Source: Mesostigma viride | Lineage: Eukaryota > Streptophyta > Mesostigmatophyceae > Mesostigmatales > Mesostigmataceae | Direction of reading: 5' to 3' | Length of the DNA stretch: 64,000 nt | Assembly (NCBI GenBank): GCA_009746045.1 | Contig: RPFO01000164.1 | Span: forward strand, 2,346,321-2,410,320 | Part shown: positions 1-64,000 of the stretch, one piece after another | Numbering within the stretch: position 1 is the stretch's first letter | Layout: the number at the start of each line of letters is the position of its first letter | The notes under the pieces: generated by a model | Databases searched by the model: none | Told to the model about the DNA's origin: nothing | What the model saw: the letters and a program-made list of their open reading frames with translations, nothing else | Program-made: the position numbers and the translations under genes

Positions 1-611
1 ATTGAAAGCCTGCCAGCAGCAAGATGAGGGGGCTGCCTTTCTTCCATAGATGCAAAGAAAGAGCCGACCTGACACCACAGATTGAGCACCATACCCTTAT
101 GGCGCAACGTACATGCAAACAGTCTAGTGCCTGCTCATGGATACTGAAGCAAGCTGATTTAATTGGACCCTGAATTCACATGACACACAGCTGCAACCAG
201 ATAGTAGACGGTGGGGGTACGTGGGCAGCACACAGCTTTGCCAAGAAAGTCTCCTATCCATGCCGGAAAGATTCGTGCTTCTAATGACAGGCACAACCCT
301 CCACGCAGCTGAAGCGGTGGGCCAGGCAGAAAACTGGATGCAAAAAGCAATGAACATGATTGGCAATCTGACGCAGGAGAACATGCGTCCAGTATATAGG
401 GAATGACTACTGGGATGGCACCCTATCCCTGTGAAAGAGCTATCCCAGCGCATCAGTGGAAGAAGTATATCAGATCCTGGACACATTTGCAGGTCCAATG
501 ATCTACAGTTAACCATCACTGCTTGCACGCAAAGCAGGCGGCGGTCGCTAACCAAGAATGCCTGGCAGCATAAATAGGTGCACAGAAGAAGCGGCATGTG
601 CCTGAACATAC

Positions 612-6906
<6,295 letters not shown>

Positions 6907-7134
6907 TTTCTGAGGAAGGCATCCTACAATCTATGCTAAACATTCCAAATCGTGTTCATTTTCGACTCTCCTCGCCAGTAAAAATTCCATGATAATGATA
7001 ATGGCCATAGCGTTTGCGGAAACAATTAGACGCCTAAAGCAGGAAATATCGCTTGCACATTTTGTAAAAGAAGCTAGAATTCTGGAAGCTACCGAATTCA
7101 TTTGTGAACAAATGCTTTCCCAGTAAAGGCTCAA

Positions 7135-7535
7135 AACGCTGCCTGGACAGGGGATTCAGCGCAAGGCTCCTGGTGCGGTGTGCTGTAAACTGGTAAGGTC
7201 ACGCCCTACGATACTGTACTGTAGTACAACGAAACCAACCGTCGAACCGGGGCATCTCACTGGACCCAGGTTGAGTTGAGTTGACTGGACTCAGCCACTC
7301 AGGTAGGGAAGGTAGCAGCACGCATGGACAAAAGCGAGGCGGACAAAATCACGAAAAGTACTTGACAGTTACCGCTCGGTTACAGTCGTTACCTCCTTTC
7401 GCCGTCAACAAAGAATTTCCGAACTCGGTACCGTATACTCACAGTGTTTTAGTTCCTAGGCACCTGCATTGTATCTCTGGCACGTGGGATAGCCTGCAGA
7501 TTTCGAAGTGGATACGTGAGATACTGTTAGTTAGT
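7135..7535. other. Non-coding stretch upstream of the EGF gene
   Basis: I see no convincing exon here. It may contain the promoter and first exon of the minus-strand EGF gene, whose visible first exon starts without an ATG. A 19-bp segment, GTGGATACGTGAGATACTG, near 7509-7527 recurs just beyond the right end of the adjoining transposon (about 8414-8432). Confidence 0.4.
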
Positions 7536-7537
7536 TA

Positions 7538-8392
7538 CAGTCATTCCCGCGTTAAGTTGCGATCGCCCCCCAAAACTTGGCGCCGCAACTTAACGCGGGA
7601 ACGCAACTTAACGGTAGAATTAGGCTAGCAGCCCACCACCTCCTCCTCTGACGGACTTGTATACGGCATTCGACAGCTCTCGTCAAGCCCGATCCAGCTG
7701 CAGCGTCAAAGCCGGCCAAAGTCCATTTTCCAGGCCAGATATTTTGTACTGCAAAGGCGGGCTGCACTGAAACACGCCGTGGGCAGCCACGCACTGCCTG
7801 CGTTTTATACCACAAATGTGTGTTTTAACCCTCTGACTTCGGCTCTCTTTTTGGCGGGTTACTTAATTGCCAGCCGGCTTCACGTTTGAATGTGACAACT
7901 AAACATGGGAACACTGAGTCGTGAGGGAAGCTTCATTTACTGTCAAAGACGTGCATGTGAACAATAATAACGCGACCTTGTCTTTGCCGGCCCTTCTGTG
8001 GAGCATTCGGCATGATGGTGGTAATTTCCATCAAGATGTCTCAATTACAGACCCTGCATGGTCGTGGATTCTTATGTACCGCAGCCCGCAGGCTGCAAAA
8101 CTGAATTTGTAAGGTTGCATTCACGCTTTTCACCCAAGCCAGCAGGCGGGGAAATTTGCGCGCCAGTGGGGCTTGCGTATTTTGCCGCCTACAATCACGT
8201 AGCGGGTCCGGACTTAACAAAAAATGGCCTCCTGCGCGGCCAAAAATGGCCTGACACCTACAAATTGAGTCATTACCGCGTTAAGTTGCGATGGCCTCCA
8301 TGCTTAAGTTGCGGTCGCCCCCCAAATTTCGGCGCCGCAACTTAACGCGGGAACGCAACCTTAAGAAACGCAACTTAACGCGGGAATGACTG
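7538..8392. mobile_element. Non-autonomous Tc1/mariner-pogo-like element, 855 bp
   Basis: The ends are inverted repeats: left CAGTCATTCCCGCGTTAAGT then TGCG, right the exact reverse complement (24 bp perfect). TA dinucleotides flank both ends (7536-7537, 8393-8394), the hallmark of Tc1/mariner insertion, and CAGT ends are typical of that superfamily. Subterminal copies of the same CGCAACTTAACGCGGGAA motif recur in both orientations (about 7585-7613, 8272-8293, 8333-8357). No transposase frame is visible, so it is probably mobilised in trans. Confidence 0.8.
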
Positions 8393-8394
8393 TA

Positions 8395-10140
8395 GATAGT
8401 TGACTCCCACGCCGTGGATACGTGAGATACTGTAGCCTGCCGATTTCAGTCATTTCACAGGTCCCGAGTTCGGTTCCCCGCACGCAAAAGTGGACACGTT
8501 TTTCGTCAGAGTCGGTCGGTGACTGTGGTGACTGGTGAACGCACCAAATCTTTAGCTGCCGGACCCTGGCTGGACCGGGATTCCGGGAACCGCGGGAAAC
8601 GCCATGTAGAGATACCTGCCTCGGACCCTCGGTCCAGACGGTCCTGCATCCAGCCTGCATAGATACTGTAATCAGTTTTAAAAAGAAACAGTGCCAAAGC
8701 TAAATTTGTGCCAAGGCTGCGTTTTACGAATTGATCAATGTTGATCAGACCCCGGGTCATGACTGTCAAGACTAGGTAGTAGATCAGGGCACCCCGGCCT
8801 ACGTTGACCTACATGATTGTGTATACAGTCCTGATATGCAGTCCTGATACAGTAGATATTTAGCGCTGGTTGTCTCCTTGATATTTATTTATTTACACGC
8901 CTGTTCTACAGATTTTTATAGTTCTGCTGCTAACATTTTCTCAGACTTGTTGGGCAATAGGTATATGGGTACTCGACACAGAAGTCGTCGGTACATCACT
9001 GGCATGTCACATTGTCACTTAGAGTCTATATAGAACAAGCTCTGGCAACACCCGCTGAAAAGATCTAAATTCTGACCGGACCAGAGGGTGCGGCAAGCAT
9101 TGCAGTTCATTGCCTGACATCGGAAGGAACTGATGTCTAAAATCTTGCGCGGATACCATCTTGCCGGGGCAACTGACTGCGCTATTTGGCCGACCGGATA
9201 CACCTGGCATTGCCGAGAGAACAGCAGCCTTATGTGGATTAAGAAAGTAGCATGCTTTTTTCGACAATTTGCTGCAGGACTCAGTGATCAATCTATGCAA
9301 GACGATTACGAAATCACCAGATATGTAAGTGGTTTGAGAAAGCCGGACGCCTGGCTAGCATCGCTGCCATAGATTTAGCGCTTGTTTAAATGTTCAGCAA
9401 AGAAAGTCGTGAACCTGCGAGTCTCCTCCTTCTGCCGCCTGCAGAGCGTCCTGAACCTAGTAGGAGATAACCAGAACTAGGCGTGTCAACGCCTTTGCAT
9501 GCAGTTTGTGAGGAAAGGCGGAGGTTTGTTAGGGAAGGACGAGGTCAGGAGGACTAGCTCGCGGTGAGGACAACTAAGGGGGGGTTGTCAACGGGAGAGA
9601 TGAGAATGGGGGTGCTGAAGACTTGTGTTTAACTTTGTTCCTCACTTACCTCACCTTGTAGCATATGGTAAGTCCAGGGTCCAAGTCAGGTACTGAAGAC
9701 ACTTGCCGACCTGCTTCTGAGCCATGAAATCTACGGAAAGGTTTTTATGCTCTGCGGCTCCCCAACGGGATTGCGTGTAGTTCATAAACTAATACGCAGT
9801 TCCAAGTTGGGATGCAGGTTGGGAATAGCCAAGTCCGGGCGTGGAGGTGAGCAAATGCAGGCCATGCAAGATTACTAGCTCTTTTGAAATTGGTCTTCTA
9901 ACGTACAAGGTAATTTTAGCTTTAGTATTATTTTGGACATTACATAGATGCGGTTCCATCGGCGAGCCGTGGAGTATTAACCCTCGGAAGAAGCCAATAC
10001 TAATCTAACTGGTTCTAATTGCCTAGCTAGCATAGTCTAGAAGGGGGCAGGGCCCTGCTTGGCACATAAGCAGCCATAGTTGTCTCGCTTCATGTAGGGT
10101 AAATTGTAAAATGCGCGTTCGCTGATTCGATTCGATACCA
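8395..10140. other. Intergenic, nothing recognised
   Basis: Short open frames only, none with recognisable domains or credible splice structure. No tRNA, long inverted repeat or retroposon tail was seen. It could hold decayed mobile DNA. Confidence 0.4.
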
Positions 10141-10144
10141 AACC

Positions 10145-10950
10145 GCATTCTCAGAACAGTCGCCCACCGCTGCCGCGCCTGCTCGACGGGACGGAGATCC
10201 CGTTCCGTGACCGCTTCAAACTGTTGGGGAGCATGCTCCCTGACACCGCCGACGATGTGGACATCCGCATCGGCCTGGCCTGGGCCAGGCTCCATTCGCT
10301 CAACACCTACTGGCGCTCGAAGGGCCTGGGCGAGCACCGTAAGCGCATGCTCTTCAAGGTCCTCGTCCTCACGGTGCTTACGTATGGCGCCGAGGCATGG
10401 ACACTCACGGACGCACTGGCGGCTAAGGTAGACGGCAAGGTTTACAGGATGCTCCGACAGGTCCTGAATGCAGGGTTTTCCAAGCATCACTATAGGTCAT
10501 TGGAGTCTTTGTATCAGGGTATGCCTCGCATTTCGGACGAGATTAGGCAGCGTAGGATAGCATTTGTAGGACATCTTGCTCGCACCAGTCAGGTTGACAC
10601 CGCCCTTGGTCTGGCCGGCCCCCAGCGGCTTGGCCAACCAGGGCGGCACATCCTGACCTAGCCTGGCCCCAAGCACATTCCTAGAAAGCTAGGTAAGCCT
10701 GGCATGAACTACATCCAGATGTTGCTGGCCGACCTAGTGGTCCCAGCTCAGTTTAAACACCGCATTCACTCCCCCCAAGCGGAAGGGGCGCTTTGCTGAG
10801 TAGAATAGGTAGGGTTTTCTCGATTAGATTAGCTTAGAGTTAGATTAGTTCGGTTCCGCGGCTTTGTCCCCCCCTCCATCCATCCACGGGAATATGTGCT
10901 ACATGATCTCCCAACGGAGTCATGTTATAATTTAATTTAATTTTAATTTT
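10145..10950 (+). pseudogene. Non-LTR retrotransposon ORF2 C-terminal fragment with 3' end
   Basis: The 145-codon frame 10224..10661 encodes the region after the reverse transcriptase palm of LINE-type ORF2 proteins: a LTYGAEAWTL motif, then RIAFVGHLAR. It ends at a TAG where the sister copy at 14987 has TGG. A deletion near 10768 then fuses it directly to the C-terminal codons. The element ends with hairpin CTCCCAACGGAG near 10908-10919 and a (TTTAA)n-like tail. It is 5'-truncated and inactive. Confidence 0.8.
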
Positions 10951-10954
10951 TAAT

Positions 10955-11160
10955 TCACTCCCTCTCTCTTCTTTGGACTGCCATGCAGAACAAGAAGCGG
11001 TGGCAGAAGATTGTCCAGGCTTACACGCCAGCCCCTGTGGGCAAGCCCCCTCCCCCCAAGCGGAAAGGGCGTTTCGCTGAATAGTGTAGTTAGGATTTTT
11101 CTAGACTAGCTAGAAAGCTTAGTTAGGTTCGTTCGATTACACAGCTTCGCCCACCTCCAT
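10955..11160 (+). mobile_element. Non-LTR retrotransposon 3'-end fragment
   Basis: It carries the last ORF2 codons (LWTAMQNKKRWQKIVQ, then a Pro/Lys/Arg-rich tail) followed by the family 3' UTR starting GTGTAGTTAGGATTTT. It is a 5'-truncated copy inserted directly after the tail of the preceding one. Confidence 0.7.
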
Positions 11161-11415
11161 CCATTAAATTAAATTAAATTAAATTAAATTATAACATGCC
11201 TCCCTGGGGAGGTCATGTAGCACATATTTCATGATGGAGGGGGTGGAGGAAGCCGCGTGATCGAACTATCCTAACTCTATCTAGAAAATCCTAACTACAC
11301 TACTCATCAAAACGCCTCCTCCGCTTGGGGGGAGGTGGCTTGCCCACAGGGTCGGGCGTGTGCGCAGGCCTTGACAATCTTCTTCCACCGCGTCTTGTCC
11401 TGCATCCATCCAGCA
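11161..11415 (-). mobile_element. Non-LTR retrotransposon 3'-end fragment, reverse orientation
   Basis: Read on the minus strand it ends in hairpin CCTCCCCAGGGAGG followed by a (TTTAA)n tail (11163-11197). Upstream it encodes the ORF2 C-terminus (KTRWKKIVKA, then KPPPPKRRRRF). It abuts the plus-strand fragment tail to tail. Confidence 0.7.
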
Positions 11416-11489
11416 AGGAATATGTGCTACATGATCTCCCATGGATGTTGCATTAATTAAGAATTTAGCCATGCTATGCCTATGCCTAT

Positions 11490-14280
11490 GCCCAGGCGGT
11501 GAAGGACATTGCCGCCAAGCCAGCCCCGGCTGGCCTGGCCGGCGATGCTCCTCCCATCACCACCTGGGCGGACATGCTTAAGCAACATACCACCTCCACC
11601 ACCTCCGCCGTCGCAGCCCAGCTTCAACAGCAGACGCTTGACCTCCGCGAGGAGGCCGAGCTCGCCAAGCGCAGCCTCAACGTCATTGTCAAGAACTTCA
11701 AGATGGAGGAAGGTGAGAATTCGATCCGAGAAGCTTTTGCGTGAGTTTGAGAGAGAAATCCTCGGTCGCATGGGCCTTAACGGTGAGATCGAGCTGGCCG
11801 CCCACCGCCTTCAGTTCCCCGCGCGAGGGGTAAGGCAGGGCCGCCCCCGCTCCTTCTCACCTTTAAGACCCCGGCGGACAAGATTTCTTTTCTCAGACGC
11901 CGCAAGCGCTCGGCTCGAGAAGACTCTCTTCACCCTTGATGACGACTTGACCCTGGCTGGCGCAGCAACAACGGCGACGGGAGCTATGGCCGACCTACCT
12001 CCAGCTCCGGCAGACCAAGGCGGGACAGCCCGTGTACTGGAAGGGGGCGGCCATCTACGTCCGCCATAAGCCCTGGCAGGCGACCCACCCACCCCCCGCG
12101 GCCCCAGCGACTCCAGACGCCCCAGCTTAGGGGAATCTAGCAGTAGTAGTGTAGAATAGATAGACCGTGGCCATGTACATGTACGCCTCCTAGAGGCACT
12201 ATCCCAGCTAAGCCACGCGCTTTACTTAACCCCTAAATGGTCTTGCTGCCGATTTTCCGCCAAAAATCGAGTTCCAGCCGATGCATCGGCCCCTTCTCGG
12301 GGGACCAGATGCCGCGAAATCTATTGAGAATTAGGAAAAGTTTAGCTGAGAAGATCGAAAGTTTATAATTTTCCTCACAGCATGGTACTAGGGTTTGCAT
12401 ACTTCTGACAAAGTTATAGAGGTGTTCTGGCCGGTCAAAGTACAAGGGGTCAGGGTACTTTTTCACGTACAACGTGCATTCCGGAAAACGACGACCTGGC
12501 CATGGCGGCTTGCGCCCACGCATGGCATTTACGTTTTCGTTCGAATTTTCTGACCAAACTTAGGATATTGATTTTATACGTCCTAAATATCATACAGCCC
12601 AATTTTTGGTTCGCGGGAATGCCATTTGATAGGTGTCGGCAGCGTTCTTGCTGGAAAACCCTGCGATCAGGCCGGACGATAGAAACGTTGACAGCAATAC
12701 CTTTCCGGCGTATTTTAAAGGATATATCGGTTTATTTGTACTTTTTATGATACATAGTAGTCGTAAACGTGCAAGGGTGGCCAGAAATCGCTGAATCCAG
12801 CGACCATGCTGCACAACTTTGGTGTGCCGAAATGCGCCATTTTGGGCCACCGCCTGGGCCAAGGTAACGCCATCCATGCCTGGTAAAGCTTAAGCATCGT
12901 TTTCCTATCGATGTTTGATGTTTATATGTACGTTCTAGCTTGTGTAGCACATTCTTTTTGCATTATTCATGCTCTTTCTTGACCCTGGCCTGGCCCCTTT
13001 CTAAAACACCCTTCTTAGATGCTTCCCTCAGTCAGTTGACCTGCCACAGGGTGATGGTGATAAGTTTTAGAGGCTGCATGGGTTTGAATACCTCCATATA
13101 TGTTTGTTATACATTTCCCATACACATATTGCATGAGTGTGAGGCAGTTGGCTGGTCTCTGTGGCATCATCAAGCACGTAACTGGTAAGTAAAAGCTTCC
13201 CATTGACAGCATGTGCCACCAGGTGTGCTGGCCATCACCTGGCAAGCTATAGCAGCTTAGGCCTAGTTTATCCTTGCTAGGGCAGGCTGAAATAGGCTCA
13301 ACATCACTAGTTTGTTGGTGGCTGCCTCCTAGAATGCATGCCTTGCGTAGGGTATCCGTACCACGTTACCTACGTGCATGGACAAGGTAGCACCTGCACA
13401 TAGGTGCCATGTAAGGGCAGTGTGATGATGCAGTTATGTTTCCCCATCATTGTGGAAGGGAAATGTATTGTTTGGCATGGTTGGTGGCCATATTAGTAGG
13501 TAGTATGCCCACCCCTACCCCCTTGGTTGCTTTTTACCAACGGTACCCCTAAGGGCTGTGCTGGGTGTAACTGCTGGTATACCCACCCAAATGATGACCC
13601 CAATGGCTCAAACTGTTCAGCAACTAATTGTTTATCATCCCTGAAGTGGTAGGTGCATAGGTCTTATAACATAATTCAAAATGCACATTCTACCAAAAAT
13701 GAAAACGCGCGTCTTGACCCCCCTGACTTTGACGGCAGTTATATATGGCCTACCCTGCATATATGTGAGGTTGTGATATACCAACCCGAAGGGCAACTCA
13801 TGGACATGCTTGGCCCCCAAGGACAGCCTTTGGATATGGGTAGGTTGGATGGCATCTGGTTTGCAAAATTGTGAAGATCCAGCCGATTTATCGGCAGGAT
13901 CTCAGACCATTTAGGGGTTAATCATGTACATGTGTGCCTATGATGAGCCACACCCCATGCAGATGATGCCTAGCTTTATTTAGCTCTGTTGTGCCTATGC
14001 AGGGAATAACTCTCAGACTGCTGAGACGCCATGCCCTAGTAGCTTCTTTGTATAGCTATGCTGATCTTCCCCCCCATGACAGGCTCCCCCTTCGCTGGGC
14101 ATAGCTTGAAGATCATGGGGATGCAAGTGCCCTGGTGCACCTAGAGCAAGGGTCCTTTACATCCCCACCCTTGCAGGAAGTAGCTTAGGATGTATGATAG
14201 GCCATACGCCCCCTCTCAAGGGCTCTATGTGCTACATATACTCCCAACGGAGTTATGTTACAATTCAATTCAATTCAATG
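11490..14280 (+). mobile_element. ORF1-only retroposon (family A), interrupted by a TTAA element
   Basis: A 5'-truncated ORF1 (about 11490-12130) is broken by frameshifts. It matches the complete ORF1 at 43253-44671 from the QAVKDIAAKPAPAG segment to the end. Its non-coding 3' part (12131-12225) continues at 13922 after a 1.7-kb insertion, and ends in the CTCCCAACGGAG hairpin near 14247 and an (AATTC)n tail. No reverse transcriptase follows ORF1. Confidence 0.8.
12230..13917 (+). mobile_element. piggyBac-like non-autonomous element, copy 1 (1,688 bp)
   Basis: The element is flanked by TTAA on both sides (12226-12229, 13918-13921). It has 14-bp perfect inverted ends CCCCTAAATGGTCT and subterminal GCCGAT/ATCGGC repeats. 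A TTAA target and CCC-starting ends define piggyBac-type transposons. An empty paralogous site is present near 43165-43190 (reverse strand), where the same retroposon 3' UTR has a single TTAA. No intact transposase is visible; short decayed frames are shared with the copy at 18960. Confidence 0.85.
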
Positions 14281-14490
14281 CCTATGCACACGCCCGACCC
14301 TGTGGGCAAGCCACCTCCCCCCAAGCGGAGGAGGCGTTTTGATGAGTAGTGTAGTTAGGATTTTCTAGATAGCTTGGAGTTAATAGGATAGTTCGATCAC
14401 GCGGCTTCCTCCACCCCATCCATCATGGCATATGTGCTACATGACCTCCCCACGGAGACATGTTATAATTCAATTTAATTTTTTTAATGC
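14281..14490 (+). mobile_element. Non-LTR retrotransposon 3'-end fragment
   Basis: It holds the final codons of ORF2 (HTPDPVGKPPPPKRRRRFDE then stop), the 3' UTR, the CTCCCCACGGAG hairpin near 14451, and a short AT tail. It abuts the (AATTC)n tail of the preceding retroposon. Confidence 0.75.
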
Positions 14491-14544
14491 CTATGCAGAT
14501 CGAGAGATGCTCTCTGTTGAGAAGCCATGCCCGAACTAATTAAT

Positions 14545-14595
14545 TAATTAGGAACATAACTCCGTTGGGAGTATATGTAGCACATAGCCCTTGAG
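14545..14595 (-). mobile_element. Retroposon 3'-terminal hairpin and tail, reverse orientation
   Basis: On the minus strand, CTACATATACTCCCAACGGA.. is followed by an (AATT)n tail. It is a very short 3'-end insertion, fused to the plus-strand RT fragment that follows. Confidence 0.6.
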
Positions 14596-14599
14596 GGGC

Positions 14600-15515
14600 G
14601 GTGGGGTTGGAGATTAGTGTCAAAACTGAGGCGATGGTGATTGGGGCCTCCAGTAAACCACCGCTGCCGCGCCTGCTCGACGGGACGGAGGTCCCGTTCC
14701 GCGACCGCTTCAAGCTGTTGGGGAGCTGGCTTCCTGACACCGCCGACGATGTGGACACCCGCATCGGCCTTGCCTGGGCCAAGCTCCGTTCGCTCACACC
14801 CTACTGGCGCTCGAAGGGCCTGGACGGGCACCGCAAGCGCATGCTCTTCAAGGTCCTCGTCCTCACGGTGCTCACGTATGGCGCCGAGGCGTGGACCCTC
14901 CCACCCAAACTGGCAGCTAGGCTAGACGGCACAGTTTACAGGATGCTCCGACAGGTAGGTTTTCCGAGCGTCCGTCATCAGAGTCTTTGTATCATGGCAT
15001 GCCTCGTGTTTCGGATGAGATTAGGCAGCGTAGGATAGCATTTGTAGGACACCTTGCCCGCACCAGCCAGGTCGACACCACCCTTGGTCTGGCCGGCCCC
15101 CAGCGGCTTGGCCAGCCAGGGCGGCACATACTGACCTGGCCTGGCCCCAAGGACATTACCAAAAGGGTAGGGAAACCTGTCACCAACTACGTTCAGATGT
15201 TGCTGGCCGACCTAGTGGTCCCAGCCCAGTTTGAGCACCGCATCTACTCTCTCTCCCGTCTTTGGACTGCCATGCTGCCCATGCAGGACAAGACGCGGTG
15301 GAAGAAGATTGTCAAGGCGCACACCGGCCCGACCCTGTGGGCAAGCCACCTCCCCCCAAGCGGAGGAGGCCTGCGCTTTGATGAGTAGTGTAGTTATTAT
15401 TTTCTAGATAGCTTAGAGTTAGGATAGTTCGATCACGCGGCTTCCCCCACCCCATCCATCATGAAATATGTGCTACATGACCTCCCCACGGAGGCATGTT
15501 ATAATTTAATTTAAT
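14600..15515 (+). pseudogene. Non-LTR retrotransposon ORF2 C-terminal fragment with complete 3' end
   Basis: Two overlapping frames (14601..15038 and 14987..15388) encode the ORF2 C-terminus, separated by a frameshift near 14990. The order is a KTEAMVIG segment, LTYGAEAWTL, RIAFVGHLAR, a GPQRLGQPGRHILTWPGP segment, LVVPAQFEHRI, then the Pro/Arg-rich tail. A 120-bp 3' UTR, the CCTCCCCACGGAGG hairpin near 15480 and a (TTTAA)n tail complete it. The catalytic RT core and the endonuclease are missing. Confidence 0.82.
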
Positions 15516-15519
15516 TTAA

Positions 15520-15665
15520 TAGCCCTTGAGAAGGGGCATATGGCCTATGATACATTCTAAGCTACTTCCTGCAAGGGTGGGAATGTAAACGACACTTGCT
15601 CTAGGTGCACCAGGTCACCTGCACCCTCATGATGTTCACACTATCAAGGAGACGTACAACCATGC
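15520..15665 (-). mobile_element. Retroposon (family A type) 3' UTR fragment
   Basis: On the minus strand it matches the part of the family A 3' UTR around the GGTGCACCTAGAGCAAG and CTTGCAGGAAGTAGC segments also seen near 24215-24270 and 42900-42980. No coding sequence remains. Confidence 0.6.
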
Positions 15666-15719
15666 AGCGCAGGCCAGAAATCGGGAGAATCCGCACACTA
15701 TGCCCAGCTAATTAAAACA

Positions 15720-16050
15720 CGTGCTCCCGTTGGGGAGTCACGGAGCACCGAAGTGCTTTTAATCCCTGTGTGTGCACAACAGGAGAAAGGGCAGAGACCC
15801 CCAGTCTCCTTCATGCCAATTGAAGGCATGCCACAGCTGCATGCGGGCACGCTAGCTAAACGGACACGCTAACGATCCGGCAGTCTGTGGGTGCAATAAG
15901 ACCCATGTGAGCATATCATAACAAGGAGCGTGGGCAAGTAATCTGATCGAAGCCAGGACGTAGCATGGCTGTACAAGGACTAAGCTATAGGGCTATGGCT
16001 GGTTGTGTACCGTGCGTTTGCGGTGCACGTGACTAGGTTCGGTGGCACAA
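15720..16050 (-). mobile_element. Retroposon (family B) 3' UTR with terminal hairpin
   Basis: It matches the family B 3' UTR at 18137-18555 and 51850-52190. On the minus strand it ends in GTGACTCCCCAACGGGAGCA, the same terminal hairpin type as the other families. It is 5'-truncated. Confidence 0.7.
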
Positions 16051-16264
16051 CTAGGCAAACATTCTAAGCATGGCTGCCATGGCGGACAGTTCCGAAAATG
16101 GCTGACGGCGGTATGGCTGACGGCGGAGCTCAGATCTTTTGCGTCTGAACCCCAAATTCGGTCAGACCACTCGCATGCGATGCGCTTTATTCAGACGTAC
16201 ACGCCAGTATAATCGGTTACGGCTGAAACGCAGTATTGCCAAAGTTATCACGTGACAAGCAGCT

Positions 16265-18136
16265 ATGACGACCCCAAAAGCAAAACGGGGTTTGGAAAAG
16301 GAGCTTACCGGCTCCCAGTCCAACCCTCTCGCCATCGTTCTTGCCCAGCCGCCTGGGCTCGCCAACCCATCGCCAGCAGACCCATCGCCAAGCGCCTCGC
16401 CTGAGCCCAAGAAACCATGCCACGACCGCCAAAAATGGAGCCAATTCTTGCCCGGCAACGAATATTTCAGCCTCCTCACCTGGCAGACACTGTCGCCGCA
16501 GGAAGTCGTCGAGGTCCTCCAGTTCCTCACACAGGAACGGAAGCTCTTCGTGCCGCAGAAGGGGGGGGCGGCTATCGACTACCGCAACACGTCCTGGCTC
16601 TACACTTATGAAGAACCACGCCAACGCCTGTTTATCTTGACCAGCTACTACCAGCGCAGCCTCGCCGACATCAGCAGATCGAGCGCTCAAAGCCCCCGCC
16701 CCCGCACAGCCGGCAGCCCCTTCGGCTCCCTCCCTCTGCAAGGATGACATCCGCGCAGTGCTGGAGGAGCACGTGACCTGGCCGCTGGCCGAGAAGCTGA
16801 CATCGCTGAACACGACGCTCAACACGGTGGAGGCCCGGGTCTCCAATGTGGAAACCAAGGTCGTCCACAAGCTCCAGCCCCAGTTCACGACGCTGCACAC
16901 CGCGGCGCAAGCTTCGGAAACGCATGCTGCACTTGTCTCTCGCCTTAACCAGGTGGAGGGCAAGTGCGGCGTGCTCATGAAGAAGCTTGAGGCCATCACC
17001 GCCCACACCGAGGCCCTGGCCACACAGGTCCCCAAGATAGCGGAGCAGACGGCCACCATTGCATCCCAGCCACCCCGGCAGGACGCTGGTGACCTCCCGC
17101 CGCTCTCCTACGCGGACCTGCTGCGGTCAGCGACCGCCTCCACCACCGACGCCATCGCCACGAAGCTCCAGGAGCTGGAGGACCACCGCCAGGCCCAGCA
17201 ACGGGAGGTCACCGACCGCGCTCGGGCCGCGAGTGCCGAGTGGTGCTACGTCGCTTCCCCCAGAAGCCAGGGGCCGGGCCCACTTCAAATGTTCCGAAAA
17301 GTGTGACACTTTTTGTCGTTTTTTTGACTTTTTCGACGATCGTCACTCTGCAGAGTGATTCGTCGTGCGAAATCGTGCGAAATTGTGCGAAATTTGCTGA
17401 AATCGTGTGAAATTTGCTGAAATCGTGCGAATTTGTGCGAAATTTGCTGAAATCGTACGAAATTTCATGTGAAAAATGTCGACGGTAAAAAAGTTTGATG
17501 TGCACAACGTGTGTGAATTCATGCGAAATTTTGTCAAACGTCACTCCCCAAAACGACCCTTGGTTGAAATCCATGCGAAATCGTGCGAAATCATGCAAAA
17601 TTGTGCGAAATCGTGCGAAATCGTGCGAAAATGTGTGAAAATTTTGCGAAAATCACGCGAAAATCACGCGAACTCGTGCGATTTTTTTTTTTTGTTGCAA
17701 AAATAGCGAAAAAGTGTCACACACTTGGCTTGGACGGCGGAACATTTGAAGTGGGCCCGGCCCAGGTGAGACGTCAACCTCTCTTGCTGACGAGCTCAAG
17801 AACCAGCTTCTCAGTACCCTCATGGGCCTGGTAGGTGAGGTAGAACTGCGTGGGTGCCACCGCCTTCCCCACTCACGGGACAAGGCGGCTCCCCCACCAG
17901 TCCTGCTCACCTTCCCCTCCCCTGAGGATAAGCAGCGATTCCTCTCTCGTCGCAAGAGGTTGCACGACCTCACCTGGACGCTGGATGACGACCTGACCCC
18001 CGCTCAGCAACAGCAGCGACGCGACCTGTGGCCGGAATACCTCCGCCATAAGCAGGACCCCCAGAAGCCCAAGGTGTACTGGAGGGGCGGGGACCTGATG
18101 ATCAACCACAAGATGTGGACGCCCCCAGCGGGCTAG
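16265..18136 (+). pseudogene. ORF1 of a family B ORF1-only retroposon, interrupted
   Basis: The start is MTTPKAKRGLEKEL at 16265. A frameshift near 16745 separates it from the frame 16758..17306, which has heptad-like Leu/Val spacing (coiled coil) and an LSYADLLRSA segment. A 493-bp MITE splits the gene at 17271. The C-terminal part (17766..18136) contains PPPVLLTFPSPEDK, FLSRRKRLHD, then WTLDDDLTPAQQQQRRDLW and VYWRGGDLMI. This is the RNA-binding C-terminal layout of L1-type ORF1 proteins. The 3' UTR runs to the hairpin at about 18523-18540 and an (AATT)n tail; no ORF2 follows. Confidence 0.8.
17271..17763. mobile_element. 493-bp MITE with GGGCCGGGCCC ends
   Basis: The inverted ends begin GGGCCGGGCCCACTTCAAAT then GTTCCG, with a second matched block around AAGTGTGACACTTTTT. 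The interior is a degenerate array of GTGCGAAAT-type units ending in a T run, with no coding capacity. AG is duplicated (17269-17270, 17764-17765). The uninterrupted paralogue at about 20690-20720 (minus) reads CCCAGAAGCCAGGTGAGACG, proving the insertion and the 2-bp duplication. Confidence 0.85.
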
Positions 18137-18570
18137 AATAGCAATAGCGGCCCTAGCAATTGTAACCATTGGAGTCACTGCCGCTAAGGCAGCCATGCCT
18201 AGAATGTTCGCCTAGCTGTGCCAACATCCCTAGTCACGTGCCGCCAACGCACGGTACACAACCAGCCATAGCCTTAGTAGCCTAGTCATAGCCCAGCCAT
18301 GCTACGCCCGTGCTATGGTCAGATTACTTGCCCACGCTATACTTGTTATGCCCCGCTTACATGGGTCTTATTGCACCCACAGTTTGCCGGATCGTTAGCC
18401 TGTCCTTTTTAGCTAGCCGCGCCCGATTGCAGCTGTGGCATGCCTTTGGCATGAAGGGGACTGGGGGTCTCTGCCCTTTCTCCTGTAGTGCACACACAGG
18501 GATTACAAGCACTTCAGTGCTCCGTGACTCCCCAACGGGAGCACGTGTTTAATTAATTAATTAATTAATG

Positions 18571-21015
18571 GCGGCAGTGACTACCAATGAAGTCAAGCTA
18601 GGGCTACAAGCTATTCTAGCCCGCTGGGGGCGTCCACATCTTGTGGTTGATCATCAGGTCCCCGCCCCTCCAGTACACCTTGGGCTTCTGGGGGTCCTGC
18701 TTGTGGCAGAGGTATTCAGGCCACAGGTCACGTCGCTGCTGCTGCTGTCAGTGAGCGGGGGTCAGGTCGTCATCCAGCGTCCAGGTGAGGTCGTGCAACC
18801 GCTTGCGACGAGAGAGGAACCGCTGCTTGTCCTCACGGGAAGGGAAGGTGAGCAGGACTGGTGGGGGAGCCGCCTTGTCCCGTGAGTGGGGAAGGCGGTG
18901 GCACCCACGCAGTTCTACCTCACCTACCAGGCCCATGAGGGTAAGGAGCTGGTCCTTAACCCCTAAATGGTCTGAGATCCTGCCGATAAATCGGCTGGAT
19001 CTTCACAATTTTGCAAACCAGATGCCATCCAACCTACCCATATCCAATGGCTGTCCTTGGGGGCCAAGCATGTCCATGAGTTGCCCTTCGGGTTGGTATA
19101 TCACAACCTCACATATATGCAGGGTAGGCCATGTATAACTGCCGTCAAAGTCAGGGGGGTCAAGACGCGCGTTTTCATTTTTGGTAGAATGTGCATTTTG
19201 AATTATGTTATAAGACCTAGGCACCTACCACTTCAGGGATGATAAACAATTAGTTGCTGAACAGTTTGAGCCATTGGGGTCATCATTTGGGTGGGTATAC
19301 CAGCAGTTACACCCAGTACAGCCCATAGGGGTACCGTTGGTAAAAAGCAACCAAGGGGGTAGGGGTGGGCATACTACCTACTAATATAGCCACCAACCAT
19401 GCCAAACAATACATTTCCCTTCCACAATGATGGGGAAACATAACTGCATCATCACACTGCCCTTACATGGCACCTATGTGCAGGTGCTACCTTGTCCATG
19501 CACGTAGGTAACGTGGTACGGATACCCTACGCAAGGCATGCATTCTAGGAGGCAGCCACCAACAAACTAGTGATGTTGAGCCTATTTCAGCCTGCCCTAG
19601 CAAGGATAAACTAGGCCTAAGCTGCTATAGCTTGCCAGGTGATGGCCAGCACACCTGGTGGCACATGCTGTCAATGGGAAGCTTTTACTCACCAGTTACG
19701 TGCTTGATGATGCCACAGCGACCAGCCAACTGCCTCACACTCATGCAATATGTGTATGGGAAATGTATAACAAACATATATGGAGGTATCAGAATATATG
19801 GAGGTATTCAAACCCATACAGCCTCTAAAACTTATCACCATCACCCTGTGGCAGGTCAACTGACTGAGGGAAGCATCTAAGAAGGGTGTTTTAGAAAGGG
19901 GCCAGGCCAGGGTCAAGAAAGAGCATGAATAATGCAAAAAGAATGTGCTACACAAGCTAGAACGTATATATCTTGACGTCAAACATCGATAGGAAAACGA
20001 TGCTTAAGCTTTACCAGGCATGGATGGCGTTACCTTGGCCCAGGCGGTGGCCGCAAAATGGCGCATTTCGGCACACCAAAGTTGTGCAGCATGGTCGCTG
20101 GATTCGGCGATTTCTGGCCACCCTTGCACGTTTACGACTACTATGTATCATAAAAAGTATAAAGAAACCGATATATCCTTTAAAATACGCCGGAAAGGTA
20201 TTGCTGTCAACGTTTCTATCGTCCGGCCTGATCGCAGTTTTTTCCAGCAAGAACGCTGCCGACACCTATCAAATGGCATTCCCGCGAACCAGAAATTGGC
20301 CTGTATGATCTTTAGGACGTATAAAATCAATATCCTAAGTTTGGTCAGAAAATTCGAACGAAAACGTAAATGCCATGCGTGGGCGCAAGCCGCCATGGCC
20401 AGGTCGTCGTTTTCCGGAATGCACGTTGTACGTGAAAAAGTACCCTGACCCCTTGTACTTTGACCGGCCAGAACACCTCTATAACTTTGTCAGAAGTATG
20501 CAAACCCATATACCATGCTTTAGAGTATTTTATAAACTTTCGATCTTCTCAGCTAAACTTTTCCTAATTCTCAATAGTTTTCGCGGCATTTGGTCGCCCG
20601 AGAAGGGGCCGATGCATCGGCTGCAAGTCGATTTTTGGCGGAAAATCGGCCGCAAGACCATTTAGGGGTTAAGCTCGTCGGCAAGGGAGGTTGACGTCTC
20701 ACCTGGCTTCTGGGGGAAGCGACGCAGCACCACCCGGCAGTCGCGGCGGGCGCGGTCGGTGGCCTCCTGTTGTTGAGCCTGGCGGAGGTCTTCCAGCTCC
20801 TGGAGCTTCGTAGCGATGGCGTCGGTGGTGGAGGCGGTCGCTGTCCGCAGCAGGTCCGCATAGGAGAGCGGCGGGAGCCGGGTCACCAGCATCCAGCCGG
20901 GGTGGAGTGGGATGCGATGCATGGTGGCCGTCTGCTCCGCTATCTTTGGGACCTGTGAGGCAAGGGCCTCGGTGTGGGCGGTGATGGCTTCAAGCTTCTT
21001 CATGAGCACGCCCAG
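18571..21015 (-). pseudogene. ORF1 fragment of a family B retroposon, split by a TTAA element
   Basis: Two blocks (18571..18955 and 20673..21015) are collinear on the minus strand with ORF1 at 16265-18136. The downstream block carries VLLTF, FLSRRKRLHD and the LDDDLTPA segment. The upstream block carries the LSYADLL segment and the LMKKLEAITAHTEALA helix. They are separated by the piggyBac-like copy 2. Frame disruptions make it inactive. Confidence 0.8.
18960..20668 (-). mobile_element. piggyBac-like non-autonomous element, copy 2 (1,709 bp)
   Basis: This is a reverse-orientation, nearly identical copy of 12230-13917. TTAA lies on both sides (18956-18959, 20669-20672) and the ends are the same CCCCTAAATGGTCT inverted repeats. 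The target was family B ORF1: the intact paralogue near 17800 (plus strand) has TTGA at the corresponding position, so the empty site had a single tetranucleotide. Copy 2 has a short extra block near 19785-19800 (a duplicated ATATATGGAGGTAT). Confidence 0.85.
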
Positions 21016-24000
21016 CTAAGGGGGAGTATATGTCATGTACGTGGGGGAAGATCATCATGGCTATACAAGAGCTAGGGCATGGCTTCTCAGCAGGGAGTAA
21101 CTCCCTGCATGGGCAATGCATAATTAAATAAGCTAGGCGTCATCTGGAGGGTGGCTCATCATAGGCACACATGTACATGACTAAAAAGCCTAGGCCTAAG
21201 CTGGTATAGTGCCTGGAGTAGGCGGGCATGTACAAGGCCACTGTCTAACTATTCTACACTACTGCTGCTGTATTCCCCTAGGCTGGGGTGTCTGGAGTCG
21301 CTGGGGCCGCGGTGGTCGAGGGGGTCGCGTGCCAGGGCTTGTGGCCGACGTAGATGGCCGCCCCCTTCCAGTACACCGGCTGGCCCGCCTTGGTCTGCCG
21401 GAGCTGGAGGTAGGTCGGCCATAGCTCCCGTCGCCGTTGTTGCTGCGCCAGGGTCAAGTCGTCGTCAAGTGTGAAGTGAGTCTTCTCGAGCCGCTTGCGG
21501 CGTCTGAGAAACGAAATCTTGTCCGCTGGGCTCTCAAAGATGAGAAGAAGCGGAGCTGGCGCCCCGGCCTTACCCCGCGCGCGGGGAAGGCGGTGGGCGG
21601 TCAACTCACCAAGGAGGCCCATGCGTGCAAGGATTTTGCTCTCAAACGCACGTGCAAGCTTCTCGGAATTCTCACCTTCCTCCATGTCGAAGTTCTTGAG
21701 TATGGCGTTGAGGCTGCGCTTGGCGAGCTCTGCCTCCTCGCGGAGGTCAAGCGTCTGCCGTTGGAGCTGGGCTGCGACGGCGGAGGTGGTGGAGGTGGTA
21801 TGTTGCTTAAGCATGTCCGCCCAGGTCGTGATGGGAGGAGCATCGCCGGCCAGGCCAGCAGGGGCTGGCTTGGCGGCAATGTCCTTCACTGCCTGGGCGG
21901 TGAGGCCGGCGGTGTTCTGCAGGACCTCGATAGGGATTGCATTATCCTTGAGGCGCTCGGGTCGATGTCGCGGAGCTGGGCGGTGATGGAGTCGGTGGAG
22001 GCGGAGGGGGGGGGGCCGGGGGGTGGAGGCGAGGAGGGTGGCGGTGGCGGTGGGGATGGTGGGGAGCTCAGCAGCCAGCGTGCCGCCCATTGCCGCCACA
22101 TCTGTCGGGCAAGGGGGGTCACGTGCTGCTCGAAAGCTTCCTTAACTCGTCGTCTGTCCCTGGTCCTCTACGGAGGACTGAGTTGAACTCAGTCCTCTCT
22201 AGAGGACCGAGTTTTTGGGTTTCGTAGAAAATTCGCCCCGGTCAGAATGTTTGTCAAAAAAATTCTCTCAAAATTTATTCAAATACTACGTGAAAAGATC
22301 TTTCTTGGACATATTTTTGGGATTTTTTTGGATTTGGTATGAGCGGCTAAATGTACGGTCAAAGTACAGGTGGTAAGGGTACTTTTCCACGTGAAACGCG
22401 AGTTCCGGAAATGCACTACCTAGCCATGGCGGCTCGCGCCCATGCATGCAGTTTACGTTTGCGGACGAGTTAGCTGTCCAAACTCAGGAAATAGATTTAA
22501 AATACCCTAAAGATGATAAAAATCAATTTTTAGCTCGCTGGGATGCGATTTACCCGGTGTCGGCACTGTTCTTGCTGGAAAAAACTGCGATAAGGCAGGT
22601 CGACGGAATTGATGACTGCGCTTGCTTTCCGGCGCAATTTCAATGGCTGATAGGTTTCTTTCTACATTTTAACATGCATTGTATTAGAATAAATTGAGTG
22701 ACAGTATAGATTTGATGATTTCGACCATTCTGTCACGTCATGGTCTATGTGCCGCAAAGTGCCACTTTTGCGGGCACCGCCTGGGCCAAGGTAACGCCAG
22801 CCGTGCCAGGTAAAGCCGGATAATCGTTGCCTCTTCGTTCCTTGATGTTCGTACATGAGTTTAAGCTTGCGAGGCGTTGTCAGGTTCAGGTCTTGATGCT
22901 GTTTCTTGACCGTTGCCTGCCCCTCTCTAAAACCCCCTTTTCAGATGATGTTAGCAGGCATTTGCCTTAACCCAGTGTAGTTGTGCAGGGTTTTAGGAGC
23001 TGTGCAGGTTTAATCACCTTCGTAGATGTTAGTTATTCTCTTGATACGTTCATACTGCATGATTGTGTGGCCACGGGCTGCGTCAAGGGTGCAGTCAAGC
23101 TTTTACGGGTGAGTGAAAAGTCTTGGTGACAAACCACTGCCATCATGTGCCAGCAACTATGTTGGCCACATCATGGCAAGGCAAAACAGTTATACCCATA
23201 TCTATTGTTGTTAGAAACAATGGAAATATGCTTAACCTACCCATTATATTGGTGGTTGACACTTATAACATAACCCTTTGTTGGTAGGTATCCAAGCCCA
23301 TTCCCTACATGCATGCATAGGCTCTCACTACATGATAAGGTATGATATACCTGAAGTATGATGATGCAAGTGTGTTGTCCTGTAATGCTTGAAGGGAAAT
23401 GAGTTGATTGGGATGGTTGGTGGCCACGGTATTGTGTAGTATGACCGCACTTACATGCTAGCAAAGTTAGCAAAAGCCCCATTCCTCTCCTGAGGACTGA
23501 GAGTTTTTTAATTGTTTCAGGCAGTTGCAGTGGCCAAATTGAGCCCAGTTTTTTGCCACGTTTCAAGAACTATATTGTTTACATGCCTATATTTTTTCTT
23601 CATGCACCAGGATTTGATTGAATTTTTCCCACTCGTTCTTATCCCGAAAAATGCAAATTCGCGAGGGGTGCCCAACGTCCGTGTAATTGTCAGGTGTTCG
23701 GGTCAAGTTTTCACATATGCAGTATTTTTGCCAACAAAATGACATCTAGTACACCCCCGATCCACATCAAAACATTTGGGATGGACCCCCCCCCTAGTCG
23801 CTACACGCGGTTGAAAATTGTCAACTCAGTCCTCCTGTGAGGACTGAGTTGGGACAGACGACGAGGGAGGGCGCGGACGATGGATTCTGTCGCAACGGTG
23901 GAGGGCGGTGGGGGGGGTGCCCAGATCTCGGCGTCGGAGCGCCCGAGGAGGGAGCAGAGGGCGAAGCGTTGGAGGTTGGGGCGACTCATGCGGGCAATTC

Positions 24001-24055
24001 GTGGAAGATCTTCGACGGGGTCGTCAGGCTGGCCACCTGGCCAACGGCCATGCCC
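21016..24055 (-). pseudogene. Family A ORF1-only retroposon, interrupted
   Basis: On the minus strand, 22099..21278 encodes the second half of ORF1 including TTWADMLKQHTTSTTSAVAA, PLLLIFESPADK, FLRRRKRLEKTHF, LDDDLTLAQQQRRREL and VYWKGAAIYV. The 5' portion continues at 23866-24055 beyond a 1.7-kb insertion, where it encodes part of the segment before the helix region. The 3' UTR lies at 21016-21277. It is interrupted and 5'-truncated. Confidence 0.78.
22146..23865. mobile_element. Diverged relative of the TTAA elements, with palindromic termini (1,720 bp)
   Basis: It is bounded by inverted CTCGTCGTCTGTCCC (22146-22160) and its complement (23851-23865). Just inside each end is a foldback built on GGACTGAGTT/AACTCAGTCC. 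The interior aligns with 12230-13917 over many blocks, for example TCAAAGTACA, CATGGCGGCT, CACCGCCTGGGCCAAGGTAA. It encodes a peptide with VSA-FLLEKTAIR that is also readable in both TTAA copies. TTAA occurs only on the left (22142-22145), so the target duplication is unresolved. Confidence 0.65.
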
Positions 24056-24059
24056 TAGC

Positions 24060-24350
24060 TCTTGTATCAAGGAGACAACCAGCGCAGGCCAGAAATCGGG
24101 AGAATCCGGACCATGCCCTAGCTCTTGTATAGCTATGATGATCTTCCCCGGGGCCCACATGACAGGCTCCCCCTTAGCTGGGCATAGCTTGATAGATCAT
24201 GGGGGTGCAGGTGCCCTGGCGTACCTAGAGCAAGGGTAGTTTACATTCCCCCACTTGCAGGAAGTAGCCCAGAATGTAGTAAAAGTCATATGCCCCTTCT
24301 CAGGGATATGTGCTACATGTACTCCCCACGGAGTTATGTTCCTAATTAAT
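24060..24350 (+). mobile_element. Family A retroposon 3' UTR with terminal hairpin
   Basis: It matches the family A 3' UTR (compare 14040-14270) and ends in ACTCCCCACGGAGT near 24318 and an AATTAAT tail. A second short hairpin, CTCCCAACAGAG, lies near 24366-24377, apparently another 3'-end insertion. Confidence 0.65.
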
Positions 24351-24429
24351 AAATTAATCAATGATCTCCCAACAGAGACATGTTATATTAATTTTCATTT
24401 TTTTAATGGCTAGTCTCATCCAAAAAAAA

Positions 24430-25735
24430 TAAAAGAGCCATGAGCCACGAGGTACGTAGCCATGGCTGACAGCGGAGCTCATAACTTTCACGTTTGGGCA
24501 ACAAATTCGGCCGTGAATATCACAATCGCTTCGTCTTTCTAAGACGCACACGCTGATATAATTTTCCGAAGCTATTACACCACCCTTGGTCTGGCCGGCC
24601 CCCAGCGGCTTGGACAGCCAGGGCGGCACATTCTGACCTGGCCTGGCCCCAAGGACATTACCAAAAGGGTAGGGAAACCTGTCACCAACTACGTTCAGAT
24701 GTTGCTGGACGACCTAGTGGTCCCAGCCCAGTTTTTTTTTAATCCACTCTCTCTCCCGTCTTTGGACTGCCATGCAGGACAAGACGCGGTGGAAGAAGAT
24801 TGTCAAGGCGCACACCGGCCCGACCCTGTGGGCAAGCCACCTCCCCCCAAGCGGAGGAGGCGTTTTGATGAGTAGTGTAGTTAGGATTTTCTAGATAGAG
24901 TTAGGATAGTTCGATCACGCGGCTTCCTCCACCCCGTCCATCATGAAATATGTGCTACATGACCTCCCCACGGAGGCATGTTATAATTTAATTTAATTTT
25001 ATTACGCAATATATGGCGAGCAAACGCTCCTCCGCGCAACGCAGCCTGGCGGCTGCGCTCAGCCCTGAAAATACGTCTGCAGCTTTGCCCTCCGGCCCAG
25101 AAGCCAGCGGTGCCACTAGCCAATTAAGCCCTAGTGGTCGCCTAGCCCCCTCCCGGGCTAGCCTCGCCAGCAGCGTCGCCTGAACCCAAGCGCGCAGTCG
25201 CCCTGCCGAGCCGACATTTGAGGAGTACGACTTTGACGCCAGCCAGCCCGGCGTTTTTGACAAGCTCACCCATGATCGCATCCTGGCCTGCGTGTTTTTT
25301 GGATCGCGCGCCTCGCTTATGGAACTGTGCAAGCAGCTCTTCATCCAGGGTCGCCTCTTCGATGCTTTCCAGAGGCGCCATTACACTTTCAACTCCATCC
25401 CCAAACAACGCCGTCCCCACCTTCAGCAATACGCCCTCTTTTCCCTCCTTGGACGCTCCCTCGAGGAGCTTAATTGGCGCCCCAAGCACCTCACCACCAC
25501 CTTGACCTAATCCTCCATCCGCTCACTCCTTTGGGTTAAGGAGGCCCTCGAGCAGCACGTGGCCCCAATCGCTGCAGATGTGGCGGCCATTGTCGACAGA
25601 AAGCAACAAACGTGAAAATCCATGGGAACGTGAAAAGCCATGGGCAGCACGCTGAATGCCGAGCTCCCCCTCCTCTCCACCATCTCCACCCTCCTCGCCT
25701 CCTCCACCGCACCCACGCAGTGACGTGTATCCATT
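24430..25735 (+). pseudogene. 5' UTR and first half of an ORF1, with a nested LINE insertion
   Basis: The 5' UTR (24430-24577) matches 53040-53200 and, reversed, 41840-41960. ORF1 begins at the ATG at 25012 (MASKRSSAQRSLAAALS) but is shifted several times. It reaches the VLEEHV-like region near 25540 and is truncated by 25735. A 426-bp LINE 3' end is inserted between the 5' UTR and the ATG. A short insertion with repeated CGTGAAAA-CCATGGG motifs lies near 25605-25640. Confidence 0.75.
24578..25003 (+). mobile_element. Nested non-LTR retrotransposon 3' end
   Basis: It encodes the ORF2 C-terminal segment from TLGLAGPQRLGQPGRHILTW through LVVP to the KRRRRFDE stop. The 3' UTR, the CCTCCCCACGGAGG hairpin near 24961 and a (TTTAA)n tail follow. 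The bases TATTAC occur on both sides, consistent with a target duplication. The intact junction is seen near 53190. Confidence 0.75.
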
Positions 25736-26269
25736 AATGAATTTCTTGGATCTAGGCCCAGGTGTTCTTGCGTACCGCTACACAGACGTAGACGGTGGAC
25801 AGTGTGATTACTTTAGTTAGTTATAAGTGAGACAGCTTATAAACTGCAAAAAACTGAAGCTTACATACCTCTAAATCACTTTCCGCCACGCTCAGTTTCT
25901 AGAAAAGGTTACAGCTAGCTTACTTAAATGTACCGCGAGAAACATATGCATTAAAAGTTTGATACGTTATTCACATTTTCCCGTCTCCATCCTACCTACA
26001 ACTAAAAAGAAGAGATGACACCTTGTAGTGTCGTCCTCCAAAGTCTCCCGTTGACTGGGAAATGCAATTGTCTGGCTTTTATGTCACAAAGGAGACAGTG
26101 ATGCGAAATTCCCAGACGTGCATGCTGCCCCGTGATAGTCCCATTATAGACATGTACCTTGTCGACCTTTGCTTGACTGCAAAAAGTAGCTTAGTCCTAC
26201 ATCATGAAGCAAGTCCCTCCCTGGCCTTAAAAATATATGCCTAATTGGCGCTTTATTTAATCAACTGCT
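25736..26269. other. 3' flank of malate dehydrogenase gene
   Basis: It contains no recognisable gene. The part next to 26270 must include the 3' UTR of the minus-strand malate dehydrogenase transcript. The remainder is AT-rich intergenic DNA up to the truncated ORF1. Confidence 0.5.
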
Positions 26270-27481
26270 TTACTGGCCCTTGCCGAACTCAATGCCCTTG
26301 TCCACATTGCCCTTGAGCATGTCCTTGGCCTTCTGAAGGCCCTCTGTCTCAAACGCGGACAGGGTGCCCAGGGGTAGGATCTCCTCGACACCGTTGGGAC
26401 CCAGGCGCACCTTTGAGGCGAAGAAGGGCTGGTCTGGGTATAGCGGCGACTGCACGAACGTGCATTCGTGCACGTTCGTCTCGCCATTCAGGCCACGCAG
26501 GAGAGACTCGGTGAAACGAGCCGCTGCGTAGGCCATGGACAGGGTGGCCGAGCCGGCACCGCCCTTGGCCTCGACGACCTCAGTGCCGGCCTCCTGGATA
26601 CGGCCAGTCAGAGCGACCAGCTCATCCTGGGTGAAGGTGACCGCTGGCTTGGTTTGGGAGAGCAGTGGCAGGATGGTCACGCCAGCGTGGCCTCCGACGA
26701 CGGGGACGTCGACATCCTTGACGTTCAGGCCCTTCTTCTCAGCGACAAAGGTGTTGGCACGGACAATGTCCAGGGTGGTCACACCGAACAGACGCTTGGG
26801 GTCGTACACGCCGGCCTTCTTGAGCACCTCGGCGGCGATGGGGACGGTGGAGTTGACCGGGTTCGAAATGATGGCGATCAACGCCTTGGGAGCGTTCTTG
26901 GCGATGGCCTCGATCAGGGTCTTCACAATGCCGGCGTTGATGTTGAACAGGTCGTCACGGGTCATGCCGGGCTTCCGGGGCACACCGGCAGGGATGACAA
27001 TAAGGTCCATGCCTTGAAGGCAGGCAGCCAGGTTATCGGCTCCCTGGTAGGCCTTGACCTGGCAAGGAGTGTTGCAATGGCTCAGGTCGGCCACGACGCC
27101 ATTGACATTAGCGATATCGTAGCAGTGCAGCTCGCCGATGTGAGGGCTCATCTTCAGAAGCAGCGAAAGCGGCTGGCCGATGCCGCCGGCAGCGCCGAGA
27201 ACCGCCACCTTCTTCGCGGCGCATGAGGTCACCTCCCGGCGACCGGCCTGCACGTGAACGTCCATACGGCTTTGGCGAGCCTTAAAGGGAGCGCTGTCGG
27301 AGCCCATCACGAGATGTTGAGGGCGGGCGCCGGAAAACACCGTCAGCGAAGATGGCAGGGTTGCACGAGGCGCCTGCACAGCGGGGGCGCTGCGGGTTGA
27401 TGCCGAAAAAGAAGCTACCGATGCAGGGCTACAGAACTTAACGGTAGCAACATTGGCGACGGAAAGAGACGCGGTAGCCAT
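26270..27481 (-). CDS. MDH: NAD-dependent malate dehydrogenase, plastid-type precursor
   Basis: This is an intronless 403-codon frame from ATG 27481 to TAA. It interconverts malate and oxaloacetate with NAD. Residues 1-88 are Ala/Ser/Arg-rich with few acids, as in a plastid transit peptide, although mitochondrial or peroxisomal targeting cannot be excluded. The mature part begins [15 protein letters not shown] (Rossmann loop 97-102). It has substrate arginines in [11 protein letters not shown] (R169, R175), NPVNS (N208), LDIVRANTF (D238, R241) and the catalytic histidine in GGHAGVTI (H265). Length and motifs match the mitochondrial/plastid-type MDH family. Codon use is strongly GC-biased, as expected for a well-expressed gene. 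It is the clearest host gene in the window. Confidence 0.96.
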
Positions 27482-28262
27482 GGTTGTTGTTGGTTATGGA
27501 GGGAAAGTGGCCTTAAACGCGAAGAAGATCAGGAATATGCCCGAGATAGAAAGCACAACCTCAAGTCGTGCGCAAATTTGTGTCCTCCGACGTGGTTTCG
27601 TGCGTGCAGTCGGTGCAGTGCGCTTCTTTCTTGAAAAGTCTGCTGAGCTCACGACACACGTCAGAGGACGCTGTGAGCGGGTTACAGGCTGGCCAGCGGA
27701 ATTCAGCCCGAGTCGGCCCTTATGCGGGTCACACATGTGGCACCGTTATCAGCCGGCTGGCAACACAGCGTGTCAACTTGTGTGACGTCACTTGTGTGAC
27801 TCTATCGCTACCACTAATATAGCACTACTACGCTTCGCTGCCACTCCGTTATATATTTGAGGCTATTGAAAGGAGGACGCACGTGCGCGGGAACCACGGT
27901 GATGTGCACACGTGACGTGACGGGTTGGCTATGAAAATTCAATTTTGTGAGAAAGTGGAAGGGACGACGTTTGACGTCTGCAACAGGTCTGCAACTATAT
28001 CCAGAAATGGCTGTGACATGACGTTCAACATGCAGTGCAAAGGTTGTCAGCTAGCGCCCTTACATACTGCGTGACTGCGACGTGGACAGGATATGCATGT
28101 TACTAGACCTTGCGGTGCAGTTAATAAACCCATGGAGAGACAGATAACCGGCCGTGACAGCACACATGGTAAAGAGCGGCCGAATGAGAAGGTATTAAGT
28201 CCCGTTCTACTTTACTTGACGCAGTGCTGTCCATGCTGTCCAAGCCTGTGCAGGTACCCACA
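27482..28262. promoter_or_regulatory. Divergent intergenic region between MDH and the Cys-rich protein gene
   Basis: About 780 bp separates two genes transcribed away from each other, so it probably holds both promoters. CACACGTGACGTGACG near 27908 combines E-box/G-box-like CACGTG and TGACG cores. No clear TATA box can be assigned. This is inference from gene orientation and motif resemblance. Confidence 0.35.
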
Positions 28263-28931
28263 ATGTTCCCACGGTATCGATTTTTTTTTCTAGTGGTATT
28301 TTTTCATGCATCATGGGGATTTTCCGCGACACATGCATGTTTTATAGTCACAAACTCGACCTTCTGTCCGATGTTGGACGGGTTGAAGATGGAATGGTGG
28401 CCTGCAGACATGGAGAGGATGGCCAGATTGCGGTGCGAGGGCCTGGCAAGGGGATGCCCCGTCACGGATCCGGCGACGGGGGAAAAATCTGCTTGTTTCG
28501 ACCATTTTAACATGGCGGAGTGCGCATACCTGCAGTGTTATCTGGCCGCCATGGAGGCGATCGGGGAATGCGAGGTGGGTTTTAACTACATCGACGCGTA
28601 CTATCCGCAGCCTCCCTGCAAGAGCTTATGCGAGAAGATAGTTCGTTGCGACCGGTTTACCAATTACGACGTTTCCCTAATGGAACCCAGACTAAAAGAG
28701 GCCTCGTATTGCGAAAGCTTCCCCGACTGCAGTGAACCGGACGGCTGCGACAGCCTGTGCTTCCAGTGCACGGACTGCAGATGGTGCAGGAAAATGATAA
28801 GTGCTGCATCGCCGAGGTTAGCGTTTACACCATTGAACGGATATCTGTCATGGCCCGTTGATGGTCTTCCTCCCTTCTTCACCCCCCTCATCACAGCCTT
28901 ATTCACATGGCTTATTTGGGATGTCTTGTGA
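28263..28931 (+). CDS. Secreted cysteine-rich protein with Frizzled-CRD-like cysteine pattern
   Basis: The ATG at 28263 gives a textbook signal peptide (MFPRYRFFFLVVFFHASWGF, cleavage after about residue 25). An upstream in-frame ATG at 28233 also exists. The next 140 residues hold over ten cysteines, including CEGLARGC, AECAYLQC, GEC, PPCKSLCEKIVRC and YCESFPDC. The PPC-x2-LC-x5-C then C-x3-P arrangement resembles the second half of Frizzled-type cysteine-rich domains. The C-terminus (DCRWCRK then a hydrophobic end TPLITALFTWLIW) could be a membrane or GPI-type tail, or read-through into an intron, since a GAG|GTTAGC donor-like site lies near 28818. Function unknown. Confidence 0.6.
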   Translation: MFPRYRFFFLVVFFHASWGFSATHACFIVTNSTFCPMLDGLKMEWWPADMERMARLRCEGLARGCPVTDPATGEKSACFDHFNMAECAYLQCYLAAMEAIGECEVGFNYIDAYYPQPPCKSLCEKIVRCDRFTNYDVSLMEPRLKEASYCESFPDCSEPDGCDSLCFQCTDCRWCRKMISAASPRLAFTPLNGYLSWPVDGLPPFFTPLITALFTWLIWDVL

Positions 28932-30663
28932 GGACGAACAACCAGGCCATGAAGCATGTTGTCTAGCTGGTCGGCCAGATCTGGAATGATCGCCCGGGGC
29001 AGTGGACACGTGGACCTATCAAACCCAGCATCAATTTTCTTGATGCACGGTGGACGTTGCAACCCGGATATCCATGCAAAAGTCATGGATGATGAAGGAC
29101 CCGGAAGCCGGCGATTGGAAATGGCGGGGGAACGGTTGGAGATGGCGGGGGGTGGTAACTTGAATGAAGCTGACCCAGTAGTGGACCTTGTGAATCGATC
29201 ACGGACCCATGCTGGCTACCTGGTAAATGATGGAAATGAGGTAACACATTATATAGTTGTACGCATAAATGCATGTATATACCGGCCTGATCAAATATAC
29301 CGGCCTTGTTAACCAAGCAATCCATATTGAAGAACTCACTCCATTCATTCATTCGACATTCATTCCTTATATTCAGTCAGGTGCCACCATATTGGTTAGT
29401 CAAGGGGGGAGGACATACCCCCCCCATTTTCCTACTTGAGCCCACACTTTTTTTTGCCGTCCATGCAGCGCCGTCCGTCACCAGCGAAAGCTAGTGAAAA
29501 TGGCTGAGCGCACACCTTTGCCAAATTGGGTGGACCCGTCGGGCCGTGTTGGTCCATACGGCGGGGGTCCTTCAGAAATACGCGCGTATTTTCCGTATTG
29601 AAGGCCCGTTCATAAATACGCCGTATTTTTCACCCATTTTCGTGCTCCGGGACTTAAATTAAATAATCGCCTAGAGCTTGCGAGGTAGATATCGAACCCT
29701 CCCGGGATTAATATCGAATTAGTAATTCGATCGATGCGGAAGTTGAGCCCTAGTTAATAGGGAGCCGTTCAACAATATGCAATGGATTTCGCCCCCACGC
29801 GCAAAGGTTGTACAAGCTACGGCTTATACTTTTTAAGCAAAAAGTAAGGTTTATGCGGAAACATTTATTGTAACGCATAGACTTACATCCTGCGCAGGTT
29901 AGCAAAAAGGTTTGGCGCGCATAATTAAAAGTATATACTGAAGCTAGCATTAGCTTGTACAACTGATAATTACTACCGGGATCGGCAGCAGAACCCTTCT
30001 TGTACAGCATGACTCGGATATATGCATGGCCGTCCAGTGCCACTCAGCAGGCGGAGGCTGATCAGAGAGCAGAACACGGTACTTGCACAAAGCCAGCAGA
30101 AGCTCCTGAACCACCAGGTCAGGATCGAGTCTTCAGCAGCTCCGCCGCATTTGGTGCATGGTCTGCACCAACCGCCACGTCGCGTATACCGCATGCAGGC
30201 GAGCAAGGGCAATGTCCCGGTTCCTCCAACCAAAGTGAAGGGGTGGACGATGTCGTTGGTGGCACTTGAGGCAACCCTCCTTCAAGGCGGGGACTTGGTA
30301 GTCCGCGCGGCCAAGGAGGGCGCCGCAGGCGGCGGGGGGGGGGGTCCAGCAACACCATGCAAGACGGGCAGCCATCTCGGGGTGAAGCGGCGGGGGGGGG
30401 GGGGGGGAGCCCCTCCTGCATGTGAAGGAAACGTTGTGGGCGCCCCGACCAGCGGTTGGCGCCAACCGCTGGTCGAGGCGGCTGACCGGCGCCGCGCTGT
30501 CCCCCGTGTGCTCCACCTGCATGGGTGGCGGGTGCGCTGCCGCCGGGGCCCCGCCGCGAGCCGGTCGAGGTCAGCTATATACCACATATCCTTGCCCTGC
30601 ATGTTTGCGAGCTTGGCAGGCCTTGGCATCGATCCGCGATGCACTGGGCCGGCTCATGTGCAC
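28932..30663. other. Intergenic, no supported gene
   Basis: Weak open frames only. Minus-strand frames in 30100-30600 are Pro/Arg-rich, with runs of C at 30330-30410 that look like low complexity. The 29550-29620 stretch holds imperfect AAATACG.CGTATTT inverted repeats. No retroposon tail or tRNA was recognised. Confidence 0.35.
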
Positions 30664-30846
30664 AGAGGGCTGTTTTTTTTTAGTATGTTAAAATCCAGGG
30701 TTTATATTTTTAATAAACCCTTGAATCTTTATTTCTGCTTTATTTCTTGTTGTTTCGTCATAAACTGTTACGCTAACTATGTGAGAAGGAACAAGGGATT
30801 AATGTGTGATTGTTCCCCATGCTTACCACACATGGATTGCCCCATT

Positions 30847-30915
30847 AAATTAAATTAAATTAAATTATAACATGTCTCCGTTGGGAGATCATGTAGCACA
30901 TATTCCAGGTTGGAT
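30847..30915 (-). mobile_element. Minimal LINE 3'-end insertion with 12-bp target duplication
   Basis: Read on the minus strand this is only about 20 bp of 3' UTR (ATATGTGCTACATGATCTCC), the hairpin loop, and a TAATTTAATTT tail. GATTGCCCCATT is duplicated exactly on both sides (30835-30846 and 30916-30927). It is a heavily 5'-truncated target-primed insertion and is younger than the surrounding transposon. Confidence 0.85.
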
Positions 30916-31310
30916 GATTGCCCCATTCAACACCACATACACTTGCCGTCCAGGTTTTACATCTCGGCTCGGGTAGCGTCAAATGTGGGCGAGCTGCAAC
31001 TTCTGATTTGCTGCTCAAATAATGCTTGATTTGAGGACCAGTGCCGCACTTGGAGCCAGTTCTTATGTAATGCACTATTCATGACTCCAATATGGTATAA
31101 AAGCAATCATGTAACTGACACCATGGCACAGGTATGAGGCGTCTTGATGATCAACATGTGGAACAGTAACACTTCATTGACAGGCTGGCTTCAATTGCGT
31201 GCTTGCTATCATAATTGTTAACTAGTGCCATAGTAGCCTGATAGCAAGATCGCGGCTCCGCGGAAGGTGACCACCAATTGCATTCACCAGCATTAAATAT
31301 GGTCATCTTG

Positions 31311-31507
31311 GCAGCGGGCAGCGGGCAGCGGGCAGCGGGCAGCGGGCAGCGGGCAGCGGGCAGCGGGCAGCGGGCAGCGGGCAGCGGGCAGCGGGCAGCG
31401 GGCAGCGCGCAGCGGGCAGCGCGCAGCGGGCAGCGCGCAGCGGGCAGCGGGCAGCGGGCTGCGGGCTGCGGGCTGCGGGCAGCGGGCAGCGGGCAGCGGG
31501 CAGCGGG
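31311..31507. repeat. (GCGGGCA)n 7-bp tandem array
   Basis: Nearly 200 bp of GCGGGCA units with variant GCGCGCA and GCGGGCT copies. It is open in several frames, producing spurious Ala/Ala/Arg/Cys-Pro proteins. It lies inside the 8.1-kb transposon downstream of the transposase gene. Confidence 0.93.
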
Positions 31508-31760
31508 GCGAAGTACTGCCAAAAAAAGGGACCCTGTTTTGGGCTGGGCGAAGCCAGCGGGTGCCACTAGTGCTATTGTAAGACAGACCACAATGGCCAC
31601 CGAGCAGCCCACCCATGCCGTAATGTCATCCCGTCATGTCACGGCATGCCACACACCAAGCATAATACACGCCATGCAATTAAGCATCTCGACCACCCTA
31701 CACTCCCGGCTGGCCCATGCCGCCCACGCCACCCGCGCCACACAAGGCAAGACAATGTAT

Positions 31761-34700
31761 TCAGTCATCATCCATGCTGTCGTTCTCCTCGTCGCTGGGC
31801 TGGCTGGCCTCCTCCACATCCTCCTCGCCCAAGTCACTGTCCTCCAAATCTGCAGCATTGTAGGAGTGACGCGTGGCAGTTGCCGCCCGCCTCAACTGCT
31901 TCCTCCCTCCTCCGAGGGGTGCCGCACGACTTGTGCCAGCTGCCGGGTGCGCTGGCGGCTGCCCGCGCCTCCCACGAGTCTGCACGCCCCTACCGCCTCG
32001 CGTAGAAGGCTCCGCATGTGCGGATGCATCCTCCTCGGCCACGTCAGGCTCAGCCCCTGCAGTCTGCCCAGCCGAGCCCTGCAGCTTCAGGTCCCCCGCT
32101 GCAAGAATGCCCTCCTCAAGCTGTGGGATAACGATCCCAGGGCACGAACACAAAAGGGACTGCAGGTTCAGGTATGAGCATTGATGCCAATATGATTCCT
32201 CCTCCCATGCATGAGTCGGGTCATCTTGCCAGCGGATGAGGGCCATTTGACGAGCGGCATCCACCGCCGCCACCCTGCCGTGCTCCCGCCTTGCCTGAAA
32301 CATGGCGCACACGCGCGTGCCCACCGGAATCCCGCCAGCCACGAGATCCTGGAACGCGCGGCTTGCGGAGTCCTCAGTCGCCTGCTGGGAGACGTAGCCA
32401 TCCCATTTCATCGCCGTGACTAGCGCGGGCGTGTTGGCGATGGCGTCCCTTGTGTTTTTCAGCAGCACGCCGTCCTTGCTGAGTGAAACGGCATACTTCT
32501 TCTTCCCCTTGTTCCACGTGGACAAGAGGATGGACGAGGGTGCCACCTGAAAAGTGTGCTTCGGCACCCCTCTCGGCGGTGGACAAATGGCCGAGTGAGG
32601 GCTCCAGCGCTGCCACTTCCCAAAGTAGGACGGTGCGCGGAAGCATTCCAGCTCGTAGCGCTGCCCCTCCGTGCCTACCTGAGGTGGCACCACGGACGCC
32701 ACGGTGGCGTAGACCACTGGCGTCCACGTGGGGCTTGACGCCACGTGCTCCGGCAAGACTGCCAGAACACTGTCACCTGCTTTCAACGCATCGCAGGCGG
32801 TGCGTGACGCGACCTGCAGCTCGATGCGGTGATTCGCCCGCTCCCATGCAGCCTGCGTGAAGCCGGCGTGGCGGACCGGCTCGACCAGGGGCTGCGCGAT
32901 GCGAGCCGCCTCTGTGGCCAGCTCGACCAGACGTTCGTCCCGCGTCAGCTCGGGAGTAGGCGCTGCCGGTGCACGGCCGCGAATGGCACGTACCATGGCG
33001 GGTGTCAGCCACGGCTCGATTTCCCACTCCACCGGGACTGCGCCGGGCTGCCTTGGGAGCTTGTCCAGCCAGTCGCCCCACGACAGGAGCTCAGGCATGC
33101 AGCTCGAGAAATAGCGCCGCAGGTTCGGGTTGCCAGGGATGCCCGCAATCACTCGCTTGATGCGCGGGAGCTCATTCTTGAACCAGTCCGCGTCGAACGG
33201 ACACCAGGGCGGCGGCGTCTCCAGGTCTTCCATCGGCGTGCCTGGAGCAAACACCCGGCACCCATAGTAAACCTCCCCGTCCTCGGTGTACATGGGCTGT
33301 CCTTCCTTAAAGCCCACCGGGAACCAGGTGCCGCGGCGGAGAAGCTGCCACCCGAAATATGCCCGGCCATCCTCGGCCTTGCGAAAATGGGTGTGGTGCG
33401 GCTTAGCTGACGCTGGCCCCTTGTAGGGAATGCTGTCGGGCCCGATGTCTTGGCAAAAATCGGCGCTGTTGGCCCACCCAGCCAAGTCCTTGTCCTTATG
33501 CTTCGCGATCCAGGCGGCCACGTTGTAGGCTTGAGCCAGCATCCGCACCATCGTCCCGTCCGGCACGTGACGCATCTTGGTCGGGTCGGCATCTGAGTTC
33601 TTGAAGGCATCCTTCCAGCCCCCGATAAACGCCTCTAGCGTCGCATAGGGTGTGCACTCCAAGCCGGAGCGTCCGTCCTTCATGTAACCCACACCGATAC
33701 CGAACATCTGGTCTGGGTCACAGTGCGAGTGGCCCCTCAGCAGGCGGTGCAGGAAGACGTTCTTGAACATGCCGGTGGCCACCAGCATCCCGGCCCAACA
33801 CAGCACCGTGTTGTTTCGGTTTTCGCTCCCCCCGTCAACCTGCACATGGAGGTCAGGTGGCATTGGCCTCCCGTCCTTCGCCCATGGCTCAGCCTTGCAC
33901 ACCAGCGAGAGAGCATCCATCAGCATGGTGACAGTAAGGGAGCCCGTCTGCCCCTTGGTCAACAAGTAGGGCAGGCCACAGTAAAAGAGGGCCTTCCAGC
34001 CATGCACCACGCACGCGTACCAGGAAAACGGGAACACGCCGTCAGCCACTTGCTTCCACACATCGGAGCCGTTGGAGAGGAAAGGCACGCGGCTCTTCTG
34101 CTTGTCCATCTTGTCGATGACGATCTGCAGGAACGCCCAGAGACACAGCGCGAGCATGAACTCGTGCCTGCGCTCGTAGAAGTATCGCCTCTCATCTCGG
34201 TGGCTTGCGTTGTGCAGGGCCCACGCTTTCTCGTACGTGGCGCGCAGGTCCTGCCGCTGCCCGATGCCCCTCCGCATCTCCCTGAGGTTGGCGCAGTCGT
34301 TGCAGATGCCGGCATTGCGCTTGAAAATCCTGAAGACAATCTTGGGGGAGCCAGGGTGGTAGTTGCCCTCTGCCACCTTGAGCCACACCTCACGAAAGGC
34401 CTTGTAGTTCAGGTGGTCGCCCACCATGCTACGCACATCCTCGCAGTAGTCCTGCTCCCAGATCAGCTTCAGACAGTCGAGGTCCAGCTGCACCACATTC
34501 TCACCGCTCGCTGGGTTGTAGTCGCCCTTGCTCTGCGCGTACGCAATGATCCAATTGGCAGTCACCTCCCTCACCTCACTGCGACCGGTGATCCGCGCCG
34601 CCTTGTCTGCCTGCTGCAGCTGTTCAGAGGTCAAGCCTAGCTCGTCGAGGGTGATATCATCGTAGGCGAACTCGCCCGACTCGTGCACAGACTCTGCATG

Positions 34701-35279
34701 CACCGCCGCCTTCAAGAGACTGTGCCACACAGGTGCCGAGATGCACAGGACAGCCTGGATAACCTTGTGGCAGGCGACAATCTCGGCCTTGTCACCATTT
34801 GGCATGCTCACAGGCAGGGACATCTGGCCCTTCACATCGTACTTCCAATAAATCGGATGCGTGCCTCCCGGCGGCTCGACGACGATGTTCTGAAGTCCGT
34901 GCTTCTGCAGCAGACTGACCACGAATTAGCTGCGCTCCTCCTGCTTTTGCAAGCCAAGGTACTTTTCTCTGGCTGCACACCAGACTCGGAAATCCCGGAC
35001 TGAGGTGCCGACTGGTCCCATGCAATCCTTTTGGCAGCATGTGCGAATAAGGCTCATGTCAGCGACGATGACGCTGTCCACCAGTTTCTCCGACCGCACC
35101 GTGGCGATGCTCTTTCTCCCTGCTTGCCTGAGTTCGCTACCAAGGCAGCCAGCTGCCCCCGGCTGGTTAGAATCCGTGCCGAGGGAGCCAACATTGGTGA
35201 CGCACACGCTACCATCCGTGTCGACAAAGGCTGCTGTCCTGCCGCCGGGGGTGGCTGACCTCGAACAAGAAGACGCCAT
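31761..35279 (-). CDS. DUF7869-type transposase-like protein, interrupted by one in-frame TAA
   Basis: From the ATG at 35279 the frame runs 117 codons to TAA at 34928-34926. It then continues in the same frame for 1,054 more codons to 31761, so the full product would be about 1,170 residues. Numbered from 34922, it has a CNDC pair (C207, C210), then an IVIDKMDKQKSRVPF motif (D270/D273). VHGWK follows, then LHVQVDGGSENRNN (D363, E367) and LLRGHSHCDPDQMFG (H398, H400, D402, D404). Spaced acidic residues with GH-H..D..F and D..EN.N are characteristic of DUF7869 proteins and look like an RNase-H/DDE catalytic core. The last 30 residues are highly acidic. The first 80 residues lie in the palindrome arm and are duplicated, inverted, at 36693. 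Transposase is inferred from TIR context; the TAA may be an inactivating mutation. Confidence 0.72.
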
Positions 35280-36944
35280 TTTCAACGCATGGTGCGCAGC
35301 TGTCAACTGAACGTGGACCTGTCCACATGACCGACTGATAGAGAAACTAGTAGTCAATGCACAACTCCTACAGAAGACTGAGCTAATTTCCACACATTTA
35401 CATCAGTTCATCCTCGTAATGCATTACTACCTCGTAACACATTCACAAGCAGTTAGTCGACAGTGGCAAAATGCAGTTGCCGCGGAAGTACGCAGGTTGG
35501 CGTGGGACAAGCCAACCTGGCAGTGAAGTGTCATGCATAATACGCGGGGAAGCACCTGAGTTAGGCGGGAACTGGGAAGTCGAGTTGGTCGGCGAGCTGA
35601 CAGGTTGTTCACCGACTTGCAGGCACCAAATTACGAGATGGTCAATTGCCAACCGAGATGTCAAGTTGTCAAACGAGATGTCAAGTTGACAACCGAAGTG
35701 CCTCCTGAACTGTCAACTAAAAGTCTAAAGCCGCAATCGACAGTACTACAAGTTGACAGTTCAGAAGGTAGGTCGGTTTTGCGCAATTGCCTACCTTCTG
35801 AACTGTCAACTAAAAGTCTCAAGCCGCAATCGACAGTACTACAAGTTGACAGTTCAGAAGGTAGGTCGGTTTTGCGCAATTGCCTACCTTCTGAACTGTC
35901 AACTAAAAGTCTAAAGCCGCAATCGACAGTACTACAAGTTGACAGTTCAGAAGGTAGGTCGGTTTTGCGCAATTGCCTACCTTCTGAACTGTCAACTAAA
36001 AGTCTAAAGCCGCAATCGACAGTACTACAAGTTGACAGTTCAGAAGGTAGGTCGGTTTTGCGCAATTGCCTACCTTCTGAACTGTCAACTAAAAGTCTAA
36101 AGCCGCAATCGACAGTACTACAAGTTGACAGTTCAGAAGGTAGGTCGGTTTTGCGCAATTGCCTACCTTCTGAACTGTCAACTAAAAGTCTAAAGCCGCA
36201 ATCGACAGTACTACAAGTTGACAGTTCAGAAGGTAGGTCGGTTTTGCGCAATTGCCTAGTTGACAGTTCAGGAGGCACTTCGGTTGTCAACTTGACATCT
36301 CGTTTGACAACTTGACATCTCGGTTGGCAATTGACCATCTCGTAATTTGGTGCCTGCAAGTCGGTGAACAACAACCTGTCAGCTCGCCGACCAACTCGAC
36401 TTCCCGCCTAACTCAGGTGCTTCCCCGCGTATTATGCATGACACTTCACTGCCAGGTTGGCTTGTCCCACGCCAACCTGCGTACTTCCGCGGCAACTGCA
36501 TTTTGCCACTGTCGACTAACTGCTTGTGAATGTGTTACGAGGTAGTAATGCATTACGAGGATGAACTGATGTAAATGTGTGGAAATTAGCTCAGTCTTCT
36601 GTAGGAGTTGTGCATTGACTACTAGTTTCTCTATCAGTCGGTCATGTGGACAGGTCCACGTTCAGTTGACAGCTGCGCACCATGCGTTGAAAATGGCGTC
36701 TTCTTGTTCGAGGTCAGCCACCCCCGGCGGCAGGACAGCAGCCTTTGTCGACAGGGATTGTAGCGTGTGCGTCACCAATGTTGGCTCCCTCGGCACGGAT
36801 TCTAACCAGCCGGGGGCAGCTGGCTGCCTTGGTAGCGAACGCAGGCAAGCAGGGAGAAAGAGCATCGCCACGGTGCGGTCGGAGAAACTGGTGGACAGCG
36901 TCATCGTCGCTGACATGAGCCTTATTCGCACATGCTGCCAAAAG
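35028..36944. repeat. 1.9-kb near-perfect palindrome between two divergent transposon genes
   Basis: The left arm (35028-about 35718) and right arm (about 36256-36944) are inverted copies differing by a few substitutions and small indels. The centre is the 93-bp array. Each arm carries the same ATG and about 80 codons (MASSCSRSATPGGRTAAFVD..), the start of the transposase frame on the left and a truncated duplicate on the right. The arms end abruptly at CTTTTGGCAGCATG. A bidirectional promoter in or near the palindrome is likely by position. Confidence 0.92.
35705..36262. repeat. Six 93-bp tandem units, each composed of inverted repeats
   Basis: Units start at 35705, 35798, 35891, 35984, 36077 and 36170. 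Each contains CTGAACTGTCAACT paired with AGTTGACAGTTCAG, and GAAGGTAGG paired with CCTACCTTC around a GCGCAATTGC core. The units are almost identical, which suggests recent amplification or gene conversion. Long ORFs appear on both strands but only because the unit length is divisible by three. Confidence 0.95.
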
Positions 36945-36986
36945 CACGGCAACAAGACAAAAGAGGAAGGTGGCACCTTCTGCTGA
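36693..36986 (+). pseudogene. Inverted duplicate of the transposase N-terminus
   Basis: ATG 36693 opens a frame that matches the first 80 residues of the minus-strand transposase (MASSCSRSATPGGRTAAFVD through VIVADMSLIRTCCQK). It then diverges at the palindrome boundary and stops at 36986. The duplication may be a by-product of palindrome formation, or may supply a 5' leader to the coiled-coil gene that follows. Confidence 0.7.
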
Positions 36987-38013
36987 CAAGGAAAACATTC
37001 CACCAACATCCAATTGCCAAGCTAAGGGCGTATCCAGGGCAGCTAAAGGCAGGGTTGCTGTGGTGTCTGTGGATGACGATGAGGATTGGATTGGTCATGG
37101 TGCGGACATGATGATTACAGACACCGACGATGCAACCATGCTTGCACACCAGGAAGCACAGCGACTGGCGACCAGGCAAAGCGTGCAGCGCGCATCTGAC
37201 AACAAGCTGCAGCAGTACACTAAGGAGCTGGAAAATGCAGCTGGAGAGCGGCGCAAGATGGAGGAAGAGCGGCGCAAGATGGAGGAAGAGCGGCGCAAGT
37301 TGGAGCAAGAGCGGCGCAAGTTGGAGCAAGAGGTGGCGCAGCTACGTAAGCGCGGGGAGGAGTCGCAGCAGCCGCAGTCGCTGTCGTGGCAGCAGCCGCA
37401 GTCGCTGCCGTCGCAGCAGCCACAGTCGCTGCCGTCGCAGCAGCCGCAGTCACTGCCGTCGCAGCAGCCGCAGTCGCTGCCGTCACTGCCGTGGCCACTG
37501 CTGCAACGGCAGCAGCCTCTGCCGCCACCACCATCACCACAGCCATCGCAAACAAGTCAGCCGATCCTGCAGCAGCTGTTGGACATGTTGGAGTCGCAGC
37601 CGCACTTGCAGCCGGTGCCATCCCCGCCGTGGCATCTAGTGGAGCAGCAGCCGCGGGAGCAGCAGCAGCAGTTCCTGCAGCAGATGTTGCAGCCTGTTCA
37701 GCCGCAGTTGCAGCGAAACTATGGGTTGCTGGGCATCGGCATGGGCGATACATCAGCAGTCAGAAGCATGAGCGACCGCGGTGTTCTCAACCATTCAGGC
37801 ATGGCAGCTGACCATGGTGTACAGCTAGCCATGCACCGGCTGGCAGACACGATGGATCGCTTTGCATGCCTCCTAGTACCTAACAGCCGTACTGAGTCCC
37901 ATGGCGCTCTGCCACTGTCGGCGTACCATGGCAATGCCAGCGCGGGGCGCGGGTTGCCGTACCAGTTCAACGGCAGCATCTATGGGCAACCTAGCGGGTG
38001 TCACATGCAATAG
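36918..38013 (+). CDS. Coiled-coil, Gln/Pro-rich protein of the transposon
   Basis: The frame is open from 36918 after a TGA; no ATG precedes the conserved-looking start (STATRQKRKVAPSADKENIPP). Initiation could be at the GTG at 36970, through splicing or a one-base shift from the ATG at 36693. RQKRK is NLS-like and DKENIPP contains a KEN motif. Residues about 70-120 from 36970 form a charged coiled coil with repeated ERRKMEE and ERRKLEQ units. SLPSQQPQ repeats and a Gln-rich segment follow. A helical C-terminal segment (MHRLADTMDRFACLLVP) ends near the stop. No catalytic motif is seen; it could be a DNA-binding or accessory subunit. Confidence 0.5.
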
Positions 38014-38429
38014 TAGGTGCTGCCATCCTTTTGTTAGTGGCTGACCAGTGACCAAGGTGGAGTGACCTATCGGTGGAGACAACTTTCTTGCCAATGTGGC
38101 TGGCTTTTAGTGGCTACCTTGGACATAGCAGGATGACAAGGTATTGGGCTTGCGAAAAATGTGATGGCCAAGAGAGTCAGCATGTAAGCTGGCTGCCATT
38201 TCGTCTTGACAGTGCCCAGCTGCACTTGACATCATAAAGGTTCTTGTGCTGGGTCCCTCATGCAATATACTTGGACTGCAGCTCCTTGATCAGTAGTTGT
38301 TGTGACTTCAAACTGCATTGGCATGGTCATAACACAGGCAAGTAGGCGCAAGAAGCACACACACACATCATTGATGAAAATCACGCGCATTGTAATATGG
38401 CATGGGATGTGCCAGGGCACTTAATTGGT

Positions 38430-38665
38430 GCATGGGGCATGGAGCATGGAGCAATCAGGCCATATGGCCGGGCATGGGGGGCTTGGTTTTGGGCACATGG
38501 GGCATGGGGCATGGGGCATGGGGTATGGGGGAATGGGAGCAACGATGTTTGACAGTTGGCTTGCGGTTCGTGGCATGTGTGGCATGGAGCATCGAACATG
38601 CAGTAGAAGGGCATGGGGCATGGGGCATGATGGGGCATGAGCCACATGTGGGGCATGGGGCATAT
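38430..38665. repeat. GGGGCATG-type short tandem repeats
   Basis: Irregular GGGGCATG/GGAGCATG units in several clusters within the right part of the 8.1-kb transposon. They are open in more than one frame but have no credible coding content. Confidence 0.8.
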
Positions 38666-38889
38666 TAGAGCATCACTAGGGCACAGTTCCAGGGCATGTG
38701 GCAGGTGGTTTAGGTGGCCAAAAGCATGGGAAATGTCGCATCTTGATAAATTTTTAATAAACGGTTCAGATTTTAACATACTAAAAAAAACCAGCCCAGA
38801 CTACGTCCTGAGCATGTGCGTAGGCCTCCACAAGGGCGGCCTTGAGCACCGGTTTCAGCAGCGGGTCGATCCCGGTTACGCTTGAGGCG

Positions 38890-39245
38890 CGGGGCAGCTA
38901 GGACCTAGCTGGGGTCCTGTCGGTAGAGTGGACCGGGTCGGCGGCGGGGCATGGCCGGCAGGTGCCGGGCCGCCAGCAACGCTAGCAACCCTAGCCATTG
39001 CCTAGCCATACTCATCTTCCATGCCATACTCATCTTCCACCCCATGTCAGGCCTCTTTGGGTATGATACACCATGGTGCTGCATGACTGCAGGTGTGCGT
39101 ACCTTGTGCACCCAGAGTCAGCAGCTAGGTAGTAGTTTACACCCCCCAGGTTGTATATAGCTCAGAATGTATTAAAAACCATACGCCCCTTCTCGGGGAT
39201 ACCAGTGTGTTACATGTACTCCCAACGGTGACATGTTCTGTCACA
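38890..39245 (+). mobile_element. Retroposon 3' UTR fragment outside the 8.1-kb transposon
   Basis: It contains the 3' UTR blocks GTGCACCCAGAG.CAGC, AGAATGTATTAAAA.CCATA and a terminal GTACTCCCAACGGTGACATG hairpin variant. No coding sequence is recognisable. Confidence 0.55.
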
Positions 39246-39509
39246 AGCATGAAATAATAGTAGTATAAAATACATGCATGTTAGTTGTCTATCTATCGCA
39301 CCGATCGGCAAGCTCCTCTCACATGCACTATGACTTATGAGATCATGCAGCCTACCTAATTATGCAGCCCCTTAATTGTGAGGCAACTATTGCACCCACA
39401 CTGCAGCTGCACGCCCACACCATGATCGATGCGGAGAGAGCGCTCTGTCGCCTGCCCACTTGTGGTAGCTAGTGAGAGAAGCTAGTGCATGCTATTAATT
39501 AATTAATAG

Positions 39510-39810
39510 CATGCCTAGTGGTCCCAGCCCAGTTTGAGTACCGCATCCACTCTCTCTCCCGTCTTTGGACTGCCATGCAGGACAAGGAGCGGTGGAAGAA
39601 GATTGTCAAGGCACACACGCCCGACCCTGTGGGCAAGCCACCTCCCCCCAAGCGGAGGAGGCGTTTTGATGAGTAGTGTAGTTAGGCTTTTCTAGATAGA
39701 GTTAGGATAGTTCGATCACGCGGCTTCCTCCACCCCATCCATCATGAAATATGTGCTACATGACCTCCCCACGGAGGCATGTTATAATTTAATTTAATTT
39801 TTTAATTAAT
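39510..39810 (+). mobile_element. Non-LTR retrotransposon 3' end, intact C-terminal codons
   Basis: It encodes LVVPAQFEYRIHSLSRLWTA, then MQDKERWKKIVKAHT and PVGKPPPPKRRRRFDE to a TAG at about 39678. The 3' UTR, the CCTCCCCACGGAGG hairpin near 39763 and a (TTTAA)n then (TTAA)n tail follow. The basic tail resembles an NLS or RNA-binding end. Confidence 0.75.
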
Positions 39811-39824
39811 TAATTAATTAGACT

Positions 39825-39860
39825 CGTGCTCCCGTTGGGGAGTCACGGAGCAGTAACCCC
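39825..39860 (-). mobile_element. Family B retroposon terminal hairpin
   Basis: GTGCTCCCGTTGGGGAGTCA is the reverse complement of the family B 3' hairpin end. It adjoins the AATT tail shared with the preceding element. Confidence 0.55.
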
Positions 39861-40009
39861 GATGGATGGATGGGTGGGTGCAAACAATCCAACCGGTCTA
39901 AGCTATCTACATCTACCTACGGCATCTATCTAACAGCATTATACTATACCTACAACATCTATCTATATAGCACTGGCGTGCCTCCCATTAAATAATTAAT
40001 TAATTAAAA

Positions 40010-41960
40010 TCATAGCTCCGTTGGGAGCATATGTAACACATAGCCCTGAGAAAGGGGCATCTATGGGTTTGTAATACAATCAGGGCTACAACCTGCAGGT
40101 GGAGGATGTACAACTGTCACCTGCTCTGGGTGCACAAGGTGCACCTGCACCGCCATGATGGTTCATGCCTCCTTATCAAGCACAGGCACCCAGGGGGGGC
40201 TTGAGGAGAGGGCCTAGAAGGCCTGCATGACATATGGGGTGGAGGGTATGTGGCTAGGCTATAGCTGGTGTACACATGGCATCTCAGCAGAGAGTAACTC
40301 CCTGCATAGGCATCGCATGGCTAAATTCTTAATGCATCATCCATGGGAGGTCCCATTGTAGGCTGGGCGCGGCTAAATACTGAAAGCAACATCCATGGGG
40401 GCCATTATGGGCGCACATGCGCGTGGGCCACTTGCAAAGGCTAAGCCTATCTAATCTACACTACTGGTATATTCCCTAGTCTGGGGTGGCAGGAGGGGCC
40501 TGCCAGGGCTTGTGGTCAACGTGGATGACCGCCCCCCTCCAGTATACCGGCTTCCCCCCTGCACGCTGCCGGAGCTGAAGGTAGGTCGGCCATAGCTCGC
40601 GTCGCCGCTGTTGCTGGGCCAGGGTCAAGTCGTCGTCCAGCGTGAAGCGAGTCTCCGCAAGCTTCTTGCGGCATTTAAGGAACGCCAGCTTGTCCGTCAT
40701 GTACTTAAAGGTGAGGAGCACGGGTGCCGGGCCAGCCTTCCCCCGCGCGCGGGGGAGGCGGACAGCCGACATGTCCAGCTCACCAGTGAGTAACATGGGG
40801 GCAAGAATGGCGCGCTTAACTGCCTCAAGGAGACTCGTGGAGGTCTCACCTGCCGGCTGGTCGAAGTGCTTGACGATGACATTGTGGCTGCGCTTGTCGA
40901 GCTCGGCCGCCTCGCGAAGGTCGAGGGCTTGTTGCTTGAGTTGTGCCGCGATGGTGGAGGTGGTGGAGGTGGTATGATGCTTAAGCAAGTCCGCCCAGGT
41001 GGAGGGAACATCACTGGCCGGGCCAGCAGGTGCCGGCTGGGCAGCGATTTCCTGCACCGCTTGGGCGGTGAGGCCGGCGGTGTCATGCAAGCTCTCAAGG
41101 GCGGTGGCGGTGGCTTGAAGGCGTTGGTCGAGGTCGAGGAGCTGGGCTTTGATGTCGGCAGTGAAGGCGGAAACGGCGGTGGAGGTGGAGGCGGCGGCGG
41201 TGGAAATGTGAGGAAGTTCAGCAGTCAGCGTGCCGCCGATTGCTGAAATGTCGGCAGCAAGGGGGGTCACGTGCTGCTGAAAGGCTTCCGCGAGGATGGA
41301 ACGAAGGGTGGAGGCGGTGACGGTTGCAGCCCAGATCTCGCCGTCGGAGCGCTGGAGAAGGGAGTTGAGGATGGCGTGCTGGAGTTCGGGGCGGGGGATG
41401 TTTCCGGGCAGCGGGAGGGGGAGCCATCGGCGGCCGTCCGGGAGGAGGAGGCGACGGTTGGAGTGGAGATGGTGGCACAGGTCGTGAAGCGAAGCGTAAT
41501 CCCCGAAGAAGATGCAGCGCATAGCATCGGTCGGAGAAATGGTGGCCCAGTCGTAATCTGCGACCTTGAAAGGCCGGGGCCGAAAGCGCGGTTCTGAGGG
41601 GCTTGAAGACCCTCCTGTTTGGTCGGCTGAGCGGGTGCGCTTGGGGTCAGGCGATGCAGATGGCGAGGCGTTAAGGCCGGGAGGTTGCTGGACGACCACC
41701 AGTGCACGACTAGTGTCATCGCCGCCTGCCGGACCTGATGGCGAAGCTGCAGCCGGAGCTGCAGACGTATTTTCATTGCCGAGCGCAGCCGCCAGGCTGC
41801 GTTGCGTATCTAGGCGCGTTTATTCGCCATATATTGCGTAATAGCGTCGGGAAATTATATCAGCATGTGCGTCTTAGAAAGACGAAGCGATTGTGATATT
41901 CACGGCTAAATTCGGTGCTCAAACGTGAAAGTTATGAGCTCCGACAGCCATGGCTACCTC
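40010..41960 (-). mobile_element. ORF1-only retroposon (family C), nearly complete
   Basis: On the minus strand the order is: 5' UTR (41960-about 41835), an initiator ATG with a shifted start (MANKRA then stop), ORF1, about 465 bp of 3' UTR, the GCTCCCAACGGAGC hairpin near 40020, and an AATT tail. There is no ORF2. Confidence 0.8.
40476..41699 (-). CDS. ORF1 protein of a family C ORF1-only retroposon (5' codons shifted)
   Basis: The open frame of 407 codons begins at an internal GTG. A frameshift near 41810 removed the authentic start, which survives as MANKRA. The N-terminal part is Ser/Pro-rich with PDPKRTRSA. A middle region has the ETIW.. then LAEAFQQHVTPLAAD helix and a TWADLLKHHTTSTTSTIAAQ segment. 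The C-terminus has PRARGKAGPAPVLLTFKYMT, KLAFLKCRKKLAETRF, TLDDDLTLAQQQRRRELWPT and PVYWRGAVIHV. It is an RNA-binding ORF1p by analogy with L1-type elements. Confidence 0.72.
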   Translation of the reverse strand: MVVQQPPGLNASPSASPDPKRTRSADQTGGSSSPSEPRFRPRPFKVADYDWATISPTDAMRCIFFGDYASLHDLCHHLHSNRRLLLPDGRRWLPLPLPGNIPRPELQHAILNSLLQRSDGEIWAATVTASTLRSILAEAFQQHVTPLAADISAIGGTLTAELPHISTAAASTSTAVSAFTADIKAQLLDLDQRLQATATALESLHDTAGLTAQAVQEIAAQPAPAGPASDVPSTWADLLKHHTTSTTSTIAAQLKQQALDLREAAELDKRSHNVIVKHFDQPAGETSTSLLEAVKRAILAPMLLTGELDMSAVRLPRARGKAGPAPVLLTFKYMTDKLAFLKCRKKLAETRFTLDDDLTLAQQQRRRELWPTYLQLRQRAGGKPVYWRGAVIHVDHKPWQAPPATPD

Positions 41961-42109
41961 GTGGCCGGAATTTGGCTCATAGCTTCCACCTCCATGAACC
42001 CCTGCCTCCCATGGGTTTGCACACGCGGGCGCTTCCCCACAGGGGGGGGCTCGTTGTCCTCTATGACCTGGGCCCACTTGGCCTTGTCCATCATCTTCTT
42101 CCAAATCAC

Positions 42110-42400
42110 GGAGAGGCCTAGGCCCCCCATGTCCTCTACTAGCTGTTCTTAATTTGAAGGTGCGGGCCTTGCGGCGTCTAACATATCACTGGGCCCGGCC
42201 CACGTCAGGAGGTGCCGGCCAGGCTGAGCTGGTCGCAGTCCTGCGGGGGGGCCACGTAAGGTGTCTACCTGGTTGGTGCTAGCTAGGTGCCCTACTAGCT
42301 GCAGGCGTCGCTGCTTAATGGTGCTGGTGATATATGGCATGCATGCCCTGGTACAGGTCCTCATTGCGGACATAAGCAGCATATCCTACTCTGAAAATGG
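42110..42400 (-). pseudogene. Non-LTR retrotransposon ORF2 C-terminal fragment
   Basis: It encodes IKQRRLQLVGHLASTNQVDT, then PAQPGRHLLTWAGPSDM, a diverged version of the GHLARTSQVDT and QPGRHILTWPGP segments at 15010-15140. No catalytic core, hairpin or tail remains. Confidence 0.65.
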
Positions 42401-42824
42401 AACGCATGCTAAAGACTGTGGAGCGCGCTGTGTACATAGTCGAGGGCGCGGGCTCGCCGGCCTCGTTAATTCTCGTTCTGTATAGCTAGGGGTTGAAGGC
42501 ATTCCTTTAGTTTGTAATTGACATATGCACCCACGTGCATGCACGCAATCACGTGTCTATTAATTAATTAATTAATATGCACCCACGTGATGCAGTCACA
42601 GGTTTATTAATCAATGAGATCACGCGTTATCAAAAGCGCCTGTCTGTACGTTGTTCGAGTATGGAAAATTATGATACTAGAGATGACATGCAGTCTTACA
42701 ACATACCAGTTGTCTCACTAAATACTTCTTAACTGTCCACAATATTTTACATCTTCTCCGTGCAATAGTACCTCAATAGGGAGCCTGTAGGGCCTTCCAT
42801 GCACGGTGCAACGACATGTATTGA

Positions 42825-44800
42825 ATTGAATTGAATTGAATTGTAACATAACTCCGTTGGGAGTATATGTAGCACACAGCCCTTGAGAGGGGGGCATATG
42901 GCCTATCATACATCCTAAGCTACTTCCTGCAAGGGTGGGGATGTAAAGGACCCTTGCTCTAGGTGCACCAGGGCACTTGCATCCCATGATCTTCAAGCTA
43001 TGCCCAGCGAAGGGGGAGCCTGTCATGGGGGGGAAGAGCAGCATAGCTATACAAAGAAGCTAGGGCATGGCGTCTCAGCAGAGAGTTACTCCCTGCATGG
43101 GCACAACATAACTAAATAAAGCTAGGCATCATCTGGGGTGTGGCTCATCATAGGCACACATGTACATGATTAAGGAAAGCGCGTGGCTTAGCTAGGATAG
43201 TGCCTCTAGGAGGCGTACATGTACATGGCCACGGTCTATCTATTCTGCACTACTACTGCTGTATTCCCCTAAGCTGGGGCGTCTGGAGTCGCTGGGGCCG
43301 CGGGGGGGGGGGGGTCGCCTGCCAGGGCTTGTGGCCGACGTAGATGGCCGCCCCCTTCCAGTACACCGGCTGGCCCGCCTTGGTCTGCCGGAGCTGGAGG
43401 TAGATCGGCCATAGCTCCCGTCGCCGTTGTTGCTGCGCCAGGGTCAGGTCGTCATCAAGGGTGAAGAGAGTCTTCTCGAGCCGCTTGCGGCGTCTGAGAA
43501 AAGAAATCTTGTCCGCCGGGGTCTTAAAGGTGAGAAGGAGCGGGGGCGGCCCTGCCTTACCCCGCGCGCGGGGAAGGCGGTGGGCGGCCAGCGCGATCTC
43601 ACCGATAAGGCCCATGCGACCAAGGATTTCTCGCTCAAACGCACGCAAAAGCTTCTCGGAAGTCTCACCTTCCTCCATGGTGAAGTTCTTGACAATGACG
43701 TTGAGGCTGCGCTGGGCGAGCTCGGCCTCCTCGCGGAGGTCAAGCGTCTGCCGTTGGAGCTGGGCTGCGACGGCGGAGGTGGTGGAGGTGGTATGTTGCT
43801 TAAGCATGTCCGCCCAGGTGGTGATGGGAGGAGCATCGCCGGCCAGGCCAGCCGGGGCTGGCTTGGCGGCAATGTCCTTCACCGCCTGGGCGGTGAGGCC
43901 TGCCGTGTTCTGCAGAACCTCGATAGCGATGGCGTTGTCCTTAAGACGCTGGTCGATGTCACGGAGCTGGGCGGTGATGGCGTCGGAGGTGGAGGTGGTG
44001 GCGGTGGAGGAGGCGAGGAGGGTGGAGGTGGCGGTGGAGATGGTGGAGGTGGCGGTGGAAAGGAGGGGAAGCTCGGCAGTCAGCGTGCCGCCGATGGCCG
44101 CCACATCTGCAGCAATGGGGTCCACGTGCTCCTCGAGGACCTCCTTAAGGAGTGAGCGGAGGGAGGATTCGGTTAAGGTGGTGGTGAGAGGCTTGGGGGG
44201 CCAAAGCTCCCCGATGGAGCGTCCAAGGAGGGAAAAGAGAGCGAATTGCTGGAGGAAGGGGCGGTGGAGGCTGGGAATGATGTCGAAAGAGGCGAGACGA
44301 ACCCAGCGAGGGTCAAAGAGGCGACCTTGGTTGAAGAGCTGCTTGCATAGTGCAAGAAGCGAGGCGTGCGTTCCATAAAACACGCAGACCAGGATGCGTT
44401 CCGGGTTAAGCGTGTCAAGGAAGCCGGGCTGGCTGGCTTCGGCGACAAAGTCGAGCTCTGTCCAACTCGGCTCGGCAGAGCGACTGCGCTTGGGTTCAGG
44501 CGACGCTGCGGGCGAGGCGGGCTCAGCAGGCGGCTGGGCGACCACTAGAGCTTGGCTAGTGGCGCCGCTGCCTTCTGGGCCGGTTGGCGAAGCTGCAGCC
44601 GGGGCTGCAGACGTATTTTCATTGCTGAGCGCAGCCGCCAGGCTGCGTTGCGTCGAGAGGCGTTTGCTCATCGTATAGTGCTCGTGGCTATAACGACATG
44701 TATGTCAAGCGATAAGTCGTATTGATAGATTTGGCCACGTAATTACCCAACTTTAAAAAAAAATGATGGCCCCATGGTGGAAACCAGTGTTACGTCGGCC
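42825..44800 (-). mobile_element. Complete ORF1-only retroposon (family A)
   Basis: On the minus strand the short 5' leader precedes a complete ORF1 (44671..43253). About 420 bp of 3' UTR follows, ending at the ACTCCCAACGGAGT hairpin (about 42850) and an (AATTC)n tail (42819-42842). It is the reference copy for the interrupted copies at 11490 and 21016, and carries the empty TTAA site. Confidence 0.85.
43253..44671 (-). CDS. Complete ORF1 protein of family A retroposon (472 aa)
   Basis: ATG 44671 to stop without interruption. Residues 1-70 are Ala/Ser/Pro-rich with a basic SPEPKRSRSA patch. About 90-170 is a conserved globular region (PERILVCVFYGTHASLLALC, FALFSLLGRSIGELW) also seen in copies at 25260 and 53490. 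About 180-300 is a helix-rich and Ser/Thr-rich segment with coiled-coil character (DAITAQLRDIDQRLKDNAIA). TTWADMLKQHTTSTTSAVAA follows. The C-terminus carries PRARGKAGPPPLLLTFKTPA, FLRRRKRLEKTLF, TLDDDLTLAQQQRRRELWPI and GQPVYWKGAAIYVGHK. That arrangement parallels the RRM plus C-terminal domain of L1 ORF1p. No zinc knuckle was seen. Confidence 0.82.
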   Translation of the reverse strand: MSKRLSTQRSLAAALSNENTSAAPAAASPTGPEGSGATSQALVVAQPPAEPASPAASPEPKRSRSAEPSWTELDFVAEASQPGFLDTLNPERILVCVFYGTHASLLALCKQLFNQGRLFDPRWVRLASFDIIPSLHRPFLQQFALFSLLGRSIGELWPPKPLTTTLTESSLRSLLKEVLEEHVDPIAADVAAIGGTLTAELPLLSTATSTISTATSTLLASSTATTSTSDAITAQLRDIDQRLKDNAIAIEVLQNTAGLTAQAVKDIAAKPAPAGLAGDAPPITTWADMLKQHTTSTTSAVAAQLQRQTLDLREEAELAQRSLNVIVKNFTMEEGETSEKLLRAFEREILGRMGLIGEIALAAHRLPRARGKAGPPPLLLTFKTPADKISFLRRRKRLEKTLFTLDDDLTLAQQQRRRELWPIYLQLRQTKAGQPVYWKGAAIYVGHKPWQATPPPPRPQRLQTPQLRGIQQ

Positions 44801-45056
44801 AAGTGGTCTTGTTGGACCTGCCTAAATAAATAATCTGTGCTAAAAACGGAACAAACCACCAGAACAAAGTAGACCACCTGAAAAATGCCATGATGCCTGA
44901 GGTACCATGGTTGACACAAAATATATGTGAGTAACTTCATTACACCCTGCAGCGTCCGTAATCCACCAGAACTGCACGTGATTCATGCCGTCCACTTTAT
45001 CAAGTTTGGGAAAGAAGCCAGCAGCACCAGCAACAGCGAGAATGGCCAGAGAGTGC

Positions 45057-45377
45057 TCATGTATCCTGAGGAAGCAGCGGCTGTATCAAACTGGGCGGAT
45101 GAGCGGTTGCCGATGACGCCGTGCCGAGGCAGTTACTTAATTTACACATGTAGCTGGCCGCAAAAGGTGCCACGTCAGACGAACCCACGGAGAGCGTCGA
45201 CGTCACGGTGGCTGTCTCCACAGTGATAATGTTGGTGGCAGCAGGGGGCCCTGAGGCCTCCGAGGGCGAATAAGCGCCGTTGCCCGACGCCTTGCCCGAC
45301 GTCTCTGTCACGGTCCAGCTGGCGTCAGGGATGGGCCAACCGGTGCCCGCCACCGTGAGGTCGGCCTGGTGCGTGTG
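45057..45377 (-). CDS. Possible terminal exon of an unknown gene
   Basis: A frame from an acceptor-like CACACGCACCAG at about 45365 to a stop at 45057 encodes a Thr/Ser/Ala/Gly-rich segment (ADLTVAGTGWPIPDASWTVT..). The composition suggests an extracellular or wall protein. It lies downstream of the PHD-finger gene on the same strand and could be its last exon or a separate gene. It is unsupported by homology. Confidence 0.3.
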   Translation of the reverse strand, partial: HTHQADLTVAGTGWPIPDASWTVTETSGKASGNGAYSPSEASGPPAATNIITVETATVTSTLSVGSSDVAPFAASYMCKLSNCLGTASSATAHPPSLIQPLLPQDT

Positions 45378-45589
45378 AAGGTACAAGCACGACAACATGC
45401 AGACAAAAATATACTAATGAATATGGAGCATTCATAGCCCGACCGTGCTGACTCTGCCTAGCATAAGCTACCCACACACAATACCATGTTGTCCCAATTT
45501 ATGGAGGCTCACCTTCGCAGGCGAATCACCCAACCCACCAGAGGGGCACACCACACATTTTGGTGAAGCAGATTTTGGTGAAGCAGCAC

Positions 45590-46250
45590 GGCCACCACGG
45601 AGCATGGTCTATAGATACCGGTCCGCATGGCCACCACGGAGCATGGTCTATGGATACAGGTCCGCATGGCCACCACGGAGCATGGTCTATAGATACCGGT
45701 CCGCGTGGCCACCACGGAGCATGGTCTATAGATACCGGTCCGCATGGCCACCACGGAGCATGGTCTATAGATACCGGTCCGCATGGCCACCACGGAGCAT
45801 GGTCTATGGATACAGGTCCGCGTGGCCACCACGGAGCATGGTCTATAGATACCGGTCCGCGTGGCCACCACGGAGCATGGTCTATAGATACCGGTCCGCA
45901 TGGCCACCACGGAGCATGGTCTATAGATACCGGTCCGCATGGCCACCACGGAGCATGGTCTATAGATACCGGTCCGCGTGGCCACCACGGAGCATGGTCT
46001 ATAGATACCGGTCCGCATGGCCACCACGGAGCATGGTCTATAGATACCGGTCCGCATGGCCACCACGGAGCATGGTCTATAGATACCGGTCCGCATGGCC
46101 ACCACGGAGCATGGTCTATAGATACCGGTCCGCGTGGCCACCACGGAGCATGGTCTATAGATACCGGTCCGCGTGGCCACCACGGAGCATGGTCTATAGA
46201 TACCGGTCCGCATGGCCACCACGGAGCATGGTCTATAGATACCGGTTTGC
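45590..46250. repeat. 39-bp minisatellite, about 17 units
   Basis: The unit GGCCACCACGGAGCATGGTC then TATAGATACCGGTCCGCAT is repeated about 17 times with CAT/CGT and ATAGATACC/ATGGATACA variants. Because 39 is a multiple of three and the unit lacks stops, both strands are open in more than one frame. This gives artefactual HHGAWSIDTGP and SIDHAPWWP proteins. Confidence 0.95.
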
Positions 46251-46520
46251 GCACGGCACGCAGAGGACAGTGCAGTCGGTACGGAGATGGGAACAAGCAC
46301 ACGAGCGGAATCACCCAAGTTCCATGGTAGGAAAAGCATGCCGCGCAGCCATCAAGAAAAGGTCTTACGTTTGTAGGGAGCCATGTGAGCGAGCATGCTG
46401 ACGGCACCGGGAAAAGGCAGCCACCAACGCTGCTTTCCCGGGGGCGCTGGCAAATACTTGTCCCGTGTGCCACCGGTGGCAAACAGTTGTCCCATGTGCC
46501 ACCTTGCTCAGACTGCTCAC

Positions 46521-49500
46521 CTTTTCTGCCTCGTATGCCTTCATGCGCTGCAGCGTGATGACTGGCGCGGTCGTGTCGGGCACGAGGGAGCAGTAGAACT
46601 CGCCCTCAGGGAGCGGGTCCAGCTTACAGCAGTTGCGGCACCTACAGGGGGGGACAGAAGGGTGAGCAGATTTGCGGGCAGGCGGGAAGGGATGTGCAAC
46701 CATGGGGTGCGTGCATGCGACCATGCTAATTTTAGCACTTCCTCTAGCCCATGCAGTTGTCTGGCATCTGTGGCGAGGCTACGAATGGGCAGGTGCAGGA
46801 CGAAGAGGGCGAGAGTAGAGTTGCTTGGTAGCACATGCCATCATTCATTGTGTGCAATGTTGACAGGGCTACCACCAAAGGCACCATGCGGGCGAGCAAA
46901 GGGTGCAAGGACATATACCCCAATGGTCCCTTAGCAAGGAGGAGAGGAGGAAGAACGGGGGGGAGACCTGGATGGCAGATGCACACAAGTGCAATTGCAG
47001 GAGCAGCAGTGGCACAGCCATCCATGGGGCATGTTTATCTCTCCGCAGGGTTGCAAGGCGATTGATGATGCGATAGCCATCCTCCAGATGTTTAGTGCTA
47101 CAAGCCATAGGCATGGCGTGCAGCACGCATGGCCGCGACAGCTGCTCATTCCAAGTAAGAGGGTGTTGCTAGGTATCGCTAAGAGGTTCCACTCACTACA
47201 GTTCAAGTATGTTGCTCATGGCAGTGACTTGTCGCAGTCAGCGGCCCGCACGGTCCAACCTCTATCCGCTTTTCTTGCATCCGTCCCGCTTGCAGACACC
47301 CCACCCACCTGCTGTTCACGCATCCACCCACCAGCTGTTCTTGCATCCGTCCCGCTCGCAGACCACCAGCCACCCTTCGGGCGCGGCGCCGCACACCTTG
47401 CAGACATCGTCGTGCTCGTCCCCGTCGTCCGTCACGCCGTTGCGGATGTCCTCCAACAGCTGGGCTAGAACCACCTTGATCTTGCCCAGCCCCTGCTTGC
47501 CGGGGAAGATCATGCGCTGCAGCCGGTGCAGCTTCTTCTTGTAGTGGACCAGGTTGACCAGCGCCACGTCCAGAGCCTGGGGGTAGGGAGGCGGGGGGGA
47601 GGAAGGCGAGGAATGGGGGAGAAAGGGGGCAAAAAGGGGGACGGGGTTGAGGGGTTTGATGGAGGGGGATCAGAAGAAGGGGGAAGGGGGGGGGGAGAAC
47701 GCAGATGTGAACGCACGTGGGTGGGCGAGCAGGGTGCGTATCTGGCACTGGTTAGGAGTTGGGCAGGGTTCAGTGTTGGTCTTGGGGCAAAGACCATGCC
47801 TCCGGTCGAGGCAGCGAGGCAGATGATATTTCAAGCCACCTGGAAGCAAGGTGGGATTTCGGTGGCTGCGGTTCGATGCTTGGCCGTCAAAGCAGCAGGG
47901 GTAGGAGCCAGGGGGTGAGATGGGTGGAGAGGGAGCGCACGCGTGTGTTTGGTGCTGGGGTTTCTCTCCCAGATGTCCATCCAGGCAGCTCAGCAGGTAC
48001 CCCCCAACACCCAGGTGGCGTGGGCAGCGCAAAACGAAGAGTGCAAGACAGGAAGGCGCAAGGCTGGAAGTAGATCAGTTAATGCGGTTACAACAAAGAA
48101 AATACGCAGCTAGAGAGAACTTAAACAAATTATTTGTGAGAAAGTAGGCTACGTTGACTGTGCGACCTATTTATCAATTAATTACATTGGTCACACAGTC
48201 CCGTTGGCGAGCCGTGGAGCACTATGCCTTCTGTGACCTATGGATAGTTGTGAGTGGCCATCGCAGGGGAAAACAGTTGGGAAAACGCCACGTGCCTGGC
48301 TATCCCCTTCTGGCCATCATTGAGAAATAGGGAAATGAGGAACAGTTGACGCATGCCATTATGGTGACTAGCGACAGCCCCCCCCAAAACTTCTATTCAT
48401 TTTCCTGTGCATCTGCGGTCTGCTCTGCGGGCAGGTTAATCAGATTAGCGTTGCCGTATGATGGCGCTCCATTTCCCTCTCGAAGTTTTTGTTGGCAGTC
48501 CCCCACGCACCTTGTGCTCACTGTGCACACATTATTTTACATAATCATGACAACGGGTAGTGGAATACAAAGGTAGCGCCATCCACACGGTTGAGTGCGA
48601 GGTAGCGCCATCCACACGGTTGAGTGCACCGTGATAGAAAGGTAGCACCATCCACACGGTTGAGTGCACCGTGATCGAAAGGTAGCGCCATCCACACGGT
48701 TGAGTGCACCGTGATCGAAAGGTAGCGCCATCCACACGGTTGAGTACACCGTGATAGAAAGGTAGCGCCATCCACACGGTTGAGTACACCATAAGGCACC
48801 ATCAACTCCTCGCGCATCTTTCGCTTGCTTTCCACCATCCACGACTACATCTTACTTGTGATGAGCTGGTGAGTGCAGCACACGCTGATGACACTATAGT
48901 GGCATACCACTGTATACCCCATCACGCACATGCTGATGACACTATAGTGGCATACCACAGTATACCCCATCACGCACATGCTGATGACACTATAGTGGCA
49001 TACCACTGTATACCCCATCACGCACCAGCAGCTCCTCGCGCATCTTGCGCTCGCTATCCGCATCCCCCGGGTTGGTCATGCCGGACGCCAGCTTCAGGAA
49101 CTCAAGGAACTGCGGCTTGTCGCGCGAGGTGGTATCCAGCAGTGACTGAAGGCCCGCCTTCCACACCTGCAGGGTGGGAGGGGGGGGGGGCGGCGGTAGG
49201 ATTGGGGAAAGAGGGAAAAGAGGATGAAGGCAGGCAAGGGACAGGCAGGGTGCCAGCGGCAAGAATTAGCGGTGTGAGGACAGCCATGCAAAGGGAAGAC
49301 AATTAGCGCAAAACCTCTCGCAGACGGAAGGAGCATAGAACGACGTCCATCATGGCTGGGTAATCGAGTGGTCGCCGCGGATAGGGAGTTAATTAATGGG
49401 ACAAGAGAGATCGACCCAGGCAGGGACCAACCAAGTCTGTACGGAAATGGGTACTGCCTGGGGAGTTACATCACACGACCAACGACATGTGTAGAAACAA

Positions 49501-50365
49501 GGCAACTCATGGCACGCATGGATGGGAGCAGGTGAGGGATAGAGCTAGGGGGCCATGACACGATCCTGTCAGCATAACAGACATTATAGACCCATCCCGT
49601 TCGGACATGGAAGCTTTCTGTGCACCTTGCCTGTCCGAAAACATGAGCTCAGCAACCTGCTTGTCGAGGACGGGCGAGAAACTAAGGTGTTGCGAATAGG
49701 CGAACCGTTATATGAGACGGGGCAACTTGCATCCTTGGCAAAGCAAAAGCAAGCTTTCTATCATTGGTTTCATTATTAAAGCAGCATTTTTGGAGGAAGA
49801 GAAGCACCAAATTCACTCAAGTGTATGTGCCAGACATAACATAGCGTCGCACCTTCTGAAACAAACGAAGGAACTCGTACAAGTAACTGCGAAGAAGAGG
49901 GGTATAGGGAAAACCTTTGCTTACCTCCATGACAGGAAAGCGACTGCCGCAGCCTCCTGTTTCTCGGCTACATTTGTAAAACAAGGAAAATATTATGCGC
50001 TTTTCCACAGCACATTCTGCGTGTACAAGAGGGAATTTGCAGTCCGCGGAGGTGCAAAGTATTTGCATGCGTGGCTTTTCTGCGTTTGACGCTTCCACAT
50101 GTTCCCCGCAAATCCTGCAGTGGTGCCGCCGGCAGACTAATTTCCCACGCTTATATGGCTCCAGATTTCCGTTACATGTCCTGCACTTATCCTTGGCGTG
50201 CGGAGAGTCATCTGACGCGCTGTCATCGTCTGTGCGGCCGCCCTCGCTACCCACGCCAGCCGATTTCCTTTTTCTGCTGGGTGCATCCGAATTGCCAGCC
50301 GACGCCATATCACCGTTGTTGGCATTATTATTTCGTCCGTTGGCGGTACTCTCACCAGGCGGCAT
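46521..50365 (-). CDS. Nuclear protein with two PHD/ADD-like zinc fingers (split gene, partial)
   Basis: Four exons join in phase. 50365..49925 (147 codons, MPPGESTANGR..) has an NLS-like RKRKS, an acidic stretch, and a Cys/His-rich domain (CRTC, CRRHHCRICGEHV, CTSADC, HAEC, CSRETGGC). 49166..49026 encodes a helical segment (VWKAGLQSLLDTT..). 47576..47332 and 46641..46521 encode a second finger, CKVCG..VVCERDGC..CRNCC..LPEGEFYC, with Trp-Cys where a canonical PHD has His, as in ADD-type fingers. The donor at 46521 is phase 0, so further exons follow downstream, and more may lie in the long gaps. It is probably a chromatin reader or regulator; no catalytic domain is visible. Introns hold tandem repeats. 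Confidence 0.68.
48567..48790. repeat. 40-bp tandem repeat, six units
   Basis: The unit AGGTAGCGCCATCCACACGG then TTGAGTGCACCGTGATCGAA is repeated; the first copy is shortened. It lies in the intron of the PHD-finger gene, next to a degenerate copy of the end of exon 49166..49026 (about 48790-48836). Confidence 0.92.
48884..49026. repeat. 48-bp tandem repeat that includes a splice donor
   Basis: Three units, each starting GCTGATGACACTATAGTGGC. The unit next to the exon contains the 5' splice site of exon 49166..49026 (GTGCGTGATGGGG on the minus strand), so each intronic repeat carries a copy of the donor sequence. Confidence 0.9.
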
Positions 50366-50419
50366 CCTTCGTGTCTTGCCGTTTCCCCGGTTACTATGTG
50401 GGGGGGCGCTGAGCAAGGT

Positions 50420-51832
50420 GATATCGAGTTGTGAAACACAAAGAATCGTGGGTTACCTCCAGCGAGGAGCGAGACTTTTCAAATTCTTGAATTTCTTGTC
50501 ATTGCGGTCGCGTGCATGCACGTGCGACACGTACGAATCATGCGATGTAGTCTTGCAGCATTATTTTCACTGGCTGTGAGCTGTGGTCCACTGGTCCTGT
50601 CACCTGCGCCTGAGCTTCTGGAAGCCAACTTTCCGGCTCGAGCTCTTCGAGCTGGGGTGCCGGGCCCCGACCCGCCAGCCCACGGGCCAGCTCCGTCCCC
50701 CGCACAGGGCTGGGGTTTGCATCTAGATCTGCGCGGGAAACCAGGTTGCTGCAGGAGTGGGACTTTTTAGACACAACAACAATGAATTTCCATTGTTGTT
50801 TCCAATGAATTGGAAACAACAATGAAATATTGTTTGCAAGTGTCAGCGAGGGGTCGTCGATCAATGCGTGGCGGTAACGTCGTTGCTCGTGCATGGAGTT
50901 GAGTTGAGCTGAGTTTATTCCCGCGCCGGTGGTCCGACAAGGTGATTAATAGTGGATCTTGCCGCATTGCGTAGCATCGCTCGTTACGAGGAGGCGCTCT
51001 CATTGGATGCAGGCTAGCGATTGCTTCGTACAGGGGGGGACGGAGACCGCCGCCATGAACTGATCTGCGTTTCTGCATCGCAAAGGGCAGTGATAGGCCA
51101 CGGCCTTTCCTTTTCGCAAACTCACTACCCGGAATCTACGCCAAGCGTCGTCAGAGCCCCAAGCGTGACAACTCCCATGACTGCCTCTTAGTACCTCGCC
51201 AAGCGTGGTTTGGGACGGGGGTGACGGTGTATCGAATACAAACAGTTGGGAGAACCGTTATATACCAGTTGATACCATACCGTGATAGGGAATGACATGG
51301 CGGGTGACAGGGAGATGCTATGGCGGCCTGCTCTTAAGAAGTAAATCATTAATGGTCCGACTGTCTGCACGTCAGGCAGTCAGTTTATTCCCAAGTCTCA
51401 CTCCGGTCCAGCCACCCCACGTTCCGTTAGGGCGACCTTTCATGTGGGGTAATGTATCAAGAAAGTAGTCCCATCGTGCTGTAATAGATCACGCAAACAA
51501 AAAGGCAGCATGTGCAAACGCAAGAGTGCCCAATCTGACGTGCATGTCCTTTCGAAATAGATCGACGGGGATTGACCGCTGGCTGCCCACCTCCTCTAGC
51601 GTCTATAAGGTGGCGCGCAGATGGAGATGTATGTACCTATAAAGTTGATCTTTAGATTAGCTCGCTAATAGGGCTAGCTAGCCTACCCCCATGGTGTCAT
51701 GCATGCATATGCTAGCTAGGCCTATTGTCTATAAATTCATGCAACCTAAGTTGCCCTTTTAATGCATGGTGCATCTACTTAATAGTTTTGTGTATAAGTA
51801 AGTACTTGTGTGTCATGCGGAGAGGCATTCAT
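50420..51832. other. Intergenic upstream of the PHD-finger gene
   Basis: The part near 50366-50500 should contain the promoter of the minus-strand PHD-finger gene. A 20-bp-arm inverted repeat lies at 50786-50828. No other gene was recognised. Confidence 0.4.
50786..50828. repeat. Short perfect hairpin
   Basis: ATTTCATTGTTGTTTCCAAT (one extra C in the left arm) faces its complement across a 2-bp loop. It could form a cruciform or a transcript hairpin, but no terminator-like T run or gene end is adjacent. Confidence 0.75.
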
Positions 51833-52363
51833 TAATTAATTCATTAAACTCGTGCTCCCGTTGGGGAGTCACGGAGCATCGAAGTGCTTTTAATCCCTGT
51901 GTGTGCACCACAGGAGAAAGGGCAGAGACCCCCAGTCTCCTTCATGCCTAAGGCATGCCACAGCTGCATTCGGTCACGCTAGCTAAATGGACACGCTAAT
52001 GATCCGGCAATCTGTGGGTGCAATAAGACCCATGTGAGCATGGCATAACAAGGAGCGTGGGCAAGGAATCTGGTCATAGCCAGGACGTAGCATGGCTGTA
52101 CAAGGACTAAGCTAAGGGTATGGCTGGTTGTATACCGTGCGTTAGCGATGCACGTGACTAGGTATGTTGGCACAGCTAGGCAAACATTCTAAGCATGGCT
52201 GCCATAGCGGCAGTGACTACCAAGGGATACAAGCTAGGGCTATTAGCTAGTCTAGCCCGCGGGGGGCGTCCACATCTCGTGGTTGATCATCAGGTCCCCG
52301 CCCCTCCAGTACACATTGGGCTTCTGGGGTTCCTGCTTATGGCGGAGGTATTCCGGCCACAGC
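51833..52363 (-). mobile_element. Family B retroposon 3' end
   Basis: On the minus strand it has the last ORF1 codons (PEYLRHKQ.. then NVYWRGGDLMINHEMWTPP), about 400 bp of 3' UTR, the GTGACTCCCCAACGGGAGCA hairpin (51855-51875) and an AATT tail. It is 5'-truncated at 52363. Confidence 0.78.
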
Positions 52364-52365
52364 GG

Positions 52366-52800
52366 AGAGGCATGCCACGGAGTACTATGGCGCAATCACA
52401 TTAGAAGAATAATTACACAAAAAGTACAACAGACAAAGATCGTCTGCATCATGCCCCAACCCTATGGTATACTGGATGGGAATATGATCCTCATCCGAGC
52501 TGTCCTCAACTGTAACGACTGACGAGGCGGTAGTGTAGCGGCTATCCTCGGGGGCAATAACCTCTATGGACCTAAGTAAGTAAGTAAGTACTTGCGTGTC
52601 ATGCGCATGGGCATGCCACGGAGTGCTATGCTAATCTCATTAGAAAATAATGACACGATTTCAAGTTACAAATATTGTCTGCATCATGCCCCAACCATAA
52701 AGTCAACTAGATCAGAATATAGTCAACTAGAGGGGGATATAATCCTCATCTGAGCTGTCAGGACTTTATACTGTAATGGCAGACGAGGCGGCTATCGGCT
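52366..52800. repeat. Diverged tandem duplication, about 245-bp spacing
   Basis: Blocks GCATGCCACGGAGTACTATG, GTCTGCATCATGCCCCAACC, ATAATCCTCATC.GAGCTGTC and GACGAGGCGG occur in the same order at 52368-52530 and 52610-52795. Minus-strand frames such as SSDEDHIPIQ suggest a decayed coding sequence that I cannot identify. Confidence 0.6.
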
Positions 52801-53039
52801 CTGGGGCAATATCCTCCACCTGAGGACTTCTTCCCTGCATTCTACCAATGGGCCACGGGGCCCGTGGGGAGAAAACAGGAGCATGCCTCATAGGAAGGTG
52901 CTTATCGCAGACAGCAGCCCATATTTCTCCTTGTCTATCATGCGGGTTGTCTATATATGATTCTCCTTGTCATTATCATCATGCGGGCGCAGATCGGATT
53001 ATATTCCCCTCTAGTGAGCGCAGGAAGTGCGCTCTAATT

Positions 53040-54840
53040 ATATACATATAACGTGCTCACGAGCCACCAGGTACGTAGCCATGGCTGACGGCGAGGTAAT
53101 AACTTTCACGTTTGGGCACCAAATTCGTCCGTGAATATCACAGTTGCTTCGTCTTTCTAAGACGCACACGCTGATATATTTTCCCGAAGCTATTACGCCA
53201 AATCATGATCAGCAAACGCACCTCGACGCAGCGCAGCTTAGCGGCAGCGCTGAGCCCTGAAGCTACGCAAGAAGCTCCGCCTAGAGTTCCGCGGCCTGGC
53301 CTGGAAGGCAGCAGTACCACTTCCCAAGCTTTAGTGCAGTACATTCGGCCCCTTCTTCGTCCTCGCCGTCGGCCTCTCCTGAGCCCAAGCGCAGTCGTCC
53401 CGCTGAGCCACCCAGCCAGTTTTACGATTTCCCCATCGACGAGCCACACTTTTTGCAGAAAGGTCCGAGTGACCTGAGCTGCACGTCCTGTTTCATGGGA
53501 CGTGCGCATAGGCCACACTTTTGGAATTGTGCTACCAACTCAAGAGTCGGGATGGCCGCGGCCTTCGCCTGCCGTCAGGTGGCAGCTCGACCGGTTGGGC
53601 TGCAAAGCTGCCCAGCCTTGAGCACCCGTCCCAGGCGTCCCTACTTGCAACACATCGCCCTTTGCTCCCTCCTCGGACGCTCCCACGCCCAGATTTTTTC
53701 TCCCACCGCTGTGACCGACACCATCCGAACCTCCTTAGGGACGCCGTCGAGCAGCACGTGACTCCCCTCGCTGCAGCTAGATGTGGCAGCAATGGGCAGC
53801 ACGCTGGCTGCTGAGCTCCCTCACCTTTCCACCACCGTCACCTCCACCTCCTCCGTGGAGGGTGGCCACCCTCCTCGCCTCAACTGCCGCATCCACCTCC
53901 ACCGCCGACATCAAGACCCAGCTCCACGACATCGACAAGCGCATCCACGACCACACCATCGCCATCGAGTGCCTGCAAAACACCGCAGGCCTCACCGCCC
54001 AGGCGGTAAAGGACATTGCCGCCAAGCCATGCAGCCCCCGCTAGCCCGGCAGGCGATGGATTGCATCCGCTCCCCCCCCAGAGGTCTGGGCAGACATGCT
54101 GAAGCACCACATCACCGGCCTCGACCACCACCTGGAGCCACCATGCATCGCAGCACAGCTCAAGCAATTTACGCTCGACCTCCGCGAGGAGGCGCCGACC
54201 TCACCAAGCGCAGCCACAATGTCATCGTCAAGCACATGCACTTCGACCAGCCGGCAGGTGAGAACTCGGAGTCTCTTGCCATAGCTTTTAAGCGCGACAT
54301 TCTTACCCCCATGCAACTCACTTGTGAGCTGCGGATCCATGTCGGCTGTCCGCCTTCCCCGCGCGCGGGGTAAGGCTGGCCTGGCTCCCCAGGCTGCTGG
54401 TCAACTTTAAGTACATGGCGGATAGCCGGCTGTCGTTTCTTATAAATGCCGCAAGAAGCCGATCTCGGGGACTTTCTACACGCTGGAGGACGACCCGGCT
54501 TGGCTGGCACAGCAACAGCGGCGACGGGAGCTACGGCCGACCTATCTCCAGCTCTGGCATAGCGCAGGGGGGAAACCGGTATACTGGAGGGGCCGGGGAT
54601 CGAGGTCATCCACGTCAACCACAAGCCCTGGCTGGCGCCCCCTGCCGCCCCAGCAACCCCAGTCTAGGGAATATATAGCAGTAGTGTAGATTAGTCAGGC
54701 TTAGCCTAGCACGTGGCCCACGCTTACGCGCATGTGCGCCTATAATGGGACTCCCCATGGATGCATAATAAGAATTTAGCCCAGCCTTGCCTATGCAGAG
54801 AGCTCCTCTCTGCTGAGAAGCCATGCATGCATGCATTAAT
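53040..54840 (+). pseudogene. Full-length but frameshifted ORF1-only retroposon
   Basis: The 5' UTR (53040-53204) matches 24430-24577. The start at the ATG 53205 (MISKRTSTQRSLAAALSPEA) is followed by multiple frameshifts (about 53440, 53780, 54190, 54370). The LLRDAVEQHVTPLAA, CLQNTAGLTAQAVKDIAAK and DLREEA segments stay recognisable, as does the DDD motif of the C-terminus. The 3' UTR ends in an (AATT)n tail at 54834-54854, without an ORF2. Confidence 0.78.
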
Positions 54841-54854
54841 TAATTAATTAATTA

Positions 54855-55330
54855 AAATCATAGCTCCGTGTGGAGCATATGTAACACATAGCCCTGAGAA
54901 AGGGGCATCTATGGGTTTGTAATACAATATATCAGGGCGACAACCTGCAGGTGTACGGATGTACAACGTACTATCACCTGCTCTGGGTGCACAAGGTGCA
55001 CCTGCACCGCCATGATGGTTCATGCAGTCCTAAACAAGCACAAGCACACAAGGCGGCTTGAGGAGAGGGCCTATAGAAGGCCTGCATGACATATGGGGTG
55101 GAAGGTATGTGGCTAGGCTATGGCTGGTGTACACATGGCATCTCAGCAGAGAGTAACTCCCTGCATGGGCAAAGCATGACTCGAAATTGCTACGGCTATT
55201 GCAAGGGCTGGTTTGGGCCCATCACGTAGGCATACATTGCCACATAACTAAGCTTTCTAGTCTACACTACTGCCACATTCCCTAGGCTGGGGTGGCTGGG
55301 GTGGCTGGGGCGGCAGGGGTCGCCTGCATG
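54855..55330 (-). mobile_element. Family C retroposon 3' UTR
   Basis: It matches 40010-40475 and shares the AATT tail with the preceding plus-strand copy, so two elements meet tail to tail. The terminal hairpin reads GCTCCACACGGAGC here. Confidence 0.7.
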
Positions 55331-55339
55331 CATGCCCTA

Positions 55340-55545
55340 GCCATTGTTTAGCCATGATGATCTTCCACCCTCTGTCCGCGCCTTAGGTGCTGGAATACAT
55401 AGTGGTGCAGGTGCCCTTTGTGCACCCCGAGCAGTAGTATAGTAGTTTACACCCTACCCTTGCAGGAACTAGCCCAGAATGTATTAAAAGCCATAGCCCC
55501 TTCTCAGGGATATGTGCTACATGTACTCCCAACAGAGATTAATTA
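55340..55545 (+). mobile_element. Retroposon 3' UTR with hairpin
   Basis: It contains the AGAATGTATTAAAAGCCATA block and ends TACTCCCAACAGAGATTAAT with a TTAA-rich tail. No coding content. Confidence 0.6.
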
Positions 55546-55605
55546 ATTAATTAATTGATTGATTAATTAGGAACATAACTCCGTGGGGAGTATATGTAGC
55601 ACATA

Positions 55606-55960
55606 TCCCAGATGTTGCTGGCCGACCTAGTGGTCCCAGCCCAGTTTGAACACCGCGTCCACTCCCTCTCCCTTCTTTGGACTGCCCGGCATGCAGAACA
55701 AGAAGCGGTGGCAGAAGATTGTCCAGGCTCACACACCAGCCCCTGTGGGCAAGCCCCCCCCCCCCCCCCCCCAAGAGGAAGCGGCGTTTTGCTAGCTGAG
55801 TAGCGTAGTTAGGGTTTTCTAGACTAGATAGCTTAGAGTTAGGTTGGTTCGCTTGCGCGCCTTCCTCCACCTCCACCACCCATCACGGAATATGTGCTAC
55901 ATCAGTGGTCTCCCAACCGGGCCGGAGGCATGTTATAATTTAATTTAATTTCATTTCATT
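55606..55960 (+). mobile_element. Non-LTR retrotransposon 3' end
   Basis: It encodes MLLADLVVPAQFEHRVHSLS, LLWTA, then KKRWQKIVQAHTPAPVGKP before a C-run frameshift (about 55757-55772) and the family 3' UTR. A hairpin variant near 55905 and a (TTTAA)n/(TTTCA)n tail follow. Confidence 0.72.
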
Positions 55961-55969
55961 TAATATCCC

Positions 55970-56330
55970 AGAGAAGGGGCATATGGCTTTTAATACATTC
56001 TGGGCTACTTCCTGCAAGAGTGCATGGGAATGTAAACGACACTTGCTCTAGGTGCACCAAGGGCACCTGCACCACGGTGTGAGTGAGGGCAAGGGACATG
56101 GGCGCTAGCGAGGGTCCACCAGATCTGGGCAAACCACTGGGCAGTCTGACCTAGCTCGAGGTTAATTGAGGCGGTCTTCACGCCGCTGGCAGCACGCGTG
56201 AACAACAGCAAAAAAAAAAAACGTCATATGGGGCCCATAAACCCAACTCCTCAAGGACAAAGGGCATGACCCAGTGGGCATAACATAGGAGTAGTAGCTG
56301 TAGATGGCACATGCATGCGCACAATTGCTA
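55970..56330. other. Retroposon 3' UTR debris
   Basis: 55970-56080 matches the minus-strand family A 3' UTR blocks (CTTGCAGGAAGTAGCC reversed, GGTGCACC). The rest to 56330 has no recognised content apart from a short A run at 56210. Confidence 0.45.
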
Positions 56331-56562
56331 GAGGAGTATGATCGATATCACGATATATACCGATATGTTTAGAGGTTGTAACCGTTGCGCCTGCATGGAT
56401 GGGTGGCCGCCACGTTTAGTGGCATCCGAGTCTCCAAGGAGCAGCTTACAACTCCCTGGCCAGGCAATTAATGTCGTCATGATGAACATACCCTTGCAGG
56501 AAGTAGCCCAGAATGTATTAAAAGCCACATGCTCAGGTTCTCCTGGGGATATGTGCTACATG

Positions 56563-57226
56563 AGTTAAGTAATGCAATACGCATTACTTTTGCATACTTG
56601 CAAGTATGCAAAAGTAATGCGTATTGCATTACTTAACTAAGATTGGCGTTCGCTCCTGGGGTACCGGGTTCGAATCCTCTCGGAGGCACGGAAATATTTG
56701 CGGCGGGTAGGCCTGGGAGGCCGAGTCGAAATATTTGTGGATTTCTATGTTTGGCGGAGGCCGGGTAGGCCAAGTCGAAATAGGAATTACGGCGCGAGGC
56801 TGGGAATAGCCGAGTCGTAATTAATCGAGTCACCTCGGTAACGAGCGGTGTGTGCGGAACGCCGGATTTCCCCACGCGGCCCAATTTTAGTTAAGTAATG
56901 CAATACGCATTACTTTTGCATACTTGCAAGTATGCAAAAGTAATGCGTATTGCATTACTTAACTAAGATTGGCGTTCGCTCCTGGGGTACCGGGTTCGAA
57001 TCCTCTCGGAGGCACGGAAATATTTGCGGCGGGTAGGCCTGGGAGGCCGAGTCGAAATATTTGTGGATTTCTATGTTTGGCGGAGGCCGGGTAGGCCAAG
57101 TCGAAATAGGAATTACGGCGCGAGGCTGGGAATAGCCGAGTCGTAATTAATCGAGTCACCTCGGTAACGAGCGGTGTGTGCGGAACGCCGGATTTCCCCA
57201 CGCGGCCCAATTTTAGTTAAGTAATG
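56563..57226. mobile_element. Tandem foldback element, 326-bp units with 38-bp inverted ends
   Basis: A 76-bp perfect palindrome at 56563-56638 is repeated at 56889-56964, and a half copy ends at 57226. Each unit is therefore a core of about 250 bp flanked by 38-bp inverted ends (CAAGTATGCAAAAGTAATGC..), arranged head to tail. The two cores are identical. Each core contains GGTTCGAATCC, a pol III B-box, 30 bp inside the left end. The array interrupts the minus-strand gag-like gene. Confidence 0.85.
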
Positions 57227-58149
57227 CCACTGCCCCCATTGTCAGACGCGTTGCCCTGCTTGGGCTGACCACCCACCCGCCTGAACACCGACTTGGAGTG
57301 TGACCTCCTGTCAGAATCAGGTGAATGATCTCCCTTGCGCTTGTGATGGTTGCCCCTACGCCCTCCTTGGCTTCGGTCAGCCTCAGACGTCTTGGAGCCA
57401 CCCTGGGTACGCCCGCCTGCCTGGGTAGCCTTCACTGCTGGCACTCCACCCTCAAACAGCTCCTCTGCCTCGAGAGCTTGTTTAATGATGACCTTGTAGG
57501 CCTTCAGGGTAGAGTGTGGGGCACACATGACTTTTAAGGAGCCACGTGTCGCCTTATCCAGCCCAGAAACCTTGAGCCAGTTGGTTAGGGCTATGTTATC
57601 AGCGACATTAAAGCCGTGAGCCCTGCCCTCCTCAACCATCTTACAATAGTTGAGAAAGTTCTGGATCAGGTCCCCCTTGACCTCCCACCCTTGATACTTG
57701 TCCTGCCAATGGATGCCGACCTTCTTGCGTTGGTCCTCCAGCAGCTCCTTCAGCTCAGCCACGTACAGTGCCCAGGCCTTATTGGCCTTTTTGCACTCCC
57801 TGGTTAGGTCCTTAATCTGGTCAGTACACTTGCCAAAAGTGCTACTGCCTATCCAGATTTGATAGTAATTTGTACCACCGTACAAGCTAGGGAACCCTTC
57901 CAATCCCTCCACAAACTCTTCAGCCTGCTTAGGCTTGGAGTCTGAGGTTACAGGCTGCAACTGATTGACAATTAAAAGACCCTGTGTGGTAAGATCAAAG
58001 CCATGAATAGCTTGTGCATTATTATTATTGTGAGGAAGGTTGGTAATCTCTCCGGTAAGCCCCACGTCATCTACGTGAGCGGTTCCACTACCAGCACCCC
58101 CATTATTATTCCCACTGGCTGGACCCTTGCTACGGCGTCCCTCAGCCAT
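57217..58149 (-). pseudogene. gag-like protein of an LTR retrotransposon, C-terminally interrupted
   Basis: The frame of 310 codons begins MAEGRRSKGPASGNNNGG at ATG 58149. The middle region (WALYVAELKELLEDQRKKVG, NWLKVSGLDKATRGSLKVMC, LKAYKVIIKQALEAEELFEG) has the helical character of retrotransposon capsid proteins. The C-terminal part is Gly/Arg/Lys/Ser-rich and nucleic-acid-binding-like, without a CCHC knuckle. The tail is cut by the foldback array at 57226. It may belong to the same family as the pol gene at 60622. Confidence 0.6.
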
Positions 58150-58319
58150 CCTGCACTACCAGCTATTCAAAGAACACCTTAACAAAGCAGCAGAAAATAT
58201 GTACAAAATTTTTGTGTCGCCACTGCCGCCTGCGCCGGTGTCGCTGCCGCCCCGCGAAATGCCGCTGAAAATTCGACAAAAAAAATGTCGACGAGTACTG
58301 CAGAAGAAAATTAGGCCGA

Positions 58320-59030
58320 CTAGTAGTCAAGGCCCCTGAAGTCGCAGTACGTGTATACGAACTCACGATCCTCCATATCCAGCTCCGGACCTGCACCGGT
58401 ATGAATTAAAACCGGCGTGCTCCCCGCCGCGTAAGTTGCGACGCGCCGACGCGCGACGAGGCGCAGAGGATGTGTAAAGATCGTCAATAATTCCCACCCC
58501 GCGGGAATCCACTCTCGCACAGAGGCGAGAAATGCCACCAGGTTAATTAAAACCTGGCGCTCGCGACTGCGTACGCCGCGAGTGAGCAGCGATAACAGCG
58601 CGAGATCCTGAAACAAATTTGTCGACACCGCCGGCGCGCCCCCCGTGCGTAGCGATGCCCAGTTTTGCAGGTTTCTCTGGTAACCGGTGAGTGAAGAGAG
58701 GACGTTGTCCAACTCCTCAATGGCAGTCGTGACTTCGGTCACCGACCGCAAACCTCCCCGCACCTGGACCGTAAATGTCGATAAAATGTTTCGAATCTGG
58801 TCCAACAGGTTGCGGATTGCCGGCACCAGTGCTGGCAAATCGGGGTCCTCGGGGTTATCCCCGAGCAATGCGTGAGCTGCACGCTGCTGACGATGAAGCT
58901 CGTCGAGCGAGACCGTTACTTCGTCGAGCAATTGCTGCCACGACGGCACCGTCGGTCTTGACGAAGAACCAGCCGGCGGAGCGGCTATTTCCTCATCGTC
59001 CGGAATCCGAAATTCTTCCGAATTTGGCAT
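58320..59030 (-). CDS. Unknown 236-aa protein between candidate LTR and gag-like gene
   Basis: ATG 59030 to stop 58320. The start is acidic (MPNSEEFRIPDDEEIAAPPA). Long amphipathic helices follow (QQLLDEVTVSLDELHRQQRA, IRNLLDQIRNILSTFTVQVR, VTTAIEELDNVLSSL), then a hydrophobic middle (LALLSLLTRGV, VLINLVAFLASV). It could be an additional gag-region product of the retrotransposon or an unrelated gene. I do not recognise it. Confidence 0.5.
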   Translation of the reverse strand: MPNSEEFRIPDDEEIAAPPAGSSSRPTVPSWQQLLDEVTVSLDELHRQQRAAHALLGDNPEDPDLPALVPAIRNLLDQIRNILSTFTVQVRGGLRSVTEVTTAIEELDNVLSSLTGYQRNLQNWASLRTGGAPAVSTNLFQDLALLSLLTRGVRSRERQVLINLVAFLASVREWIPAGWELLTIFTHPLRLVARRRVATYAAGSTPVLIHTGAGPELDMEDREFVYTYCDFRGLDY

Positions 59031-60621
59031 CTTTTTGACAGAGCGTGTAATACGAGTTGTGAGGGTAAGAATGCCACGAATTCCGCCATGGTTCTTGCAG
59101 GAAGTTGCCTTTATTAATAATCAGGAAACACAGACGTAAGTCACGTCACTTCCAAGACTGCACGCAGCACAGACGACAGGGTCGCAGTGCCAAGAGAACG
59201 TGCACGCAAGAACTAGCGTCCCGGTGTGACCAAGTCACTCATATAGCTTACTAGGGACGCGTCCAAGTATTCAGCTGCACTGTCACAGCTGAACTGTCAA
59301 TCAATTGATTACACAGACTCTGGCACGCCTTTGGCGCGCAGATCTATCAATTGTCCATACGGCTAGTCCTGTGGACCTATCCGTACACTAGTCAGCATCA
59401 ATTGTCTCATAGGTCCTGGCGCGCTACAGTGCGCCTACCTATCAATTGACCATCAAGTCCTGTACAAGTCCTGTCAACGTCCTGCGGACTATCAAAGTGA
59501 CACTTGTACATCCTGTGTCCGTACGCGCCCACAGTGGCGCGCCGGGTACTGTCGGCACAGCCTAGGAAACGTCATAACTTTTACGTTCCTTAACCAAATG
59601 AGGCGTTCAAGGTGCCGTTGGAAAGAGCGTAACAATCTCTATCCATCTAACGTAAATCCTTTACGTTAACTCCAATCCCTTCTTTTCTTTAGGGATCACA
59701 TCCCCTGCCAGGGACCCTTGAAGTAGCTTGAAATGTCCTTCACTCCAGCTTGAAGCTTGAACAGATGTCTTTAATGGCCATTGCCATTCCCCCAGCCCTT
59801 TCTTTTAAGGAACTGGAAAAGAAACAGATCTGCCACAGGGAAAACCATTCCATGAGAAATGGATAAAAACCTATGGAAGTGGCATTACAGAGTACCACCA
59901 GATATTAGAAGCACACAAAATTAAATACATACAGGTTAATTCTATGAGGTCTTCTCCAGGAATTAATCCCATCACCTCGGTAGAGCCTCCAGTACAATGA
60001 CCTTCTGGCGGTGAGTTACATTAATCCCAGATACTAATCCCATAAAACCCAGTACATATTCAATATAAGTACAATAAATCCATGACAATTAAAATACCAC
60101 TTGACAAAGTAAGGCGTATTACAATAGTTTGCCTGTCATTCTCTCAACAGGGGTCTATTGGCGCCCGTCTTACGGCGCCCGTCTACTTGCCAGATGGTAA
60201 ACTGCCACAGCAAACAAATGACAAAATGAAACACATAGGCAACAATTAAATCCTGCCCTGGGGAACTAGGGAAGTCTGAACAGGCAAACACCTGAACAGG
60301 CCAGCTTGTAGAAACATAATACCAGGGAATCGAACCCCGCCCTATAAACCCCAGAATAAAGGTTCCCAGACCATTGTGAGAAGTATGTACAAATATACAT
60401 TTCTTTTAAAATAGAATACATGGTCTGTAATGGACCTGTCAACCTTGTGTAGTCAACAGCATGAACCCCAGCCAAAACCTGGCTGTATCCTGATTAAAAT
60501 CAGAGTGAGTGTACCATGGTCCATGAGCCTTAGTACAGACTAAAATACAGGTATTATGCCAGTCACAATGCTGACACTACCACACAATCTGCTCTCCAAT
60601 GCCCTATAACCATGCACCAGC
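59031..60621. other. Non-coding spacer, candidate shared LTR region
   Basis: Between the stop of pol and the start of the gag-region genes (minus strand) there is 1.6 kb without a gene. On the minus strand it holds an AATAAA near 59115-59120 and CA/TG-rich segments with repeated ATCAATTG words (59300-59460). One copy only is present, so LTR boundaries cannot be proven. Confidence 0.35.
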
Positions 60622-63600
60622 TTAGACAGCTTGCTGAGATGGGTCCATCAGAGACTGAAGAACCTTGTATTGCACTGCTGCCTTCTGCACTAGCTTGGTC
60701 AAAGCATCAGCAGGATTGTCAACCCCAGGGATATGCTCAATATTGGCCAAGGAGGACAACTCCTTAAGAAGGAGATAATCCAAGTCCCTACTTCTGGCCA
60801 TCTGCCTGTGCACAAACTGCACCATCCCCATGGAGTCTGTTTTTAGAAGAGTGGTAACCTGAAGTGGCCAAGGAGTGTTAGAAGTCATCTGATGAAGCAA
60901 CTCCTTCAGATAAAGGCTTGTGTGAATGCCTTCACAAATAGCCCTGCATTCTGCCACATCACTGCTGACAGCCACCCGTTTGTGCAGGCGACTAAACCAG
61001 CTCACCAAACTCCCCAGGCCTTCCTGTCTGAGCACAAAGAGCCCTGCAGCCCTGCCCCTGACCTTGGAGACCTGCCTGCTGTCCATTGAGCTATCCACAT
61101 ACAGCTCCATGCAAATGGGTTGTGATAAATCCACTGCAGACAACAGAATGCCAGATGAAGCCCTGACCTGATCAGCCACCTTGGCAGACCCTAGCTCCAC
61201 CAGCATGTCATCAGGCAACCTGGCTATGACCATAAGGTCTGGCCTGGAAATGCCTGCCACCCAAGCAACCATGCCCCTCACCATGGGACACAGTGCCTGT
61301 GTGATGGTTGGAGGAAGCTTGCTAATGAGGGTCTCTTGATAGTCATTGCCCCCCACCAGCAGCATACGCCACTCCCCTCCCTTCTTCACCAGTGTGGCCT
61401 CCATGCCCACAAACAGCAGAGGCTCATTCTCCACCTGCCATTGCTCCCTACCCAGAGGAAACTTGGACTTAATGATGGAGATCAGCTCCTTAAGCCACGA
61501 CGTGGGAGCTATCAGATGTAGGTCATCCCCGTGCAGCGAAGCATACACTGGCAGGCCTTCCCATTGCCCCAGAAACAGACAGGGGTCTACAGGAGAGACC
61601 TTCAAGTTGCAATGCTCCTTCAGGAAACGGTTGAGAGTCTCCCTCCAGATTATTGGACTTGACCTCAGGCCCTCCAGGCCCTTGAGGATTTTAAGGAACT
61701 CCGTGTGGATGTCCCTTTTCCATACAGCAGGCACCCTAACATAGAAAGGCGTCTTGCCCTCCCACTTTTCCTGTGCCACATCTGCATCACCCTCCAGAAA
61801 TGCCCTCTTGAAGTCTATCACCACTGAGCCATAGTCCAAGCCCTTGTTGAGAAGGCCTAGAAAGACACACAGCAGCAGCCTCCAAGTATCATGCAGCATG
61901 CCAGGGGTATACAACTCCTCAGCAGTGCACTCACCAGTACCCTTGAACTCATTCAGCACTGGCCTGACATGTGGTACCTTGACCCCGTCCACCTCCTTCA
62001 TCTTGATGACAAACTTGAGCTTGAGTAGACGTCGTGCAGGAGGCAGGTCATTGACAGGTTCCACGCATTTCTTGGAGATCCAGTCCTCCCCAGATTTAAT
62101 CAGACCCAGTGTGACCTGGGGACACATAATGGGAGAGGACATGAGCTTCACCAGGCCTTGGTAGTTGATAGGGCTGTGTCCAGCAAGTGAGTGAGGACCA
62201 ATGCCCAAACTGCTTGGATGACTAGCAGCTGGCAGTATGAGGTCATCAACCAAGGGCTCCTGCCCCTGGCACACTTGCACACGCTTAACCGTCCTGGTTA
62301 CTGCACGTGATAGGTGAGTGGTCCTGAAATTAATCAGTGGGACCTGACCAGCCCCTTCCTTAGTCAGGAGAGAGGACGTGATCACTACCCCATCCTGGCA
62401 TAGGAAATTCTGCCCCAGAAGAGCAGGTCCTTGATAGCCCTCCAAGACACAAAAAGCAGTGTCCTGTCCAAGGATAGGAATGAATACCTCACCCAGTACC
62501 TTCACGTGTACCCCGCCACTGAAGTCAGACACAAACTGATAGCTGGGTTCAGACATGCTGTACCCTGCTGCAGCCCTGGTCCCAATAATGGAGACCTGAG
62601 AATTAGTGTCTACCTCTAAGGCAGTGTCCAGCCCCAGATTGCCATGCCACCTGAGCTTGGCTACCTTGGGCTGCTTCTTGGCCCTTTGTAGAGCCCCAAT
62701 CAATCCAGCCAAACTTGTCCCCCTGGGCTTGGTTAGTGCCTTGGGCTTGACAGTTGACTCCCCAGCTGTTGACCTTGCAGCCTGTTCAACAAGTACCTCT
62801 GCAACCTGGCCAGGGCTGACAGATTCCCCTGCAACAGATGTGGTCGTTGCGTCAGTGATGTCACCTGGGACCTGAAAATCCTGCAGATCCTGTGAGCCTT
62901 GTGCCTGACTGCCCTCATTCATCAGGTTAGGCTTGACATATGACCAACTCAGCCGGTGTACATGCTTTGGTTCGTCCTCCATGCTGACCAAGCATGCGTG
63001 GCTAGCTTCATCAACCTGGGTAACCACCCCAGGACTCCAGCTACCACGTTTGCCATAAAGGCTAGGTTCCTTCCAAGCTAGGACCTTCTGACCCACTTGT
63101 GGCTCCAGCATCTTCCAACCCCGGTCCTTCTCCCTCAGCTTGGCAAAGGTGACATGTGCAGCATGTTTCCAGCCCTCCAGCACATGTGGTGGGCACAGGC
63201 CATGATATAGACCCATTGGGCTGACAGCAACTCCATCATAGTAGAAGTTAACCCTGCTGTTCAGCTGCTGCTCCACGTTCCTCAGCCATGCACTCCTGAC
63301 AAGTGCAGGTGCAGACAAGGGTACCCAGTCTTCAGAGATGATCAATTTCTTGACCTCCTGGATTGCCCTCTCGATAGCACCCTGCTGCCCATGAGCCTCC
63401 CTAGGTGTAACCAGCAACTCAGGAAGGGTAGGATCACCCTTGAGATGCTGAAACTGCATGTCCACCTGGATCCTTGTGGTAGGAAACTTGGCTCTTACAT
63501 TCTGCAGGGCAGCCAGCAAGTACCTGTTCTTCATAGAAGGTAAATGCTCCAGCACCTTGTATTTCGTGTACCTGTCCACGCACACCAACAGTTGCATGCC

Positions 63601-64000
63601 CCTGATGTGTTGGATATCACACTGCAGATCACCAATGCTCTGAGGTAGAGCTTTGGCATGTGATTTCCTGGGCTTGTTGGAGGACAACTGGCACTTACAC
63701 CGTGAGGCAGCTTGCTGACACGCCTTAAGAAGGGGTGCCCTGCCCATACGGAAGGCAAAGTTGTTTGACAGAGAAGTGGCATGCCCAAACATGTTGTGGA
63801 TTCGGGCACCCAACTCCTGGTACACAGAGGAAGCAGTCCCTGGCACAGTCAGGACTGTGCTGTCAGGTTGTCCAGCATCACCATGCTGACTTCCATCCTG
63901 TTCTGACTCAGAGCCTGAGTCACCCTGCTCATGCCCAACACCTGGACCGCCAGCAGGGACCACATGCATACCACCAGAGGCCTTCACACCCCTCTGTGGT
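60622..64000 (-). CDS. pol: Copia-type retrotransposon pol: integrase, retropepsin-like domain, RT, RNase H (5' partial)
   Basis: The frame is open from the window edge to the stop at 60622. Residues are numbered from 63987. An integrase zinc motif (H64, H69, C90, C97) precedes the catalytic set D124, D176, E206, the last in QQGAIERA. A retropepsin-like domain follows at about 450-540: LEVDTNSQVSIIG, then ALLGQNFLCQDG. RT has VIDFKRAFLEGD (D725) and YASLHGDDLHL (D821, D822). RNase H has MELYVDSS (D965), SSDVAECRA (E1013), KTDSMGMV (D1051) and the HIPGVDNPADALTK end. RT and RNase H directly after integrase is the Copia order. The protease-like domain between IN and RT, DTN instead of DTG, and HGDD instead of YVDD are unusual. 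The frame is uninterrupted, suggesting recent activity. Confidence 0.88.
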   Translation of the reverse strand, partial: PQRGVKASGGMHVVPAGGPGVGHEQGDSGSESEQDGSQHGDAGQPDSTVLTVPGTASSVYQELGARIHNMFGHATSLSNNFAFRMGRAPLLKACQQAASRCKCQLSSNKPRKSHAKALPQSIGDLQCDIQHIRGMQLLVCVDRYTKYKVLEHLPSMKNRYLLAALQNVRAKFPTTRIQVDMQFQHLKGDPTLPELLVTPREAHGQQGAIERAIQEVKKLIISEDWVPLSAPALVRSAWLRNVEQQLNSRVNFYYDGVAVSPMGLYHGLCPPHVLEGWKHAAHVTFAKLREKDRGWKMLEPQVGQKVLAWKEPSLYGKRGSWSPGVVTQVDEASHACLVSMEDEPKHVHRLSWSYVKPNLMNEGSQAQGSQDLQDFQVPGDITDATTTSVAGESVSPGQVAEVLVEQAARSTAGESTVKPKALTKPRGTSLAGLIGALQRAKKQPKVAKLRWHGNLGLDTALEVDTNSQVSIIGTRAAAGYSMSEPSYQFVSDFSGGVHVKVLGEVFIPILGQDTAFCVLEGYQGPALLGQNFLCQDGVVITSSLLTKEGAGQVPLINFRTTHLSRAVTRTVKRVQVCQGQEPLVDDLILPAASHPSSLGIGPHSLAGHSPINYQGLVKLMSSPIMCPQVTLGLIKSGEDWISKKCVEPVNDLPPARRLLKLKFVIKMKEVDGVKVPHVRPVLNEFKGTGECTAEELYTPGMLHDTWRLLLCVFLGLLNKGLDYGSVVIDFKRAFLEGDADVAQEKWEGKTPFYVRVPAVWKRDIHTEFLKILKGLEGLRSSPIIWRETLNRFLKEHCNLKVSPVDPCLFLGQWEGLPVYASLHGDDLHLIAPTSWLKELISIIKSKFPLGREQWQVENEPLLFVGMEATLVKKGGEWRMLLVGGNDYQETLISKLPPTITQALCPMVRGMVAWVAGISRPDLMVIARLPDDMLVELGSAKVADQVRASSGILLSAVDLSQPICMELYVDSSMDSRQVSKVRGRAAGLFVLRQEGLGSLVSWFSRLHKRVAVSSDVAECRAICEGIHTSLYLKELLHQMTSNTPWPLQVTTLLKTDSMGMVQFVHRQMARSRDLDYLLLKELSSLANIEHIPGVDNPADALTKLVQKAAVQYKVLQSLMDPSQQAV

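Follow-up and report, generated by a model that had tools for sequence, protein, structure and literature searches.

The 64-kb stretch of the Mesostigma viride genome (440 Mb in 2,243 contigs) analyzed here, hereafter the window, contains a transposon copy of 8,131 bp at positions 30667–38797, delimited by paired ends and a 3-bp duplication. Inverted-repeat comparison, genome matches and a pattern search place its terminal inverted repeats at 30667–30695 (left, plus strand) and 38769–38797 (right, minus strand). They are 29 nt long and 97% complementary, with one mismatch, as the original prediction had it, and the AGA triplets described with them are likewise present in the sequence on either flank, at 30664–30666 and 38798–38800 (both on the plus strand). 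Across the family, the paired ends read GGGCTGG(T)nAGTATGTTAAAATC. A minisatellite of the 7-bp unit GGGCAGC, recognized by eye, lies near the left end (31314–31507), and scattered GGGGCAT-like repeats lie near the right end (38430–38665; counted in the reference copy, L019, and seen in the sequence of the window copy). Comparison with L019 also revealed an 81-bp insert at 30847–30927 that is absent from that copy. The insert has a (TTAAA)n end and a 12–13-bp direct repeat, GATTGCCCCATT; similar sequences, of the form (AATTG)n...TCCGTTGGGAG, occur at 42820, 14279, 15519, 24340 and 55542, and the insert resembles a short retroposed repeat carrying a pentamer tail.

Elsewhere in the window, which is G+C-rich, a frame at 26270–27481 resembles, by eye, a plastid-type malate dehydrogenase, and a 1,121-aa frame on the minus strand at 60622–63987 resembles a Ty1/copia polyprotein, also by eye. 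Two related minus-strand frames (40476–41699 and 43253–44671) have the appearance of LINE ORF1 proteins when judged by eye; a comparison of the first with Pfam gave nothing significant. The frames at 45445–46482 and 2286–3679 consist of tandem repeats, of RSMVYRYRSAWPP and NQPT/QPAS types, and are probably minisatellites rather than genes.

Within the element, a putative transposase frame of 1,172 codons occupies 31761–35279 on the minus strand. Over 1,172 residues it shares 99.7% identity with its uninterrupted counterpart in L019, and it has one internal stop, an in-frame TAA at codon 118, read from the sequence at 34926–34928 (minus strand). The 1,053-residue frame noted earlier is indeed present, at 31761–34922 on the minus strand, but it is only the part after this TAA of a frame beginning at 35279. 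The best reference copy is L019, which is 9,186 bp long, lies on contig C810 and has identical 29-bp ends; its minus strand carries a single uninterrupted frame for a 1,172-aa protein with PF25273/DUF7869.

A partner gene, gene 2, lies on the plus strand. In L019 it shows, by eye, a stretch rich in Cys and His, another stretch, a coiled coil and a tail rich in Q and P, and it has an in-frame stop where the window copy reads through. The frame list and comparison with other copies show that the window copy retains the 3′ part of gene 2, with its coiled coil and its Q/P-rich sequence, at 36970–38013 on the plus strand and is missing the 5′ part. The latter is replaced by an inverted duplication of the transposase upstream region, with 551-nt arms (99%), which self-comparison and comparison with other copies place at 35021–36951; 93-bp tandem repeats form the center of this palindrome (35701–36258; comparison with other copies). 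Relative to L019 and L030, the palindrome is a rearrangement of the window copy. The predicted 8.1-kb element at 30667–38797 is one copy of the family, but its length is not the canonical one, as the 1.9-kb inverted duplication replaces different sequence of about 1.9 kb present in other copies. With its stop at codon 118 and its rearranged second gene, this copy departs from the canonical form.

The most numerous members of the family measure 6.3 and 7.1 kb and are internal-deletion derivatives that lack most of the DUF7869 gene. The 6.3-kb class retains residues 1–120 and 1064–1172 of the putative transposase, with a 4-base overlap at the deletion junction, while the 7.1-kb class retains residues 1–129 and about 1035–1172. 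Since these copies are unable to make the DUF7869 domain, they must be moved by a protein made elsewhere. In the 6.3-kb class, gene 2 remains open, with frames of 238 and mostly 601 codons; that of the 7.1-kb class contains a stop and is divided between frames. The transposase of L030 is spread over two frames, and that of the C667 copy is stop-free over residues 2–1053. No copy with both genes intact was found among the copies read, L019 having its stop in gene 2.

Searches of the genome with the left 94 bp and the right 100 bp of the element gave 40 and 38 matches, mostly at 97–100% identity. The terminus pattern GGGCTG-N(1-20)-GTATGTTAA was found at 76 genome sites, against none for the reversed control. 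These comprise 58 sites that form 29 paired copies, 15 unpaired sites, some of them truncated at contig ends, and three partnerless sites of odd length (C335:5015137, C887:4435632 and C1480:1442253) that are probably chance matches. The expectation that the same paired ends would recur at other loci is thus borne out by 29 copies with both termini. An exact 3-bp target duplication flanks 22 of the 27 copies that have both ends in one stretch, as well as the C667 and C2022 copies, the ends of which were fetched separately (TTG and GAG), giving 24 of 29 paired copies in total. The other five are L016, which has flanks unlike each other and is probably chimeric; L024 and L028, with flanking triplets one base off; L025, with CAG versus CTG; and L038, the flank of which is lost at a contig end. 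Under the assumption of independent copies and equal base frequencies, the chance of at least 22 matching 3-bp flanks among 27 is about 1e-35, a value that is only indicative because at least two loci are present twice. When the duplicate loci L015 and L022 are dropped, the 20 exact sites display 16 different triplets, and there is therefore no strict target motif.

Our survey of empty sites employed the joined flanks of 17 insertion sites; for six of these, the comparison was restricted to fetched loci, and no entry was obtained for L019, L023 or the window site, where repeats occupied the best 40 matches. Uninterrupted empty sites were identified for eight of the 17 (L021, L011, L035, L012, L017, L018, L028 and L039), and two of these were verified letter by letter, so that the predicted clean empty sites do exist. 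The filled L021 site reads ..TTCATGAAA-element-AAATGTACTT.. and its empty counterpart ..TTCATGAAATGTACTT..; for L011, the filled site is ..GCGGCCTG-element-CTGATCAACC.. and the empty one ..GCGGCCTGATCAACC... The empty counterparts of L021, L011 and L035 were found among the fetched loci, L035 being located within a satellite of which the other units are uninterrupted and only 78–95% identical. The genome search located the empty site of L012 at C561 (305 bp, 100%), that of L018 on seven contigs (301 bp, 100%), that of L028 at 31 places (98–99%) and that of L039 at no fewer than 40 places (100%). The L017 empty site, at C2000, matches at 99% and is not proven exact, because it is four bases longer than the query. 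The L039 target is itself repetitive, its exact, uninterrupted copies in the genome numbering at least 40. At L021:8082-8377 and L002:1-195, an inverted empty copy of the target lies near the filled one on the same contig, which reflects either two alleles assembled as a fold-back or a genuine inverted duplication.

The element therefore has inverted ends common to dispersed copies (29 paired copies), a target duplication of fixed length (3 bp in 24 of 29) and sites empty of the element (eight of the 17 examined). Paired ends elsewhere and empty sites together establish what had been predicted, namely that it is certainly a TIR (class II) DNA transposon. Pairwise comparison of 11 copies from the 6.3-kb class gave a maximum divergence of 0.33%, with no substitution in 29 of 55 pairs; for 11 copies of the 7.1-kb class, the corresponding values are 0.13% and 45 of 55 (gaps uncounted in both). 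Such differences, at most 0.33% within a size class, indicate that the movement was very recent.

Using a Pfam scan, we located the DUF7869 domain (PF25273) in residues 328–408 of the 1,053-aa frame (33699–33941, minus strand), with E=4.8e-12 and 46.3 bits against a cut-off of 26. It is the only Pfam family above cut-off in the protein, and it is matched by all three members of a three-family alignment. The motifs noticed in the large frame at the outset are all present: IDKMDKQK from residue 269, DGGSENRN from residue 363 and GHSHCDPDQMF from residue 397. The protein cores read from two of the related groups, at L051 and L052, are 41% and 37% identical to the window protein, and IDKxDxxK, DGGSENRN and GHxHxDxDQxFG are kept across these three diverged families, which also have in common an upstream CxxC and 40 residues between D363 and D404. 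Invariant in the three families, all on the minus strand, are D270 and D273 of the IDKxD motif (34104–34115), the proposed first acid; D363 of DGGSENRN (33834–33836), the proposed second acid; and D402 and D404 of GHSHCDPDQMF (33711–33719), of which D404 is preferred as the third. From these motifs we infer that D270 (or D273), D363 and D404 may be the metal-binding acids of an RNase-H-type site. The picture from a crude propensity plot was mixed, with a strand before D270 and a helix, not a strand, before D363.

DUF7869 is found at 150 or more places in the M. viride genome (all 150 above cut-off when the best 150 of 275 candidates were scored), and a profile search of 14 control genomes found none. 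Among the best 44 of 932 candidates, the relatives form groups at about 46–48%, 36% and 32–34% identity. Several of the groups are multicopy and near-identical, as exemplified by 13 loci with an identical match and frames of 727–753 aa. Searching the PDB by sequence gave no match in one case and a single chance-level match (E=1.2) in another, and the best matches in NCBIfam and PHROGs, at E=5.4 and E=0.14, were likewise no better than chance. In IMG/VR, the single-protein query and the three-family alignment gave 4 and 45 stretches, respectively, none confirmed as relatives, and two DNA patterns gave 1 and 3 loci, none a relative; the three-family alignment gave 60 stretches in GTDB contigs, likewise none confirmed.

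Could the copies have arisen other than by insertion? Many are on small contigs; L015/L018, L021/L022 and L037/L038 each represent a single locus twice, and L014 and L016 have one flank in common, so not all copies are independent. These facts would suit segmental or assembly duplicates. However, the remaining flanks are mutually dissimilar (27 copies compared, 400 bp, E up to 1e-10), and the 3-bp duplications and uninterrupted empty sites are products of insertion. The empty sites refute an origin by duplication, to which we assign a negligible probability. As to the agent of movement, the 1,172-aa DUF7869 protein is most likely the transposase of the element, because its gene is intact in the full-length L019 and has lost its middle in the amplified non-autonomous copies, because its acids are kept at about 40% identity, and because there are several multicopy families. 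The role originally proposed for DUF7869 has thereby become a strong inference, and the enzyme would probably be of the DDD type. Counting against it are the five of 29 paired copies without an exact duplication, the helix before D363, the chance-level results against solved structures and other Pfam, NCBIfam and PHROG families, the lack of a copy, among those read, with both genes intact and, further, the 6.3-kb class, in which gene 2 is open while DUF7869 is deleted. The last point would instead favor the gene-2 protein as the transposase, with the DUF7869 protein as an accessory or regulatory passenger, and so would the presence of gene 2 in a sister family: relatives with 41% identity occur on C1713 and C1215, about 2.2 kb from the sister-family DUF7869 genes and divergent from them, so the two families have the two-gene plan in common. 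Yet gene 2 matched nothing in Pfam in the two parts scanned, and its Cys/His-rich, coiled-coil and Q/P-rich appearance was judged by eye; it is disrupted in the numerous 7.1-kb class; and, among the best 116 of 243 candidates, its relatives beyond the family occupy three places, as opposed to at least 150 for DUF7869. Two of these are the genes beside DUF7869 just mentioned; the third, at 39% identity, is on C191, 131 kb from the DUF7869 match there, and none of these candidates lies near other DUF7869 groups. Gene 2 as the source of the transposase is therefore improbable. If the DUF7869 protein has this role, it would bind the element ends, perhaps together with the divergently transcribed gene-2 protein, excise the element and insert it at target cuts with a 3-bp stagger, and gap filling at these cuts would generate the 3-bp duplication. 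The few copies with an intact gene would act in trans to mobilize those that lack one. A cut-and-paste mode, rather than copying, would be expected from the kind of element.

The placement of such a transposase is a separate matter, and a far branch of a named short-duplication superfamily (Zator/ISAzo13, Academ or CACTA/CMC) is a possible but rather doubtful home for DUF7869. In its favor, two reports also give 3-bp duplications for EnSpm and Harbinger (PMC12730594) and for Zator (PMC10045372), and our first comparison with ISAzo13 was in register at the second-acid region (E=0.064, probability 0.9%, reversed control 0.37). Nevertheless, with a larger ISAzo13 alignment of 74 sequences, the best alignment was not the earlier one and carried no meaning, and equally high scores came from 10 of 200 column shuffles. 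No Pfam transposase model matched, the ends are not CACTA-like, and there is no CxxC between D363 and D404. With the in-register match lost, we rejected Zator/ISAzo13 as the parent, the three rows on the DUF7869 side leaving room for a remote link. There is about an even chance that DUF7869 constitutes a eukaryotic DNA-transposon superfamily of its own, which would be characterized by 3-bp duplications that follow no strict target motif, by the IDKxD / DGGSENRN / GHxHxDxDQxFG motifs of a DDD transposase and, for some of its families, by a partner gene in divergent orientation. Such a superfamily may still move here, and many "uncharacterized" DUF7869 proteins elsewhere would be transposases or tamed descendants; as a transposase class of its own, its members could be annotated as mobile DNA and not as host genes. 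The prediction that the family is undescribed holds within the literature searched, which has no mention of DUF7869, PF25273 or IPR057191 and does not extend to Repbase. With these findings, the orphan domain DUF7869 becomes accessible to testing as an enzyme, probably a transposase, for which the ends and the duplication are known and the insertions are very young. The near-identical deletion copies clearly illustrate how non-autonomous copies can outnumber those of full length.

Among the known systems, CACTA, Harbinger, Zator and KDZ were compared with the element, and apart from the duplication length their features were not found in it. Maize En/Spm has a two-gene plan and internal-deletion derivatives, CACTA ends are CACTA/G, and Academ elements have 3–4-bp duplications. 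The present element resembles Academ in its short duplications, 3 bp here, whereas in the 1,172-aa protein Pfam detects neither a helicase nor an XPG nuclease domain. With CACTA/EnSpm it shares the 3-bp duplications and the two-gene plan with internal-deletion derivatives, but its ends are GGGCTG, and only DUF7869 is above cut-off, with no Transposase_21-type match. Its sequence also lacks the CxxC and H(3-4)H that are described for CACTA/EnSpm (CMC) between the second and third acid (PMC12730594). PIF/Harbinger (PHIS) is similar in its 3-bp duplication and its combination of a transposase with a second protein; however, Harbinger targets are TNA or ANT (PMC12477816), in contrast to the 16 triplets in 20 sites here, and there is no DDE_Tnp_4-type Pfam match. 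Zator/ISAzo13 shares the duplication length and, by eye, a DGG-S-N-like second-acid motif with a similar spacing to the third acid, but the window protein has no PF07592 match, and the profile comparison, with three DUF7869 rows, was not significant. The KDZ group (Zisupton, Kyakuja and Dileera) is described as large green-algal DNA transposons with long transposases (PMC8226300, PMC12477816), present in Chlamydomonas (PMC8226300). A long putative transposase and large size are common to our element, while the 8-bp duplications reported for Zisupton (PMC12730594) differ from its 3 bp, and there is no Pfam match. Finally, DUF1258 (Mirage) and DUF1280 (Chapaev), other families with no similarity shown to DUF7869, were later recognized as transposases according to a previous report (PMC3985635), and they provide a precedent for an orphan Pfam family proving to be a transposase.
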